Below, piece after piece: positions 1 to 64,000 of a DNA stretch of 64,000 nt. Position numbers and translations under genes: made by a program. The stretch comes from Bacillus sp. RO3 (GTDB lineage: Bacteria; Bacillota; Bacilli; Bacillales; Bacillaceae_B), in the NCBI RefSeq assembly GCF_012911895.1, contig NZ_JAAXCV010000028.1, forward strand, positions 241,734 to 305,733. The letters run 5' to 3'. The notes beneath the pieces are model-generated. The model did no database searches. It was not told the DNA's origin and saw only the letters and a list, made by a program, of their open reading frames with translations. How positions within the stretch are numbered: position 1 is the first letter of the stretch; every line of letters starts with the position of its first letter.

Positions 1-817
1 TCACTTCATCATGCTCAAGCTCCCTGAAGAACACTTCCATGCAGCGTGAACGGATGGCCGGTGGAATTTCACTTGGTGTACGGGTGGTGGCACCGATTAA
101 GCGGAAATCTGCCGGAAGTCCGTTTTTGAATATATCATGGATGTGGGTAGGGATTTGATGATTTTCTTCATTATAATAGGCACTTTCCAAAAATACTTTG
201 CGGTCTTCCAGTACCTTCAATAATTTATTCATCTGGATGGAATGCAATTCTCCGATTTCATCAATGAACAGCACACCTCCATGGGCATTGGTTACCGCTC
301 CTTGCTTTGGCTGGGGAATCCCGGCTTGTCCCATGGCCCCTGCTCCTTGATAAATGGGATCGTGTACGGATCCGATCAGTGGATCGGCAATCCCCCGTTC
401 ATCGAAACGTGCTGTTGTGGCATCCAATTCTACAAATACCGCGGAAGGCTTGAAAGGAGATTTCATATTTTTCTTTGCTTCTTCCAGGACCAGACGGGCT
501 GCGGCTGTCTTTCCGACACCGGGAGGGCCATAGATAATCACATGTTGAGGATTGGGACTGCATAGCGCAGCTTTTAAAGCTTTTATTCCATCTTCTTGGC
601 CTACTATATCATCAAAGCTTGATGGTCTTACCTTTTCAGCAAGAGGTTCGGTTAACGAAATGGATCTCATTTTCCTGAGTTCTTCCATTTCTTTTTTTGA
701 TTCTTTATCAATGGAAACTTTTTGCGTTCGCTGGTTTTTCAATAGGTTCCAAAAATACAATCCAATGATGATTCCGAAGAATAATTGGATAAACAAAGCG
801 ATGCTCGTAAAGCTCAT
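1..817 (-). CDS. lonB: ATP-dependent protease LonB, 5' part (3' end outside window)
   Basis: The first 272 codons are visible and the gene runs off the left edge. The start ATG at 815-817 follows the ribosome site GGAGGGAGACGA. The product begins with a hydrophobic helix (about residues 5-24), then a charged linker and an AAA+ domain with Walker A GPPGVGKT and Walker B VLFIDEIG. An N-terminal membrane anchor before the ATPase is typical of Bacillus LonB, a Lon-family protease made in the forespore; the C-terminal Ser-Lys protease domain lies outside the window. It sits downstream of clpX on the same strand, as in B. subtilis. The identity rests on domain layout and neighbourhood. Confidence 0.9.
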   Translation of the reverse strand, partial: MSFTSIALFIQLFFGIIIGLYFWNLLKNQRTQKVSIDKESKKEMEELRKMRSISLTEPLAEKVRPSSFDDIVGQEDGIKALKAALCSPNPQHVIIYGPPGVGKTAAARLVLEEAKKNMKSPFKPSAVFVELDATTARFDERGIADPLIGSVHDPIYQGAGAMGQAGIPQPKQGAVTNAHGGVLFIDEIGELHSIQMNKLLKVLEDRKVFLESAYYNEENHQIPTHIHDIFKNGLPADFRLIGATTRTPSEIPPAIRSRCMEVFFRELEHDEV

Positions 818-1035
818 TCGTCTCCCTCCAAGTAGATACAAGTTGTTACCGGTTAGTATCTCCTTGACCTTGTGGGAATAAACAAAAAAAATTCTGGTGG
901 AGAGATGAGTAAAATGAAGAAAAATGGAACGATCATTGTTGGGAATGATCCACATACTCTTCCTTCCTGAGGAAAGATTACACCGCTCAGAGAATGATTT
1001 TTCTACTTATACATGGTGTGAAAACAAAGACCGTT

Positions 1036-1108
1036 CTTTTCCGCTTCAGGCTGTTGCTTACCTCTATTCCCCGCAGGAGTCAAATGCCTTCCGCTACAAT
1101 CCACTCTG
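1036..1108. repeat. degraded copy of palindromic intergenic repeat
   Basis: The stretch contains TTTTCCGCTTCAGG and, after a gap, CCCGCAGGAGTC then CCTTCCGCTACAATC. These match the two ends of the fuller repeat at 58157-58287 in the same order and orientation, with most of the middle missing. It is a shortened relic of the same repeat family. Confidence 0.6.
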
Positions 1109-1232
1109 TGCTTTTCATTATCATTATCAATTGAGCATTGTCTCTTTTACTGGTTTAAACAAAGTGACATCCGTGACTTTTATCAGTTCATTTTTCTCTT
1201 CATCTCTCGATCTCCATAGCTGTTAGATGATT

Positions 1233-1268
1233 AAAAAAAGCCAAGAATGAGGAACCATTCTTGGCTTT
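1233..1268 (-). terminator. rho-independent terminator of clpX
   Basis: The stem AGCCAAGAATG pairs with CATTCTTGGCT around a 6-nt loop. On the minus strand it is followed by a run of Ts. It lies 12 bp beyond the clpX stop codon. Confidence 0.9.
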
Positions 1269-1279
1269 TGGGTCATCTA

Positions 1280-2560
1280 TTATGCTGATGTCTTTTCTTC
1301 ATTTGGATCGATTACTGTTCCATCTTCAAGCATTAAATGTGGAGCAGCATCTTCAAGGATCGTTTCCTTTGTAATGATGCACTTTTTGATATCCTCACGG
1401 GAAGGAAGATCAAACATGACATCCAGCATCATCGTTTCGATGATTGAACGCAGTCCACGGGCACCCGTTTTACGTTCGATTGCCTTTTTAGAGATTTCAA
1501 GCAGGGCATCTTCTGTGAACTCAAGCTCGACATCATCTAATTCAAGCATTTTTTGATATTGTTTCACCAATGCATTTTTAGGCTTTGTCAGGATTTCAAC
1601 CAGCGCTTCTTCATCAAGAGGCTCAAGGCTTGAAATAACCGGTAAACGACCAATGAATTCAGGGATTAAACCGAACTTCAACAGGTCTTCCGGAACAACT
1701 TTGGAAAGAAGGGATTTATCTTCTTTTACTTCTGCATTTTTAGGATCAGAACCGAACCCAATCACCTTTTGACCTAAACGGCGCTTAATGATCTGCTCGA
1801 TTCCATCGAACGCCCCACCACAGATGAATAGTACATTGGACGTATCAATCTGGATGAATTCCTGATGAGGATGCTTGCGTCCGCCTTGTGGAGGAACACT
1901 TGCCACCGTACCTTCAAGAATTTTTAGAAGGGCCTGCTGAACACCTTCACCTGAAACGTCTCTTGTAATGGATGGATTTTCGGATTTTCGTGCTACTTTA
2001 TCGATTTCGTCGATATAGATGATACCTTTTTCAGCTTTTTCTACATCATAGTCAGCTGCCTGGATCAATTTCAACAGGATATTCTCTACGTCTTCCCCTA
2101 CGTATCCTGCTTCAGTCAGTGAAGTGGCATCCGCAATGGCGAAAGGAACGTTAAGAATACGCGCAAGGGTTTGAGCCAGTAAGGTTTTACCGCTACCAGT
2201 CGGCCCGATCATGGCAATATTACTCTTAGACAGCTCTACATCATCAACTTTGCTGCTTGAGTTGATACGCTTGTAGTGATTGTAAACGGCTACAGCCAAA
2301 GATTTCTTTGCCTGTTCCTGACCAATAACGTATTCATCAAGGATTTCGCGAATTTCACGAGGCTTCGGAACGTCTTTGAATTCTACTTCTTCTTCTGTAC
2401 CAAGCTCTTCTTCCACGATTTCCGTACAAAGTTCGATACACTCATCACAGATATACACACCTGGTCCAGCGACTAGTTTACGAACTTGATCTTGCGTTTT
2501 TCCGCAAAAAGAACATTTAAGTTGTCCTTTTTCATCATTAAATTTAAACAATGATTTCAC
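1280..2560 (-). CDS. clpX: ATP-dependent Clp protease ATP-binding subunit ClpX
   Basis: ClpX unfolds tagged substrates and feeds them to the ClpP peptidase in the cytoplasm. The 426-residue length is normal. The N-terminal zinc-binding domain shows Cys16, Cys19, Cys38 and Cys41; the AAA+ module has Walker A GPTGSGKT and Walker B IIYIDEID. The start ATG follows AAGGGGTGAAATC. The gene lies between tig and lonB, the conserved Bacillus order, and ends in its own terminator, so lonB is probably transcribed separately. Confidence 0.98.
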
Positions 2561-3073
2561 CCCTTAGTTAAAACTTCATAAAATCGTGCCCTGTTTCATC
2601 AAACGAACGATTTCTTACATCCCTGTTACCTAAGTTATGTACTGCATTTTATCATATTATATGTCCGTAAAGAAATTGATACGATTCTTAAGAATCATCT
2701 TATTATGTAATACGTATTTTAGCAAATATTTTATTTTGCTAATTACTATGGTGTCCAATTGTAGTCAGGTAATGTAAGAATTCTGATTATGTATGTTCCT
2801 GGTGAAAATGAGCGCAGCCCCGTTTCATAAGCTTTTTCCATAAATAGGTATTCTTATTCTTGGTTAGATAAAGTTTCTTATTTAGGAAAGGTATAAAACG
2901 CCTGGAGCAAACTCGTTTGTTCATCCGTTTTTTGTTTCTGTGGCAGCTTTTCAGTTCTGCTGAAAAGCGCTTGAAACATCCCTTTCAAACAAATGAGGCA
3001 GTATACGGTGTCAAATAACCGCTCATTGTACAAAACAAGGCACGAATGATTCGCGCCTTGTCTGCTATTTTTA
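2561..3073. other. intergenic region tig-clpX
   Basis: This 513-bp gap holds the tig terminator (3036-3060) and a perfect 9-bp hairpin with a 5-nt loop (GCTTTTCAG ... CTGAAAAGC, 2946-2968) that lacks a T-run on either strand. An AT-rich stretch around 2650-2665 could carry the clpX promoter, but no clean hexamer pair stands out. No gene is supported. Confidence 0.5.
3036..3060 (-). terminator. terminator of tig
   Basis: CAAGGC-CGAAT pairs with ATTCG-GCCTTG with one internal mismatch. On the minus strand it is followed by TTTTGT. It sits 14 bp beyond the tig stop codon. Confidence 0.75.
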
Positions 3074-4360
3074 TTATGCTACCGTTTTGCTGTTTTCAAC
3101 AAGGAATTCTACTGCTTTACGAACTTTAAGGTCCGCTTTAAGTGTATCAAGGCCGCCAAGTGCTTGTTTGATGTTGTCAGCAGACATGTTGTACTGTTCA
3201 GCCATCTTATTTACTTCTTCTTCTGCTTCTTCGTCAGTCACTTCAAGATTTTCAGCTGCTGCGATCGCTTCAAGCGTAAGGTTTGTGCGAACGCGTTTAC
3301 CAGCATCTTCATTCATTTGACCGCGAAGGTCTTCTTCTGATTGACCAGAGAATTGGAAGTAAAGATCAAGATTCATACCTTGCATTTGAAGGCGTTGTTC
3401 GAACTCTTGCATCATGCGGTCCACTTCAGCTTTAACCATTACTTCTGGGATTTCCACTTCAGCATTGTCAGAAGCTTTATTTACAAGAGTTTCGCGAACA
3501 GCTGTTTCAGCTTCGTTCTTTTTAGACTCTTGAAGGCGTTTTTCGATCTTTTCTTTCAGTTCAGCAAGCGTTTCAACTTCTTCGTCAGCATCTTTTGCGA
3601 ACTCGTCGTCAAGTGCTGGAAGTTCTTTTGCTTTGATTTCGTGTACTTTCACTTTGAATGTAGCAGGTTTACCAGCAAGTTCAGCTGCATGGTACTCTTC
3701 TGGGAAGTTCACTTCTACATCTTTCTCTTCTCCAGCTGCAACACCCACTAATTGCTCTTCGAATCCTGGGATGAATTGACCTGAACCTAATTCAAGAGAA
3801 TAGTTCTCAGCCTGTCCGCCTTCGAATGCTTCACCGTCAACGAATCCTTCGAAATCCATTGTTACAGTGTCGCCTTCTTCAGCTTTTCCTTCTTCTTTAA
3901 CAGCCAGTTCAGCTTGTTTTTCTTGAAGTGAAGTAAGTTCAGCTTCAACGTCTTCAGCCGTTACTTCTGTGTCCATATTTTCTACTTCAAGACCTTTGTA
4001 CTCGCCAAGTTTCACTTCAGGCTTCACTTGTACCTTAGCCGTGAAGATTAAGTCTTTCCCTTTTTCCATTTGCTCAACATCGATTTCAGGACGGTCGATT
4101 GGATCGATTCCTGTTTCTTCGATTGCTTTCGCATATGCTTCAGGTAAGATGAAATCTAACGCATCTTGGTAAAGTGATTCTACACCGAAACGCTTTTCGA
4201 ACATTCCACGTGGCATTTTACCTTTACGGAATCCTGGTACGTTCACTTGTTTTACAACTTTTTTGAATGCTGCGTCTAAACCTTCGTTTACTTTAGCAGC
4301 TTCTACTTCAATTGTAAGTACTCCTTGGTTTCCTTCTTGCTTTTCCCATTTTGCAGACAT
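3074..4360 (-). CDS. tig: trigger factor, ribosome-associated chaperone/peptidyl-prolyl isomerase
   Basis: Trigger factor binds the ribosomal exit tunnel and protects nascent chains. The N-terminal domain carries the ribosome-docking signature within [11 protein letters not shown]. The FKBP-type PPIase domain follows at about residues 160-245 ([16 protein letters not shown] ... [11 protein letters not shown]), then the long helical C-terminal chaperone arms rich in Glu, Lys and Ala. Its 428 residues match Bacillus Tig. The start ATG follows GGAGGGAACAGT. It is flanked by ysoA upstream and clpX downstream. Confidence 0.98.
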
Positions 4361-4520
4361 ACTGTTCCCTCCAACAATCTATAATTGATCTTAAATTTTT
4401 TACGCATAGTAGTAGATAGTCCCGTATGATTCTAGCACTATCATCGTAAATATTTGAAAAACTTTTACATTGCAACCATTACATTATAACATACAGCCAC
4501 TGTCTTTCAACAGAGAGCAC

Positions 4521-5525
4521 TTAAATATTAGGAGAGGAAATTTCCTCTAGTTCCTTCAGTTTCAATAGAATCCCTTCAGATTGTGTGTTTTCAACCTGAT
4601 CCCTCAGCTCTTCTTCAAGGATTGAATCAGCGAACATCCCAGCCGTATAGAAGGCATATACCGATGCAATATCTTTCACTTCCCCATCAAGGTGAAAGGG
4701 ATAGAGAAGAAACATGTGGCGCTTCAGCAATTCCTGTGCATGTTGAAATAGGGTAGGGTTCATTTGCATGAGGAGATCTTCCAAGGATTCTACCATTCCT
4801 GAGAAGAAATCAGATTCGAACACATCTTCCAAAGATGCAGGAGAAACCCTCTTCTCCTGACCAAACTTCTTAACTACCACCTCTTTATCCACTCCATGCT
4901 CCCTTAAAACATTCAGGACCATCGTTTGCAGAAATGGATGTGCCTCTGCATCCTTTAAGATCGATTTCAGTTCATCCATAAACGGCTGAATGTTGCGGTG
5001 AACGAGCTCGGCCGCCGTCAACGTTTGTTCTTCTAAACTCTTCCCCCTCAAAATGGAAGGCTGCTCTTCCTTAACGGGTGCTTCATCTGGCTGTGGCGAT
5101 TTCCCATTCAGTACTTTTTCACTGAACTGGAGCAGTTTCTTGAAATGCTCTTCCTTTTCGAAAGGAACTTCTTTTTCATCGAACAGTGCATGAATCGTAT
5201 CCATCACTTCCTGATGCTCGCGAAGCTGGATAAGAATCATCAAATACATATCCACTACCTCGAAATAATCACCGATGCCTTCAAGGAGCATATCTTTGCA
5301 TATGGATCTCGCTTTGTCATATTGCTTGCTTTCATATAGAGATAACACGAGTGCCGTATTGATATCAGGATTGTCCGGATCCAGTTCATAGGCCTGGATC
5401 AGGAGCTCTGAAGCTTCATGAACCTCTCCTTGTTCCAGGGCATGAACACCCTTTTCCAGGAGCCGCTCTTTTAATCCTGGAAATTGCACAATCTTCCCTT
5501 TTTCTTCCTGGTTTCCCTTTGTCAT
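4521..5525 (-). CDS. ysoA: TPR-repeat protein YsoA
   Basis: A 334-residue cytoplasmic protein whose first ~130 residues show tetratricopeptide pattern (for example AYELDPDNPDINTALVLSLYESKQYDKA), followed by an acidic helical region. TPR domains bind other proteins; the partner of YsoA is not known to me. The name rests on its length and its position directly upstream of tig. In B. subtilis leuD would follow upstream; here the next host feature is the tRNA-Arg locus, so the leu-ilv block is absent at this site. Confidence 0.8.
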   Translation of the reverse strand: MTKGNQEEKGKIVQFPGLKERLLEKGVHALEQGEVHEASELLIQAYELDPDNPDINTALVLSLYESKQYDKARSICKDMLLEGIGDYFEVVDMYLMILIQLREHQEVMDTIHALFDEKEVPFEKEEHFKKLLQFSEKVLNGKSPQPDEAPVKEEQPSILRGKSLEEQTLTAAELVHRNIQPFMDELKSILKDAEAHPFLQTMVLNVLREHGVDKEVVVKKFGQEKRVSPASLEDVFESDFFSGMVESLEDLLMQMNPTLFQHAQELLKRHMFLLYPFHLDGEVKDIASVYAFYTAGMFADSILEEELRDQVENTQSEGILLKLKELEEISSPNI

Positions 5526-5583
5526 AAACGTACCTGCCTATACTTTTTGATTGACTTTAGTTTAGCACGATATCTTTTAGATC

Positions 5584-5614
5584 ACAAAAAAAGCTCACCC
5601 GGTTAGGTGAGCTT
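5584..5614 (-). terminator. stranded terminator of the tRNA-Arg gene
   Basis: The perfect 9-bp stem AAGCTCACC/GGTGAGCTT with a 6-nt loop is followed on the minus strand by seven Ts. It lies just beyond the outer copy of the tRNA 3' end (5629-5668). It most likely terminated tRNA-Arg before the element inserted and is now about 7.7 kb from the intact tRNA gene. Confidence 0.8.
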
Positions 5615-5628
5615 GTGTATGTAGGATT

Positions 5629-5668
5629 TATGGCGTCCCAGGAGAGATTCGAACTCCCGACCGACGGC
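5629..5668 (-). repeat. attachment repeat, outer copy (displaced tRNA 3' end)
   Basis: These 40 bp are identical to 13356-13395 and correspond to the 3' part of the tRNA-Arg gene from the anticodon stem to the CCA end. Sequence beyond 5668 no longer continues the tRNA. This is the left junction of an element integrated by site-specific recombination. Confidence 0.95.
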
Positions 5669-5745
5669 AAACATTCGTAAGGATACGTATAATTATAAGC
5701 GTTGTTTGAACAGTCATTTGAGGCTCATTTTAATACCTCGTATAT

Positions 5746-5774
5746 ATCGGTCATATTCCGAACTTTTGACCGAT
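5746..5774. promoter_or_regulatory. candidate integrase arm-type sites, left end
   Basis: TGACCGAT occurs here in both orientations (5746-5753 minus, 5767-5774 plus), 78-106 bp inside the left attachment repeat. The 11-mer TTTTGACCGAT at 5764-5774 recurs at 13273-13283 near the right end. Repeats placed like this at both ends suggest arm binding sites for the integrase; binding is inferred. Confidence 0.55.
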
Positions 5775-5854
5775 TTCCATTATAGCATGTATATATATTG
5801 AGGGAAAGTATTTTTTATCGCTTTTGTACCCTTCGAATGGTAGTTCTCTCGGAC

Positions 5855-6364
5855 TCAGTATCGTTCTCCCCTTTTGCTTACCTTCTTCCTCGATTTATGG
5901 TTTAGTATTCTATTTACTGTCCTTTGGTGGATTCCGTACTCTTGCGCTAGTTCTGCTTGTGTAACATCACCTTTCGCATATCTGGTTCTGATTTTCGTTA
6001 TAACACCTTTGCTTCTTGCACCTTTTCTCGGCTTCCATAACCCCGTCTCTCTTGCGTGGCGTAGGTTTTCGGCTGCTGTTACGGTTTCTAAGTTTGCTAG
6101 CCTATTGTCTATCTTATTACCATTAATGTGATTCACTTGCTTGTTGATAATGTCTAGCCCCGCGAAAAAAGCTACTAGTTCATGAACTGTATAATATCCG
6201 TATTTCCCTTTGTTGTACAAACTTACATAGTGATAACCGTTTGATACAAGAATCGGCTTAAGAAGCTTTTTCCTAGCCCCAATTATTGTCCCCGTTTCTA
6301 CATCTACCATGTAATGAGCATTGTCTACTAGCTCCAGTAATCTTAAATATCTCCTTGCGTTCAT
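5855..6364 (-). CDS. HNH homing-type endonuclease with C-terminal HTH
   Basis: The core reads VNHINGNKIDNRLANLETVT followed by ENLRHARETG, the classic HNH nuclease signature of phage homing endonucleases. The C-terminus (about GDVTQAELAQEYGIHQRTVNRIL) is a helix-turn-helix that would bind DNA. I chose the ATG at 6362-6364 (169 residues) because it follows GGGGGA at 8-nt spacing; longer frames start inside the upstream terminator and promoter. It is the last gene before the left junction. A candidate promoter of the element's sigma type precedes it at 6401-6440. Such enzymes usually cut a cognate site to spread; the target is unknown. Confidence 0.88.
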   Translation of the reverse strand: MNARRYLRLLELVDNAHYMVDVETGTIIGARKKLLKPILVSNGYHYVSLYNKGKYGYYTVHELVAFFAGLDIINKQVNHINGNKIDNRLANLETVTAAENLRHARETGLWKPRKGARSKGVITKIRTRYAKGDVTQAELAQEYGIHQRTVNRILNHKSRKKVSKRGERY

Positions 6365-6400
6365 GTCTAACGTCCCCCATTTAATTTTATTGTCTCCCGA

Positions 6401-6440
6401 CGTAAACATAGGCGCAGATTGGTACGGATGTTGGTGAAAA
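6401..6440 (-). promoter_or_regulatory. candidate element-sigma promoter P3 (HNH gene)
   Basis: On the minus strand a T-rich stretch ending in CCA (6432-6434) is followed by exactly 15 nt and then TGCGCCTATG-TTTACG. The same architecture precedes two other element units. It lies 52 nt upstream of the chosen HNH start and just downstream of the previous unit's terminator. Sigma dependence is inferred. Confidence 0.6.
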
Positions 6441-6460
6441 AGAAATATCGTTTTTTGCAA

Positions 6461-6486
6461 AAAAAGAGCAACGCCGTTAAGCGCTA
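6461..6486 (-). terminator. terminator of the 7662-6510 operon
   Basis: On the minus strand AGTAGCGC and GCGTTGCT form an 8-bp stem (two G-U pairs) around a 6-nt loop, followed by CTTTTTTT. It separates the three-gene operon from the HNH gene. Confidence 0.85.
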
Positions 6487-6509
6487 CTCCTATACCCTTA
6501 TCTTACTTC

Positions 6510-6695
6510 CTATTCATTAGCTCCTGTTACTTGTCTCTTAGCTACTGCATAAAGTGTTAAGTTATCTGTGCTAGAGTTCATCGCTGCTTGTTGCTTAATC
6601 GCTTCCAGTTCGCTAGCCGTAATCCTTTCGCCACTAAGTAGCTTCCGCTTGATTCCTTCGACCTGTATCCGTAACTCCTTATATCCAGTCATCAT
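6510..6695 (-). CDS. small protein of unknown function (61 aa)
   Basis: A 61-residue hydrophilic, helix-prone protein (GYKELRIQVEGIKRKLLSG ...) with no family I recognise. Its start overlaps the upstream gene's stop as ATGA, which implies translational coupling, and GGGAGC lies upstream at good spacing. It is the last gene of a three-gene operon behind the candidate promoter P2 and ends at a clear terminator. Confidence 0.7.
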   Translation of the reverse strand: MMTGYKELRIQVEGIKRKLLSGERITASELEAIKQQAAMNSSTDNLTLYAVAKRQVTGANE

Positions 6696-7306
6696 TTATT
6701 TGCTCCCTTAACACTGTTAGGCAGCTCTCCACGTTGAAGAGTTTGTAGGTCGTAGCTTGTTATGCAGGCTTTTCCCATTGCACTCTGCGTCCCAAATCCC
6801 ACGCTGTAAGGGATAGAGTAACCGCCATAACGGGGATTTACTGTATTAAATGCTTTCCTTGCTTCGTCTTCGAAGAACTTAATACGGCGCTGAATTTCGA
6901 TAAACTGCTTAAGATACTCGATTTTAATCTTTTCTAACTTATCGACTTCTGGATCAATCTGACCGTTTTGGAACTTCCTTTGATACTCCTTCAGTCCGAT
7001 CCGTAAATCTTCTATTGTAATACCGTTACTATTAATTGTCCGAGCTACTCTCTGTATTTCGCGTGCATGTTCTAAGTCCGCAATTGCAGCCGATTTCTCT
7101 TTCTTAATCTTCGCTAACTCTCGACGATTGTCTGTGCCCTCTGCTACAACCTCCCTTACCGCTTCGTTATAGCGATATTCTAGAGCTTTAACTAGCGCCT
7201 CTGCTACGTTAACCTTCTCCGCATAATTCTGCTGTACCTGTAAACCCTGCTGTCTTTCTTCGTTGTACTTTTCGAGTAGACCGTATTTTGGTAGATTGTT
7301 CTTCAT
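6692..7306 (-). CDS. coiled-coil protein of unknown function (204 aa)
   Basis: A 204-residue soluble protein. Residues ~15-155 are strongly charged and helical with heptad-like spacing (coiled coil). The last ~45 residues differ, being rich in Gly, Tyr and Ser (RYGGYSIPYSVGFGTQS). No signal peptide or membrane segment is visible. The start ATG follows GGGAGCGAATTCAT, 18 bp after the previous gene, and the stop overlaps the next start. I recognise no family; a scaffold or structural role is possible but unsupported. Confidence 0.78.
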   Translation of the reverse strand: MKNNLPKYGLLEKYNEERQQGLQVQQNYAEKVNVAEALVKALEYRYNEAVREVVAEGTDNRRELAKIKKEKSAAIADLEHAREIQRVARTINSNGITIEDLRIGLKEYQRKFQNGQIDPEVDKLEKIKIEYLKQFIEIQRRIKFFEDEARKAFNTVNPRYGGYSIPYSVGFGTQSAMGKACITSYDLQTLQRGELPNSVKGANK

Positions 7307-7323
7307 ATGAATTCGCTCCCTTT

Positions 7324-7662
7324 TTATTTTGACTGTTGGCTCGTAATTAGCATTGTTCTCGGTTGATTCTTCGGTGTCTCGTCTATTATTTCGGTATTGA
7401 GGTATAGTTCGTGCTCTACGCTAGAAGCTTGCATGTCATATAGAGAGTAAACCTTCTCTAACTCGTTACTTTTAGCGTCTAATACCTCAACGGTATTTCC
7501 TTCTTTATCTTCGAAGTTAATTAATATTGTAGCGCTGCGGATATTTAGAGGCTTTTTCTCGTATGCTGCTCCGTTTTCGTCGATAAGCTGTCGAAGAATC
7601 TCCGTGAATGTTTTAGTGTCACTTCCTTTTCCATTAACTTGATTGTAAATCTTGATAATCAT
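7324..7662 (-). CDS. hypothetical protein, first gene of the P2 operon (112 aa)
   Basis: A 112-residue protein with alternating hydrophobic residues suggesting beta structure (MIIKIYNQVNG ... SATILINFEDKEGNTVEVLDA) and a polar tail. No recognised family. The start ATG is preceded by AGGGGAGCTAAAAA. It heads an operon with the coiled-coil and 61-residue genes, and the bipartite element promoter P2 lies 59 nt upstream of the start. Confidence 0.75.
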   Translation of the reverse strand: MIIKIYNQVNGKGSDTKTFTEILRQLIDENGAAYEKKPLNIRSATILINFEDKEGNTVEVLDAKSNELEKVYSLYDMQASSVEHELYLNTEIIDETPKNQPRTMLITSQQSK

Positions 7663-7704
7663 TTTTTAGCTCCCCTATTATTTTGTTAAAGCATTTACGC
7701 CTTA

Positions 7705-7748
7705 CAATAACCATAGGCGCAGTTACTTTTAAGCTTTGGTTTAAAATA
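7705..7748 (-). promoter_or_regulatory. candidate element-sigma promoter P2
   Basis: Minus strand: TTTTAAACCA, 15 nt, then TGCGCCTATGGTTATTG. Both blocks and the spacer match P1 and P3. It stands upstream of the 7662-6510 operon in a 200-bp gap without genes. Confidence 0.6.
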
Positions 7749-7866
7749 ATATTTTTTATAAAAAAGTGTGCGAAGCCTATCTAAACTAACGAATTAAATA
7801 ACGTATTGGAGCGGGAAAAAGCTCTAAGAGAAGGCGTAGAAGTATAAGTACGGTTAATATAGTAGA

Positions 7867-8583
7867 TTAATTTTTATCGTCGAACGCAGCTAATTTAATC
7901 TTTAGCCTTTTAAATAATCTAGTTACTTCCTGATGGTGTTTAAGCCCTATCGCCCTTGCTAATTCCACTTTGGATAAATCAGGATTATGGAACTTCACCA
8001 GTAATAACTCTCTCTCTTGCTTTGTTAAACTAGAGACGGTTAGCATGCGTGTCACTAGTATGCTATTAAGCGCACTGCCTTCGACATCTACTTGTGCATC
8101 TGGTAAATAATCGGCAGCTTCCTCTTTTAATCGTCGAACTTTAAGTTCGAAAGCGCCCTGATGTGTCGTTGTCTGCTTCCTTATAAGGTCGATACCCCTG
8201 CGCTTAAGTATGAGTAAGAGCGTTTCATAGAAATAGAACTCGCCATAATGACTGTAGTTATCGCATAACTTCCATGCTTCCTCGAAATAGATACTCTCGA
8301 AGTCTGCTGCGCTTAGACGGCTATTATTCCAGCGTGCACCTGTTGCCCTTGCCTTACCCTTGATCGTCAAGCTGAGCATTTTTAAGATCGTTTCTAAGTG
8401 TCTTTCCTTTTTCGCGGTATCTAGCTCTAAGGCATAACGCTCCCATAGTTTCTCGATTTGTAGAACGTAATCTATAGAGGTACAATTTTTGTATCTCCGC
8501 TTTAGCCCCTCTAGCTTTGTTACAGTTTTCGACTTGGTACTTTCCTTCTTGTTGATTTCGACTAGACTAAATATTTTTGTCAT
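7867..8583 (-). CDS. sigma-70-family RNA polymerase sigma factor of the element
   Basis: A 238-residue protein with two regions like small sigma factors. Residues ~91-140 resemble region 2 (SAADFESIYFEEAWKL, then FYFYETLLLILKRRGIDLIRKQ, the spacing seen where region 2 melts the -10 element). Residues ~183-233 resemble the region 4 helix-turn-helix (LTKQERELLLVKF ... LSKVELARAIGLKH ... VTRLFKRLK). The first ~90 residues are an extra basic, helical N-terminus. The start ATG follows AAGGGGGTATACGC. The gene carries the bipartite motif upstream, which would mean self-activation. Known parallels are sigma-like factors of B. subtilis prophage PBSX (Xpf) and plasmid pBS32 (SigN). A non-sigma HTH regulator is the alternative. 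Confidence 0.75.
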   Translation of the reverse strand: MTKIFSLVEINKKESTKSKTVTKLEGLKRRYKNCTSIDYVLQIEKLWERYALELDTAKKERHLETILKMLSLTIKGKARATGARWNNSRLSAADFESIYFEEAWKLCDNYSHYGEFYFYETLLLILKRRGIDLIRKQTTTHQGAFELKVRRLKEEAADYLPDAQVDVEGSALNSILVTRMLTVSSLTKQERELLLVKFHNPDLSKVELARAIGLKHHQEVTRLFKRLKIKLAAFDDKN

Positions 8584-8597
8584 GCGTATACCCCCTT

Positions 8598-8637
8598 CAA
8601 TAAGATGGGCGCACTTCGCACATATTAATGGCGAAAA
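8598..8637 (-). promoter_or_regulatory. candidate element-sigma promoter P1 (autoregulatory)
   Basis: Minus strand: TTTTCGCCA, 15 nt, then TGCGCCCATC-TTATTG, ending about 14 nt before the sigma gene start. Same blocks and same spacer as P2 and P3. Confidence 0.62.
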
Positions 8638-8708
8638 GACAAAATAATAACCACGCTACTAGTAGCTTACGGCTAGATAATGGTATAGCTACGAAAACTA
8701 CCACAAAC

Positions 8709-8743
8709 GAAAAAAAGCCCCTACGCTTTTTTGCGTAAGGGCT
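8709..8743 (-). terminator. terminator after the broken gene
   Basis: On the minus strand AGCCCTTACGC pairs with GCGTAGGGGCT (one wobble) around a short A-rich loop and is followed by seven Ts. It closes the 9458-8747 unit. Confidence 0.9.
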
Positions 8744-8746
8744 TAT

Positions 8747-9097
8747 TTAGATACTAAAGCTTTCTTTTAGCTCATTTAATATCTTACTGACGTTATCGAT
8801 AGATTCGCCTGTATTCGACTTCTTTACTATTTCTACTGGCTTTTGCTTTTGTTTATCTTAAGCTATTCGTTCGTAATCCTTGACTGGTTTACCCGATTTT
8901 ATTTTCCTGTCTGCCTCGAGCAACTCTTTTAAGTTAAGTTGCCTTTTTATTCTATTACGGTTTACATTGCTGAATTGCTTCTTTAGATTATCGAAGAGTT
9001 GACTACCTATCTTCGAAAACTTCTTTAACCCCTATGTAAGGAAATTAACAAGTAACGCAAGAAAGACTACATCAATAGCACTTGACTGTTCCTTCAC
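8747..9097 (-). pseudogene. small membrane-anchored protein gene broken by two stops
   Basis: From a GTG at 9095-9097, with GGAG six bases upstream, a frame of 116 sense or stop codons runs to TAA at 8747-8749. It is interrupted by TAG at codon 22 (9032-9034) and TAA at codon 80 (8858-8860). The parts read as one protein: a hydrophobic N-terminus (IDVVFLALLVNFLT), then a basic, helical, coil-forming body (LKKFSKIGSQLFDNLKKQFS ...) and a polar tail. Coding-like residue use persists through both stops, which suggests recent decay or, less likely, readthrough. It follows the 9458-9138 gene and ends at a terminator. Family unknown; the layout resembles small holin-like or anchoring phage proteins. 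Confidence 0.6.
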
Positions 9098-9137
9098 AAA
9101 ATACTCCACTATTTATGTGAGCAAATCGTAGTCATCC

Positions 9138-9458
9138 CTATAGTATCTCAGCGTAAGGTCTGCCGTTTATAATACCGAACTCAACCGATGTAGGAAACAT
9201 CTTAACACCGTCTGCACTCAACATTAGAAAGTTTAGCGCCCACCCTTTTAGTTCCTCCGGCAAAATGTATGCCTTAGCTCCGTTCCCTTCCTTTATCGTC
9301 GCAATTGGAGTCTTGTTCCCGTGTGTACCTACGGAAAGTACTTCGTATACTGCACCTTTTTCTGAGGTACTTTTAAGTGTAGGAAGCGGTAAAATCACGT
9401 GCTTGCTAATATCGCTATACACCTTTGCGCCTGCCTTGTTTACTGCATATTCAGCCAT
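9138..9458 (-). CDS. hypothetical protein (106 aa)
   Basis: A soluble protein with mixed hydrophobic pattern (EYAVNKAGAKVYSDISKHVILPLPTLKST ...). I recognise no family. The ATG at 9456-9458 is preferred over an upstream GTG because GTGAGGCG then sits at ribosome-site distance. It is first in a unit with the broken gene, and an extended -10 element stands about 25 bp upstream. Confidence 0.65.
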   Translation of the reverse strand: MAEYAVNKAGAKVYSDISKHVILPLPTLKSTSEKGAVYEVLSVGTHGNKTPIATIKEGNGAKAYILPEELKGWALNFLMLSADGVKMFPTSVEFGIINGRPYAEIL

Positions 9459-9481
9459 TTTTTTTCGCCTCACTTATTATG

Positions 9482-9490
9482 ATTATACCA
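9482..9490 (-). promoter_or_regulatory. extended -10 promoter element
   Basis: TGGTATAAT on the minus strand is a perfect TGnTATAAT extended -10, about 24 bp before the start of the 9458 gene. No strong -35 hexamer is visible, as is common for extended -10 promoters. It would use the host housekeeping sigma factor. Confidence 0.55.
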
Positions 9491-9595
9491 AAATCTTACA
9501 CCATTCTATCACTTTTGTATACGTACACTCGTTCGAATTTGACCCCTTGAGTATTTTTTTCATGCGCTATATGTAAGCGTTAATCGTAACGCCGT

Positions 9596-9617
9596 CCCCC
9601 CTACCTTGGGGGGGGGG
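9596..9617. repeat. C6-loop-G10 homopolymer hairpin
   Basis: Six Cs, a 6-nt spacer and ten Gs form a G:C-only inverted repeat in an AT-rich non-coding stretch. A 10-base G run is prone to slippage during replication. Confidence 0.8.
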
Positions 9618-9921
9618 AGAAGTTAGACCCCTGTAACTCCGTATTAATCGCCTGTTGCGTTCTAAGAATCTTCGAAAGCGATTCCCTTAACAGTTCTGAA
9701 CGTTTTTCCAACTCTTCTCTGAGGGATTTAAGTACACAATAGTATACAATACAGCTACAAATAGACTTCGATTGAATTCTCGCTGCTGATGTATTGATGT
9801 TTTAGGGATAAAAGGTAAATAGACGAATAGTACGGAGCTTACATTTCTGCGTATCGTAATCACATAACGCCCAAATGTTAAATTATTAGCAATGCCGTAA
9901 TATATTCCTGTGGGCAAACAT

Positions 9922-9945
9922 AAAAAAGAACGCTTTATCGCTCGT
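9922..9945 (-). terminator. terminator of the serine recombinase
   Basis: On the minus strand GAGCG and GCGTTC form a short stem around ATAAA, followed by TTTTTT. It lies immediately after the recombinase stop. Confidence 0.7.
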
Positions 9946-9948
9946 TAA

Positions 9949-10530
9949 TTACTTTAACCCCTCACGTTCTAATAATCTATATAGTGTACCTGTACCGATC
10001 GATAGCGTCTTCGTTATATATCGCACTGTTTTCCCTTCCTTATACCATTCTATCGCCTGTGTCGCCTTCTCAGCTTTCTTACCACCTTCTACCACTTCTA
10101 ACTTGCGTCCTTTAAACTTGCCCTCTTTCTTCGCAATTTCGATTCCTTCTCTTTGCCGCTTCAATGTTAGCCCTCGCTCTAGCTGCGCAAGGCTACCGAA
10201 TATATTAAGTAAAAACTCGTTCATAGGATTGTCGCTCGTAGTATCTAGCCATGCCTCACCTAATGATTTAAGGCTAGCCCCTTTCTCCTTAATGCGTTCT
10301 ACTATGTCGATAAGGTCTTTTACCGACCGAGAGAGGCGGCTAATTTCGTGGACAATAACTACATCCCCCTCTTCTAGTTCCGCAAGCATGTGCTGTAACT
10401 GAGGTCTTTCAGTATTCTTACCGCTTACTTTCTCTTCATAAAACACTTCGCAGCCTGCCGTTTTTAACGCCTTCTTTTGTCTCGCTGTGTTCTGTCCTTC
10501 GCTACTTACCCTTATGTATGCCTTAATCAC
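9949..10530 (-). CDS. serine recombinase of the resolvase/invertase family
   Basis: A 193-residue small serine recombinase. The N-terminal catalytic domain opens with AYIRVSSEGQN (nucleophile probably Ser9), continues with the YEEKVSGKNTERPQL stretch and VIVHEISRLSRSVKDL, and ends in the long dimer helix FGSLAQLERGLTLKRQREGI. A C-terminal HTH (TVRYITKTLSIGTGTLYRLL) reads the DNA site. Such enzymes resolve dimers or invert segments. The start is GTG behind GGGGGTGG. A sigma-A-like promoter overlaps two CGGTAAC boxes upstream, suggesting that the enzyme or a repressor controls its own gene. Confidence 0.93.
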   Translation of the reverse strand: MIKAYIRVSSEGQNTARQKKALKTAGCEVFYEEKVSGKNTERPQLQHMLAELEEGDVVIVHEISRLSRSVKDLIDIVERIKEKGASLKSLGEAWLDTTSDNPMNEFLLNIFGSLAQLERGLTLKRQREGIEIAKKEGKFKGRKLEVVEGGKKAEKATQAIEWYKEGKTVRYITKTLSIGTGTLYRLLEREGLK

Positions 10531-10568
10531 GCTACCACCCCCGTAATAGTTGCTACTAATAACGCTTC

Positions 10569-10597
10569 ATATTAGCACTTATTTCGGTAACAGTCAA
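10569..10597 (-). promoter_or_regulatory. promoter of the serine recombinase
   Basis: Minus strand -35 TTGACT and -10 TAATAT with a 17-bp spacer, 39 bp upstream of the GTG start. A CGGTAAC box fills part of the spacer and another abuts the -35. Confidence 0.75.
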
Positions 10598-10690
10598 ACG
10601 GTAACAAAGAGAAAAGCCGTAAGCCCTTGCTATTACTACGTTTTTAATTCCCTCTATTTTGTTACCGTATAAGTGTACTCTATCGGTAAC
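10585..10690. repeat. CGGTAAC boxes: candidate res site/operator
   Basis: CGGTAAC occurs at 10585-10591, 10599-10605 and 10684-10690, and inverted at 10661-10667. The last two frame a 30-bp inverted repeat (arms GTTACCG/CGGTAAC, 16-bp centre), close in size to a resolvase crossover site. The first two form a direct pair on the promoter. Binding by the adjacent recombinase is inferred. Confidence 0.6.
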
Positions 10691-10856
10691 CCCCCATGAG
10701 TTTGTGAGTCCCTTCTCCCCACTAAGATGTAGCGCATGTTATTTACGCTTCTAGGCGCTGCAATATACGTAAACAGAAGTAAACATTAGAAAATGCGCAT
10801 AGTCCTTGCTATATCTACATCCCTCTATGTTAAATTGATAAAATATTAATGTTTAC
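10599..10856. repeat. imperfect direct duplication of the control region
   Basis: About 70 bp at 10599-10668 and about 75 bp at 10769-10845 align on the minus strand through ATAGAGGGA, GTAG, ATAGCAAGG, CTTA/CTAT and TTTTCT, ending in clustered half-sites. The half-sites are GTTACCG in the first copy and GTTTAC in the second. GTAAACA occurs at 10769-10775 and 10779-10785, and inverted at 10850-10856. Confidence 0.6.
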
Positions 10857-10892
10857 ATAGGGTTCTAATTGAGCTACGCCATTATGGAAAAA

Positions 10893-10921
10893 AAGACACA
10901 GAAGGTATCCCCCACTGCGTC
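10893..10921 (-). terminator. terminator of the three-gene unknown unit
   Basis: On the minus strand AGACGCAG pairs with CTGTGTCT (one wobble) across a 13-nt loop, followed by seven Ts. It lies just beyond the 10940 stop. Confidence 0.8.
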
Positions 10922-10939
10922 TACGTAATTAAATGATGC

Positions 10940-11197
10940 CTATTTACCGTTTTTATCTCGGAATATAGATAGTGCCTCTGCTAATTCTTCATTAGTAGAA
11001 ACTTCCTGTCTATCAATCTTTGTTAGAAGTTCGGTTATCATTTTGCGCAATTGAATAATATTGGTAGCTAAATAACCATCCATCTGTGCGCCTGTCAATT
11101 CATATATGCGACCATTTTCTAGCTCCCTAAGTTTATTGGCGATATCTTGTATTTCTCGGCTATATCGTTTTGATATTCCCATTTCTTTTTTCGACAT
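10940..11197 (-). CDS. small helical protein of unknown function (85 aa)
   Basis: An 85-residue charged, helix-prone protein (SKRYSREIQDIANKLRELENG ... LRKMITELLTKIDRQE) without signal or membrane segment. The start ATG follows AAAGGAGG at good spacing. It is the third gene of the 12095-10940 unit and ends at a terminator. No family recognised; it could regulate or pair with its two neighbours. Confidence 0.75.
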   Translation of the reverse strand: MSKKEMGISKRYSREIQDIANKLRELENGRIYELTGAQMDGYLATNIIQLRKMITELLTKIDRQEVSTNEELAEALSIFRDKNGK

Positions 11198-11212
11198 TGT
11201 AAAAACCTCCTT

Positions 11213-11650
11213 TTATTCACTGAGAGCGATTCTAGCTATATCTCCAATTCTAATTACCTTATCTCCAGTTCGCCTTCCAGTTGCTTCTTTTTCATCAATA
11301 CTGATTTTTGCTTCTCTTATTTTTGTCTCGGTAGTTCCTGAAATTCCGCTCAGCCCAATCACTGATTGTGTGAGTGCTTTTTGAAAGGGAGACGGTTGAA
11401 ATATTTTTTCAGTTACAAACTTCTTACAAACAGCAAAATTAGAATATATTTCAGTAACTTCCAAAGAATCTTTTATGAAGTCAAGCGTTCCAAGGACTTT
11501 ACCATCATTATATGGATCAACTATTTCCTCTCCTTCTAAAAATATCTCCATTTTATCCCCTAATGAAATGTCATTAATAAATCCACCGTTAATCACAAGA
11601 CTATATTCATCAATAATCTTAATCACCTTGAATGTTGTAAAACTGCTCAT
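11213..11650 (-). CDS. predicted beta-rich protein of unknown function (145 aa)
   Basis: The first ~80 residues alternate hydrophobic and polar positions with Gly/Asp turns (FKVIKIIDEYSLVINGG, ISLGDKMEIF, DPYNDGKVLGTLDFIK), suggesting a small beta-barrel. A linker and a second short region follow. The ATG at 11648-11650 sits six bases after GAGGG and overlaps the upstream gene's end by 32 bp, implying coupled expression. I do not recognise a named family with confidence; a loose resemblance to FlgT C-terminal-like beta domains is only an impression. Confidence 0.75.
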   Translation of the reverse strand: MSSFTTFKVIKIIDEYSLVINGGFINDISLGDKMEIFLEGEEIVDPYNDGKVLGTLDFIKDSLEVTEIYSNFAVCKKFVTEKIFQPSPFQKALTQSVIGLSGISGTTETKIREAKISIDEKEATGRRTGDKVIRIGDIARIALSE

Positions 11651-12095
11651 CAAAATCCCTCTTTTCTTTATTTATAATCTCGTTTGTTCTGCTTTTCACA
11701 CTAGAAGCAACACCTCTCACTTCTTGATACTTTTGTCCTCTAAGTGAATTTTTCACATGCCCTTCATACTCCGTTATCAATTGACCAACTTCAGGTAAAT
11801 CATGCTGAATAAATAATTTTCTTTTATGTACAAAATCAGCATACCTAGCAATTTTCTCATCCGAATCTTGTTTATCATCCTTTAGTTGATCTAGGTCAGT
11901 TTCTTTAGAAGCGTATTGTTTCTGAACTTTGTTCAGTCTAATATGAAGGAAAATTACTAAACCTAGAAAATAAACTGTAGAAAATGATAATGCCAAAATA
12001 AACTTAATAGTATTACTCCAAGTTGTACTAAAAAAGCTTAAAACGCCTACAAAACCTGGTAAAATGGTTACAAGGAAATTCAAGACCTGTCTCAC
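11619..12095 (-). CDS. two-TM membrane protein with cytoplasmic coiled coil (158 aa)
   Basis: Two hydrophobic helices near the N-terminus (about residues 4-24, FLVTILPGFVGVLSFF, and 30-52, FILALSFSTVYFLGLVIFL) precede a charged coiled-coil region (VQKQYASKETDLDQLKDDKQDSDEKI) and a helical tail. The GTG at 12093-12095 is chosen because GGGGGTGG lies 6 nt upstream. A TATAAT at 12144-12149 is a likely -10. It heads the three-gene unit that is the best candidate for cargo of the element. Function unknown; membrane anchoring with a cytoplasmic sensor or effector arm would fit a defence role, but nothing proves it. Confidence 0.75.
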   Translation of the reverse strand: MRQVLNFLVTILPGFVGVLSFFSTTWSNTIKFILALSFSTVYFLGLVIFLHIRLNKVQKQYASKETDLDQLKDDKQDSDEKIARYADFVHKRKLFIQHDLPEVGQLITEYEGHVKNSLRGQKYQEVRGVASSVKSRTNEIINKEKRDFDEQFYNIQGD

Positions 12096-12173
12096 TCCAT
12101 CCCACCCCCTCACTTCAACCTTTTTTTAATTTATTATCACACTATTATACAATTATTTCCTTCTATAATTAAA

Positions 12174-12200
12174 TAAAAAGAACGCTGTTAAGCGTCCTTT
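12174..12200 (-). terminator. terminator of the integrase
   Basis: On the minus strand GGACGCT and AGCGTTC form a stem around TAAC, followed by a run of Ts. It lies 11 bp past the integrase stop. Confidence 0.8.
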
Positions 12201-12210
12201 ATCGAAAAAA

Positions 12211-13215
12211 CTATAAATACTTTCGAAGATTATCCGCAACCTCTTCTTTGTCTACATGAAGATACTGGGTAGTTACCGCCAGATTACTGTGTCCTAACGC
12301 TCTAGATATGTCTGTGATATGTGCTCCCTTATTTAATAAAGATTTAGCGAACCCTCGACGTAAAGCGTGCGGATTAATATTTTTTAAACCGTATTCTTTA
12401 GCATACTTATTTAATCTCTTTTGGATATTGTTATGCGACTGCCCTTTCGCTACCTTGCTACCTTGCTTTGTTATGAACACATATTCGTTACTTACCTTAT
12501 ATTCTTCCCTTATTGCGCTATTCTGATTAACTAAAACGGTTAACAGGCGTCTTAACTTATCATCAAATGGCAATAGTATGTCTTTATGATTCTTTAAAAT
12601 ACCGCCATCTAGTTGTAGGAGGTTATTCTCAAAGTCTATATGCCTGTTTTCAAGGTGTACTAGAGTATTTATTCGAATACCTGTCTTATACATCAGAAGG
12701 GCTGCTGTAGCGTCTCGTAGCTGTACATAGTCATTTAGATCAAGAACAGATAGTAAGACCTGTATCTCCCTGTCTGTTGCGCCTTCCTTTACTTTTGTAT
12801 CGACTCTAATATTCACTTTTCCCCAGAACTTAATTGTAACCCATCCATTATCAAAGCAACGAGAAAGAAAAGCCTTTAGACACTTCAAACGAGTTAATTT
12901 TGTTTGTGCGGATACATTCATACTTGATAGCCATTCATAAAGAGTATCTGAGGTTATATCATCAACGTAAGAAATACGCATACTTTCTGCAAATTGTTTA
13001 ACATAAACATTATAGTCACTAATAGTACGCGGTCTATTGCCACTTATCGTCATTTGGCGTGTAATGGTAGCTAACGCTTGTTCTAATGTAATGCGATTTT
13101 CATTTAAAGCTGCTGCGCTTCTATTCTTCTTTGGACTTCTATCGGGGAGCTTACCGTCTGAAAACAGATCACTAAAATCTTCACTAACCGTAAGTATACT
13201 TTTTTTCTTCGTCAT
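12211..13215 (-). CDS. tyrosine recombinase (integrase) of the element
   Basis: A 334-residue phage-type integrase. The N-terminal SAM-like core-binding domain spans about residues 40-125. The catalytic domain shows Arg181 (MYKTGIRINTL), the HxxR pair His283/Arg286 (PHALRRGFA), His309 (LGHSN) and the nucleophile Tyr318 (TTQYLH). The first 38 residues are a polar tail that could bind arm sites. GGAGG precedes the ATG. It lies directly next to the tRNA-Arg attachment site and should integrate and excise the element by recombining the 40-bp repeats. Confidence 0.96.
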   Translation of the reverse strand: MTKKKSILTVSEDFSDLFSDGKLPDRSPKKNRSAAALNENRITLEQALATITRQMTISGNRPRTISDYNVYVKQFAESMRISYVDDITSDTLYEWLSSMNVSAQTKLTRLKCLKAFLSRCFDNGWVTIKFWGKVNIRVDTKVKEGATDREIQVLLSVLDLNDYVQLRDATAALLMYKTGIRINTLVHLENRHIDFENNLLQLDGGILKNHKDILLPFDDKLRRLLTVLVNQNSAIREEYKVSNEYVFITKQGSKVAKGQSHNNIQKRLNKYAKEYGLKNINPHALRRGFAKSLLNKGAHITDISRALGHSNLAVTTQYLHVDKEEVADNLRKYL

Positions 13216-13272
13216 AACAAAAAAACCTCCTATGAGTTAAACGTGTTAAGTCAGTTTCGGTGCTAATTCGCA

Positions 13273-13293
13273 TTTTGACCGATACATTGACCG
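13273..13293. promoter_or_regulatory. candidate integrase arm-type sites, right end
   Basis: TTTTGACCGAT (13273-13283) and TTGACCG (13287-13293) lie 63-83 bp inside the right attachment repeat. The first is identical to 5764-5774 near the left end. Integrase binding is inferred from position. Confidence 0.55.
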
Positions 13294-13355
13294 TTTCATT
13301 TAACGTCATAAAAGGCTTATAATAACGCTGCATTATCGCAGGTTTATGTAATGAG

Positions 13356-13434
<79 letters not shown>

Positions 13435-13571
13435 TTGGTTTGTTTTGACTTGATTTGTTTATCAAGGACAATATTTATTATATTCACATAGCATCAATAA
13501 GTCAACAGATTTTCAAAAAAAGTTTTATTTTATTTTCACCCTTACGTTTCCCTATTACAAATAGAAGAGTA

Positions 13572-13592
13572 GAACCCGCTCGGGGCGGGTTC
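13572..13592 (-). terminator. hairpin after ysnB
   Basis: GAACCCG pairs with CGGGTTC around a 7-nt loop, 12 bp past the ysnB stop. On the minus strand the tail is TCTACTCTTCT, only moderately T-rich, so termination is likely but not textbook. Confidence 0.65.
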
Positions 13593-13603
13593 ACCAATGT
13601 ACA

Positions 13604-14113
13604 TTACATGTGAAAAGTTTGAGTCAATTCATCCAGCACGACATGGTCGTGAGTCTTGAAGATCACCTTTATCTGCTGTCCTTCTGTTTCTACTATTGCA
13701 TACGTACGCTCTCTTCTGCCCCGGGGAAGAAGAATACTGCCTGGATTAAGGAACAATGTCCCATTATTCCATTCTGCCCCCAGAGTGTGGGAGTGTCCAA
13801 AGAATACAAACCCGGCTCCAAGTTCTTCTGCCTTGTACCTGAGATTCATCAAGGACATTTTTATCCCATAGTGATGTCCATGAGTCACCATGATGGTATT
13901 CCCCTCCACCTTTTCAACCAGGTCATCGGGCATTCTTGCATCCATGTCACAATTTCCCCTGACCATAAGATAAGAGGACAATGCAGGGTCATCTGCACTC
14001 AATTCAGAATCCCCGCAGTGAATCATGGCATCTACTTTCGACTGATATTTGTCTCTCAGTTCCACAAGCTCATCTTTTGAACCGTGACTGTCGCTTACCA
14101 CTAATAATTTCAT
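13604..14113 (-). CDS. ysnB: YsnB-type metallophosphoesterase
   Basis: A 169-residue calcineurin-like phosphoesterase of the MJ0936/YfcE type. The metal-binding motifs are in order: SDSHG near the start, HCGDSE, VRGNCD, VTHGHHYG and GHSH. Substrate is unknown in Bacillus; relatives hydrolyse phosphodiesters. The ATG at 14111-14113 is preferred over a GTG three codons upstream because AAAGGG then has proper spacing. It follows rdgB after 12 bp and belongs to the rph-rdgB-ysnB run seen in B. subtilis. Confidence 0.88.
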   Translation of the reverse strand: MKLLVVSDSHGSKDELVELRDKYQSKVDAMIHCGDSELSADDPALSSYLMVRGNCDMDARMPDDLVEKVEGNTIMVTHGHHYGIKMSLMNLRYKAEELGAGFVFFGHSHTLGAEWNNGTLFLNPGSILLPRGRRERTYAIVETEGQQIKVIFKTHDHVVLDELTQTFHM

Positions 14114-14125
14114 TCTGCTCACCCT

Positions 14126-14722
14126 TTAAATAAAGTCTGAGATGATGTTTCCTAGTTTCTTCAATGCATTTCCCCGATGGCTGATTTGACTCTTTTCGTC
14201 CGGCGTCAGTTCAGCCATGGATTTGTTCAGGGCAGGGATGAAGAAGATGGGATCGTATCCGAATCCGTTCGTACCTCTCTTCTCCTGAAGGATCATCCCT
14301 TCGCATGTTCCTGACACGGTCTTCGTTTCCATGCCGGGGCCGGCTATGGCAAGGACACATTGAAAACGTGCGCTCCGCTTGAACTCTTCCACGTCTTGCA
14401 GTTCACCGAGGACCTTTTCCATATTCGCCTCGTCACTCTTTTCTTCACCGGCATAGCGTGCAGAATAAACCCCTGGCCGACCCTCGAGGGCATCGATGGC
14501 CAACCCTGAGTCATCGGCAATCACCAGTTCCCCTAACTCCTGAGCGACGGTTTCGGCTTTTAGAATGGCATTTTCTTCGAAGGTTTTCCCCGTCTCTTCT
14601 ACATCTTCAATATGAGGCATGTCCAGTAATGTTTTTACCTCATACCCGTAAGGAGCAAACATATGCTGGAATTCTTTTGCTTTTCCCCTGTTCTTTGTGG
14701 CAATGATCACTGACTTCTTCAT
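14126..14722 (-). CDS. rdgB: XTP/dITP diphosphatase (non-canonical purine NTP pyrophosphatase)
   Basis: This Ham1/RdgB-family enzyme removes ITP, dITP and XTP from nucleotide pools. It shows the nucleotide-binding start [12 protein letters not shown], the metal/catalytic ADDSGL motif with [15 protein letters not shown], and GFGYDPIF. The 198-residue length is typical. It is called ysnA in B. subtilis and lies between rph and ysnB; the short gaps suggest one transcript. Confidence 0.95.
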
Positions 14723-14737
14723 TGTTCAACTCACCCT

Positions 14738-15475
14738 TTATTGAAATCTTTTTACTATATCGCCCAATGATTGCTTCTGGATCTGGAATAGCTCCTGTAT
14801 TCCTTCCTGACCAAGCGTTAACATTTGATTGAGCTGGTTCATGGTGAAGGTTGATTCTTCCCCTGTTCCCTGAAGCTCTACAAATTCACCTTCACCTGTC
14901 ATGATGATGTTCATGTCCACTAACGCGCTGCTGTCTTCAATGTAATTCAGATCAAGGACGGCACCGTGTTCTTCCACAATTCCCACACTTGTGGCTGCTA
15001 GGAAACTTTTCAGCGGGAAAGAAGAGATCTTCTTATTATCTTGAAGTTTAGCCACTGCCAATGCCGTAGCAACGAATGCACCTGTAATCGAAGCCGTCCT
15101 GGTACCTCCATCGGCCTGAATGACATCACAATCAATCCAGATCGTACGTTCTCCCAGTGCATCCAAATCGACGACAGCTCTTAATGCCCGTCCAATAAGA
15201 CGTTGTATTTCCATGGTTCTCCCGGAAATCTTCCCTTTTGAAGATTCACGGATGTTTCTCGTTTCCGTCGCTCTTGGAAGCATGGAATACTCAGCTGTAA
15301 TCCATCCCTTTCCGCTGTTCCTCATAAAAGGGGGGACTCTTTCTTCGATGCTCGCATTACAAATGACCTTTGTTTCCCCAACCGTGATGAGGACAGATCC
15401 TTCAGGATGCTTGACGTAGTCTGTCTGTATTTCTACATTTCTCAATTGATTCTTTTCTCTTCCATCCGTTCTCAT
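14738..15475 (-). CDS. rph: ribonuclease PH
   Basis: A phosphorolytic 3'-5' exoribonuclease that trims tRNA 3' ends. The 245 residues show the family start [16 protein letters not shown], the [14 protein letters not shown] block, [17 protein letters not shown] and the phosphate/metal region [17 protein letters not shown]. It leads into rdgB after 15 bp. The gerM terminator lies just upstream, so rph should have its own promoter. Confidence 0.97.
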
Positions 15476-15523
15476 TCATTTCACTCCAGTATTTTTTCGT
15501 ATTTTATGTAAAATCGGCCTAAT

Positions 15524-15560
15524 CAAAAATAGAAGAGGCGGCAATCTGCCAACCTCTTTT
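15524..15560 (-). terminator. terminator of gerM
   Basis: AAGAGG-GGCA pairs with TGCC-CCTCTT. On the minus strand it is followed by CTATTTTTG. It lies 38 bp past the gerM stop. Confidence 0.8.
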
Positions 15561-15597
15561 CGGATGATTCTCTTATAGTATATCAAAAAATCGTTAT

Positions 15598-16668
15598 TTA
15601 AAAACTAATTGCATTCACATTTTCAGGTCTTGTGACAGGTTCGGTGATGGCTTCCCCGTCTTTCGATACGGCCGTTGCTTCTCCATTCACTAAAATAGTG
15701 ACCCCTTTGATCCCTTTTTGTTCCGTTAAAGAAAGAACCAGGGAATTGAGCATATGTTCGGATACCAGCTTTTCCTCGATACTTCCATAAACTGATTCGT
15801 TAAAATTCAATGTAACGGTCCCATTCTCAAGCTTTGGATCATCCAGCAGTTTTGCTCCTGTAAAATCACTGGCAAGGGAGGAGGAATATCCCGGTCCTTC
15901 AATCAGTTCGTTCACAACCGCCGCAATTTCATCCACTGAATTTGAGCTGACGCGCTTTGTAACCGGTACATAATACGTTTTGTCATCGGATTGAGACACA
16001 TAGTACACGGTGATCGGCTTGGTGCTTGTTGGGTCGACTACACCTGAAGTATCAAGATTGATCCCCACTTTTCTCGTCAATCCCTTTTCATCGATCGGCG
16101 TTCCGTTTACAGGCATTTCAGTTAATGGATATCCATTGACCCGAAGCTCCACTTTTTCAACAGAATCAAACTGTGTCAGTGTCCATGTGACGGACTGAAG
16201 GATCCTTTGCTCATCTTCAGGCTGATAGTTATTAAATTCCGGAGAAAAATCGGCAATGGCCGTTCCGTCTTTAATATCCACCGTCACTTGTGTATCCGCC
16301 GGAAGCACTGCTCTAAAACCGTTCGGCAGCACATTTTGAACCGGCCCATTTACAACCAGATATTCAAGGGCCTGCTTAGCCACACTTTCTTCACCTGGCA
16401 GCGGCATGGCCTGGGAGACAACATATCCATTTTTATCGATTAAATACAGCTCGGTCATGACCGTTTGGGCATTTGCCTCTTCCTGGCTTACTTCCTTCTC
16501 TTCACCTTTAGCCGTGTCCACTTTCTCTCCATCTTTTAAGTAGGACAGATCTTGAGGAGGATCTATTTTCTCTTTTCCGTCACCGAAACTAAGTAATCCA
16601 CAACCTGAAAGATATACGGATGAAGCCAGTACCGTTACAGCAATTGACACCTTTGCTTTTTTTGCCAT
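15598..16668 (-). CDS. gerM: germination lipoprotein GerM
   Basis: A 356-residue sporulation/germination protein with two GerMN domains (about residues 70-205 and 220-345; compare VTWTLTQFDSVEKVELRVNG with LVLSLTEQKGIKGVTILVNG). The N-terminus is a lipoprotein signal ending at the lipobox LSGC, with lipidated Cys23, so it is anchored on the outer face of the membrane. In B. subtilis GerM is needed for normal sporulation and germination. It lies between racE and rph as expected. Confidence 0.95.
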   Translation of the reverse strand: MAKKAKVSIAVTVLASSVYLSGCGLLSFGDGKEKIDPPQDLSYLKDGEKVDTAKGEEKEVSQEEANAQTVMTELYLIDKNGYVVSQAMPLPGEESVAKQALEYLVVNGPVQNVLPNGFRAVLPADTQVTVDIKDGTAIADFSPEFNNYQPEDEQRILQSVTWTLTQFDSVEKVELRVNGYPLTEMPVNGTPIDEKGLTRKVGINLDTSGVVDPTSTKPITVYYVSQSDDKTYYVPVTKRVSSNSVDEIAAVVNELIEGPGYSSSLASDFTGAKLLDDPKLENGTVTLNFNESVYGSIEEKLVSEHMLNSLVLSLTEQKGIKGVTILVNGEATAVSKDGEAITEPVTRPENVNAISF

Positions 16669-16749
16669 TGGGAAACCTCCTAAAAGACAGTTTGTACTAA
16701 CATGTATACGAGCCCTGACATGAAAATAGACCGAAACTTTTTGAAAATA

Positions 16750-16800
16750 AAAAAACCATCCGGATACAAGAATCTATTCTTGTAATCGAATGGTTTCCGC
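16750..16800 (-). terminator. terminator overlapping the racE 3' end
   Basis: On the minus strand a long imperfect stem (AACCATTCG-TACAAGAAT with ATTCTTGTA-CGGATGGTT) ends in TTTTTTTATTTT. Its 5' arm is part of the last codons of racE. Confidence 0.85.
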
Positions 16801-17574
16801 TTTCACTTCTCCTACTGTCAGCCAATCCGTCGCGATGCTTGCAAAGATGGTTGAAGAGCCTGTAGTAAAAAAGCGATGCTTCGGCTTCTGTATTCCTCTG
16901 TAAAGGAGATTGTAATAATCGAGAATCGTACTGACTTCACGAGCCGTTTCATCTCCAGAGCTTATGACACTGATCCCCGGACCCATGTATGCTTTTATCT
17001 TAGGCTGTAAGAGCGGATAATGGGTACATCCTAAAATCAATGTGTCAAGCCCCTTATCTTTGATAGACTCCAGTGTCTCGGCTATGATATCTGACGCCAT
17101 CGAACTGTTGTACTCTCCACTTTCCACTAAAGGGACAAACTTGGGACACGCAAGGGAGGTGACACTCAAGCTTCCATGCAGGGAATGGAGGGCTTGTACA
17201 TATGCACCGCTATTAATGGTCCCGATCGTTCCGAGGACACCGATTTTCTTATTTTGAGTATGCTTGATCGCGGCCCTCGCTCCAGGATGAATAACCCCTA
17301 TTACAGGGATGTCCAGATGGGTCTGAATTTCATCCAGGACTACTGCCGTGGCCGTATTACACGCTATAATCAGCATTTTTATATCATATTGCATAAGATA
17401 GTGGGTCATCTCCCACGTGAATGCTTTCACTTCCTCAGCGGTTCTCGGTCCGTAGGGGCAACGGGCTGTGTCACCGAGATAATAGATGGTCTCTTTAGGC
17501 AGCTGCCGCATGACTTCCTTTGCGACGGTAAGCCCCCCTACCCCTGAGTCAATGATGCCAATTGGTTGAATCAC
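16774..17574 (-). CDS. racE: glutamate racemase
   Basis: This enzyme makes D-glutamate for peptidoglycan (and for poly-gamma-glutamate where present). The 266 residues carry [13 protein letters not shown], the first catalytic cysteine in IIACNTAT and the second in LGCTHYPLL, plus the C-terminal [11 protein letters not shown]. The start is GTG behind GAGGGAATAAC, 10 bp after the MarR gene. murI is the synonym. Confidence 0.96.
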
Positions 17575-17583
17575 GTTATTCCC

Positions 17584-18039
17584 TCACTCTGGTTTAATTT
17601 CTTGATGTAGCCTGGCTAAATTATCTTTTAATAATAGCACTTCTTCACGGGAGAAGTCCGTTAAGACACTCTGTAAATAATTCTGCCTTTTATTGATCAC
17701 TTCTTCAATGATTCTTTCGCCCTCTTTTAACATATGGATACGGACGACCCGACGGTCATTTTCATCCTTTACCCGCTCTACCAACTGATTTTTCTCCATT
17801 CTATCAACTAAATCCGTTGTGGTACTGCACGCAAGATACATCTTGCTGGAAAGATCACCAATCGTCATATCACCATACTCGAATAACCACTGCAGTGCGA
17901 TGAATTGCGGGGGCGTGATGGTGTATTGACTTAAGATTTCTCTTCCCTTTTGTTTGATGATGGAGGATATGTACCGCAGATCTTTCTCAATATCTGCCAC
18001 AACTTGTAAATCTTCCATGGGTTCTTTAGAATTCGACAT
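17584..18039 (-). CDS. ysmB: MarR-family transcriptional regulator YsmB
   Basis: A 151-residue winged-helix regulator: the HTH lies around MTIGDLSSKMYLACSTTTDLVDRMEKNQLVERV, followed by the wing DENDRRVVRIHML. The N- and C-terminal helices would form the dimer. The ligand is unknown. Good ribosome site (AAAGGAGAG). It is directly upstream of racE and may be cotranscribed with it. Confidence 0.9.
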   Translation of the reverse strand: MSNSKEPMEDLQVVADIEKDLRYISSIIKQKGREILSQYTITPPQFIALQWLFEYGDMTIGDLSSKMYLACSTTTDLVDRMEKNQLVERVKDENDRRVVRIHMLKEGERIIEEVINKRQNYLQSVLTDFSREEVLLLKDNLARLHQEIKPE

Positions 18040-18314
18040 GATTTCTCTCCTTTATATATCAGAAACTAGACGTGTACTCCTTATTTAAACGGGAGCCAAT
18101 CCAATGAACTACCCGCGCCTCTATTACGTGATGGGCCAGTAGTGACTTCTCATCAATCTATTTCCCATAATAGCATTTTCGCCTTTTTCAGGTGAAAATT
18201 CAAGCCAAGTTCGCCTTTGGCCAGAACTAAAAGAGACTGACTCTCATTCAAACATTAAAAGGTTTCCGCGGAAAGACCCGTTAATTGTTTGTCTTCAGAA
18301 TCAGTCCCTTACAT

Positions 18315-18539
18315 TTAAAGCTTGAGTTCCCCCATGCGAAGAAGCTCTACAACAGCTTGAGATCGCCCCTTCACTCCAAGCTTTTGCATGGCGTTGGAAA
18401 TATGATTTCGAACTGTTTTCTCGCTAATAAATAGATCACTAGCAATTTCCTTTGTTGTTTTGTCTTGAACTAACAGTTCGAATACTTCTTTTTCTCTTTT
18501 GGTGAGCAACGGTTTGTGTGTAAAATCATTGTCCTTCAA
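18315..18539 (-). CDS. gerE: late mother-cell regulator GerE
   Basis: A 74-residue LuxR/FixJ-type HTH protein that activates and represses spore-coat genes late in sporulation. The DNA-binding domain reads LTKREKEVFELLVQDKTTKEIASDLFISEKTVRNHISNAMQKLGVKGRSQAVVELLRMG (quoted in part: KTVRNHISNAMQKLGV). The start is TTG, nine bases after GGAGGG. A sigma-K promoter lies upstream (18605-18632), as in B. subtilis. Confidence 0.96.
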   Translation of the reverse strand: MKDNDFTHKPLLTKREKEVFELLVQDKTTKEIASDLFISEKTVRNHISNAMQKLGVKGRSQAVVELLRMGELKL

Positions 18540-18604
18540 TTATGGTAACCCTCCTTGCCTTCGCCAGCTTTAAACCGCGGGGATGGGTATTGTGGTCGTC
18601 AGAA

Positions 18605-18632
18605 TATCATATGTGAAGGAAGGGTTTAGAGT
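18605..18632 (-). promoter_or_regulatory. sigma-K promoter of gerE
   Basis: On the minus strand AC (18631-18632) is followed by 17 nt and CATATGATA (18605-18613), fitting the mother-cell sigma-K consensus AC-N16/17-CATAnnnTA. It is 66 bp upstream of the gerE start. Confidence 0.75.
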
Positions 18633-18682
18633 GACATAGATGAGGAAGTTAAATGAAAAATAGGCAAAGGATGATTCACACA

Positions 18683-19153
18683 CTACGACAGGCTCGACAC
18701 CGCCTTTTTGCAGTCCAGCATTGCCTTCATTTCTTCCGTCCAAGGAACACCTCTACCAGTCTGTTTCGATATTTGAACCATGGTTCCTCTACCTGTAAAG
18801 CAGACTTCTTCTTTTTCATTCAGACCCATATAGTGGAGATCCACTGAAGAATTACCCACACTATTCGCCTTCACACAAACCTTCAGCTGTTCATCGAAGA
18901 ATACTTGTTTCATAAAGTCACATTGCAAGTCCGCGACGACAGGGATCGTGTCGTGATCTGGCTTTACCCAATTCTGCATGAACCCTTTGTGTTTAAGAAA
19001 TTCGATCCTAGCTTCTTCGAAATAAGTGAATGGAACCGTATTGTTCATATGTCCAAACATATCAGTCTCGGAAAACCGAACCTTTATATCGATTGAAAAT
19101 GAAAATTCTTTTTGCCATGTTTCTATATCATCAATATATGTAAAACGCTTCAA
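18683..19153 (-). CDS. ysmA: hotdog-fold acyl-CoA thioesterase YsmA
   Basis: A 156-residue 4HBT-family thioesterase: the catalytic Asp is in SETDMFGHMNNTVPFTYFEEAR. It likely cleaves an acyl-CoA; the substrate is unknown. The TTG at 19151-19153 is chosen because AAAGGAGGAG precedes it; upstream frame starts lack a ribosome site. A FadR-like operator stands just upstream at 19193-19210, which would tie it to fatty-acid degradation. Confidence 0.9.
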   Translation of the reverse strand: MKRFTYIDDIETWQKEFSFSIDIKVRFSETDMFGHMNNTVPFTYFEEARIEFLKHKGFMQNWVKPDHDTIPVVADLQCDFMKQVFFDEQLKVCVKANSVGNSSVDLHYMGLNEKEEVCFTGRGTMVQISKQTGRGVPWTEEMKAMLDCKKAVSSLS

Positions 19154-19192
19154 AATGGCTCCTCCTTTTAGTAAACGAATGAAAACAGAAAA

Positions 19193-19210
19193 TGAATGAC
19201 TATTCATTAT
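19193..19210. promoter_or_regulatory. FadR-like operator upstream of ysmA
   Basis: TGAATGACTATTCATT followed by AT matches 16 of 18 positions of the Bacillus FadR consensus TGAATGAMTANTCATTCA and resembles the site at 39950-39967. Confidence 0.65.
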
Positions 19211-19251
19211 TTATTATAACGGTTTTCTGAAAAAAAGAAACCTTCAAAAAA

Positions 19252-19284
19252 GAAAAAAGCACTTCCCCGAAAGGAAGTACTTTT
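19252..19284 (-). terminator. terminator of the sdhCAB operon
   Basis: AAAGTACTTCC pairs with GGAAGTGCTTT (one wobble), followed by a T-run on the minus strand. It lies just past the sdhB stop. Confidence 0.88.
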
Positions 19285-19286
19285 GA

Positions 19287-20057
19287 TTAATCCACCATAT
19301 GGTCGCTTCCGAAGAAGTTTTTGAACATTTGGAAAGTGGTTTCTCTGTTTAAGGCAGCAATCGAAGTCGTTAGAGGGATTCCCTTTGGACAAGATTGAAC
19401 ACAGTTTTGAGAGTTTCCACAGTTCGCAAGTCCACCGTCGCCCATGATCGATTCCAGACGCTCATCCTGATTCATGGCACCGGTTGGATGCGCATTGAAC
19501 AAGCGGACCTGGGACAATGGAGCAGGACCGATGAAGTCCGATTTGCTGTTTACGTTTGGACATGCTTCGAGACAAACACCACATGTCATACATTTTGATA
19601 ACTCATAGGCCCATTGACGTTTTTTCTCGGGCATACGTGGTCCAGGACCAAGGTCGTATGTTCCATCAATCGGGATCCATGCTTTCACTTTCTTTAAGCT
19701 GTCGAACATGCGGCTGCGGTCTACCTGTAGGTCACGGACAACAGGGAAGGTACGCATAGGCTCAAGTCGGATCGGCTGTTCCAATTGATCAACCAACGCA
19801 GTACAAGACTGTCTCGGTTTACCGTTGATCACCATTGAACAAGCTCCACATACTTCTTCCAGACAATTCATATCCCAGTTGATGGGAGTCGTTTGTTCCC
19901 CTTTTGAATTGACCGGATTACGACGGATTTCCATCAGTGCGGAAATGACGTTCATATTCGGACGGTAATCAAGCTCGAACTCTTCTTGGAAAGGGGCTGA
20001 TTCAGGGCTTTCTTGACGAGTAATAATAAAACGGACTCTTTTGTTTTCACTCATCAT
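19287..20057 (-). CDS. sdhB: succinate dehydrogenase iron-sulfur subunit
   Basis: SdhB passes electrons from FAD to menaquinone through [2Fe-2S], [4Fe-4S] and [3Fe-4S] clusters. The cysteine motifs are visible: CLEEVCGACSMVINGKPRQSC for the first, CMTCGVCLEACP for the second, and CGNSQNCVQSCP for the third. The start overlaps the sdhA stop as ATGA, so translation is coupled. Last gene of sdhCAB. Confidence 0.98.
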   Translation of the reverse strand: MMSENKRVRFIITRQESPESAPFQEEFELDYRPNMNVISALMEIRRNPVNSKGEQTTPINWDMNCLEEVCGACSMVINGKPRQSCTALVDQLEQPIRLEPMRTFPVVRDLQVDRSRMFDSLKKVKAWIPIDGTYDLGPGPRMPEKKRQWAYELSKCMTCGVCLEACPNVNSKSDFIGPAPLSQVRLFNAHPTGAMNQDERLESIMGDGGLANCGNSQNCVQSCPKGIPLTTSIAALNRETTFQMFKNFFGSDHMVD

Positions 20058-21817
20058 TTAGTTCCCCCTTTTTTCTTAGAATAGTCACGCTTACGAGGTG
20101 CAATCAATGACGTGTCCACTTCTTCGTAATGGAATTCCGGTGAATTCGTCACAGCGTTATATTTAGCCATCGTCGTCTTAAGGAATTCTTCATCATTACG
20201 TTCAGGGAAGTCAGGTTTATAATGCGCTCCCCGGCTCTCGTCACGGTTTAGTGCACCGATTGTAATGACACGTGCAAGCTGAAGCATATTCCAGAGTTGG
20301 CGTGTAAATGTCGCTCCCTGGTTGCTCCATTTAGCCGTGTCATTAATGTTGATGTTCTGATAACGCTCCATTAATTCCTGGATCTTTTCATCCGTTTGTT
20401 TAAGCTTGTCGTTATGACGTACAACGGTTACGTTATCCGTCATCCACTCACCCAGTTCTTTATGGAGGACGTACGCATTCTCAGTTCCATTCATGGACAT
20501 GATGTTGTTCCATTTCTCTTCTTCCTGTTTCACATAGCGGTCGAACAGGGATGAAGGAACGGACTCAACCGTTTTCTCAAGACCTTCAATGTATTTAATG
20601 GCATTAGGACCAGCCACCATACCGCCATAAATAGCGGACAGTAACGAGTTTGCCCCCAAGCGGTTACCACCGTGCTGAGAATAATCACACTCTCCGGCAG
20701 CGAATAAGCCTGGGATATTGGTCATTTGATCATAGTCAACCCACAGTCCACCCATTGAATAGTGAACGGCAGGGAAAATTTTCATTGGTACCTTGCGCGG
20801 GTCATCCCCCATGAACTTCTCATAGATTTCAATGATTCCTCCAAGCTTGATATCAAGCTCTTTAGAGTCCTTATGAGAGAGATCGAGGTAAACCATGTTC
20901 TCACCGTTAATACCAAGCTTTTGGTTTACGCACACATCAAAGATTTCACGTGTTGCGATATCACGTGGTACCAGGTTTCCATAGGCAGGATACTTCTCTT
21001 CAAGGAAGTACCAAGGCTTACCGTCTTTATACGTCCATACCCGTCCACCTTCACCGCGGGCAGATTCACTCATCAGGCGAAGTTTGTCATCGCCGGGAAT
21101 CGCTGTGGGATGGATCTGGATAAATTCACCGTTTGCATAGTAAGCACCTTGCTGATACACGATGGATGCTGCCGAACCTGTGTTGATGACAGAGTTGGTA
21201 GATTTACCGAAGATGATTCCCGGTCCGCCGGTAGCCATGATCACCGCGTCTGCAGCAAACGATTTAATTTCCATCGTCTGAAGGTTTTGGGCAACGATCC
21301 CTCTGGCCACTCCTTCATCATCCACGACGACTCCAAGGAATTCCCATCCTTCGAATTTATCAACTAAACCTGCCACTTCATGACGACGAACCTGCTCATC
21401 AAGGGCGTATAATAACTGCTGACCAGTCGTTGCACCGGCAAACGCCGTTCTATGGTGCTGTGTTCCACCGAAACGGCGGAAATCCAGCAATCCTTCCGGT
21501 GTACGATTAAACATGACTCCCATACGATCGAGTAAATGGATAATTCCTGGTGCCGCTTCAGTCATCGCTTTAACAGGAGGTTGATTTGCTAAGAAATCTC
21601 CTCCATAAACAGTATCATCAAAATGTTCCCAAGGAGAGTCCCCTTCTCCTTTTGTATTAACGGCTCCGTTAATACCGCCTTGTGCACAAACAGAGTGGGA
21701 ACGCTTAACGGGTACAAGGGAGAATAAATCTACCTGCGTTCCTTTTTCTGCTGCTTTAATTGTGGCCATCAGGCCGGCTAAACCGCCGCCGACAACGATG
21801 ATTTTGCCTTTACTCAT
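20054..21817 (-). CDS. sdhA: succinate dehydrogenase flavoprotein subunit
   Basis: The FAD subunit of complex II (587 residues) oxidises succinate to fumarate. It shows the dinucleotide fold VGGGLAGLMATIKAA, the covalent-FAD region SHSVCAQGGIN, the active-site stretch QIHPTAIPG, and RGEGGRVW. The C-terminus is basic. It follows sdhC and overlaps sdhB by 4 bp. It acts on the inner face of the membrane. Confidence 0.98.
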   Translation of the reverse strand: MSKGKIIVVGGGLAGLMATIKAAEKGTQVDLFSLVPVKRSHSVCAQGGINGAVNTKGEGDSPWEHFDDTVYGGDFLANQPPVKAMTEAAPGIIHLLDRMGVMFNRTPEGLLDFRRFGGTQHHRTAFAGATTGQQLLYALDEQVRRHEVAGLVDKFEGWEFLGVVVDDEGVARGIVAQNLQTMEIKSFAADAVIMATGGPGIIFGKSTNSVINTGSAASIVYQQGAYYANGEFIQIHPTAIPGDDKLRLMSESARGEGGRVWTYKDGKPWYFLEEKYPAYGNLVPRDIATREIFDVCVNQKLGINGENMVYLDLSHKDSKELDIKLGGIIEIYEKFMGDDPRKVPMKIFPAVHYSMGGLWVDYDQMTNIPGLFAAGECDYSQHGGNRLGANSLLSAIYGGMVAGPNAIKYIEGLEKTVESVPSSLFDRYVKQEEEKWNNIMSMNGTENAYVLHKELGEWMTDNVTVVRHNDKLKQTDEKIQELMERYQNININDTAKWSNQGATFTRQLWNMLQLARVITIGALNRDESRGAHYKPDFPERNDEEFLKTTMAKYNAVTNSPEFHYEEVDTSLIAPRKRDYSKKKGGTK

Positions 21818-21889
21818 CGTGACTCACTCCTTTTCCTACCATACTTCAGAGCATTTTCTTATTCTATCAGACTCGTATTTATTCGTTTA

Positions 21890-22498
21890 TTATACGAAAG
21901 CGAAGATTGCGCGCATTCCGACAACGGATAATGCTACAAAAATCCCGATCGTGACATATGTAGCAATTAATTGAGAGCGTGGTGAAACGGTAATTCCCCA
22001 ACTAACACAGAATGACCATAAACCATTCGCGAAATGGAAAATCGTTGAAAGAACACCTAGCACATAGAAGCCAAGCATAAATGGATTCGACAAGATGTTT
22101 TCCATCATTTGAAAGTTCACTTCAGCTCCGAACGCGGCTGCGACCCTCGTTTCCCAGACATGCCATGTAACGAAAATGAATGTGATCACTCCGGATACAC
22201 GTTGAAGTAAAAACATCCAGTTACGGAAATAACCAAACTTACTTGCATTATTCTTGGAAGTGAATGCAATGTAAATTCCGTAAATTGCATGGAAATACAA
22301 TGGAAGGAAGATGATAAAAATTTCAAGGAAATAACGGAAAGGTAGACTTTCCATAAAGTGTGCCGCCTGGTTAAATGATTCTTCCCCGCCAGTGGCAAAA
22401 TGGTTCACGACTAAATGTTGTGTTAAAAATAATCCAACTGGAATAACACCTAGTAATGAATGAAGCCTGCGATAATTAAATTCTCGATTTCCAGCCAT
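21890..22498 (-). CDS. sdhC: succinate dehydrogenase cytochrome b558 subunit
   Basis: A 202-residue, five-helix membrane anchor that binds two hemes b and menaquinone. Likely heme histidines lie in LHSLLGVIPVGLFLTQHLVVNH and FVTWHVWETR. It is the Bacillus single-anchor type (no SdhD). The start ATG follows AAGGGGGGTAAATC. First gene of sdhCAB. Confidence 0.96.
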   Translation of the reverse strand: MAGNREFNYRRLHSLLGVIPVGLFLTQHLVVNHFATGGEESFNQAAHFMESLPFRYFLEIFIIFLPLYFHAIYGIYIAFTSKNNASKFGYFRNWMFLLQRVSGVITFIFVTWHVWETRVAAAFGAEVNFQMMENILSNPFMLGFYVLGVLSTIFHFANGLWSFCVSWGITVSPRSQLIATYVTIGIFVALSVVGMRAIFAFV

Positions 22499-22849
22499 GA
22501 TTTACCCCCCTTAATCATAAAATATGAATTCGTTTTCTAATGCATTTCATGAACGACTAGACGACGATACATATTTTATATTGTAACAATTATGTGACAT
22601 GTTCATTTTACTCCCAAGGAGTGGAAGCGTCAAGAAAACGTATACATAAATTCGACAATATCGCAAAAATATTATTAATAAAAAGATAACAGAAAAGATG
22701 TGTTTTCACCCGATTAAATGTGAGAAAATTCAAATAAGTTTCCAATTATTATTATATCACCAAAATATCCCAAGGTTCTTTTTTTTAGGTATGGGATGAT
22801 AAATCCCTTTTTCATGTATATAATAGTTTTATAGAAAGAGGGGATTCAC
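22499..22849. other. divergent intergenic region sdhC / yslB
   Basis: This 351-bp AT-rich gap must hold the sdhCAB promoter (minus) and the yslB promoter (plus). A plausible yslB -10 is the TATAAT at about 22817-22823. No gene or strong repeat is seen. Confidence 0.5.
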
Positions 22850-23287
22850 TTGGAACAGAAAAAAGAAGAGTTACATGAACCGACCGTTCCAATCTTCGGA
22901 TATGAAATGTTACGCGACATATTGATTCCAGAAATTTTAGGCAAGCACACACCCGATATTTTATACTGGGGTGGAAAACAGCTGTCACGGAAATTCCCCC
23001 TCCACTCAACGGAGGAATTAACTCCCTTCTTCAATGAAGCCGGATGGGGAACCCTGACACTTCTGGAGCAAAGAAAAAATGAAATGACCTTTGAATTAAC
23101 CGGACCAGTAATCAAAAGGCGTCTATCCATGAAAGCAGATAGTAACTTTAAATTGGAGGCAGGCTTCATTGCCGAACAAATTCAGCTTCAACGTAAATGC
23201 GTGGCCGAAGCGGCCGAGGAAGTACATAAACGGAATCATTCCGTTAAAGTGATTGTAAGATGGGACGAGAAGGATAAAGTAGAATAA
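22850..23287 (+). CDS. yslB: YslB family protein (DUF2507)
   Basis: A 145-residue soluble protein of the YslB/DUF2507 family, related by fold to V4R-like domains; the stretch FGYEMLRDILIPEILGKHTPDILYWGGKQLSRKFPL is characteristic. Function is not known to me. The start is TTG behind GAGGGGATTCAC. In B. subtilis it also lies between sdhC and lysC. It ends at a bidirectional terminator shared with lysC. Confidence 0.88.
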   Translation: MEQKKEELHEPTVPIFGYEMLRDILIPEILGKHTPDILYWGGKQLSRKFPLHSTEELTPFFNEAGWGTLTLLEQRKNEMTFELTGPVIKRRLSMKADSNFKLEAGFIAEQIQLQRKCVAEAAEEVHKRNHSVKVIVRWDEKDKVE

Positions 23288-23310
23288 AACCGCCTCTTAC
23301 ATATAGTCTT

Positions 23311-23350
23311 AAAAAGGCTGCCCGTTTATCCTGACGGGCAGCCTTTTTTT
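23311..23350. terminator. bidirectional terminator yslB/lysC
   Basis: AAAAAGGCTGCCCGT pairs with ACGGGCAGCCTTTTT around an 8-nt loop, with A- and T-runs on the two sides. It serves the convergent genes yslB and lysC. Confidence 0.95.
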
Positions 23351-23374
23351 ATTTTCCAGCCTGTGGATGTTTAC

Positions 23375-24613
23375 TTACAAACTGATTTCTTCCACCTTAA
23401 CAGCATCCAGGTTAAACGCACTATGTAGGATGCCTGCTGCTTTTTGCATATTCTTCTCATCAACGACGGCAGAAACTTTGATTTCGGACGTGCTGACCAT
23501 TTTCACAACGATGTCATTTTGAGCCAGCACTTCGAACATTTCCGCAGCAACCCCAGGATTTGAGATCATACCCGACCCGACAATCGATACTTTAGAAAGC
23601 CCGCTTTCATGCTCCACATGGGTGAAGGCCAATTGATCCTGGTTCCGTTCCAGGACCGCGAGTGTTTCCTCCAGATCTTGTTCTTTGATGGAGAATGATA
23701 GATTGGTTGTGTTCTGATCCGTCTGGCTTTGAATGATGATGTCTACATTCAGGTGATTTTTAGCTAATGTTGTGAAAACGGAAGATAGTCCTGTCAGAGC
23801 GTTCTTCAGTCCAAATACCGTTACACGTGTAATGTCCCCTTCAAAGGCTACTCCTCTTACGATCAGGTTTTGTTCCATGCTTGCTTCCTCCTCAATATAC
23901 GTTCCTTCAACTTTTTCAATACTGGATCTCACTTCTAGTGGAATCTGATAATTTTTAGCGAATTCCACAGCACGTGGATGCAGGACACCAGCCCCCAAGT
24001 TAGCCAATTCCAGCATTTCATCGTAGGAAATGGACGGCAGCTTCCTTGCTCCTTCTATATAACGCGGGTCAGTCGTATACACCCCGTCTACATCTGTATA
24101 AATGTCACAGCGCTCTGCTTTCAGGGCTGCTGCAATTGCCACCGCAGTTGTATCGGATCCGCCCCGGCCGAGAGTCGTGATTTCGCCTGTTTCCGTCATC
24201 CCTTGAAAACCTGCTACGATGACGACCCTTCCGGATTGAAGGTGAGTCATCATTTTTTCTGTATGAATATTAGTTATTCTGGCATTGCTGTGAACAGATT
24301 CCGTCTCGATTCCGGCCTGCCAGCCTGTGAAAGAGATGGCATCATGCCCCGATTGGATAAGAGCCATCGTGAGGAGGGAAATGGTCACTTGTTCTCCTGT
24401 TGAGAGCAGCATATCCATTTCTCGCTTACTTGGCTGGGATGTGATTTCCCTCGCCAGTCCAACGAGAGTATCCGTCGTTTTCCCCATGGCGGATACGACA
24501 ACCACCACATCATTCCCTCTTTCTTTCTCTTCTGCGATTCTAGATGCAACGTGTTGAATTCTTTCCACAGAACCTACTGAAGTCCCACCGAATTTCTGAA
24601 CAATAATACTCAC
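23375..24613 (-). CDS. lysC: lysine-sensitive aspartokinase
   Basis: This enzyme phosphorylates aspartate at the head of the lysine, diaminopimelate and threonine pathway. The N-terminal kinase domain has IIVQKFGGTSVGS, the GRGGSDTTAVA loop and YTDVDGVYTTDPR. Two C-terminal ACT domains bind the feedback effector. I chose the GTG at 24611-24613 (412 residues), five bases after GAGGGAG, because it matches the usual N-terminus; an upstream ATG adds 14 residues without a ribosome site. Expression is controlled by the lysine riboswitch at 24741-25009. Confidence 0.95.
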   Translation of the reverse strand: MSIIVQKFGGTSVGSVERIQHVASRIAEEKERGNDVVVVVSAMGKTTDTLVGLAREITSQPSKREMDMLLSTGEQVTISLLTMALIQSGHDAISFTGWQAGIETESVHSNARITNIHTEKMMTHLQSGRVVIVAGFQGMTETGEITTLGRGGSDTTAVAIAAALKAERCDIYTDVDGVYTTDPRYIEGARKLPSISYDEMLELANLGAGVLHPRAVEFAKNYQIPLEVRSSIEKVEGTYIEEEASMEQNLIVRGVAFEGDITRVTVFGLKNALTGLSSVFTTLAKNHLNVDIIIQSQTDQNTTNLSFSIKEQDLEETLAVLERNQDQLAFTHVEHESGLSKVSIVGSGMISNPGVAAEMFEVLAQNDIVVKMVSTSEIKVSAVVDEKNMQKAAGILHSAFNLDAVKVEEISL

Positions 24614-24740
24614 AACTTCTCCCTCTTTCTGACTCGAGTCCATTTCCTGACTCATTTTTTGATGGTGAAGAGTACAATCACAATCATCCTAGACGTCCAT
24701 ACAACAAGTGCTTTCCAATGGAAAAGTCCTGCGCTGATAA

Positions 24741-25009
24741 TAAAAAAAGCAATGAGAATAATATCTCATTGCTTTATGAACATACAGCAGAACATACGAA
24801 ATAGGTTCATCGGCATTGTGAGATAGCTCTCCAAGATTCAATCATCTTGACAATCCTACATTTCTTAAACGTAGAACCAGCGGATATAGCATGAGACTAT
24901 AGCCACTTCGGCGACTCTCCCCTTTCCAGGCATCTCAACGGAGCTCATACTCCTCTTCACCTGTACTCTTGAAGTTCGCACCTCTATCACCACTTTAAAA
25001 AGTGATAAT
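24741..25009 (-). promoter_or_regulatory. lysine riboswitch (L-box) with terminator
   Basis: The minus strand carries L-box core sequences GAGGTGCGAACTTCAAGAG, GGTGAAGAGGAGT, GAGATGCCTGG and GAGTCGCCGAAGTGG. The expression platform is the terminator stem AAAGCAATGAGA/TCTCATTGCTTT at 24746-24775 followed by Ts. When lysine binds, lysC transcription should stop here. Confidence 0.96.
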
Positions 25010-25026
25010 GTTATAAATTTTCGTTA

Positions 25027-25055
25027 ATTATAGCACACAAAAAAATGCGATTCAA
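25027..25055 (-). promoter_or_regulatory. promoter of the lysC leader
   Basis: Minus strand -35 TTGAAT, 17-bp spacer, -10 TATAAT, placing the start of transcription right at the 5' end of the L-box. Confidence 0.85.
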
Positions 25056-25116
25056 TGAACATTTTGAATTTATCTTCATTTTATTATGGGCTGCTGTATG
25101 ACAGCACAGCCAACTT

Positions 25117-26886
25117 CTACTTCAACTTTTCCACCAATTCCTTGGCAACAGCTTCCGGTATTCCGATTTCTGTAAATTCCTCAACAGTAGCTTCTTTCAT
25201 TTTCTTCATGGAGCCGAAGTGTTTTAAGAGCTGTTTCTTCCGTTTCGGTCCGATGCCGTCAATCTCATCGAGAGTCGATTGAAAGGCACTCTTTCCACGC
25301 AGCTGTCGGTGGAAGGTAATCGCAAACCGGTGTACTTCGTCCTGGATCCGCTGGAGGAGATAGAATTCCTGGCTTCTTTTTTCAAGAGGAACGATTTGCA
25401 AAGGATTCCCATACAGAAGTTCAGACGTCTGATGCTTATCATCTTTTGCAAGCCCCCCAATGGGAATATCGAGGCCCAGCTCGTTCTCGATGACATCCCT
25501 TGCCGCTTCAATCTGTCCTTTTCCGCCATCGATAATGATGAGGTCCGGTAAAGGAAGGCCATCTTTCAATACTCTCGTATATCTCCTGCGAACCACTTCC
25601 CGCATGGAATCATAGTCATCAGGACCCTTCACCGTTTTGATCTTGTACTTTCGGTATTCTTTTTTCGCTGGCTTCCCGTCAAGGAAGACAATCATGGCTG
25701 ATACCGGGTCCGATCCTTGAATATTGGAGTTATCAAATGCCTCGATCCGGAATGGGGTATAAATGCCCATATGTTCTCCAAGACGCTCTATGGCCTTGAT
25801 CGTGCGTTCTTCATCTCTTTCAATCAGGGCGAATTTTTCCTCTAGTGCCTGCTTGGCATTTTTCTCTGCAAGCTTCACTAGCTCTTTCTTCTTTCCCCGT
25901 TTAGGCTGCATGATCCTCACTTCTAACAGCTTTTCAGCCAGTTCCACATCAATCTGCTCAGGTAGGAAGATCTCCCTTGGCTTAAAATGATTGGATTTCG
26001 AATAAAACTGACCTAAAAATGTCAGGAATTCGTCCTCCGCCTCATTATAGAGGGGGAATAGGGACACATCCCGTTCAATGAGCTTTCCTTGACGGACGAA
26101 AAACACCTGTACACACATCCATCCTTTATTAACGGAGTACCCAAATACATCACGGTCGGTGAAATCGGTCATGGTCATTTTCTGCTTTTCCATCGTCGCT
26201 TCAATGTGAAGAATCTGATCGCGAAATTCCTTCGCCCTTTCAAACTCCAGATTCTCTGCGGCCTCATTCATTTTTACCGTAAGCTGATTCTTGATGTCCT
26301 TGTATCCCCCATTTAAAAATCTGGTAATCTCGTCTGTCATTTCCCTGTAAGTGTCCTTCTTTACTTCTTTGATACATGGGGCTAGACACTGACCCATGTG
26401 ATAGTACAGACATGCCCGGTCGGGAAGGGTGGTGCATTTGCGCAGAGGATATAGACGATCGAGGAGCTTCTTGGTTTCATTCGCTGCCCCGACATTTGGA
26501 TATGGACCGAAATACCGGCCTTTCCCCCTTTGTACCTTACGGGTCGTTATGAGTCTCGGATGCCGTTCATTCGTCAATTTAATAAACGGATAACTTTTGT
26601 CATCCTTTAGCATGACATTGTACTTAGGGTCATATTTTTTGATCAGATTCATCTCAAGGACCAGTGCTTCCAGATCAGATGACGTCATGATGTACTCAAA
26701 GTCCTCGATCTCTCCCACCAGCCGCTGCGTCTTCGCATCATGTGAGCCTGTAAAATAAGATCGGACCCGATTTTTCAGCACTTTCGCCTTTCCCACATAA
26801 ATGATCGTCCCTTGTCTGTCCTTCATTAAATAGCATCCCGGTTGATCCGGTAATAGAGCCAATTTATTTGTAATGGTAGGGTTCAT
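25117..26886 (-). CDS. uvrC: excinuclease ABC subunit C
   Basis: UvrC makes the two incisions around UV and bulky lesions in nucleotide-excision repair. The N-terminal GIY-YIG domain starts [25 protein letters not shown]. The cysteine-rich stretch [13 protein letters not shown], a UVR domain ([11 protein letters not shown]), the RNase H-like second nuclease (IEAFDNSN ... [11 protein letters not shown]) and terminal HhH motifs follow. The ATG at 26884-26886 (589 residues) follows GGGAGAGAGACG; it overlaps the upstream gene's stop by 4 bp. Confidence 0.96.
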
Positions 26887-28358
26887 CGTCTCTCTCCCTT
26901 CTTGTCTGCCCATTTGTAAACGGTAATCGATGAATAAACAGGATCGTACAGTTCCTGTGAATGAAACGATTGAACTTTTTCCACTTTCTCATCAAGGTTA
27001 TTCATACCTTGTTGTTTAAAGCCATTTAACACACTGCCGGTCAGATAGATCTCTTTTGACGTATGCTCGATGTCCTGAAGAAATTGGCTATACGTCAATA
27101 CTCGCGTATGGGAAAACGGCACCTCTAAATAGGAATACACCCTGGTTTCTTCCCATGTATAAACCTTGATGGGACGTTCTTCATTTATTTCACTGAAGAA
27201 TGAAGCCGTTTTGTATATGGCTGGTGGTGACGAATGATAATCGGATATCACTTTCACACTCGTTCCAATATGCAAGATAAACCATAGACTCACAGTCATC
27301 ATCAAAAGAGGTTTCCCATTCTTCATTACCCCCGTTATGAAAAAAAAGCCAAGCAATAATGCCAACGGAAGGATATGTCTTGGCTTATCGATATTCTGGG
27401 CAAATAGGCCCCAGAAGAAATAAGAGCTGAATACGATAAGGAGTAGAATAGATCCATTATCAGGCTTCTTCCACTGTATAGGTTTTACACTGAATATCAC
27501 GAGAATGACTGTGACGATCGTGATCCATGGTGACTGAGTAAATAAGCCGTTCCAGGCTATATTGATAAAGATATAGTTCCCCAATCGTTCAAAAAGCCCT
27601 CCACCCGGTTCCGCCGTTCCGCCCCATTCAGTAAAATGTCCTCCTGTAAATCCAAAGGCAATCTGAATGAGGGTAGAGAGACTTCCTGCATTCGCTGCAA
27701 GTGCCGACAGCCATACGCCCTGGGAAAGAATGAGAAGAATCAGATGAAACGAGATGGCTTTCAGCTTTTCTGAACGCTTCCCACTTTCTTTCCAAAACAC
27801 AAACCAATAATATAGCAGCCCCACTCCAAAACCGATATAGGATAACCGTATCCCCATCAAGAGTGCGAATAGAAGGATGGGTAGAATGGCACTATCTTTG
27901 GTTTTCAATAAAACTGCCCTGTGAAGGCTCCATAAGTACCACCATAAGACCGGGATCGCAGCCGCTTCACTCATGGCCTGGACGCTCATTGCACCGGGAT
28001 AGGAAAGGGAGAACAATAATAGGGTCGAAAGGATGGCTTTCTTTTTGGTCAGGTAATGACCAAATAGCCAATAAACAGGCAAACCCGCGCTCAAGAGCAG
28101 GATGGTATTGAACACCTGAAGGGACAGGATGGGGTCATCCAGGAAAGCGTGTACCATCATCCCACCGAAAATAAAAAAAGGATAGCCTGGGAAATGAGGC
28201 TGCATCTTCAATAAATCGAATTCCATCACACCGAGGGCATAATCGACTTCATCCCAGCTGGAAGCGTAAGGCGGAAGCATGTACACCCTGTATATAAAGT
28301 AAAGGCCGAATACTATGGATATTCCCAACAGCCATTTGGTTAATTGTTTATCACTCAT
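26883..28358 (-). CDS. GT-C-type membrane glycosyltransferase-like protein
   Basis: A 491-residue protein with about ten hydrophobic helices. The first outside loop carries acidic residues in [15 protein letters not shown] followed by HFPGYPFFI, the pattern of GT-C/PMT enzymes (GT39/ArnT-like) that move sugars from polyprenyl-phosphate donors. A C-terminal extracellular part of ~110 residues follows. The donor and acceptor are unknown. The stop overlaps the uvrC start by 4 bp, an unusual coupling to a repair gene. It belongs to the island between uvrC and trxA. Confidence 0.75.
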
Positions 28359-28380
28359 TGTTTATCTCCTGTTTCTCTCC

Positions 28381-28461
28381 AAATAAAAACCAACTCAAGC
28401 AGAAACCCTTCATAGCCTATTGTAAGGCTTTCAAAGCAAGGTTTCCAATCATGAGTTGGTT
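28381..28461 (-). terminator. long terminator after the FTR1-type permease
   Basis: On the minus strand AACCAACTCA pairs with TGAGTTGGTT about 80 nt apart, with inner pairings GGAAACC/GGGTTTC and AGCCT/AGGCT, followed by TTTATTTGG. It stands just past the permease stop. Confidence 0.8.
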
Positions 28462-28468
28462 AAAGGGG

Positions 28469-29452
28469 TCAAGCATTGATGGATTTCATATCATCCGATT
28501 TTTTGATCGACTTCTTTTGCTGCTCCATACCTGCAGGAACGGACTTTCGCTTAAACGGATTAATGAGTTTATCCGTCTTAATGAGATAGATCCATAAGAA
28601 TACGAACCCGAAATAGAACCAGTAGGCAAAGACCTGCTCGATCGTCGGGTTATGGCTGTATCCGAACATGGCCGCCATGAACAGTCCGACTTGACCGCTG
28701 ATCAGGACTTCATTTCCTGTATCCCTCTCATAGTGAAGCTCATCTTGAAAGTGCTCAGGCATGATTTCCACAAGATTATAGACTTCCGCAGGTTTGCCTT
28801 CTGCTGTTGTATATAAAGAGCCCATGATGCCGAGATCCTGCAGGATTCCTACTCCTTGAACAAGTAACCCGGCTGCGATGAACATGATCAGTAAACCTGT
28901 CACATTAAAGAACGTCTTCAATTTGAATTTCATTGCACCGGAGAAGAACGCATATCCAAGAACGACTGCGAGTAATAATCCACTAAGCGCTCCGTAGCTC
29001 GTGAATACTTTCGTTACGTCTCCGCCACTGATGGCTGCGAAGAAAAACACGGTTTCCACACCTTCACGAAGAACGATCAAGTAAGAGTGGATGATCATGG
29101 CCGATACGCTTCCTGCCGTCAAGGCCGCATTGATTTTCTTTTCCATTTCCGTGTTGATGCCTTTAGACTGTTTTCTCATCCAGCCCACCATGTGAGTCAA
29201 CAGAAAAACAGAAGCAAACATGATCCCTACCTTCAAGTATACCTCTGCTCCGAAACTGGAGAATCCAGTCAGGACCACCTGGAACAATAACGCAACTAAA
29301 AAGCTTGATACAAGAGCCAGAAGCACTCCCACATAAACCCATTTCTTATATTTGTCGGCTTTCAATCTTGTCAGATAAGAAAGAATCAGGCCGACGATCA
29401 GGATGGCTTCTAACGACTCTCTCAATGTAATCAAAAATGCTTGGAAATCCAC
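28469..29452 (-). CDS. FTR1/EfeU-type iron permease
   Basis: A 327-residue, seven-helix permease of the FTR1/EfeU family. Two RExxE iron-binding motifs are visible: RESLE near residue 11 (LRESLEAILIVGLI) and REGVE (LREGVETVFFFAAI). The C-terminus is a basic cytoplasmic tail. It likely imports ferric or ferrous iron. It follows the exported EfeO-like gene by 28 bp and shares its Fur-controlled promoter. I see no DyP-type EfeB peroxidase gene nearby. Confidence 0.9.
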   Translation of the reverse strand: MDFQAFLITLRESLEAILIVGLILSYLTRLKADKYKKWVYVGVLLALVSSFLVALLFQVVLTGFSSFGAEVYLKVGIMFASVFLLTHMVGWMRKQSKGINTEMEKKINAALTAGSVSAMIIHSYLIVLREGVETVFFFAAISGGDVTKVFTSYGALSGLLLAVVLGYAFFSGAMKFKLKTFFNVTGLLIMFIAAGLLVQGVGILQDLGIMGSLYTTAEGKPAEVYNLVEIMPEHFQDELHYERDTGNEVLISGQVGLFMAAMFGYSHNPTIEQVFAYWFYFGFVFLWIYLIKTDKLINPFKRKSVPAGMEQQKKSIKKSDDMKSINA

Positions 29453-29480
29453 TTTGTTTCCCCCTTTGGTACTTCAGGCA

Positions 29481-30230
29481 CTACTGTTTATTTTTACGTT
29501 TATTCATCGCAATCAGAACAATAAGAATCAAAATCAGGGCTAGCGAGAAATAAAGCCAGAAGCTTGAGCTGCCCCCTTCTCCGAGACCATCGAACAATCC
29601 TAGGTTCTCTTCCGTTAAATGACTTTCATCCGCCTTTTCGGAAGGAATCGGAAATAACGGTCTAAGTTCGTTAATGATGAACTCCACTTCTTTATCGAAA
29701 GCTTCAGGGTCATTATCCTTGCTGCCGATCCCGAACAAACCAGGATTCCCCAATGCGTTCAGCGCTGTGTCAAAAGAAGCATAAATGGCTTCCGCTTCCT
29801 CCTGACCTTCATCCTCCACAACGAAAGGTTCCAATACATTAAAGGTCCCTCTTGCTTTGGCAAGGAGAAGTTTCGCCTGACCGTAGTCATCAAACTGCTC
29901 TTGGGCGAAATGCAGCCTTCTTTCAATATTGAGCATTAAAGCCGCTCTCCAGCTTTCCAGTAAGAGTTCTTTATCGTTTTGTTCAAATGCTTTTTCAAGA
30001 TCAGGCCGAACCTTTGAGAAATATAGGTTAAAATCCTTTTCATATGATTTATATATTTTTTTCGCATTATCCCAATCATCATTTGCCAAGCTGCTTTCTA
30101 ACTCTTTATACGCTTCTGCAATTTTCTCTTCTCCTGGATCTCCATAAGAATAAGCAGATGCTTGTAATGGAATAAATATGTAATTGAGAATAAATATCAG
30201 TGAAAGGCTAAAAAAAAGGCTTTTTTTCAT
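29481..30230 (-). CDS. exported helical protein paired with the iron permease
   Basis: A 249-residue protein with an N-terminal signal peptide (MKKSLFFSLSLIFILNYIFIPLQASA), a helical extracellular region, and a C-terminal membrane helix (FWLYFSLALILILIVLIAM) with a basic tail. The layout resembles the exported domain that partners FTR1 permeases, so it may collect iron at the surface. The ATG at 30228-30230 follows AGGAGG. A Fur box overlaps its promoter. No EfeO-type metal motif was clear, so the role is inferred from context. Confidence 0.75.
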   Translation of the reverse strand: MKKSLFFSLSLIFILNYIFIPLQASAYSYGDPGEEKIAEAYKELESSLANDDWDNAKKIYKSYEKDFNLYFSKVRPDLEKAFEQNDKELLLESWRAALMLNIERRLHFAQEQFDDYGQAKLLLAKARGTFNVLEPFVVEDEGQEEAEAIYASFDTALNALGNPGLFGIGSKDNDPEAFDKEVEFIINELRPLFPIPSEKADESHLTEENLGLFDGLGEGGSSSFWLYFSLALILILIVLIAMNKRKNKQ

Positions 30231-30252
30231 ATGGAAATCCTCCTGTATTTTC

Positions 30253-30282
30253 AATGATAATGATTATCATTATACTTGTCAA
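30253..30282 (-). promoter_or_regulatory. Fur-controlled promoter of the iron permease operon
   Basis: Minus strand -35 TTGACA (30277-30282), 17-bp spacer, -10 TATCAT (30254-30259). The palindrome AATGATAATGATTATCATTA (from 30253) covers the spacer and -10 and matches the Fur consensus. Iron-replete cells should repress it. Confidence 0.9.
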
Positions 30283-30289
30283 TACGATT

Positions 30290-31048
30290 TTAAAGGCTTT
30301 CAAGGGATGTTTCAGCTATTTTGTGAACATTATGTTCAATCTCCACTTTTTCTACAGGGCGATTCATTTCTTTCCAGATCGCCGGGATGACATTAAACAT
30401 ATACGCCTTGAATTTAATAAACGACTGCCCCTTTGTCCGCACCCTGTATTCAATCGGAACTTCCATCATCCTGAAACCTTTGCGCATGATATTAAGGGTC
30501 ACGACTTGGGCATAGTTATAGTCATGGATGATTTCGGCATGTTCCATCACTTGCTTGGAAAAGGCCCGCATACCTGATTGACCATCATAAATCCAGGTTC
30601 TGAGTAATGCACATTGCAGCAGTGTAAAGCAATAATTCCCCAGGCGGCGGTGAATCCTCATCCCGTCAATAGTCCCTTTAAACCGGGATCCCATCGTATA
30701 GTCCGCCTGATCTTTAAAGATCGGCTCCAAAAGATCAGGAATTTGAGAAGGGGGGTATTCTCCATCCGCATCAATCATGACGCCTATATCCGCTCCCACG
30801 AGTAAAGACTCCTGTAATCCCCTTCTTACTGCTGCCCCTAATCCTGAATTACGCTCCATATGTACGATGTAGTCCGCTCCAGCTTCTTTCGCTACGTTAA
30901 CCGTATCATCCGTCGATCCATCATTTACAACCAATACTTCCACCTGAACGTCTGGATGAAACCGTCTGGGAACGTCACGAATGACATCCCCGATGGTTTC
31001 CTCTTCGTTATAAGCAGGCAAAAAAACGACAACCTTCTGTTTATTCAC
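30290..31048 (-). CDS. family 2 glycosyltransferase (polyprenyl-phosphate sugar synthase-like)
   Basis: A 252-residue GT2/GT-A enzyme: VVFLPAYNEEETIGDVI, the VVNDGSTDDT motif, the metal-binding MIDADGEYPP and a QSGMRAF region. No membrane helices, as in dolichyl-phosphate-mannose synthase-like enzymes that load polyprenyl phosphate. The GTG at 31046-31048 follows AAAGGAAG; it overlaps the upstream gene by 8 bp. Last gene of the 34372-30290 operon. It could make the lipid-linked sugar used by the GT-C protein at 26883. Confidence 0.88.
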   Translation of the reverse strand: MNKQKVVVFLPAYNEEETIGDVIRDVPRRFHPDVQVEVLVVNDGSTDDTVNVAKEAGADYIVHMERNSGLGAAVRRGLQESLLVGADIGVMIDADGEYPPSQIPDLLEPIFKDQADYTMGSRFKGTIDGMRIHRRLGNYCFTLLQCALLRTWIYDGQSGMRAFSKQVMEHAEIIHDYNYAQVVTLNIMRKGFRMMEVPIEYRVRTKGQSFIKFKAYMFNVIPAIWKEMNRPVEKVEIEHNVHKIAETSLESL

Positions 31049-32504
31049 GATGCTCTTCCTTTCTTCTGAATGCTTCCTCCAACACAGGTCCACGTGCATG
31101 ACTCGGAAATGGCGCGCCCAGGATGTGAGCGATGGTGCTGGCCATTGAAACGAGACTATGCTTCGCTTCTACTTTTCGTCCTTTACGAACATTAGGTCCA
31201 TGCATGATAAATGGAACGAAACGCTCACCTTCATCAAGATGCCCATGGCCTCCGATGCCATCTGCCTGTCCATGATCGGCACAGATGAACAATGTTGTAT
31301 TTTCCATCTTGCCTTCCTCAGTCATCCACTGGACGAAATCTTCGATCAGGCGGTCCGCTTCTTTTATCTTTTGCAAATATTCATCATATAAAACTCCGCG
31401 GCTGTGTCCCGTTTGATCCGTCCCGATCATCTGGACGATGAATAAATCGGGATCTTCCTCTTTCATGATGTGCTTCGCTTTCTTCATGATGGTCGGATCC
31501 GCTTTATCGTTATGCATGACAGCTGTGAACGTATCGACATCGGAGCCCATGGAATCAACCAGATGGGCAACTCCAAGCAGTCTTCCCTTCTTCCCGACTT
31601 TACGTAAGGAATCAAAGATGCTTTCGACCTTTATTCCGAGCTTCCAAACCATATTGGAGGTGATCCCGTGTTCGAATGGATACGTCCCTGTGAACATGGA
31701 AGAGAAGCAGACAACGGTGCGGGCAGGATAGACCGTCTCCATATTGGAGAATTCTGTACCGTCAGCCTTCAGGGAGTCCAGAAACGGAGTCTCCGCTTCC
31801 TGGAAACGTTCCTTTCTCATTCCGTCCACCACGATGACCACAACTCTGTCCGCTCCATCTTCTTTCCATTCTTCTGGCTCCTTCGCATACTCCTCATAGA
31901 CCTTTGGCTTCCAGTCAAACAGATAGCGGTGGAGAATCAGGGTGAAAACAAAGAGGGCTGCAAAGAAACTTAAGAATTCAACAATCGGCAGCTGCTGACT
32001 CGTATCAAGGAGAGAGTATGTGTACTGCCAGCAGGCAAGCAATAAGAGAACTTTAGGAAGCTGTTCCTGGGCATTCCCGCTAGTGGAGTCACTATTTTTA
32101 AGCACCAGCTTCCAGAACCTTGTGAAGTTGAGCCAGGACGTCCCGATTCGCAAATGATAATATAATGTACCCCAGAAAAATACCGTAAAGAAAAAGTAAA
32201 GTCCGATCCCTAACAGGGACAGCCCGAGATTCCATTCCCATCCAATCACTAAATAGGCCACAACGGGTGCCCAAAGATAGTTTCTTAGAAACAACGGGAA
32301 ATCATAAACAAAGAATAATATAAAAAGAGGCAGGGTAATCGCTAAACTGATCGTGAAATTCAACCAGAATGAGATGGATGCAAAATCCCCAAGATGAAAG
32401 AGAAGCATCGTCCCTACAGTAAAAATGGGTGTGAAGGGTTTACCTTCGTTTAGTAAATTCCAGCAGCGTGCCGCTACCTTTTCAAATTTAGAGGCGCTTT
32501 TCAC
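31041..32504 (-). CDS. membrane-anchored type I phosphodiesterase/phosphatase-like protein
   Basis: A 487-residue protein with an N-terminal block of about six membrane helices (residues ~20-195) and a C-terminal alkaline-phosphatase-superfamily domain. The domain shows VVVIVVDGMRKERF with Asp as metal ligand, METVYPARTVVCFSSMFTG with the nucleophile Thr region, GTDQTGHSRG and ICADHGQADGIGGHG. It resembles type I phosphodiesterase/nucleotide pyrophosphatases and may modify or release a surface glycolipid. The start is GTG behind AGGAGGGG. Confidence 0.8.
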   Translation of the reverse strand: MKSASKFEKVAARCWNLLNEGKPFTPIFTVGTMLLFHLGDFASISFWLNFTISLAITLPLFILFFVYDFPLFLRNYLWAPVVAYLVIGWEWNLGLSLLGIGLYFFFTVFFWGTLYYHLRIGTSWLNFTRFWKLVLKNSDSTSGNAQEQLPKVLLLLACWQYTYSLLDTSQQLPIVEFLSFFAALFVFTLILHRYLFDWKPKVYEEYAKEPEEWKEDGADRVVVIVVDGMRKERFQEAETPFLDSLKADGTEFSNMETVYPARTVVCFSSMFTGTYPFEHGITSNMVWKLGIKVESIFDSLRKVGKKGRLLGVAHLVDSMGSDVDTFTAVMHNDKADPTIMKKAKHIMKEEDPDLFIVQMIGTDQTGHSRGVLYDEYLQKIKEADRLIEDFVQWMTEEGKMENTTLFICADHGQADGIGGHGHLDEGERFVPFIMHGPNVRKGRKVEAKHSLVSMASTIAHILGAPFPSHARGPVLEEAFRRKEEHRE

Positions 32505-32505
32505 T

Positions 32506-33435
32506 TTATGCCCCTCCTTTTCTTTTTCTTAACTTTTGAATGAGTGCCGGTGAAACAGGATACTTCACCAAGGCATACAGCCCGACAGAATAGGAGAACA
32601 CAAATTTGATCCCATGTGTGAGGACCGCAATGGCCATACCCGTTTCCATCGTTAATGAGAATTGACTGAGACCAAACGACATGATCGTTTCATAATTGGC
32701 AAGCCCGCCTGGAGTAATCTGAAATACCTGACCCAGGATGGTCAGGCTATTCACCCATATTCCCTGAAAGGCGGAAATCCCTATATTCGCTGCGATACAA
32801 ACAGACAATAGCAGCGCCGCTTCCAATATCCAACTGATAAACACCAGGAAGAATGCAGGAAAGAATCCCTTCCCTTTTATGAGAGAGAGCATAACAGTCC
32901 ATTGCTGATAGAGAAATGAGCGCTTGAAGTAAAAAATCCACCCAAGAACCGGGATCGTGATTCCTCCAGCAACAAGCATGACCTTCATGGTCAAGGGATT
33001 GACCAATGAAATGAACGACATTCCAAATCCTACAAGTAGACAAAGTGATAGAATATCCATCAACCTTACTATAATAACAGATTGAGCAGAAGCCGATTTA
33101 GACAATCCTTCTCTCTCATATAGAATATACGAACGAAGAACATCTCCGCCTTTGATGGGCAGCAAATGATTGAGTGCCAGGCTGTACCAAAGACCATACA
33201 TGGCACTTGACAGCCTGATTTTATGGTCAAGGAGTCTTTTCGTGGCCATTCCTTTCAGATAGAAGGAGAAGCCGTATATAGAGATCCCTGATAGGATCAT
33301 GAATGGGTTCAGGAGCACCTGGGAGAATACGCGTCTGAATTCGTCATGATTCCAACCGGTTGCAATGAACCAAATAAAATAGCCGACGATTCCGATGCCG
33401 ATTACGTACTTAAGAGATTTATACATGTTTTTCAT
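32506..33435 (-). CDS. lysylphosphatidylglycerol synthase TM-domain/UPF0104 family membrane protein
   Basis: A 309-residue protein with about eight hydrophobic helices. Patterns such as YSLALNHLLPIKGGDVLRSYIL, ITPGGLANYETI and a basic C-terminus (LIQKLRKRKGG) are typical of the LPG_synthase_TM/AglD-type family, often thought to flip lipid-linked substrates. It overlaps the epimerase gene upstream by 17 bp and precedes the phosphodiesterase by 1 bp, so it is part of a tight operon. Confidence 0.85.
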   Translation of the reverse strand: MKNMYKSLKYVIGIGIVGYFIWFIATGWNHDEFRRVFSQVLLNPFMILSGISIYGFSFYLKGMATKRLLDHKIRLSSAMYGLWYSLALNHLLPIKGGDVLRSYILYEREGLSKSASAQSVIIVRLMDILSLCLLVGFGMSFISLVNPLTMKVMLVAGGITIPVLGWIFYFKRSFLYQQWTVMLSLIKGKGFFPAFFLVFISWILEAALLLSVCIAANIGISAFQGIWVNSLTILGQVFQITPGGLANYETIMSFGLSQFSLTMETGMAIAVLTHGIKFVFSYSVGLYALVKYPVSPALIQKLRKRKGGA

Positions 33436-34372
33436 TATGCTTCGCCCACAGAATCGTATTCCTTATCCCCTCTTCCATGGAGGTGGTTGGGAAGAATCCT
33501 AAATGAGACCGGGCTTTTGAAATATCTGAATGGGTAGAAAAAACATCGCCTCTTCGATACGTGTCGACATGCACGTCCATCCCTGGGAAGTGGTGAAGCA
33601 GGATCTCTAGTAATGCCGTCATTTTCACCACCCGGCCACTCCCTAAATTATAGGTTTCTCCCTTTTTTCCGTTGTGCAGGGTTAATTCAATACCGGAAAC
33701 AATATCATCAATATAGGTATAATCCCTTCCACTATCACTGCCATAAATGGAAATGGGCTCTTCTTTGAGCAATTTGGATACAAATGTCGGAATCGCCATA
33801 TCGGGTCTTCCCCAAGGTCCATATACCGTAAAAAATCGCAGAATGTTCACATGCATATCATACATATGTGCATACATATGACAGAAGCTTTCTGCACTCC
33901 ACTTCGAAGCGGCGTATGGAGAAATGGTCTTCCCATCCGCATCTTCTTCCTTCAAAGCGATTCCCGGCTTGTCTCCATAAACCGATGAGGAAGAAGCAAA
34001 CAAAAAGCGTTGTACTCCTGCTTTCCCACTCGCTTCCAGTATATTGATCGTGGCTTTGATGTCATAATCCACATACTTCAGGGGCTCTTCCAATGAATAA
34101 GCCACACCCGGTAATGCGGCTAAATGGATGACGGAATCTGGATGCAATCTATGAATGACCTCTATTGTTTTTTCGCGGTCCAGTAAATCAACTTCGTATA
34201 AGTCCTCAGCAGGGAATTCTATTTCTTTTAAATGCTGTCTCTTTCGAGGGGTTGAATAATAGGTATGGAAACAATCGATGATCGAAACATCGTGACCCAT
34301 GTCCCGAAGTCTTTTGGTCAGGTGCATCCCGATGAAACCTGCGCCACCTGTTATCACTATTTTCACGTTCAT
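33419..34372 (-). CDS. NAD-dependent epimerase/dehydratase (nucleotide-sugar type)
   Basis: A 317-residue extended SDR enzyme: ITGGAGFIGMHLTKRL binds NAD, YxxxK catalysis is in SPYAASKWSAE, and DYTYIDDIVSGI and YNLGSGRVV are nucleotide-sugar epimerase signatures. Probably a UDP-glucose/UDP-glucuronate 4-epimerase-like enzyme; the exact sugar cannot be told. The ATG at 34370-34372 follows AGAGAG. First gene of the four-gene surface-sugar operon. Confidence 0.9.
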   Translation of the reverse strand: MNVKIVITGGAGFIGMHLTKRLRDMGHDVSIIDCFHTYYSTPRKRQHLKEIEFPAEDLYEVDLLDREKTIEVIHRLHPDSVIHLAALPGVAYSLEEPLKYVDYDIKATINILEASGKAGVQRFLFASSSSVYGDKPGIALKEEDADGKTISPYAASKWSAESFCHMYAHMYDMHVNILRFFTVYGPWGRPDMAIPTFVSKLLKEEPISIYGSDSGRDYTYIDDIVSGIELTLHNGKKGETYNLGSGRVVKMTALLEILLHHFPGMDVHVDTYRRGDVFSTHSDISKARSHLGFFPTTSMEEGIRNTILWAKHNEKHV

Positions 34373-34447
34373 CACACTCTCTTGACTTTTAGACAATAGG
34401 TATAGTTTAGCACAGAAGTGCCTGAAGAATAAAAATTACTTACAAAT

Positions 34448-34478
34448 AGAGACTGACCCAACATGCGGGCCAGTCTCT
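34448..34478 (-). terminator. terminator of the 396-aa lipoprotein gene
   Basis: AGAGACTG-CCC pairs with GGG-CAGTCTCT, followed by ATTTGT on the minus strand. It lies 11 bp past the lipoprotein stop. Confidence 0.75.
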
Positions 34479-34488
34479 GATCACTGAA

Positions 34489-35679
34489 TTATAATTGGTT
34501 TAAGATCGATACGATCGCTTCGCTGTGTTGCTTCGCTTCATCCGCTTTTTCAGCAGAAATGGCTTCAAACCATTTTTGGGAAAGGTCGAATAGTTCCTGT
34601 GACTTTTCTTCTCCAAGTTGGTTCTTTACGTTCACTTCAAGCATCTTGACGAACATATTTCCTTCCATTGCCTCTACCTTCGCTGTTGCAACATCACCTG
34701 ATTCAAGAACCTCTGCAGCATCTTTGTGATATCCTACAGCTTTTCCTTTGATGGCTTTCGTGTAAAGTGCATTCACTTTTTCAGCATCGATGGTAGACGG
34801 GTCATTTTCAAGTGAGAAGATAGAATTCAATTCATTGGCAGCTGCCTCATCTCCACCAGCCAGAGATCCTTTGATGGCTTGAAGGAAACCGTATCCCTCT
34901 GCCTGCATGATGGCTAATTCTTCTGTATTTCCTTCTTCAACGGCCTTGCTGATTTTTTCAGCGTAGGAGTTAGAAGCAAGGAAATAGCTTTGGTAGATCG
35001 ATTTATCCGTCACTTGCTTGTAAACTGCAAAGTCTTCGGCATTTGCATCATCAAGGGCTTTTTCCTGAAGGGACAGACCGTTGTTAATGCTTTCGACCAT
35101 GCTCGATTCACCTGATAATTCGTACAGGCCGTCACGTTTTTCGGCTGTAGGGATGAATACATTTTCCGCTAAATGCTTGACTTCAGCAAACTTTGCTTTT
35201 GCATCATCGGCCTTATCTGCTTCAATATCTTCAGCAGCTTGACCTTGCAGTCCTTTTTGTACTTGATAAAAGTATGATTGAGTCATTTTATCAATTAATT
35301 GACGAGCAACGTTTTTCTCAAGTTCACCTGATTGACCACCTGAAATGGCTGCTTCGATCGCTTGAGAAAATTCACCATTCACTTCATTGACTGATGCCTG
35401 CAGTTCAGAAGTATAAATGTCATTGACACTTTCCCAATTGACTTCTTTATCTTCTTTCATCTTCTCTAATTCAGCTTTCATATCTGAATAGGCTTTAACC
35501 TGTGCTTCTGTATTCAGCTTCATTTCTTCTTTTGCTTCTTCTTTCGGTTCATCCTTCTTCTCTTCGGAAGATGGAGTTGTTTCTTCTTTCGGTTCTTCAG
35601 ATGCACTGGAGCAGCCTGCCAGTACAGAACCTGTTAATAGAAATGCAGCGAAGATTTTGTTTAAGTCTCTCTTTTTCAT
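34489..35679 (-). CDS. Fur-regulated lipoprotein of unknown function (396 aa)
   Basis: The signal peptide ends at the lipobox LAGC (lipidated Cys23), followed by an acidic Glu/Lys/Pro linker and about 320 residues of helix-rich sequence. Two internal segments resemble each other and the exported protein at 29481: NWESVNDIYTSELQASVNEV and DAEKVNALYTKAIKGKAVGY, compared with DWDNAKKIYKSYEKDFNLYF. This suggests a repeated helical domain used in iron capture at the cell surface. The promoter carries two Fur boxes. The exact function is not known to me. Confidence 0.8.
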   Translation of the reverse strand: MKKRDLNKIFAAFLLTGSVLAGCSSASEEPKEETTPSSEEKKDEPKEEAKEEMKLNTEAQVKAYSDMKAELEKMKEDKEVNWESVNDIYTSELQASVNEVNGEFSQAIEAAISGGQSGELEKNVARQLIDKMTQSYFYQVQKGLQGQAAEDIEADKADDAKAKFAEVKHLAENVFIPTAEKRDGLYELSGESSMVESINNGLSLQEKALDDANAEDFAVYKQVTDKSIYQSYFLASNSYAEKISKAVEEGNTEELAIMQAEGYGFLQAIKGSLAGGDEAAANELNSIFSLENDPSTIDAEKVNALYTKAIKGKAVGYHKDAAEVLESGDVATAKVEAMEGNMFVKMLEVNVKNQLGEEKSQELFDLSQKWFEAISAEKADEAKQHSEAIVSILNQL

Positions 35680-35710
35680 ATGTGAGTACCCCCGAATGTG
35701 TTTTATGTAT

Positions 35711-35769
35711 AAATGATAATGATTTTCATTTCCGAATCAAATTATATCGAGAATGATTCTCATAGTCAA
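35711..35769 (-). promoter_or_regulatory. promoter with two Fur boxes
   Basis: Minus strand -35 TTGACT (35764-35769), 17-bp spacer, perfect -10 TATAAT (35741-35746). The spacer is the palindrome ATGAGAATCATTCTCGA. A second box, AATGAAAATCATTATCATT, lies just downstream (35711-35729). Both match the Fur consensus. Confidence 0.92.
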
Positions 35770-36035
35770 CGTTTTTTAAACATTTTGTTGAAAGAAGTAT
35801 TGGAGGACGTCCATCATTGGCAGTAAAGGAGTGTTTCATCATTGGTTTTTATCAATTAAATGATGAATGATTGGCTAACGTGAGCCTGGAGGGGGTGGTG
35901 TTGGTCGATTAAGGGAAAGAATTTTGTGTTGGTGGGCGGGGATGATGGCGGAATGGACATTTAGTGGGCCACGAGCCAAATGGTGAGCAAAGACGACGGG
36001 AGTGATCATCCCCTTCTCTAAAAGGACACCGACAA

Positions 36036-36070
36036 ATAAAAAACCCTGGACTGTAAAGAGTCCAGGGTTT
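36036..36070 (-). terminator. terminator of trxA
   Basis: AAACCCTGGACT pairs perfectly with AGTCCAGGGTTT around a 6-nt loop, followed by TTTATTTG on the minus strand. Confidence 0.95.
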
Positions 36071-36082
36071 AAAAAGAACCTA

Positions 36083-36397
36083 TTATGCATGTTTGTTTAA
36101 TAGTTCAGCAAGAGCTTCCTTAGGTTGGAAACCGATTACTTTATCAACTACTTCGCCATCTTTAAGGACAACAAGTGTAGGGATACTCATAACCCCGTAT
36201 TTACCTGCTGTTTCTTGGTTCTCATCAACGTCCACTTTGACGATTTTTACTTTGTCGCCCATTTCGCCGTCTAACTCTTCCAGTACAGGAGCGATCATTT
36301 TACAAGGTCCACACCAAGGTGCCCAAAAGTCCGCCAGTACCAGTCCAGAATTTGTTTCAGATGTAAATGATTGATCAGTTGCATGTGTAATTGCCAT
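36083..36397 (-). CDS. trxA: thioredoxin
   Basis: A 104-residue thioredoxin with the active site WCGPC (Cys29 and Cys32) and the cis-Pro loop SIPTL. It keeps cytoplasmic proteins reduced and serves ribonucleotide reductase. The start ATG follows AGGAGGCG. It stands alone with its own terminator. In B. subtilis it lies between etfA and uvrC; here an island separates it from uvrC. Confidence 0.97.
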   Translation of the reverse strand: MAITHATDQSFTSETNSGLVLADFWAPWCGPCKMIAPVLEELDGEMGDKVKIVKVDVDENQETAGKYGVMSIPTLVVLKDGEVVDKVIGFQPKEALAELLNKHA

Positions 36398-36510
36398 ATA
36401 TATGCGCCTCCTAAATCTTTGAATGACATCAGTATATCACCGTTTTTTTCGTGATGCTATTAATCTGCTCGTAGGTAATATTCCCTTGAGAAAACGGAAT
36501 ATACAAAGGA

Positions 36511-36540
36511 AGAAAAATAAGGAGCAGCCACGGCTGCATC
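36511..36540 (-). terminator. probable terminator of etfA
   Basis: GCAGCC and GGCTGC form a short perfect stem. On the minus strand it is followed by TCCTTATTTTTCTTCC. Position, 67 bp past the etfA stop, supports the call; the stem is short. Confidence 0.5.
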
Positions 36541-36606
36541 CCTATCTTTTCTTACTACTATTATGTTCAATACCCGTTCGTTGCTACAATAAAACGTCAG
36601 GAGGTA

Positions 36607-37584
36607 TTAAGAAGATACTTTAAGCTTTTTAAACTCTTCAGTCAAGAGTGGTACCACTTCGAATAAATCACCGACAATGCCGTAATCCGCTACGTTAAAG
36701 ATGTTTGCTTCCGGATCTTTATTGATGGCAACGATGACTTTGGAGTTCGACATACCGGCTAAATGCTGGATGGCTCCTGAAATACCGCAGGCGATATACA
36801 GGTCCGGCGTTACGACTTTACCTGTTTGACCGATTTGCAGAGAATAATCACAGTAGTCTGCATCACATGCGCCACGGGATGCCCCTACTGCTCCGCCAAG
36901 TACATCTGCCAGTTCTTTGAGTGGGTTGAACCCATCTTCACTTTTCACACCGCGTCCACCGGCGATGATGACTTTCGCTTCAGAAAGGTCCACCCCTTCG
37001 CTGGCTTTGCGAACAACTTCTTTGATGATCGTACGTAAATCCTTGATATCAACTGAAAGTGTCGATACGTCTCCTGTACGGGACTCATCTTTCCCTAAAG
37101 GTTCGATGTTATTTGGACGGATCGTTGCAAAAATCAATCCATCCGTCACGATTTTCTTTTCGAATGCTTTCCCTGAATAAATCGGTCTTGTGAAAACAAG
37201 GTTTCCACCAGCTTCCTCAAGGGCCGTCGCATCTGAAATCAATCCTGAACCTAATTTACCTGCTACTTTCGGAGACAAGTCTTTCCCCAGTGCTGTATGC
37301 CCAAAGATGATCCCTTCCGGCTTCTCTTCTTCGATCACAGAAAGGATCGCCTGTGAATAGCCATCTGAAGTATATTGATCCAGCTTGTCGTCTTCCACGA
37401 CCACCACTTTATCCGCACCATACTGAATCATCTCGTTTCCTAAAGCGCTTACACTCTTGCCAAGCAGAACCGCAACAACTTCTCCGCCTTCAGATACTGT
37501 TTTACCCGCCGCAATTGCTTCAAAGGAAACATTTCGTAATGATCCGTCTCGAACTTCTCCAAGTACTAATACTTTTCTCGCCAT
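36607..37584 (-). CDS. etfA: electron transfer flavoprotein alpha subunit
   Basis: EtfA binds FAD and, with EtfB, carries electrons from acyl-CoA dehydrogenases. The C-terminal FAD domain shows [52 protein letters not shown] and [12 protein letters not shown]. The 325-residue length is typical. Last gene of the lcfA-fadR-fadB-etfB-etfA operon. Confidence 0.97.
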
Positions 37585-37626
37585 GTTAAATACCCCCTGA
37601 ATGTTAGTTAATCGTATGCCTTAGCC

Positions 37627-38400
37627 TTATATAACTTTCGCTTCATTGCGAAGAAGTGAAACAAGCTCTGAAACCTGGGCATCCAATTCGCCCTCTAATA
37701 CTTTACCCGCTTCCTTCTTCGGTGGAAGGTAGATTTCAATTGTCTTGGTTTTCGCTTCTACGTCATCTTCATCTAAATCCATATCATCCAGTTCCAGTTC
37801 ATCTAAAGGCTTCTTCTTCGCTTTCATGATTCCCGGAAGTGAAGGATAGCGTGGTTCGTTCAATCCTTGCTGAGCCGTCACCAAAAGTGGAAGAGATGTT
37901 TCGATTACCTCTGAATCTCCTTCTACGTCACGAGTGACTGTCACGGTTTCACCATCGATTTCTAATTTCGTGATGGTTGTTACATAAGGGATGTCAAGTT
38001 GTTCCGCTACACGTGGACCAACTTGTCCCGATCCACCGTCGATGGCTACATTACCTGCAAGGATCAGGTCTACTTCCTGCTCTTTTAAATAATGAGCGAG
38101 GATTTTCGCTGTAGTGAATTGATCACCGTAATCAAGATCATCTTCTGTGTTGATCAGGACTGCTTTATCAGCACCCATGGCAAGCGCGGTTCTCAGCTGC
38201 TTTTCGCTTTCTTCCCCGCCAACCGTCACGACAGTCACTTCCCCACCGTGTGCGTCACGGACTTGAATCGCTTCTTCAACAGCATATTCATCGTAAGGAT
38301 TTATGATAAATTCAGCTCCATCTTCAGCAATTTGACCATTTTGGATCGAAATTTTCTCCTCAGTATCAAACGTTCTTTTCAAAAGTACATAGATGTTCAT
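37627..38400 (-). CDS. etfB: electron transfer flavoprotein beta subunit
   Basis: EtfB partners EtfA and binds AMP. The family signature is around VTRDVEGDSEVIETSLPLLVTAQQGLNEPRYPSLPGIMKAKKKPL. The ATG at 38398-38400 follows TAGGAGGGACTTACAC and gives 257 residues; an upstream in-frame ATG lacks a ribosome site. Followed by etfA after 42 bp. Confidence 0.97.
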   Translation of the reverse strand: MNIYVLLKRTFDTEEKISIQNGQIAEDGAEFIINPYDEYAVEEAIQVRDAHGGEVTVVTVGGEESEKQLRTALAMGADKAVLINTEDDLDYGDQFTTAKILAHYLKEQEVDLILAGNVAIDGGSGQVGPRVAEQLDIPYVTTITKLEIDGETVTVTRDVEGDSEVIETSLPLLVTAQQGLNEPRYPSLPGIMKAKKKPLDELELDDMDLDEDDVEAKTKTIEIYLPPKKEAGKVLEGELDAQVSELVSLLRNEAKVI

Positions 38401-38543
38401 GTGTAAGTCCCTCCTAATAATGTAAACATTCTTTCCCTTAAAAAGATTTTGACAATTCATCCCCTATGAATGGGCAGCTTGAAAAGAAACTTCCACCCAA
38501 TACTGCCCTTCAATATGAGTTTACTATATTAATAGAATGTATT

Positions 38544-39317
38544 CTAGCCTTTAAAGTGCGGTTCGCGCTTTTCCATAAAGGCCGATATTCCTTCTTTTGC
38601 ATCTGCTGACACAAAGACATCGCCGAAGATATCCGCTTCTCTCATGACACCTTCATAGAAACGGTCGTCTTTTGAATAGCTCAATAATTCTATGGCTGCC
38701 TTCATTGCCCCCGGGCTTTTCTTGGCAATCTTATCGGCCATTTCCTTTGCTTTATCAAAAAGCTGGTCTTCTGGGTAAGCCTTATTGGCAAGTCCCCACT
38801 CCACAGCTTCTGACCCACTGATCGGATCGCTTGTTAACAGCATTTCTGCCGCTTTTGCCCGTCCGACCAATTTCGGCAGGCGCTGTGAACCTGCAAACCC
38901 GGGCACAAGCCCTAATTGAAGCTCGGGAAGGCCAAGCTTTGCATTCTCACTGACCAATCGGATATGACAGCCCATTGCCAGCTCCAATCCTCCACCTAAA
39001 GCGGCACCATGGATGGCTGCTATGATCGGCTTTGAAAAGTTCTCCATCCGTTCAAAAACGTCCTGGCCCCTTCTCGCCAGTTTAGAGAATTCTTCACCAC
39101 TCTCAATCGTCGTGAATTCCTTGATGTCAGCCCCCGCCGAGAAGAAGCGTCCCTCACCTTTCAGCAAGATCACTCTGACATCTGCATTTTCTTCAAGCTC
39201 ATCAAGAAGTGAATCGATTTCATTGATGAGTCCGCTGGCTAGTGCATTAGCAGGAGGTCTTTGGATCAGGACCGTTGCAACCTTTCCTTCTAATGACCAT
39301 GATAAACTTTCCATCAT
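38544..39317 (-). CDS. fadB: enoyl-CoA hydratase
   Basis: A 257-residue crotonase-family enzyme that hydrates trans-2-enoyl-CoA in beta-oxidation. The oxyanion-hole and catalytic segments are FFSAGADIKEF and HGAALGGGLELAMGCHIRL, with the catalytic Glu in LPELQLGLVPGFAGSQRLP. It lies between fadR and etfB; B. subtilis FadB (YsiB) has the same position. Confidence 0.92.
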   Translation of the reverse strand: MMESLSWSLEGKVATVLIQRPPANALASGLINEIDSLLDELEENADVRVILLKGEGRFFSAGADIKEFTTIESGEEFSKLARRGQDVFERMENFSKPIIAAIHGAALGGGLELAMGCHIRLVSENAKLGLPELQLGLVPGFAGSQRLPKLVGRAKAAEMLLTSDPISGSEAVEWGLANKAYPEDQLFDKAKEMADKIAKKSPGAMKAAIELLSYSKDDRFYEGVMREADIFGDVFVSADAKEGISAFMEKREPHFKG

Positions 39318-39325
39318 TCATCCCC

Positions 39326-39922
39326 CTAAACTTGTTGAGTTCCTGCCCCACATCCATGAAGCAATAGTTTGTGGATGGCAGGGACTTGAGCGACTAAATC
39401 ATATTTCTGATCGTTCATCACCCACGTTGTGACCATTTCATCAAGGGTGCCAAAGATCATTTGGCGAGCCAGACGAACATCCAGGTCCTTCGCGAACTCC
39501 CCGCTTTCAATTCCGCTTATCAGGATTTTATCGACTAATCGAAGATAGCCCTTTAGCACATCATTGATCTTCAAGCGGATTTCCTTATTGGATTGTCGTA
39601 ACTCCAATTGGGTAACAATCGCGAGATGGTGATCATCCGACAGAATTTTACAATGATTTTCTATCATCACTAATAATTTCTCTGAAACTGTCTGTTTTCC
39701 TGCTATAACTTCTTCGATTTTTTCAACGAATAAGACCATCTTTTCTCTGAATAAAGAAATCAGGATATCTTCTTTATTTTTAAAATAAAGATAGATCGTT
39801 CCATCAGCGACCCCCGCCTGTTTGGCAATCTTGGACACCTGTGCCTGATGGTAACCATTTTCCGCTATAACAATGACAGCAGCATCAATAATCTGTTTGT
39901 ATTTTGGTTTATTCCGTTTCAT
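39326..39922 (-). CDS. fadR: TetR-family fatty-acid degradation repressor FadR
   Basis: A 198-residue TetR regulator (YsiA/FadR in B. subtilis) that represses fatty-acid degradation genes and is released by long-chain acyl-CoA. The HTH reads HQAQVSKIAKQAGVADGTIYLYFKNKEDIL. The ATG at 39920-39922 matches the conserved N-terminus; upstream in-frame starts run into the operator. A perfect-looking operator stands 28 bp upstream (39950-39967), implying autoregulation. Confidence 0.96.
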   Translation of the reverse strand: MKRNKPKYKQIIDAAVIVIAENGYHQAQVSKIAKQAGVADGTIYLYFKNKEDILISLFREKMVLFVEKIEEVIAGKQTVSEKLLVMIENHCKILSDDHHLAIVTQLELRQSNKEIRLKINDVLKGYLRLVDKILISGIESGEFAKDLDVRLARQMIFGTLDEMVTTWVMNDQKYDLVAQVPAIHKLLLHGCGAGTQQV

Positions 39923-39949
39923 ATGCTCTTGACCTGCCTTAAGAAAATA

Positions 39950-39967
39950 TGAATGACCATTCATTCA
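39950..39967. promoter_or_regulatory. FadR operator between lcfA and fadR
   Basis: TGAATGACCATTCATTCA matches 17 of 18 positions of the Bacillus FadR consensus TGAATGAMTANTCATTCA and lies within the larger palindrome at 39947-39970. Confidence 0.9.
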
Positions 39968-40057
39968 TATTTTTATAATAAAATTTTTCTCCTTCATTGT
40001 CAAGAAAAGATGCCTTGTCCAAGGATTCGGCAAAAAGAAAAAGCCCAATGGTGTTCA

Positions 40058-41752
40058 TTAACTTGTTTTTTGTTCTTCCTCTATCTTTTTACGCTCCTCA
40101 TCTACAAGTGCCCTGCGTAAGATTTTTCCTACAGCCGTTTTCGGCAGTTCTTTTCTGAATTCATATATACGCGGTACCTTGTACGCAGCCAGGAATTTAC
40201 GGGCAAATTCATTGAGTTCTTCTTCTGTGAGGGTTTCCCCTTCTTTCAGGACCACATATGCCTTCACCGTTTCCCCCCTGTACGCATCAGGCACACCCGC
40301 TGCTACAACCTCTTGGATCGCTGGATGTTCATAAAGGACTTCCTCGATTTCCCGTGGATAGATATTAAAGCCTCCGGCGATGATCATATCTTTCTTGCGG
40401 TCCACCACATAAAAGTATCCCTTCTCATCCATATAACCTAAATCACCTGTCAACAGCCAGCCATCCTTCAATGTCTGTTCTGTTTCCTCTGGTCTGTTCC
40501 AGTACCCTTTCATTACCTGAGGGCCTTTCACAACGATTTCACCGATCTCATTCGGAGGAAGCGGTTCCCCTGTTTCCAGTGAGTGGATAGCTGCATCTGT
40601 ACTCGGCCATGGCACACCGATGCTTCCCTTTATTCTTTCTTTATCCCATAGGAAATTGGAATGGGTAACAGGTGACGACTCAGTCAAACCATACCCCTCA
40701 ACCAGTTTACCTCCCGTCACGTCTTCAAATTGCTGCTGCACTTCAACAGGGAGCGGGGCACTTCCACTGAGGCAGGAATCGATGGAGGATAAATCGTATT
40801 TACTCAGCTCCGGATGATTCAACAAACCGATGTAGATGGTCGGTGCTCCAGGGAAAAGGGTCGGCTTCTGCTTTTGAATGGTATTGAGCGTTGTTTCAGG
40901 ATCGAATTTAGGCAGTAAGATCATTTTATATCCCTGCATGACGGATAAGATCATAACGGCCGTCATCCCGTATACATGAAAGAACGGGAGGATCCCCAGC
41001 ACGCGTTCCTCTCCTTTTTTACACTTATAGAGCCAGGCATCACACATGGAAGCATTGGCAACAAGGTTCCTGTGAGTGAGCATGACCCCTTTCGGGAAGC
41101 CAGTCGTTCCGCCTGTGTATTGCAGGAGGGCAATATCATTTTCAAAATCGAATGCATGCTCGGTGCTTTCTGCTTTGGATGTTTTCATGATCTCGGTAAA
41201 TAAATGATTCTGTCCGGCATGGTCCACTTTTACTACAATGCCGTATTGTTTCTTCTGAATGAATGGGTAGATGAGATTCTTTGGAAAAGGAAGGTAGTCT
41301 TTGATAGCGGTTACAATAATGTGTTCAAGATCGGTGTCCTTCATCACTTTCGATACTCTCGGGTATAAAATATCCAATGTCAGGATCACCTTGGCACCGG
41401 AGTCCTTCATTTGGTATTCGATTTCCCTCTCCATGTACAATGGATTGGTTTGTACGACGACTCCACCCGCGTAGAGAATGCCATAGTATGCGATCACTGA
41501 TTGAGGCGTATTCGGAAGCATGATCGCCACCCGGTCACCCTTCTCGATTCCTAACGTTTTTAGATAGTGGGCGAACTTGAGAGCAGATTCATGTAATTCT
41601 TTATAGGTCATTTCCTTACCCATAAATTCAATGGCCACTTTACTGTTATACAGACCAGCCGCCTCAGTTAAATAGGACTGGAGCGGTTTTTCAGTAAGAT
41701 TGAGCTCAGTGGGAACTTCAGCTGGATATTCTGCAAACCATGGTTTGTTCAT
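40058..41752 (-). CDS. lcfA: long-chain fatty acid-CoA ligase
   Basis: A 564-residue AMP-forming ligase that activates fatty acids before beta-oxidation. The P-loop LQYTGGTTGFPKGVMLTHRNL, the EGYGLTESSP motif, the hinge GDLGYMDEKGYFYVVDRKKDMI and the catalytic Lys in PKTAVGKILRR are present. The start follows AAGGAGGG. A TATAAT at about 41802-41807 is a likely -10. First gene of the lcfA-fadR-fadB-etfBA operon. Confidence 0.96.
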   Translation of the reverse strand: MNKPWFAEYPAEVPTELNLTEKPLQSYLTEAAGLYNSKVAIEFMGKEMTYKELHESALKFAHYLKTLGIEKGDRVAIMLPNTPQSVIAYYGILYAGGVVVQTNPLYMEREIEYQMKDSGAKVILTLDILYPRVSKVMKDTDLEHIIVTAIKDYLPFPKNLIYPFIQKKQYGIVVKVDHAGQNHLFTEIMKTSKAESTEHAFDFENDIALLQYTGGTTGFPKGVMLTHRNLVANASMCDAWLYKCKKGEERVLGILPFFHVYGMTAVMILSVMQGYKMILLPKFDPETTLNTIQKQKPTLFPGAPTIYIGLLNHPELSKYDLSSIDSCLSGSAPLPVEVQQQFEDVTGGKLVEGYGLTESSPVTHSNFLWDKERIKGSIGVPWPSTDAAIHSLETGEPLPPNEIGEIVVKGPQVMKGYWNRPEETEQTLKDGWLLTGDLGYMDEKGYFYVVDRKKDMIIAGGFNIYPREIEEVLYEHPAIQEVVAAGVPDAYRGETVKAYVVLKEGETLTEEELNEFARKFLAAYKVPRIYEFRKELPKTAVGKILRRALVDEERKKIEEEQKTS

Positions 41753-42141
41753 TGTAATCCCTCCTTGTGAATATTTAGAAAATTTATTCTATTCACTATT
41801 ATAATATAAGGGGACTCCAGTTACAATTTGAAATCCGTCTGCACCATACTTTTCTCCTATCCTTCAGGCTTGACCTTCCCTCCAGGTGAATTCCCCAAAG
41901 AAAAAAGACTGCCCAATTAACCATATGACAGCCTGATTGTCCATTATTATTATTTTAGAATACATCTATATTCTTATCTTTTATTATTGGTTCTCAACAT
42001 GTCTGAACTGAGAACCAATGATGGATATTTAGCTTCCTAAGAAGTTTCCTTTCTTGATGCGTTCCGGTTTTGTTCCATTCCCTTTTCACACATTCCACTA
42101 TCCATCACCTGTCCGCTTTTATAGAGAAGCCCCTCCATGTT
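41753..42141. other. intergenic region with perfect inverted repeat
   Basis: The 389-bp gap contains the lcfA promoter region and a perfect 11-bp inverted repeat, ATTGGTTCTCA (41986-41996) and TGAGAACCAAT (42009-42019), with a 12-nt loop and no T-run on either side. No gene is supported. Confidence 0.55.
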
Positions 42142-42225
42142 TTACGTAAAGAACACCATATAAATGATGCCTACGACGAGGAATGCGCCGCATAATGTGA
42201 GTAGTACCTTAGCCAATGTTTCCAT
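42142..42225 (-). CDS. 27-residue single-pass membrane peptide
   Basis: ATG at 42223-42225 follows GGAGAGGGAAAT and opens a 27-codon frame ending in TAA. The peptide is METLAKVLLTLCGAFLVVGI then IYMVFFT, almost entirely one hydrophobic helix. It begins 12 bp after the yshE stop, so it is probably cotranscribed with it. It could be a small regulator or partner of YshE. No family known to me; the call rests on the ribosome site, spacing and hydrophobicity. Confidence 0.6.
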   Translation of the reverse strand: METLAKVLLTLCGAFLVVGIIYMVFFT

Positions 42226-42237
42226 ATTTCCCTCTCC

Positions 42238-42645
42238 TTACGATATACCGGCCCCTATAACATAGGATAAACCAACTGATATGACCAATGAAATGAATCC
42301 GACCGCACGGTTATCATTTGCAATTTCTTCATCGATCTTAAACTTGGGTGTGAGAAATTCATAAATGAAATAGCCGATGAGCAGTAGGAAGAAGCCGAAT
42401 ACACCCCATCCGATTGTGGTCAGGATCGTATCATTATGGCTGATGGAATGACGGAAAATATTGGCGATCCCAAATATTTTCCCTCCCGTTGCCATGGCCA
42501 CAGCCACATTTCCTTTTTTAATTTCTTCCCAATTCCGATACTTTGTGACCAGTTCAAATATAGCCAAAAAAAGAATCAAACATAAAATGACCACACTGTA
42601 ATTGCCAGTCGTCTGGACAAATTCATTTTCCCAAAAGTTCTCCAT
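42238..42645 (-). CDS. yshE: DUF350 membrane protein YshE
   Basis: A 135-residue protein with four hydrophobic helices (SVVILCLILFLAIFELV, VAMATGGKIFGIANIF, TIGWGVFGFFLLLIGYFI, AVGFISLVISVGLSYVIGAG), the DUF350 family pattern. Function unknown. It lies between mutS2 and lcfA as in B. subtilis. The start ATG follows AAGGGAGCTTGCG. Confidence 0.85.
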   Translation of the reverse strand: MENFWENEFVQTTGNYSVVILCLILFLAIFELVTKYRNWEEIKKGNVAVAMATGGKIFGIANIFRHSISHNDTILTTIGWGVFGFFLLLIGYFIYEFLTPKFKIDEEIANDNRAVGFISLVISVGLSYVIGAGIS

Positions 42646-42717
42646 CGCAAGCTCCCTTTACTGCAATATTTAACCTGTTTTCACATTTGAGCACTCCGCC
42701 TGCTGCCTCAAGAAGTC

Positions 42718-45075
42718 TTATTTGAATTGTACGACTGTGACTCCCGTTCCACCTTCGCCTGCATCTCCGAATCGGATGTTTTTAACGGACCGGTGATTTT
42801 TCAAGTATTCCTGTACACCCTGCCTTAGAGCTCCAGTCCCTTTCCCATGAATGATGGAAACGCGGGGGTATCCGGCAAGAAGTGCGTCATCGATGTATTT
42901 CTCGACTCTGGAAAGGGCATTTTCAAACCTCTCCCCGCGCAGATCAAGTTCAAGGCTGACATGAAAATCTTTTCCTTTCACCGTTGCCAGCGGCTTGGTT
43001 TCCACCTTTTGTTGAGACTGGATAAATTCAAGGTCTGATTCTTTCACTTTCATTTTCATGATGCCCATCTGTACCTGCCATTCTTTCGCAGACACCCGCT
43101 CTACCAGGTGGCCTTTCTGGTCAAAGCTTAATACTTTGACTTCGTCCCCCGGCTTTAACTCATGCTGGGTTTGATTGGCTTTTTTCTTTTTGCCCGACAC
43201 TTTTAAATCCGGTGCAGCTTCCTCCAGCTGTTTTCTAGCCTGAATGAGTTCATGCTCTTTGATCTGTGCTGATTTTTCATGCTGCATTTTCCGTAAGTCT
43301 TTGATCACTTGTTCAGCTTCGGCTTTCGCTTTTTCAACGACTTCACTTGCTTTTTGCTGGGCCTTTTCGTAAAGAGTATCCTTCTTCTCATAATACTCCA
43401 TCATTTGTTTCTGCATATCCTTATGCATCTTTTCCGCCTGCTTTAACAGCTCATGGGCTTCCTCCAGCTCACGTTCACCTTGACGCCTGCTGTCTTCCAG
43501 GGAAGCAATCATATTTTCCACTTCTTTGCTGTCGGTCCCGATATGGGATTTCGCCCTTTGGATGACTGAATCGGAAAGCCCGAGGCGCTTTGAAATCTCA
43601 AAGGCATTACTTCTTCCCGGAACACCGAGCAATAGCTTATAGGTAGGGCTTAATGTTTCGACATTAAATTCCACGCTTGCATTCACGACGCCGTCCCGGT
43701 TATACCCGTACGCTTTCAACTCAGGGTAATGGGTCGTGGCTACCACTCTTGCCCCTGTGCCATGGACTTCATCCAGGATGGAAATGGCCAGGGCTGCCCC
43801 TTCCTGCGGATCCGTTCCCGCACCCAGCTCATCGAACAGCACCAAGCTGTCATGATCGACTTTTTGGAGGATGTCTACAATATTGACCATATGAGAAGAG
43901 AAGGTACTCAAGCTTTGTTCAATGGACTGCTCATCTCCTATATCAGCGTAAATGGTCTTGAAGATCCCCACCTCAGATCCGTCCATGGCAGGGATCGGAA
44001 GACCGGACTGGGCCATCAAACTCGTCAATCCCAGTGTTTTCAGAGTAACGGTTTTCCCCCCGGTATTTGGTCCCGTAATGACGATGGAGGAGAACTGGTC
44101 CCCAAGCTCTATGTCATTGGCCACCGCCTCATCCATAGGCAGGAGAGGATGGCGTGCTTTATTCAGCTTTATTCGTCTTTCATTGTTGATGGTCGGCTTT
44201 GATCCTTTTATGGAGCGTCCGAATTTCGCTTTGGTAAACATGAAATCAATGTCTGATAAGACACTGACGATCAGAAGCAGCTCTTCACCTGCTTGCTGGA
44301 CGCTTTCGGAAAGTTCCTGCAGGATCTTTTCAATTTCTGTCTGTTCTTTTAATCGAAGCTCGCGAAGCTGATTATTCAGCTGTACGATTGCTTCCGGTTC
44401 AATGAATAAGGTCTGACCTGACGATGATTGATCATGAATGATCCCGCCGTATTGACCTCTGTATTCCTGTTTGACAGGAATCACGTAACGGTCATTCCGG
44501 ATCGTGATGATGGCATCGGATAACATTTTTTGAGCGTTGGATGAACGGATCATCCGTTCAAGCTTCTCCCTGATCCGCCCTTCGTTCGCCCGGAGCTGGG
44601 TCCGGATCGTTCGGAGTGCTTCGCTGGCTGTGTCCAGGATTTCCCCGTTGTCGTCAACGACTTTCCTGATATCCTGCTCTAAGTAGGGAAGAGGGATGAC
44701 GCTGCCGATTTTCTCTTGCAGGAGGGGGATGTCCACCTCTTCTTCCATGAGCTCTTCAACAAAAAGAGTCAGCTTCCTGCTTGCCCGGATGGTGCTGGCC
44801 ACTTGAACAAATTCTGAAGGAGACAGCATCCCGCCAATTTGGGCACGCTTGACATGGGGACGGATATCGAAGATCCCTCCTAATGGGGCATGCCCCTTCA
44901 GCCTAAGGATGGTCATGGCTTCATCTGTCTCTTCATGCAGTGCTGTAATCTCCTCATACGCAACGGACGGCATAAGGGCTGAGACCCGTGCATGGCCGAG
45001 GGCAGATGCAGCATATTGCTTTAACAATTCTTTGATCTTATCAAACTCTAGCGTCTTTAATACTTTAGAATTCAC
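42718..45075 (-). CDS. mutS2: MutS2 ATPase/endonuclease
   Basis: A 785-residue MutS2 protein linked to ribosome rescue and to suppression of recombination. The ATPase core has [17 protein letters not shown] and the Walker B/ABC region [15 protein letters not shown] ... [17 protein letters not shown] long coiled coil (about residues 510-640), a KOW-like segment ([12 protein letters not shown]) and the C-terminal Smr nuclease domain ([12 protein letters not shown] ... [14 protein letters not shown]) follow. It is downstream of polX by 20 bp. Confidence 0.96.
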
Positions 45076-45095
45076 GGAATGTATTCCACCTTTTA

Positions 45096-46805
45096 TCAGT
45101 TTCGCTTAATGAATTGAATGAGCTCCTGTTTGTCCCAGGTATTGATCACCGTTTCTTTTTTGATCCAGCCTTTACGTGCCGTTCCGATCCCAATCTTCAT
45201 GAATTCCAGGTGATCGGTACTGTGTGCATCCGTGTTGATAACGAGTTTCACATTCTGTTCCTGGGCTTTCTTTATATGCTCGGCAGACAGGTCAAGCCGA
45301 TTGGGATTCGCATTGAGCTCTAAGGCCGTACCGGTTTCTTTCGCGAGCTGGATGAGGAGATCCATATCTACGTCATACCCATCCCTGCGGCCAATGATTC
45401 TCCCCGTTGGATGGGCGATGATATCCACATGGGCACTCTTCAGGGCCGTGGTTAATCGCTCCATGATTTTATCCTGTGACTGGGAAAAGCTTGAATGGAT
45501 CGAGGCGATGACCAGGTCCACTTTTTCAAGAATCTCGTCCTCATAATCTAAAGAGGCGTCAGGCAGAATATCCATCTCAATTCCAGAAAGCACTTCTATA
45601 TCGTCATACCTTTTATTGATTTCTTTAATTTCATCGATTTGTTTTAGTAAACGTTCTGTCGTGAGTCCATTCGCCACTCGTAAGTATTGGGAGTGATCGG
45701 TGATGGCCATATAGTGATATCCTTTGGCTCTGCACGCCTCAACCATTTCTTCAATGGAGAATGCACCGTCGGACCAGGTAGTGTGCATATGAAGGTCGCC
45801 TTTTATATCTTCTAACGTGATGAGGGGATAATCCTTATGGAAGTCCTCCACCTCTTTTCCGTCTTCCCTAAGCTCCGGCGGGATCAGAGGCAGATTGAAA
45901 TGGTGATAGAATTCTTCCTCGGTTTCAAATGTCTTCACTTCACCCGTTTCGCTATTTTCGACGCCATATTCACTGATCTTTTCTCCACGCTCCTTGGCCA
46001 GCTGGCGCATGCGGACATTATGGTCTTTTGATCCGGTGAAATGATGCAGGGCCGTGGCAAACTCTTCAGGCTTCACGATTCTGAAGTCGATGCTTACATC
46101 CCATTGATAGGTAAGAGTCAGGGAAACTTTAGTCTCACCTGCCGCAATGGTTTCAACGATATTTGGAAGCTTAAGCAGCTCTTCCTTCACTTTTTGGGGT
46201 TGTTCTGTCGAGATGATGAAATCAAGGTCCTTGATCGTTTCTCTCATTCTCCTTAAGCTTCCAGCCCTCGAAAACGTCTTGATGCTGTCCATCTCTGTAA
46301 GATAGCCTTCAATCTCCTCGGCCACCCCATTCATAAAGGCAATCGGCAGGCGGTCAGGCCTCTTTCCAACCTGTTCAATGGAAAGGAGGATCTTTTCTTC
46401 CGTTTTCTTTCCGAAGCCCGCTAACCCTTGTACTTTATTAGCCCGGCACGCACTTTCCAATTCTTCCATACTTTCCACGCCAAGCTCACTGTAAAGCTTG
46501 GCGATTTTCTTACCGCCTAGCCCCGGTAATTGAAGGAGGGGGATCAATCCCTTCGGAACCTCCTCCTTCAGCTCTTCGAGAACAGATGATGTTCCTTCCT
46601 TTATGTACTCTTCAATCACACCGGCCGTTCCTTTTCCGATCCCGCCGAGCTTCGTGAAGTCACTGATTTCCTGCAGGCTCCGGTCGTCATTCTCAAGGGC
46701 TGCAGCCGCTTTTCGGTAGGCCGATATCTTAAATGAATTTTCGCCTTTCAATTCCATATATATCGCAATTTGTTCCAATAATGTAATAATATCTTTTTTA
46801 TTCAA
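45096..46805 (-). CDS. polX: DNA polymerase/3'-5' exonuclease PolX
   Basis: A 569-residue bacterial family X polymerase with base-excision-repair role. The N-terminal HhH and palm domains include [27 protein letters not shown] and the palm [10 protein letters not shown]. The C-terminal PHP domain has [19 protein letters not shown] and AHPTGR. I chose the TTG at 46803-46805, six bases after AAGGTG, which matches the known N-terminus ([13 protein letters not shown]). Followed by mutS2. Confidence 0.93.
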
Positions 46806-46884
46806 GAGATTCACCTTCTCGATTGGATTAAATGAGCTCTTCAAAAACATACGGCTCCATCTATATAGTAGCAAAATTGCTCAA

Positions 46885-46968
46885 AAAAGAAAAAAGACTG
46901 ACTTATAAGCAGATCACTCACGTTAGGAATCAGCCTACCGATTGTGAGTTTCATACTTATAGTCAGCC
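46885..46968 (-). terminator. long terminator after cvpA
   Basis: On the minus strand GGCTGACTATAAG pairs with CTTATAAGTCAGTC about 45 nt apart, with an inner ACTCAC/GTGAGT pairing, followed by TTTTTTC. It starts right after the cvpA stop. Confidence 0.8.
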
Positions 46969-46972
46969 CCTT

Positions 46973-47512
46973 TCAGGCTACATATTCAATCCACCATGAT
47001 TTCACCATTTCAGAGAAAACAGGGGTATTTTTCACCATCGCTTGTGCAATAAATGAGTTATTGATCAGGTTTTGTACCGGTTCAATCGGCAGTAAAACGG
47101 CAATGTATAATAGAATGAAAATCATTAAGTATGACTCTACAAAGCCCAATATCCCCCCACCCAGTACATTTAACTGCTTCAATAGTGGAAGATGTGCAAC
47201 GAAGTCAAGCATGGACCCGATGATCTGCAGAATGATCCTGACCGCAAAGAATATGATGGCAAACGCAATGACACGATAATAAGACTGATCTAAATTGGTC
47301 GACTCAAAAATCATGTTTAACGTGGACTGCTCGTCCAATACGGGGTATGGAATCCATAAAGTTAACTTAGGTGCAAGCTGTTCATAATATATGTATGCTA
47401 CAATAAAAGAAACAATAAATCCGAATATGTGGATGATCTGCAAGATGAATCCACGTTTTAAACCTATTAAAAATCCCATCACCAGGATGATCAATAAAGC
47501 TAAATCCAGCAT
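46973..47512 (-). CDS. yshB: CvpA family membrane protein (YshB)
   Basis: A 179-residue protein with four hydrophobic helices and the CvpA pattern (LLIILVMGFLIGLKRGFILQI ... FFAVRIILQIIGSMLDFVAHLPLLKQLNVLGGGILGFVE in parts). CvpA was named for colicin V production in E. coli; its Bacillus role is unclear. It follows zapA by 7 bp and is probably cotranscribed. Confidence 0.88.
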   Translation of the reverse strand: MLDLALLIILVMGFLIGLKRGFILQIIHIFGFIVSFIVAYIYYEQLAPKLTLWIPYPVLDEQSTLNMIFESTNLDQSYYRVIAFAIIFFAVRIILQIIGSMLDFVAHLPLLKQLNVLGGGILGFVESYLMIFILLYIAVLLPIEPVQNLINNSFIAQAMVKNTPVFSEMVKSWWIEYVA

Positions 47513-47519
47513 CTTTTTT

Positions 47520-47780
47520 TCAATCCTTTAATCGTTTAATTTCTCGTTCGAGCTCCTCAAACCTTTCCTGGAGTTTGAGATAATCGTTCACGGCATTCAC
47601 AGCTGTCAGAACGGCCAGCCTGCTTGTATCGAGAGAGGGATTCATGGAGTTTATTTCTCTCATCTTGTCATCCACTTTAGAACAAACATATCGAATTTGA
47701 CTAGTTGATTCAGTTCCAACAATCGTATATTGTTGACCATATATGTCTACAGTGGTGCGATTTTTTTGTTCTTCAGACAA
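47520..47780 (-). CDS. zapA: cell division protein ZapA
   Basis: An 86-residue protein that bundles FtsZ filaments at the division site. The start of the family domain is [13 protein letters not shown], then [16 protein letters not shown] sequence (here [12 protein letters not shown]) and a C-terminal coiled coil. The start is TTG after GGGGG. Divergent from rnhC and upstream of yshB, the B. subtilis order. Confidence 0.93.
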
Positions 47781-47912
47781 CCTGAAAGCCCCCTATTCCT
47801 AAGAATCCTAAACATAATCATACCATGATTTCTTCTGATTTTGGAAGGAATTTGTCATTAAAGCTCACATTTTTTAATAATACGAAGATTTTTGTCATAA
47901 GGAGAGAGAGAT

Positions 47913-48833
47913 TTGGCCAATACCGTCATACAAGCAACGAAAGAAACGATCGAGAAAATGAAAGCTCACTACGGAAACGTATTAACGGAGAAACGTCCGC
48001 CAGGGGCCGTTTTTGTAGCTAAGCCGTCAGGATGTACAATCACCGCCTATAAGTCAGGTAAAGTGTTGTTTCAAGGGGCAAACGGGGAAGGAGAATCAAG
48101 CCAGTGGGGCGCAAGCGGGCCGAAGGTGAAATCACCTTCCAAAGGAACGACGGCGCTCCCTGAAAACTTTGCCCAATGGTCCGTCATAGGATCAGATGAA
48201 GTAGGGACCGGTGACTTTTTCGGTCCTATCACGGTGGTGAGCGCCTATGTGAAGAAGGAGCATATCCCACTCATGAAGGAGCTTGGGGTCAAGGATTCCA
48301 AAAACTTATCGGATCCTCAAATCATCAAGATTGCTAGGGATCTCATTTCAACCATCCCGTATTCCCTGCTCACCCTCCATAACCCCAAATACAATGAGTT
48401 GCAGGAAAAAGGGATGACGCAAGGGAAGATGAAAGCCCTGTTGCACAATCAGGCGATCCTGAAACTGTTAGAAAAGATGGATCCTGAACAGCCGGATGGC
48501 ATCTTGATCGATCAGTTCGTGGAAAAGAATACATACTTTAAGCATGTTTCTGCTCAAAAGAAAATCCAAAGAGATCGCGTGTATTTCAGCACAAAAGGTG
48601 AAAGCATCCATCTCGCTGTGGCAGCCGCCTCGATCATTGCCCGTTATGCCTTCTTGAAGGAAATGGACAAGTTGAGTGCAAGAGCTGGCGTGGACATACC
48701 TAAAGGTGCCGGAAAGCATGTTGATGTAGCAGCAGCGAAAATCATCCAACGGAAAGGGATGGAAGAGCTGAAGTCCATGACCAAATGGCATTTCGCGAAT
48801 AGCGGGAAGGCGATGAGGTTGGTTGGTAAATAA
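47913..48833 (+). CDS. rnhC: ribonuclease HIII
   Basis: A 306-residue type 2 RNase H that removes RNA from RNA-DNA hybrids. The N-terminal ~90 residues form the TBP-like substrate-binding domain; the catalytic domain opens with GSDEVGTGDFFGPI (acidic metal ligands), with KDSKNLSD and AAASIIARYAFL further on. The start is TTG behind AAGGAGAGAG. It is one of the few plus-strand genes. Confidence 0.95.
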   Translation: MANTVIQATKETIEKMKAHYGNVLTEKRPPGAVFVAKPSGCTITAYKSGKVLFQGANGEGESSQWGASGPKVKSPSKGTTALPENFAQWSVIGSDEVGTGDFFGPITVVSAYVKKEHIPLMKELGVKDSKNLSDPQIIKIARDLISTIPYSLLTLHNPKYNELQEKGMTQGKMKALLHNQAILKLLEKMDPEQPDGILIDQFVEKNTYFKHVSAQKKIQRDRVYFSTKGESIHLAVAAASIIARYAFLKEMDKLSARAGVDIPKGAGKHVDVAAAKIIQRKGMEELKSMTKWHFANSGKAMRLVGK

Positions 48834-48983
48834 GGATGAGGTCCCATCGGGTTTTTGGATGGGGCTTTTGTTTTGTGTTTTTTTTTTTGACAGGGAAATT
48901 TGATAGATATTTTAACTGTTAAAGATCATGCTTATTTTACCTGTTGAATTCCTTTCATTTTTCAACAGGCAAACTCCCCATAC

Positions 48984-49014
48984 AAAAAAAGATGCCAGAA
49001 CAAGTCTGACACCT
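48984..49014 (-). terminator. terminator of pheT
   Basis: GGTGTCAGA pairs with TCTGGCATC (two wobbles) and is followed by seven Ts on the minus strand. Confidence 0.85.
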
Positions 49015-49030
49015 CACATAAAGAATGGAA

Positions 49031-51445
49031 TTATCCTCTCAATTCCGCTCCCGCTTTTTCTTTCACCATTTCCAGTACATGGTCATGCACTTTGACTACC
49101 TCTTCATCGGTCAATGTCTTAGCCGGATCGAAGTATTTTAAAGAGAACGCCAGGGATTTCTTCCCAGCTTCCATATGCTCGCCTTCATAAAGATCGAAGA
49201 CGGAAACTTCCTTGAGAAGTTTTCCTCCAGCTTCCTTGATGATGGCCGCCAGTTCTCCGGCTTTCACTTCACTATCCACGACAAGGGCGATGTCTCTTGT
49301 GATCGATGGATGACGAGGAATCGGTGTGTAGCTCAATGCCGGCTTTTCATAATGGAACATAGGAGACGCCTTCAGTTCGAATACATACGTTTCATTCAAG
49401 TCCATGTCTTTTTCCGCTTCCGGATGGATCGCGCCGACAAATCCGACTACTTCATCGTCCAACAGAATTTCAGCCGTTCTGCCAGGGTGCATCCCGTCAA
49501 CCGTCGCCTGACGGAACGTAATGGCTTCCCTGATGCCGATTTCTTCAAACATCCCTTCAAGGATCCCTTTCGCCACGTAGAAGTCCACAGGCTTCTTTTC
49601 ACCCTGCCATGGATGAAGGTGCCACAGGCCTGTAAGGGCTCCGGCAATATGTTCTTCTTCCTTAGGCAGTTCTTCTCCCGATTCCTGCAAGAAGACAGAT
49701 CCCACTTCATAAAAAGCAAGGGAGTCATTTTGACGCGCTTTGTTGTAGGAAAGCACTTCAAGGAGCTGTGGAATGATGCTTAAGCGGAGATTGCTTCTCT
49801 CTTCACTCATCGGCATCAATAGGCGGACAGGCTCTCTAACGTCCAATGCATATTGGGTGGCTTTCTTTTCATTTGTCAGGGAATAGGTGATGCCCTGAAG
49901 AAGTCCTGCCCCCTCCAGATAACGGCGGACCGTACGACGTTTCAACTGGTGATTCGTTAATCCTCCAGGTGTCGCTTCCCCTTTTGGCAGAGTCAGTGGC
50001 AGGTTGTCATATCCGAATAGACGGGCCACTTCTTCAAGGAGATCTTCCGGGATGGTAATGTCCCCTCTTCTTGTAGGTGCTGTGACAACAAACGTTTCTC
50101 CATTGACTTCAACGTCAAATTGAAGGCGGCGGAAGATTTCTTCCACTGTCTCCATTGAAATCGACGTACCAAGCGAAGAATTGATCTTCTCTAACGTAAT
50201 CTCAACTTTTACAGGTTCAACGGCCAACTCGTTAAACAGGACAGTGCCTTCAAGCACTTCACCCTGTGCGTATTCTGCCATCAGTTGAGCGGCTCTTTCG
50301 CCTGCTTTCAAGACGCGGTCAGGGTCCACTCCCTTTTCGTAGCGGGTGCTCGCTTCACTGCGAAGAGCGTGATCTTTCGAAGCCCCTCTCACAATCGCAC
50401 CAGTGAAGTAGGCGGCTTCCAGAAGGACAGTCGTTGTATCGTTCTGGACTTCTGAATCGGCTCCTCCCATCACTCCGGCAAGGGCAACAGGTTCAGTACC
50501 ATTTGTAATGACCAGCTGGCTGCTTGAAAGGGTTCTTTCTGTATCATCCAGCGTGACGAAAGTTTCCCCATCCTTTGCACGGCGGACCAGGATCTCTTTT
50601 GACCCGAGGCGGTCATAGTCAAAGGCGTGAAGGGGCTGACCATATTCCAATAACACGTAGTTGGTGATATCGACTACGTTGTTATGGGGACGGATCCCTG
50701 CTGAAATCAACGCATTTTGCATCCATAGAGGGGATGGACCGATGTTGACATTTTTGATGATCTTCGCCCCGTAAAGTGGGTTATCTTCTTTTGCCTCAAC
50801 GTTTACGGATATATAATCCGAAGCCTTTTCGCTGATTTCAGACACCTGTGTTGCAGGAAGCTTTACATCCCGGTCCAAAATGGCTGCCACTTCATATGCC
50901 ACTCCGAGCATGCTCAAGCAATCAGAACGATTCGGTGTTAAGCCGAGTTCAAGAACCGCGTCGTCGAGATTCAGTAATTCTACGGCATCCTTTCCTACTT
51001 CAGCATCATCCGAGAATACATAAATTCCTTCTGCATGCTCTTTCGGTACAAGCTTTCCTTCCACACCGAGCTCCTGCAGGGAACAGATCATTCCATGGGA
51101 AGCTTCTCCGCGCAGCTTGGCTTTCTTGATTTTGAAGTTACCAGGAAGAATGGCACCAACCTTTGCAACCGCCACTTTTTGTCCTTTTGCTACATTGGGC
51201 GCACCGCAAATGATTTGAACCGGTTCTTCTTCTCCTACATCCACCAGGCATTTATTCAGCTTATCTGCATCAGGATGAGGCTCGCATTGCAGGACATGGC
51301 CGACAACGACATTTTTGATTCCTTCCCCGATCCGTTCAACACCTTCGACTTCAATCCCGCTTCTCGTAATCTTCTCTGCTAACTCTTCAGGTGTGACACC
51401 TGATAAGTCTACATAATTCTCCAACCATTTATATGAAACAAACAT
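49031..51445 (-). CDS. pheT: phenylalanyl-tRNA synthetase beta subunit
   Basis: An 804-residue beta subunit of the (alpha-beta)2 enzyme. The N-terminal tRNA-binding OB domain spans about residues 40-155 ([15 protein letters not shown] ... [18 protein letters not shown]), followed by B3/B4 editing, B5 and the C-terminal anticodon-binding domain ([17 protein letters not shown]). It follows pheS by 26 bp and shares its T-box leader. Confidence 0.98.
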
Positions 51446-51471
51446 GTGTTAGTGCCTCCTATCGATTTTCT

Positions 51472-52509
51472 TTACTCTTCTGTTCCGAACTGTGTCACAA
51501 AGCGAGTGTCGTTTGTGTAGAAATGACGGATATCGTCAATCCCGTATTTCAGCATAGCAATACGTTCAGGCCCCATACCGAATGCAAAGCCTGTGTATTT
51601 CTTTGAATCGAATCCAGCCATTTCAAGAACATTCGGGTGAACCATCCCTGCACCGAGAATTTCGATCCAGCCGGTTCCCTTACAAACGCGGCAGCCTTTT
51701 CCACCACAGATTTTACAGGAAATATCCATTTCAACGGATGGCTCCGTGAATGGGAAGAAACTCGGACGCAGGCGGATTTCACGATCTTCCCCAAACATTT
51801 TCTTCGCGAACACCTGGAGGGTTCCTTTTAAATCACTCATGCGGATGTCTTCATCAATGACAAGCCCTTCAATTTGGGTGAATTGATGAGAGTGTGTGGC
51901 GTCATCCGTATCACGGCGATACACTTTTCCGGGACAGATGATCTTGATGGGACCTTTGCCCTTCGCCATCTCCATCGTTCGCGCTTGAACCGGAGACGTG
52001 TGAGTACGCAGAAGAGTTTCTTCCGTGATGTAGAAGGAATCCTGCATGTCACGGGCCGGGTGTCCCTTCGGAAGGTTCAGGGCTTCAAAGTTATAATAAT
52101 CCTTTTCCACTTCCGGTCCTTCTGCAACGGTATAGCCCATTCCGATAAATAAATCTTCAATTTCTTCCACAATCATCGTCAACGGATGGTGATTTCCCTT
52201 TTTAACAGGGCGTCCAGGTAACGTCACATCAATCGTTTCAGATTGAAGCTTCTTTTCCACCGCTTCTTTCTCAAGAACGGCCTGCTTCGCTTCAATCGTC
52301 TCTGTAATGGCTCCACGCACTTCATTGGCAAGGGCCCCCATCTTTGGGCGCTCCTCAGCTGAAAGTTTCCCCATTCCTTTTAACGCTTCCGTTACTGGCC
52401 CTTTTTTGCCTAAATAAGCTACACGGATATTGTTCAATTCCTTTAGATCCTGTGCTTCATTCACCTTTTCGATTGCTTCCTGTTGAAGGGATCGTAATTT
52501 ATCCTCCAT
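51472..52509 (-). CDS. pheS: phenylalanyl-tRNA synthetase alpha subunit
   Basis: The catalytic alpha subunit (345 residues) with an N-terminal coiled coil that grips tRNA and class II motifs ([48 protein letters not shown]). The ATG at 52507-52509 follows AAAGGAGGAAGAATA; upstream starts lie in the leader. Controlled by the T-box at 52576-52840. Confidence 0.98.
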
Positions 52510-52893
52510 TATTCTTCCTCCTTTAATGTATATCGTCCGAATCATCATCTGAAGGGTTTATCCAAACCTGAACAAATAAAAAAACCCCATCCCCAAAAAG
52601 GGACGAGGTTTATATCGCGGTACCACCCTTATAAGCATATCCACAGGGACATACTCACTTCATTCGGATAACGGCTTATGCCGGAGCATCTTTACATTCT
52701 TACTGGGAGAATGGTCCCGATGCCAACTCGAGAGGTGAAATCTTCACACTATGCTTTCTTAAGAATGCTTACAGTCCAGGGCATTCTCTCCCTTAAAGAA
52801 GGTCATGTGCTACTTTCCTCTTTCAACGTCTTTTCATTATATGTGCATTATTATAGTGAATTTCCCAGCAAAATTCAAACCTTTTCAAGGAAT
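52510..52893. other. pheST leader region
   Basis: The gap between pheS and ysgA is filled by the T-box leader. A TATAAT at about 52840-52846 on the minus strand is the likely -10 of its promoter. Confidence 0.6.
52576..52840 (-). promoter_or_regulatory. T-box leader of pheST
   Basis: The minus strand shows the T-box core AAGGGTGGTACCGCG (52616-52630) followed by a strong terminator (stem around AACCTCGTCCC/GGGGATGGGGTT, 52577-52610, then Ts). In stem I a TTC sits before ACC in the specifier position, fitting tRNA-Phe. Uncharged tRNA-Phe should allow readthrough into pheST. Confidence 0.95.
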
Positions 52894-53655
52894 TCACTGC
52901 CCATTTTTAAAATAGTACAGCAAAATGCCCGAGGCAATCGCTACGTTCAATGATTCACTCTTACCGTAAATGGGGATGTAGAGGTTCTGGTCCGTTTCCG
53001 TCAGGAGGTCCTTCGACATGCCATTCCCTTCGTTCCCTACGATCAGAGCATATGAAGATGCCGGCTTAATGGATGTATATTCCACACCATTTTCCAGGGC
53101 CGTTCCGTAAACAGGAATATCCCGTTCTTTCAGGGCCGCTATCGTTTCTGTAAGGTCCCTTCTGACGATAGGAATATGAAAGTGTCCTCCCTGGGCTGAC
53201 CTTAACACTTTAGGATTGTAGGGATCCACCGTCCCCTTGCCCAACACGACCATATCCATTCCCGCCGCATCGGCTGTGCGGATGATCGTCCCGATGTTCC
53301 CCGGATCCTGCAGACCATCCAGGATCATGAATGTGTTGGCTTTTTCAAGGTCATGCTCGTCTTCTTTTTGCTTACAAATGGCAAAGATCCCCTGAGATGT
53401 CTCGGTATCTGACAGGACCTTCCCCACTTCATCTGACACTGTCGTCATGGAAATTGAATCCACCGGCCATTTGCGGGGAAGGTCGGTTCCTTCCACCAGG
53501 ATCAGTTCAAGGACTGTATCCTCCTGCTTCAATGCTTCTTCGACAAGATGGAATCCTTCAATGATATAGGTACGGGTGAGATCCCGCTCTTTTTTGGTCA
53601 ATAATTTCTTCCACTGCTTTACCACAGGATTTTTCGAGGATTGAATATACTTCAA
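52894..53655 (-). CDS. ysgA: SpoU/TrmH-family RNA 2'-O-methyltransferase YsgA
   Basis: A 253-residue SPOUT methyltransferase: a small N-terminal substrate-binding domain, then the trefoil-knot domain with LDGLQDPGNIGTIIRTADAAG, IVGNEGNGMSKDL and LNVAIASGILLYYF. It likely methylates rRNA or tRNA ribose; the site is unknown. The TTG at 53653-53655 is chosen for its AAAGGAGCGG ribosome site. Confidence 0.9.
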   Translation of the reverse strand: MKYIQSSKNPVVKQWKKLLTKKERDLTRTYIIEGFHLVEEALKQEDTVLELILVEGTDLPRKWPVDSISMTTVSDEVGKVLSDTETSQGIFAICKQKEDEHDLEKANTFMILDGLQDPGNIGTIIRTADAAGMDMVVLGKGTVDPYNPKVLRSAQGGHFHIPIVRRDLTETIAALKERDIPVYGTALENGVEYTSIKPASSYALIVGNEGNGMSKDLLTETDQNLYIPIYGKSESLNVAIASGILLYYFKNGQ

Positions 53656-53779
53656 TCGTATCCGCTCCTTTAGCGTACTAGTCAAGGTCTCATTATACCT
53701 TAACTTTCATACATAATAAATTCAATTTGAGACAAGATAACAATGAATTCCTCATCCTAGCAAAAAGGAGAAATGTGTG

Positions 53780-54001
53780 ATGAATCTTAACTTACGTAAA
53801 GCAATCATACACAACGTTTCTGGTAACAACCAGGACGAATTGAGAGACACCATCGTCGATGCGATCCAGGGAGGAGAAGAGAAAACTCTTCCCGGACTGG
53901 GTGTACTCCTTGAAGTCTTCTGGCAGAACGCTGATCCCCAGGAACAAAAAATGGTTCTCGAAACATTAGAGGAATCATTGCAGCAGCAACAAACACAGTA
54001 A
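53780..54001 (+). CDS. sspI: small acid-soluble spore protein SspI
   Basis: A 73-residue minor SASP of the SspI family ([40 protein letters not shown]), made in the forespore under sigma-G. AAGGAG lies upstream; the ATG at 53780 fits the family N-terminus, although a GTG one codon earlier is also possible. It sits between ysgA and ysdC as in B. subtilis. Confidence 0.95.
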
Positions 54002-54003
54002 TG

Positions 54004-54037
54004 ACAAGGGCAATCCTGGACAGGGGTTGCCTTTGTT
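54004..54037 (+). terminator. terminator of sspI
   Basis: AAGGGCAATCC pairs with GGGGTTGCCTTT across TGGACA (one wobble, one bulge), followed by TGTTTATG. Confidence 0.75.
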
Positions 54038-54138
54038 TATGTGGTTCCATTCATCCCTCCCTTTTCTCTCGTAAGGTGGTTTGGGTTCGCCTCTTTCAGT
54101 GGTAAGGAAGAGACAAAGAGAGAAAGGTGGAATGAATC

Positions 54139-54681
54139 ATGAGCAGGGATAAAACGGCCTTACTCATCATTGATATGATCAATACATTTGATTTCCATGG
54201 CGGGGATGAATTGTTCGAAAACACCCTTGAAATCGCAGGAAACATACATGAGCTCAAGCAGAGGGCGAAGAAATCAGGAATACCCGTCATTTATGTGAAT
54301 GATAATTATGGGTTATGGCAGGACAATATGAATGACATCATCACACACTGTGAAAAGAGCAAAGGGAAAGCGGTCATCGAGAAGCTCCACCCTGATCAAG
54401 ATGATTATTTCATCATCAAACCGAAGCATTCCTGTTTTTTCGGAACCCAGCTTGACATCCTCCTTCATCAGCTGGGCGTCAACCACCTGATTCTCACAGG
54501 AATTGCCGGCGACATATGTGTGCTCTACACAGCCAACGATGCCTATATGAGAGAATACGGATTGTCCATACCCAGGGATTGCATGGCTTCAGAAACAGAG
54601 GAGGATAATGAAAGTGCCATACGGATTATTAAAAAGACGATCGGAGCCAATCTGATGCCATCTGAAAGGATTGCTTTCTAA
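54139..54681 (+). CDS. isochorismatase-family cysteine hydrolase
   Basis: A 180-residue isochorismatase-like hydrolase. The catalytic triad can be placed: Asp in LLIIDMINTFDF, Lys in IIKPKHSCFFGT, and Cys in LTGIAGDICVLYTANDA. Substrates in this family include nicotinamide, isochorismate and other amides, so the reaction is not fixed. GGTGG precedes the ATG. It stands alone on the plus strand between sspI and ysdC. Confidence 0.88.
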   Translation: MSRDKTALLIIDMINTFDFHGGDELFENTLEIAGNIHELKQRAKKSGIPVIYVNDNYGLWQDNMNDIITHCEKSKGKAVIEKLHPDQDDYFIIKPKHSCFFGTQLDILLHQLGVNHLILTGIAGDICVLYTANDAYMREYGLSIPRDCMASETEEDNESAIRIIKKTIGANLMPSERIAF

Positions 54682-54691
54682 TGACCCATCA

Positions 54692-54860
54692 TAGAGAGTT
54701 TTAGTAAGGATTGTTGTCATTCTTAAGAAGATGGCACCTCCAGAATGCTCGCTTTCCGCGAGGCTCTCGTTCTGCAAAGCTTGAGTCTCGACCGCGATCC
54801 GTTAGCTGCAAGCGATTCACTTCCCCTAATCATACAGAATAAAATGCAACAACCATTGGA
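54692..54860. repeat. degenerate MITE-like repeat
   Basis: The ends resemble the element at 58113-58625: GTAAGGATTGTTGTCATT on the left and AATGCAACAACCATTGG (inverted) on the right. The centre has AGAATGCTCGCTTTCCGCG and TTAGCTGCAAGCGATTC, matching parts of both internal palindromes of that element. It is a shorter, worn copy. Confidence 0.6.
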
Positions 54861-54870
54861 AATTGAGCCT

Positions 54871-54909
54871 ACAAAAAAAGATGCTGGTGAATCACCAGCA
54901 TCTTTTTTT
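54871..54909. terminator. bidirectional terminator
   Basis: AAAAAAAGATGCTGGTG pairs with CACCAGCATCTTTTTTT around AAT. It ends ysdC on the minus strand and could also stop plus-strand transcription from the hydrolase gene. Confidence 0.95.
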
Positions 54910-54911
54910 GG

Positions 54912-55997
54912 TTAATCAAAGGTAATGTTAGCTACTGCATCCTTATCCAGCTTCTTGATGACTTCCGTAATCAGTTTAACGGCATTTTCGTAATCATCAC
55001 GATGTAGCATCGCAGCGTGAGAATGGATATAGCGGGTTGCAATGGTGATGGATAAAGCAGGAACTCCATTGGCAGTCAGATGGATCGCTCCTGAATCCGT
55101 CCCTCCTCCTGCAATGGAATCGAATTGATACGGGATGTTATGTTCGTCAGCCGTATCGGTCACAAAGTCCCGAAGACCTTTATGGGACACCATGGATGCA
55201 TCGTAGAGGATGATCTGTGGACCTTCACCCATTTTGCTCGCTGCATCTTTTTCAGAAATGCAAGGTGTATCTCCTGCAATCCCGACGTCCACGCCAAAGG
55301 CAATGTCAGGCTGGATCTTGGCAGCAGAGGTTCTCGCTCCGCGAAGGCCCACTTCTTCCTGGACGGTCCCTACGCCGTATACCACGTTCGGGTGTTTTTC
55401 ATCTTTCAGGTTTTTCAGTACATCGATGGCAATCGCACAGCCGATCCGGTTATCCCATGCTTTCGCAAGCAGCATCTTTTCGTTGTTCATCACCGTGAAT
55501 TCGAAATAAGGGACGACCATATCTCCTGGCTTCACTCCCCATTCTTGTACTTCTTCACGGCTTGAAGCTCCGATATCGATAAACATATCTTTGATATCAA
55601 CTGCTTTCTTACGGGCTTCAGGAGAAAGGATATGGGGCGGTTTCGATCCGATCACACCCGTAACCTCACCCTTGTCCGTTACGATCGTGACGCGCTGGGC
55701 TAGCATGACCTGTGACCACCAGCCGCCGACAGTCTGAAAACGAAGGAACCCCTTTTTATCGATTTGAGTCACCATAAAACCGACTTCATCCAGGTGTCCA
55801 GCCACCATGATCTTAGGTCCGTCCTCGTCCCCGACTTTTTTAGCAATCAGGCTTCCCAGGTTATCTGTAGTGATTTCATCGGCAAAAGGCTCTATGTATC
55901 GCTTCATTACGTTCCTTGCTTCACGCTCATTACCCGGCACACCTTTTGCATCGGTTAAATCCTTGAGCATGGTCAATGTCTCATCTAATTTCGTCAT
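54912..55997 (-). CDS. ysdC: M42-family aminopeptidase YsdC
   Basis: A 361-residue cytoplasmic metalloaminopeptidase (M42, FrvX/glutamyl aminopeptidase type). Metal ligands are visible in [46 protein letters not shown] and [11 protein letters not shown]. It trims peptides. The neighbourhood sspI-ysdC-ysdB agrees with B. subtilis. Confidence 0.92.
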
Positions 55998-56035
55998 TAT
56001 TTCGACCCCCTAAATAGTTATACCTCTCATTATAC

Positions 56036-56078
56036 TAAAAACTGCCCGTTTCTTCAAAACCATCTCCAAACGGGAAAA
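56036..56078 (-). terminator. terminator of the dUTPase gene
   Basis: CCCGTTT and AAACGGG pair about 20 nt apart and are followed by CAGTTTTTAG on the minus strand. Confidence 0.6.
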
Positions 56079-56089
56079 GGTTCCACTCT

Positions 56090-56578
56090 TTAATATCCTT
56101 CTTTTTGGCGATTATAATTCACTTCATTCTTCTTTACATAAGCATCGAGGACCTCTTCGTGGGAGAATCCCAACAGCTCACCCAAATACACATATTGCCG
56201 GAACAATTCCTGGAAGTGACCGACGGACCGCTCTTCTGCAAACTGGTTGGCCGCTTTGAATACATCCAGGAACTGTTTCGTTACATCCTCATTGGCATAG
56301 TTGGTTTCCCCGAGGTCAAATTCCTGAATGCCGATTTCAAGTCCCAACGACAGGATGAAATGGATACCATCTACGAATTCTTCAAGGATCACACCTTTCG
56401 ATGAAGATGATTTCTTACTCCAAAACTTAAAGCTTCTCGTCTCATTTGCCAATTCTCCCACTTCAACCAGCAGGGCCAGGATCTTCTTCTCCACTAAATC
56501 CACATTTTCTAATCCATGCTCTTCTTCGATATGTTGGTCCAGTTGTTTTTGCATATGTAATAATCTTTCAATATTCAT
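56090..56578 (-). CDS. dimeric (all-alpha) dUTP diphosphatase
   Basis: A 162-residue all-alpha NTP-pyrophosphatase of the MazG-like dUTPase_2 type. Metal-binding Glu/Asp residues lie in ALLVEVGELANETRSFKFW and ILEEFVDGIHFILSLGL. It hydrolyses dUTP to dUMP, limiting uracil in DNA. It is divergent from ysdB. Confidence 0.85.
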   Translation of the reverse strand: MNIERLLHMQKQLDQHIEEEHGLENVDLVEKKILALLVEVGELANETRSFKFWSKKSSSSKGVILEEFVDGIHFILSLGLEIGIQEFDLGETNYANEDVTKQFLDVFKAANQFAEERSVGHFQELFRQYVYLGELLGFSHEEVLDAYVKKNEVNYNRQKEGY

Positions 56579-56658
56579 GCCTGTCTCCCCCTACAAGGTT
56601 TCTTTTTTCTTGTCTTCTCCCTTAGTATGACAAATTTTCATATGAATTTTAAATAAAA

Positions 56659-56684
56659 CGAAACCTTTTTCTTTTTAAATCGTA
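56659..56684 (+). promoter_or_regulatory. sigma-W-type promoter of ysdB
   Basis: GAAAC (56660-56664), 16 nt, then CGTA (56681-56684) fits the cell-envelope-stress sigma-W consensus TGAAAC-N16-CGTA. The start codon is 39 bp downstream. Confidence 0.75.
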
Positions 56685-56722
56685 AATAAGGGAGAAGACT
56701 TATGCCTAGGGAGGTAATGGTT

Positions 56723-57109
56723 ATGCTTTGGCTTATTCGTTTGGTCATCTTTTTCCTCATCCTTTATCTTTTATACCGCAGTGTGAAATATATCATGGAT
56801 CCAAAGCGAAAGCTGGAACTTGCCCAGGAGCAGAAGCGTTTTTACTTTCTCGATGATCAGGAAAATGTACGGAAGAATTTCCATATTACGTATAAGGGAG
56901 TTCTGTTTGAAGGGGAAAAATACTTAGGGACGACGGATACATCCTTCGAGGTGGTTTCCATCTTTGTCTGGTCAACGAAACCTTCTTCACTAAAAGGGCT
57001 GAGCCAGGAAGATTTTCACTACCTTGAGAATGAGATCAAAGAAAGATACCCTAATGCAAAGCTGGATTGGAAAAGCCCGATTCATGAGTTCCTTAAAAAG
57101 AAACATTAA
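56723..57109 (+). CDS. ysdB: sigma-W-controlled membrane-anchored protein YsdB
   Basis: A 128-residue protein with one N-terminal membrane helix (WLIRLVIFFLILYLLYRSV) and a basic then mixed cytoplasmic domain with the family stretch RKNFHITYKGVLFEGEKYLGTTDTSFEV. Function unknown; in B. subtilis it is in the sigma-W regulon. The ATG at 56723 is chosen because GGGAGG lies 8 bases upstream; earlier in-frame ATGs are too close or too far. Confidence 0.85.
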   Translation: MLWLIRLVIFFLILYLLYRSVKYIMDPKRKLELAQEQKRFYFLDDQENVRKNFHITYKGVLFEGEKYLGTTDTSFEVVSIFVWSTKPSSLKGLSQEDFHYLENEIKERYPNAKLDWKSPIHEFLKKKH

Positions 57110-57135
57110 AAAATGGCCCACGGGCCATTTTTTTT
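57109..57135. terminator. bidirectional terminator ysdB / TVP38-family gene
   Basis: AAAAAATGGCCC pairs with GGGCCATTTTTT around a 2-nt loop, with A- and T-runs on both sides. It serves two convergent genes. Confidence 0.93.
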
Positions 57136-57703
57136 ATTTGCCTGGAAAGAACTCCCTCCATTGGATCACTCTTACTTTCTCTCTTAAAAGGTAAAAGAGG
57201 ACAATCAGTCCAAGGAAAATCATGACAAGGATAGGTGGGGAGAATTGTTTGATGTATTGACCAAATACCGTGTAAAAGAACGCCAGGGGAATGTTTGAGA
57301 TGACAGAGGCACGAACAAATGCTTTCAGTTGTTTCTTGCGCTCAAGTAAACAGAGATTGAGGAGCTGATAATGAACAAAAGGAATTAACCTGAGGACCGC
57401 AATTTGACCGGTCGTAAGCGTGGCATTTCTTCCAAACCACTTCTCCTTCAGTCTCATGAGTTTTTCATAAAAAGATGTGAAGCTCTTGATAACAAAATAA
57501 AAAGTGACAGATAAGAGCGTTAATCCGATTAAAGAATACAGAGTGCCGAATATACTTCCGAACAGCACTCCTCCTGCCATGCATACAAGGGCTACCGGAA
57601 TGAACAAAAATTGCCTCAAAATATGAAACAAGATAAACAGAACAGGTGCCAGATACCCGCTTGCTTCCATGAAGGCGAATGCAGCAACCAACCGTTCGTC
57701 CAT
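57134..57703 (-). CDS. TVP38/TMEM64-family membrane protein
   Basis: A 189-residue protein with four to five hydrophobic helices and the family motif FIPVALVCMAGGVLFGSIFGTLYSLIG, then LRLIPFVHYQLLNL and ASVISNIPLAFFYTVFG. The family (SNARE-associated/DedA-related) is linked to lipid scrambling or transport. A B. subtilis relative, YtxB, lies next to ytxC; here this gene sits between ysdB and ysdA instead. AGGAGG is upstream of the ATG at a long spacing. Confidence 0.85.
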   Translation of the reverse strand: MDERLVAAFAFMEASGYLAPVLFILFHILRQFLFIPVALVCMAGGVLFGSIFGTLYSLIGLTLLSVTFYFVIKSFTSFYEKLMRLKEKWFGRNATLTTGQIAVLRLIPFVHYQLLNLCLLERKKQLKAFVRASVISNIPLAFFYTVFGQYIKQFSPPILVMIFLGLIVLFYLLREKVRVIQWREFFPGK

Positions 57704-57798
57704 GGCAAAGGTGACCTCCTTCTGCTTTCTAAGCTGTTTATACGCACTCTTTATATAGTATGTGAAGGAGATGGGTTAAAGAATGAAAACTTTGGATT

Positions 57799-58077
57799 CT
57801 ACCATTTCCCGTTCAGCCAGATAAACAGGAAACTGTGGAGCATGGCTAAAATAGGGAACCCAAAAGCGAACAGGGTGTGCTTTGTTTTATGACGGAAAAC
57901 TTTCATCCCGAGAAAAGCTCCTACACTCCCCCCCAAAATGGCAACCTGCCATAAGGTACTCTCTTTCATGCGGTACTCGTTCCGCTGCGCCTTCTTTTTA
58001 TCCCTGCCCATGACGGTAAAGCCGATGAGGTTGATTGCGATTGCATAGATGTATAAAAGTCCTGTCAGTGGTTCCAT
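57799..58077 (-). CDS. ysdA: DUF1294 membrane protein YsdA
   Basis: A 92-residue DUF1294 protein with three hydrophobic helices and the family pattern FTVMGRDKKKAQRNEYRMKESTLW, LGGSVGAFLGMKVFRHKTKHTLF. Function unknown. It is adjacent to rplT in Bacillus; here a repeat element separates them. Confidence 0.88.
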   Translation of the reverse strand: MEPLTGLLYIYAIAINLIGFTVMGRDKKKAQRNEYRMKESTLWQVAILGGSVGAFLGMKVFRHKTKHTLFAFGFPILAMLHSFLFIWLNGKW

Positions 58078-58156
58078 AATTTATACCTGCTTTCTGTTAT
58101 TTTTCATATAGACTCTTTTCGTAAACATTGTTGCTATTTTAAAGAAGAAAGTAGAA

Positions 58157-58287
58157 GTTGATTTCCGCTGCAGGATGCTCGCTTTCCGCGGTGCTGGCGG
58201 TGAGCCTCCTCGGCAAGCCTCCGGGGTCTCACCTGTCCAGCTACTCCCGCAGGAGTCGAGCATCCTTCCGCTACAATCAACTTTCTG
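58157..58287. repeat. palindromic module A
   Basis: A structured repeat of the type common between Bacillaceae genes: TTTCCGCTGCAGGATGCTCG near one end and CGAGCATCCTTCCGCTAC near the other form a long hairpin. A degraded relative lies at 1036-1108. Confidence 0.75.
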
Positions 58288-58439
58288 AGTATGGGTCCTT
58301 AAAAGAATTCACTTAATACCAGAGTGGTAGGAAACTGATTTTTTTATTTAAATTGAATTTAGTTTTTCGTAAGGAAATTTTTTCTAATTAAATTGTTTTC
58401 TTACACTCCATAAGCTCTTTCATAAGGTTTCTTTTAGAG

Positions 58440-58558
58440 ATGGTGAGGAGACTGCGTATACTCCTGCGGATTTTGGGCGTGCCGAGACCCCAGTTCGGCT
58501 AAGCGAAAGAGGCTCGGTCGAACGCTAGCTGCAAGTAGAGCAGTTCCCCCTCACCATC
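58440..58558. repeat. palindromic module B
   Basis: Ends GATGGTGAGG and CCTCACCATC are perfect inverted repeats; the interior contains GCCGAGACCCCAGTTCGGC and GCTAGCTGCAAGTAGAGC. Parts recur in the worn copy at 54740-54830. Confidence 0.75.
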
Positions 58559-58639
58559 AAGCACAGACGAATTGACAGAGCCCTTGAAGAGATTAAGTGT
58601 AAAGCAACAATGTTTACGAAAAGAGCTTTTATATAAGAA

Positions 58640-58683
58640 AGGACCGGCCATGGGCCAGTCCTCATTCCGCTGACGTGTCAGCA
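58640..58683 (-). terminator. terminator hairpins of rplT
   Basis: Two stems follow rplT: GCTGAC/GTCAGC (58670-58683) and AGGAC-GGCC/GGCC-GTCCT (58640-58662). The second is followed by TTCTTATAT on the minus strand. Confidence 0.7.
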
Positions 58684-58687
58684 GATA

Positions 58688-59065
<378 letters not shown>

Positions 59066-59075
59066 CTAATACTTC

Positions 59076-59276
59076 TTATTTTAGGTTGTCAAGCATATGA
59101 CGAATGCGTTTGAAATCTCCTTTAGAGACAATTGCCGCTTTACGTAGCTTACGCTTTGCTTTAGTAGATTTGTTTGCGAATAAGTGGCTTGTGTAAGCGT
59201 GAGAACGTTTAAGTTTACCAGAACCTGTTTTCTTGAAACGCTTAGCTGAGCCGCGGTGAGTTTTCATTTTTGGCAT
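59076..59276 (-). CDS. rpmI: 50S ribosomal protein L35
   Basis: A 66-residue L35 protein ([30 protein letters not shown]). The ATG at 59274-59276 follows GAGGAGGAAAAGCAC-type sequence and gives the standard length. Between infC and rplT. Confidence 0.99.
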
Positions 59277-59298
59277 GTGCTTTTCCTCCTCGGGTCGA

Positions 59299-59817
59299 TT
59301 ATTTTTCGTTAACTGGTGCAAGCACCAAGAACATACTGCGACCATCCATTTTCGGTTTTGATTCAACGGTTGCTACATCTTTGCACTCATCAGAGAAGCG
59401 ATCGAGAACACGTTGACCAATTTCTTTGTGCGTAATCGCACGACCTTTAAATCGGATTGACGCTTTCACTTTGTCTCCTTTTTCAAGGAACTTACGAGCG
59501 TTACGAAGCTTTGTATTGAAATCATGCTCATCAATCGTCGGGCTTAAACGCACCTCTTTAAGATTGATGATCTTCTGATTCTTACGTGCTTCTTTCTCTT
59601 TCTTCTGTTGTTCAAACTTAAACTTACCGTAGTCCATGATACGAGCAACGGGTGGTTTTGCATTTGGAGCAACAAGAACAAGATCAAGATTTACACGTTC
59701 AGCGATTTCAAGAGCTTCATTCTTGGTTTTAATCCCAAGTTGCTCACCGTTTTGATCGATAAGACGTACTTCACGGGCACGAATCGTTTCGTTTAAGATC
59801 ATGTCTTTGCTAATAAT
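59299..59817 (-). CDS. infC: translation initiation factor IF-3 (AUU start)
   Basis: A 172-residue IF-3 with the conserved [21 protein letters not shown]-domain and the [19 protein letters not shown] linker before the C-domain. No ATG/GTG/TTG is placed properly behind GGAGGTGG; the ATT at 59815-59817 is six bases from GGAGG and gives M-I-S-K-D, the Bacillus N-terminus. An AUU start lets IF-3 limit its own translation. First gene of the infC operon, behind the L20 leader. Confidence 0.95.
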
Positions 59818-59829
59818 TAGCCACCTCCA

Positions 59830-60049
59830 AGGTTTATTAAAAGAATACACGGCTTTGGCCGACGCACTCGCTTCCCTTTTGCATGCATAGAGCACACAAA
59901 AAGGTGCGAGTGTCGAAACACCCGCACCTGATTATTTAAGCATATATAAAAAGCTTTAATAGTCAATCACATACCTGTAAACAGCTTTAAGCGTTATTCA
60001 GGTGAGAAGCGGGTAGCTTCTGCTTGTACCAAACTGTATTCAATTCACC
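59830..60049 (-). promoter_or_regulatory. L20-responsive leader of infC-rpmI-rplT
   Basis: A structured 5' leader of about 220 nt ends in an attenuator: AGGTGCGGGTG pairs with the ACTCGCACCT side (59901-59929), followed by TTTTTG on the minus strand. In B. subtilis L20 binds this leader and favours termination. Position and terminator are seen; L20 binding is family knowledge. Confidence 0.85.
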
Positions 60050-60055
60050 TTAGAT

Positions 60056-60084
60056 ACTATATCACATGACAAAACCGCTGTCAA
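60056..60084 (-). promoter_or_regulatory. promoter of the infC operon
   Basis: Minus strand -35 TTGACA, 17-bp spacer, -10 TATAGT; a strong sigma-A promoter. Confidence 0.9.
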
Positions 60085-60254
60085 ATAATCATTTAATATC
60101 ACAACGTATTTCATAATATCAGACATCCAGGGAGAGTGCAACATTTTTTTGAAATTTCATGGGCTGCTTGTTGCTACTCTTACGAAAGCAGGTAGTGGCT
60201 GATTGAAGCGAGAATCAACCATGATACATTGATTACCTGCTCTTCTCCATAACG

Positions 60255-60292
60255 TCAAAGAGGGACGGACCTTGGCCAAGGTCCGTCCCTCT
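60255..60292 (-). terminator. terminator of thrS
   Basis: A perfect 17-bp inverted repeat (AGAGGGACGGACCTTGG and its complement) with almost no loop, followed by TTTGACG on the minus strand, just beyond the thrS stop. Confidence 0.88.
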
Positions 60293-60299
60293 CATTGTC

Positions 60300-62231
60300 T
60301 TAGCGTCTTGCTTCTTTTGTAATATGGCTGATGAATTCGTCGAGGGAGATGGTTTCTGATTTTTGTTCTCCGTATTTACGCACGTTTACAGCCGTTTCGT
60401 TGATTTCATTGTCGCCTACAACAAGCATATAAGGGACTTTGCTCATTTGGGATTCGCGGATCTTATAACCGATTTTTTCATTGCGGTCATCGATTTCTAC
60501 ACGGAGCCCTTCAGCTTGAAGCTTCTCTTTCACTTCTTTCGCATAGTCGAAGTGGACATCCGGTGATACAGGGATCACTTGAACCTGTATCGGAGCGAGC
60601 CATGTCGGGAATGCTCCTTTGTATTCTTCGATCAGGAATGCCACGAAGCGCTCCATTGTGGATACGACGCCGCGGTGGATGACGACCGGACGGTGCTGCT
60701 TCCCGTCTTCCCCTACATAGGTTAAGTCAAAGCGCTCTGGAAGCAGGAAGTCAAGTTGAACAGTGGATAATGTTTCTTCTTTCCCAAGTGCCGTCTTCAC
60801 CTGAACGTCCAGTTTAGGGCCGTAGAATGCCGCTTCCCCCTCTGCTTCGAAGTACTCGACATCAAGCTCGTCCATGGCTTCTTTGATCATGCCCTGGGCA
60901 CGGTTCCACATTTCGTCGTCATCGAAATATTTCTCCGTATCAGCCGGATCACGGTAAGACAGGCGGAAAGAATAATCATTCAGGTCAAAGTCTTTGTACA
61001 CTTCCTGCACGAGGCGAACGACGCGCTTGAATTCTTCCTTGATTTGATCAGGACGGACGAAGATATGGGCATCATTCAACGTCATCCCACGCACACGCTG
61101 CAGTCCGGACAGTGCACCGGACAGCTCGTATCGGTGCATCATGCCAAGCTCGGCGATGCGGATCGGAAGCTCACGGTAGCTGTGAATGCCGTTTTTATAA
61201 ATCATCATATGGTGAGGACAGTTCATCGGGCGAAGGACTAAGTCTTCATTGTCCATTTCCATGACCGGGAACATATTGTCCTGATAGTGATCCCAGTGAC
61301 CGCTTGTTTTGTAAAGCTCGACGCTTCCCATGACAGGAGTGTAGACGTGGTCATAGCCTAGACGCTCTTCTTTATCCACAATATAACGCTCAATGATGCG
61401 GCGGATCGTCGCACCTTTAGGAAGCCACATCGGCAGACCTTGTCCAACTTTTTGCGAGTTCATGAACAGGTTCAATTCTTTCCCGATCTTACGGTGGTCA
61501 CGTTCTTTCGCTTCTTCTAAAAGGCGGAGATGCTCCTCAAGATCTTCCTTCTTGAAGAACGCAGTACCGTAAATACGCTGAAGCATCTTATTGTCACTGT
61601 TTCCGCGCCAATAGGCACCTGCAATACTCAACAGCTTGAATTCCTTGATCTTATTTGTTGAAGGAATGTGGATTCCGCGGCAAAGGTCAAAGAACTCCCC
61701 TTGCTCATAGATGGAAACCTGTTCCCCGGCCGGGATCGCTTCAAGGAGTTCAAGCTTGTACTCGTCACCGATTTCTTCGTACATTTTCTGCGCTTCGTCA
61801 CGGCTTACTTCTTTTCGGATGACTTCCAGGTTTTCTCCTGTGATCTTCTTCATTTCTTTTTCAATCAACGGAAGATCTTCCGGTGTGAATGTGTGCTCGG
61901 AATCAATATCATAATAGAATCCGCCTTCAATCACCGGACCGATTCCAAGTTTAGTCTCAGGGTATAAGCGTTTAATGGCCTGCGCCATTAAATGAGCTGT
62001 ACTGTGGCGAAGGATTTCCAACGCATCCTCAGATGGGGCTGTGACAATTTCAATCGCTCCATCTTCCTGGATACCTGTACGCAAATCGATTAAAGTACCA
62101 TCTATCTTACCTGCCAGCGCCTTCTTCTTCAGTCCGGGACTGATGGACGCAGCAATCTCCTCTGTTGTTGTCCCTTTAGGAAACTCCTTGACATTTCCAT
62201 CAGGGAACTGCATTTTCACTACTTCTGCCAT
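60300..62231 (-). CDS. thrS: threonyl-tRNA synthetase
   Basis: A 643-residue class II synthetase: N-terminal TGS domain (about 1-62), editing domain with [16 protein letters not shown], catalytic core with [11 protein letters not shown] and [13 protein letters not shown], and the C-terminal anticodon domain ([19 protein letters not shown]). Controlled by the T-box leader upstream. It lies between ytxC and infC. Confidence 0.99.
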
Positions 62232-62261
62232 CTCTTTTCACTCCTTAAATATTCTGCGTAA

Positions 62262-62558
62262 AACATAAAAAAACCCCGCCCCTTCACATTTGAAGGGACG
62301 AGGTTCATACACAAACTCGCGGTTCCACCCAACTTCTCATCGTGTACATGGCACACAATGACTTCATTGAAAACGAATAACGACATTTAGCCGTCAATCA
62401 TTACTTTGAATCCAACAGACTCAGTTCATAATTGAAGTTCCGAGGTGGTAAATATCACGACCGAATTAGGAAGCTTGCAGCCAATTGACTTCCCTCTCTG
62501 TGAATCGAACAGGAATATTGTTGTCCTCATCATAACCTTTGTTTATTGACTTATTATG
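62262..62558 (-). promoter_or_regulatory. T-box leader of thrS
   Basis: T-box core GGGTGGAACCGCGAG (about 62316-62330) precedes a terminator (stem around GAACCTCGTCCCTTC/GAAGGGGCGGGGTT, 62266-62306, then Ts). In stem I an ACC codon (62447-62449) occupies the specifier position, matching tRNA-Thr. Confidence 0.96.
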
Positions 62559-62563
62559 TAGGT

Positions 62564-62592
62564 ATTATAATCGGTTATGTTTCGAAAAGCAA
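62564..62592 (-). promoter_or_regulatory. promoter of the thrS leader
   Basis: Minus strand -35 TTGCTT, 17-bp spacer, perfect -10 TATAAT, immediately before the T-box leader. Confidence 0.85.
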
Positions 62593-62616
62593 GACCCCTC
62601 CACAAGAACAGACTGC

Positions 62617-63483
62617 CTACTCGTTGGCAATATCCCTTGAAGGATACAGAAGGGTATCTGGAAAATAATGCAACGGCAGAAGGTCGATCCGTTCCTCAAA
62701 GATATTCTGCAGCGTCCTGATCAGTTGATGATCACCATTTCCATATACGAAAATCTTTCGGGGAGCCAGGGATAATAACGGGGCAATCGTATACGAATCA
62801 ACATATAACGGATGATTTGTCAAAAGGCGTTTATCAATCACCTTCGTCAATTCCTGACGGGTCAACTCCTTCATCTCTTCATCAAAGAAACGAAAGTCAT
62901 ATCCCGAAGAATACAGATGAATCGTATTCATTTTCCCCTCCCTTGATTCCAGGTATTCCCTCAGCATATGCACAAACATTTGATACTCCTGCTCCATCTT
63001 ATATTCATCGATGGCGAGGTCCATCATCTTCATCAATCTTTCCTGTAATTCTTTGAGCCTGAACTTGCTGAAGGAGTCAAATGAAATGGGAGACTTCCCT
63101 TCCAGCAAAAGCTCCAGGCTGCCGTGGACATATCCGGCCTCGTCCCACTCTCCGATCAAATCCATCAATTCCGGCCGTTCACCCATCCTCATTTCTGACA
63201 GGATTTCAAGAATCTGATTGATTTCATGAATATCTTCATAGAAATATTGTTCTCTCAGGACCGATTCACACCACTCCATGCATTTATCATGTATGACAAA
63301 TCGGGAAAACCCATGATATAGCTTTTCCTTATCTTTAACGAAAGGGGGTATGTCTATGGTCAGATTGTAGTGCGTTTTATGTTGAAAAAGAGTTTCATGA
63401 AACCATGATGTGATGAATTCTTTATTGAGGTATTCCTGAAGCTTTATGGCATCCCTTTTTTGCTTGAAAATAAATTCAATCAA
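62617..63483 (-). CDS. ytxC: YtxC family sporulation protein
   Basis: A 288-residue soluble protein, acidic and helix-rich, lying directly upstream of thrS as YtxC does in B. subtilis, with similar length. The TTG at 63481-63483 is chosen because AAGGAGGCGG precedes it; a longer frame starts inside that site. The function is not known to me. The identification relies mainly on position and size. Confidence 0.75.
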   Translation of the reverse strand: MIEFIFKQKRDAIKLQEYLNKEFITSWFHETLFQHKTHYNLTIDIPPFVKDKEKLYHGFSRFVIHDKCMEWCESVLREQYFYEDIHEINQILEILSEMRMGERPELMDLIGEWDEAGYVHGSLELLLEGKSPISFDSFSKFRLKELQERLMKMMDLAIDEYKMEQEYQMFVHMLREYLESREGKMNTIHLYSSGYDFRFFDEEMKELTRQELTKVIDKRLLTNHPLYVDSYTIAPLLSLAPRKIFVYGNGDHQLIRTLQNIFEERIDLLPLHYFPDTLLYPSRDIANE

Positions 63484-63951
63484 ACTTTCCCGCCTCCTTA
63501 AACCCAATTCCCTGATTTATATATATGGGAGGCTTGTATCATTTAGAAGTTTAAGAGGGAAATTAATTGTTACTTATTTAACTTTTTGGGGGAATCTGGT
63601 AATGCATGATTCATAAAAAGAGAATTCTATACAAAAAGAGGAGTTGTCATTGAATAGTGCTCTTATGAATTTGGGTTTTTGCTATCGGGAAGGCTTTATT
63701 TTATCTCTTTTCTATATGGAAAGACAGGATCAGCTTATTTCAGCTTAAGCATGAAGTCTTCTGGGGCTATTTGAGGGATTCAATTCCTCATTGAAACTGG
63801 CTATGGGTGGGAATTGATCCTGATTGAACAGTTTTCGATCCTGATTTAAGATAATCAATCCTATTTTCAGATTATGCTATTTAGCCCCCTAACTCATTTG
63901 GACACCATAATCTAAAAGCCTTAAGATAGATGTATCAAAGGAGGAGTCCAA
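63484..63951. other. region upstream of ytxC, probably the left end of an IS
   Basis: From about 63800 the sequence carries short repeats (TTGATCCTGATTG, TCGATCCTGATTT, AATCAATCCT) and ends in an 11-bp inverted repeat that straddles the next gene's start (63893-63903 with 63946-63956). Multiple end repeats before a gene suggest an insertion-sequence end. A 33-codon TTG frame at about 63650-63748 has a GAGGAG site but no recognisable product; I do not call it. Confidence 0.45.
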
Positions 63952-64000
63952 ATGAGTAAACGAAATGGACCAATGGAAGATGTGAAAAAACAATACGTTC
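63952..64000 (+). CDS. start of an unidentified gene, possibly a transposase
   Basis: AAGGAGGAGTCCAA precedes ATG and 16 codons (MSKRNGPMEDVKKQYV) before the window ends. Too short to identify. The inverted repeat over its start codon and the repeats upstream fit the first gene of an insertion sequence, perhaps IS21-like, but this is a guess. Confidence 0.5.
   Translation, partial: MSKRNGPMEDVKKQYV

Follow-up and report, generated by a model that had tools for sequence, protein, structure and literature searches.

Results

The element and its insertion site

The window analysed in this study, a 64-kb stretch of a 4.22-Mb genome, carries at a tRNA-Arg gene the features collected in Table 1. 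A perfect 40-bp direct repeat of the tRNA-Arg 3′ end (attL and attR) and a same-species genome (G024) in which the flanks meet at this repeat with 99.7% identity, and which thus represents the empty site, define an insertion of 7,727 bp. The 7.7-kb tRNA-borne element proposed in the preliminary description of this DNA is therefore confirmed in its limits. Its cargo comprises a tyrosine integrase, a small serine recombinase, an HNH protein and proteins without known function; the tRNA was the sole match in an Rfam search of the window. A run of ten G residues at 9608-9617, intergenic within the element, is possibly a slippage-prone tract. In genome G005, a second 40-bp att copy lies about 180 bp from a tRNA-Arg-like stretch (locus L091, 1279-1318 and 1459-1536) and is perhaps the trace of a former insertion.

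Table 1. Features of the element, with positions in the window.
Feature	Position	Strand	Basis or remark
attL	5629..5668	.	40-bp copy of the tRNA-Arg 3′ end, distal element end; junction fits the G024 empty site
HNH endonuclease with C-terminal HTH, downstream of P3	5855..6363	-	HNH_3 E 4.5e-8, phrog_59 E 1.8e-32
P3, predicted sigma-dependent promoter motif before HNH gene	6408..6434	-	L006/L007 counterpart, spacer different
Terminator-like hairpin between P2 operon and P3	6464..6491	-	hairpin scan
61-aa gene of P2 operon	6510..6695	-	82-84% identical in L006/L007
204-aa gene of P2 operon	6692..7306	-	76-78% identical in L006/L007
112-aa orphan frame	7324..7662	-	first after P2 in the window's element only
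P2, predicted sigma-dependent promoter motif before operon	7713..7739	-	L006/L007 counterpart: AGCGCC variant, identical spacer
Conserved noncoding block between sigma gene and P2	7760..7824	-	counterparts in L008, L009, L021
238-aa divergent sigma-70-type factor (predicted), regions 2 and 4	7867..8583	-	profiles and predicted fold
P1, predicted autoregulatory promoter motif before sigma gene	8605..8631	-	pattern scan and relatives
Perfect 12-bp palindrome GCTACTAGTAGC, candidate operator	8655..8666	.	just upstream of P1, read from sequence
Terminator-like hairpin upstream of sigma gene	8715..8744	-	hairpin scan
Small serine recombinase (resolvase/invertase type)	9949..10530	-	PF00239 E 7.9e-41; 92% identical in L006/L007
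Tyrosine integrase	12211..13215	-	PF00589 E 4.5e-31; 70% identical in L006/L007
attR	13356..13395	.	40-bp repeat inside the tRNA-Arg(TCT) gene 13358-13434

The 238-aa protein as a probable sigma factor

Profile comparison relates the 238-aa protein to sigma-70-type factors over regions 2 and 4 (94.6%, E 7e-8). Its predicted structure contains both the region 2 fold, which serves core binding and −10 recognition, and the region 4 helix-turn-helix, which serves −35 recognition, and the two predicted regions align with host sigma factors. The curated cut-off of the sigma family TIGR02937, 42.9 bits, is not reached by the protein, which scores 19.7 bits. A further link is provided by the Bacillus subtilis plasmid pBS32, whose SigN (ZpdN) has been shown to be a sigma factor (PMC6751061). 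When a broad profile of 14 family members was searched against the pBS32 frames of at least 60 aa, the best match was SigN (E 1.4e-10). The value was 1.6e-9 without the member L050, 0.009 with nine rows and 0.8 with six rows (Z=700 for all three), and a narrow profile (A1) gave no significant match to SigN. Profile, predicted fold and SigN link together mark the 238-aa protein as a divergent sigma-70-type factor; the profile search and the structure prediction both bear out the sigma-like character that had been ascribed to it.

The family is poorly visible to standard annotation. Pfam scarcely recognises its close members and only 4 of the 26 homologues listed bear a sigma name, so that switches of this sort are probably under-annotated. 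The profile NF041508 (BacL2) matches 8 of 27 family members (best E 2.7e-5), and the titles and abstract openings returned by searches of the open-access literature describe neither a BacL2 function nor the present family. Six matches in a PDB sequence search with the family profile (E 0.32 to 0.4) were treated as chance. Among viral contigs, none of 135 pattern matches was confirmed as a relative of the sigma protein, and phage records held no match to it; plasmid records contained five Paenibacillus relatives at 27-28% identity, and the query P0022 matched the identical five. The more distant homologues were used in profile scans and alignments only.

A bipartite motif at three places in the element

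The three minus-strand sites of the preliminary description, each a CCA followed after exactly 15 nt by TGCGCCYAT (Y is C or T), are all present at P1, P2 and P3. They are the only matches to CCA-N15-TGCGCCYAT in the 64-kb window; dinucleotide shuffles of the window gave a mean of 0.01 matches, none of 100 shuffles reached three, and even TGCGCCYAT alone occurs exactly at these places and nowhere else in the window. The scan of the whole genome added a single match (C27:58805), antisense within a 320-aa coding frame, so random matches are few. The spacers and flanks of the three sites differ from one another. Two further traits ascribed to the sites fared less well: the T-rich block before CCA holds as a tendency and not as a fixed feature, and relatives do not keep the TTA-like block that follows the motif. 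A search of 397 genomes from the order matched the TGCGCCTAT form in 48, mostly once each, and because a reversed control pattern matched at a similar rate (judged by eye) this background can be put down to chance. G388 and G406 each have one match of this form, the P3 site within the element.

P1 lies after the upstream terminator-like hairpin, with 21 nt between its end and the sigma ATG, and P3 follows the second hairpin. Since the hairpin scan returned 3 candidates against 2.7 in shuffles, these hairpins are suggestive by position only. It had also been claimed that no ordinary sigma-A hexamers replace the motif at the sites. A coarse scan, which found 10 sigma-A-like pairs against 6.7 in shuffles, placed no minus-strand pair between the hairpin and the sigma start. 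A pair with 9 of 12 positions lies just upstream of P2 (7774-7746), another lies between P2 and the start of the 112-aa frame (7689-7661), and a third (6369-6340) overlaps the HNH start and is largely within the gene.

The sites are kept in close relatives

The closest elements were found in Bacillus sp. ISL-45 (L006) and Mesobacillus selenatarsenatis (L007), with sigma proteins 77-78% identical to that of the window and the same tRNA-Arg type. In both, the three sites recur ahead of the corresponding genes, at −48, +846 and +1798/+1800 from the sigma start. Compared with the window, P1 and P3 there have other 15-nt spacers but keep both blocks and the distance between them, with the first base of TGCGCC changed at P1. 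P2 is weaker evidence because its spacer is identical in the window and in both relatives. Sites with two mismatches near 8046 and 12631 in L006/L007 were considered as further promoters and left out.

The comparison also bears on the genes behind the sites. The HNH gene starts at ATG 6363 (MNARRYLRLL), a start conserved in L006/L007, and with this start P3 indeed precedes the gene; the mechanically listed frame, which opens at TTG 6460, would instead run through P3. As for the three-gene operon that had been assigned to P2, its 204-aa and 61-aa genes are kept in L006/L007 and its first gene is an orphan: a database search with the 112-aa protein returned only itself, it has no match in the two relatives, and there P2 directly precedes the 204-aa gene. 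The 204-aa protein had four database matches, the first being itself. Profile and database searches returned no function for either the 204-aa or the 112-aa protein.

Farther out, alignment of the upstream regions shows the site kept before the sigma gene in L008 (sigma 65% identical) and L009 (54%), and therefore in all four relatives compared that have at least 54% identity; with the window, CCA stands 48-50 nt before the sigma start in each, if TTG 7859 is taken as the start in L009. L008 has a second site, with one mismatch and no obvious gene after it, and no second site was found in L009. In tblastn searches with the window's genes (E<=1e-3), L008 shares only the sigma protein and the serine recombinase (33% identical), and L009 shares the sigma protein, the recombinase (40%), two small proteins without known function and the integrase (24%). 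The HNH, 204-aa and 61-aa genes were found in neither; in L008 they may be missing because the contig ends 3.5 kb before the sigma gene. The persistence of the site before the sigma gene in L008 and L009, where the sequence compared shows none of the HNH, 204-aa and 61-aa genes, suggests that it is the sigma protein that reads the motif.

A site profile built from the sites of five relatives only, with the spacer masked, ranked P2 (28.8), P3 (23.5) and P1 (14.4) as the top three places in the window, the next being 14.1. In the reverse scan the top hits were three sites each in L006 and L007, two in L008 and one in L009. Ten more distant loci gave top scores of at most 15.0 except L025, whose site at 19.3 lies far from its sigma gene, yet scores as high as true L006 sites. 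An integrase or serine-recombinase match was present within the 14-21 kb searched around 10 of 12 chromosomal relatives, and L050, a plasmid locus, has an annotated recombinase in its neighbourhood.

Other lineages carry other motifs

The L021 element, with a sigma protein about 46% identical, has two copies of TTGTCTTT-N13-TTGCAAGT, one upstream of the sigma gene and one upstream of the gene that follows; none of 1000 shuffles reached this agreement. This pattern has one further match in the L021 genome, and the window's genome has one with N12. L022, L023 and L024 (30, 31 and 26% identical by tblastn) have GTGACAAA-N13-CGAATATA before the sigma gene (0 or 1 of 1000 shuffles), and among the 397 genomes this pattern occurs in exactly three, each time before these same homologues. 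The shuffles test agreement and not discovery, because the motifs of L021 and of L022-L024 were first seen by eye. Measured between their starts, the two blocks lie about 21 nt from each other in all three motif types, provided that NNNCCANN is taken as the −35 block of the window, a reading chosen with hindsight. No established motif was found in 6 of 15 loci (L025-L028, L050 and L051). The bipartite motifs emerged from fixed-spacing scans; an ungapped search that compared the sigma upstream regions, in 32-nt stretches, against the remainder of each locus did not bring them out. The family thus appears, as far as these sequences go, to keep its architecture while the promoter motif changes between lineages.

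Discussion

Our favoured explanation, which we hold with good though not full confidence, is that the 238-aa sigma factor directs host RNA polymerase to a private promoter composed of a T-rich CCA block, 15 nt and TGCGCCYAT, and so amplifies its own synthesis and co-activates the operon and the HNH gene. We infer that the sites are promoters, that the 238-aa protein and not host sigma-A recognises them, and that this creates positive feedback. If SigN is a guide, a different promoter would set the loop going at a low level of expression; the small amount of sigma factor so made would then bind core polymerase, and its reading of P1 would feed back positively. Reading of P2 would bring on the 204-aa and 61-aa operon, here with the orphan 112-aa frame in front, and reading of P3 the HNH gene. 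The switch may serve excision, transfer or interference with other elements. Self-activation is likely because the motif stands before the sigma gene and two other gene groups. The self-activating regulon of the preliminary description is supported by the sigma similarity, the scarcity of random matches and the keeping of the sites in relatives, as well as by the different bipartite motifs that other family lineages bear at the same place, and the element likely carries, to judge from these sequences, a regulon of the SigN kind.

The sites could alternatively be operators of another DNA-binding regulator, activator or repressor, with sigma-A promoters doing the work. Operators would also give bipartite conserved sites before genes, candidates are at hand in the HNH protein with its HTH and in the serine recombinase found in the window and in L006, L007, L008 and L009, and weak sigma-A-like pairs lie around P2. 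The motif, however, is non-palindromic, and typical recombinase or dimer sites are palindromic. The coarse scan revealed no sigma-A-like pair upstream of the sigma start; L008 and L009 bear the site before the sigma gene while no HNH, 204-aa or 61-aa gene was found there (L008 being cut by the contig end), and other sigma lineages have motifs of other sequence with the same spacing at the same place. We consider operators unlikely on balance. A related concern is that the 238-aa protein might be sigma-like in fold and yet act with sigma-A as a DNA-binding or anti-sigma-like regulator. The unreached curated sigma cut-offs and the BacL2 matches, for which the titles and abstract openings searched describe no function, can be cited for this. 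The prediction of both regions 2 and 4, their alignment with host sigma factors and the fact that the best pBS32 match of the broad profile is a sigma factor proven as such (PMC6751061) speak against it, and we regard it as slightly less probable still. That the three sites are duplicated leader copies or a functionless chance repeat would suit their small number within a single 2.2-kb stretch and the G-rich ribosome-binding stretches in the leaders after both P1 and P3. Their spacers and flanks differ, however, the shuffle expectation is 0.01 and the sites are kept in species with sigma proteins 54-78% identical, which makes this origin extremely improbable.

Among known systems, the closest counterpart of the proposed private-promoter sigma factor is SigN. 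It is encoded by an 84-kb plasmid, Table 2 of the report on it gives 17 mapped and 2 predicted promoters of the type TTTACGTTT / AGATATAA, and it is started from a LexA-repressed promoter (PMC6751061). In both cases a mobile replicon carries a divergent ECF-like sigma factor with its own promoter among the targets, a regulon largely within the replicon and bipartite promoters of roughly similar geometry, these traits being predicted for the present element, and a distant sequence homology is detectable by the family profile. As with SigN, the motif is found upstream both of the sigma gene and of further genes within the element, its role as a promoter being the interpretation argued here. Unlike pBS32, the present element is a 7.7-kb tRNA-borne insertion with three sites, and these read CCA / TGCGCCYAT in place of the SigN sequences. 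A simple scan for GAAC-N4-GTTC-like boxes, which is blind to divergent boxes, found no such box near the window's sigma gene and nothing convincingly LexA-like near the sigma genes as a whole. Xpf of the prophage PBSX is likewise a small two-domain sigma factor on a Bacillus mobile element with positive control of element genes; it differs from the window protein in being a prophage regulator (PMC10141391). With the ECF (group IV) sigma factors of TIGR02937 the 238-aa protein shares regions 2 and 4, a short linker, profile similarity and the lack of a visible region 3 in the predicted model, but it falls below their curated cut-off, and the neighbouring frames that were scanned contained no anti-sigma family match. 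A relation to BacL2 is suggested by weak profile similarity.

A mobile element has to remain silent until it is switched on as a whole. If our reading is correct, some very small integrative elements achieve this with a sigma factor and matching promoter of their own, as pBS32 does, with three sites in 7.7 kb. We lean, by a narrow degree, towards a wider picture in which a dispersed sigma family on small integrative elements and plasmids of the Bacillales uses lineage-private promoter codes of equal spacing (CCA/TGCGCCTAT, TTGTCTTT/TTGCAAGT and GTGACAAA/CGAATATA, all in front of the sigma gene) that differ from one lineage to the next; such selfish elements would evolve orthogonal sigma-promoter pairs and thereby shield their switch against host and sister elements alike. 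With its kindred sigma factors and their differing promoter sequences at one spacing, the family would allow direct tests of how sigma specificity evolves and could be a source of orthogonal promoter parts. A SigN-like sigma regulon is in itself known; the most novel feature that the sequences suggest is that the promoter motif changes from lineage to lineage and the spacing does not.

Further observations on related loci

The conserved noncoding block, TCCCG..ACGTTATTT.ATTCGTTAGTT..TCGCACACTTTT, has counterparts by the sigma 3′ end in L008 (about 4273-4338), L009 (about 8627-8691) and L021 (about 10536-10600), in the last of these reversed relative to the sigma gene. Its exact core was not found in L006/L007, nor its core in viral contigs, and it has no Rfam match in the window. 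The block could be a recombination, replication or packaging site.

After the sigma gene, L008 (4586-5598), L009 (8921-10032) and L021 (11584-12534) each have a small Cro/C1-type HTH gene and a protein of 208-236 aa for which no convincing family match was found; in L021 two small frames lie between the sigma gene and the HTH gene. L009 also encodes a replication-initiator-like protein (3748-4719; phrog_1835, E 4.1e-40), and L021 a protein with an abortive-infection C-terminus (7282-8091; Abi_C, E 1.1e-15). In L022, L023 and L024 the palindrome TAGGTGNNNCACCTA, or a close form of it, lies a short way after the predicted −10 block CGAATATA and before the sigma gene, and in sequence it resembles a repressor operator.
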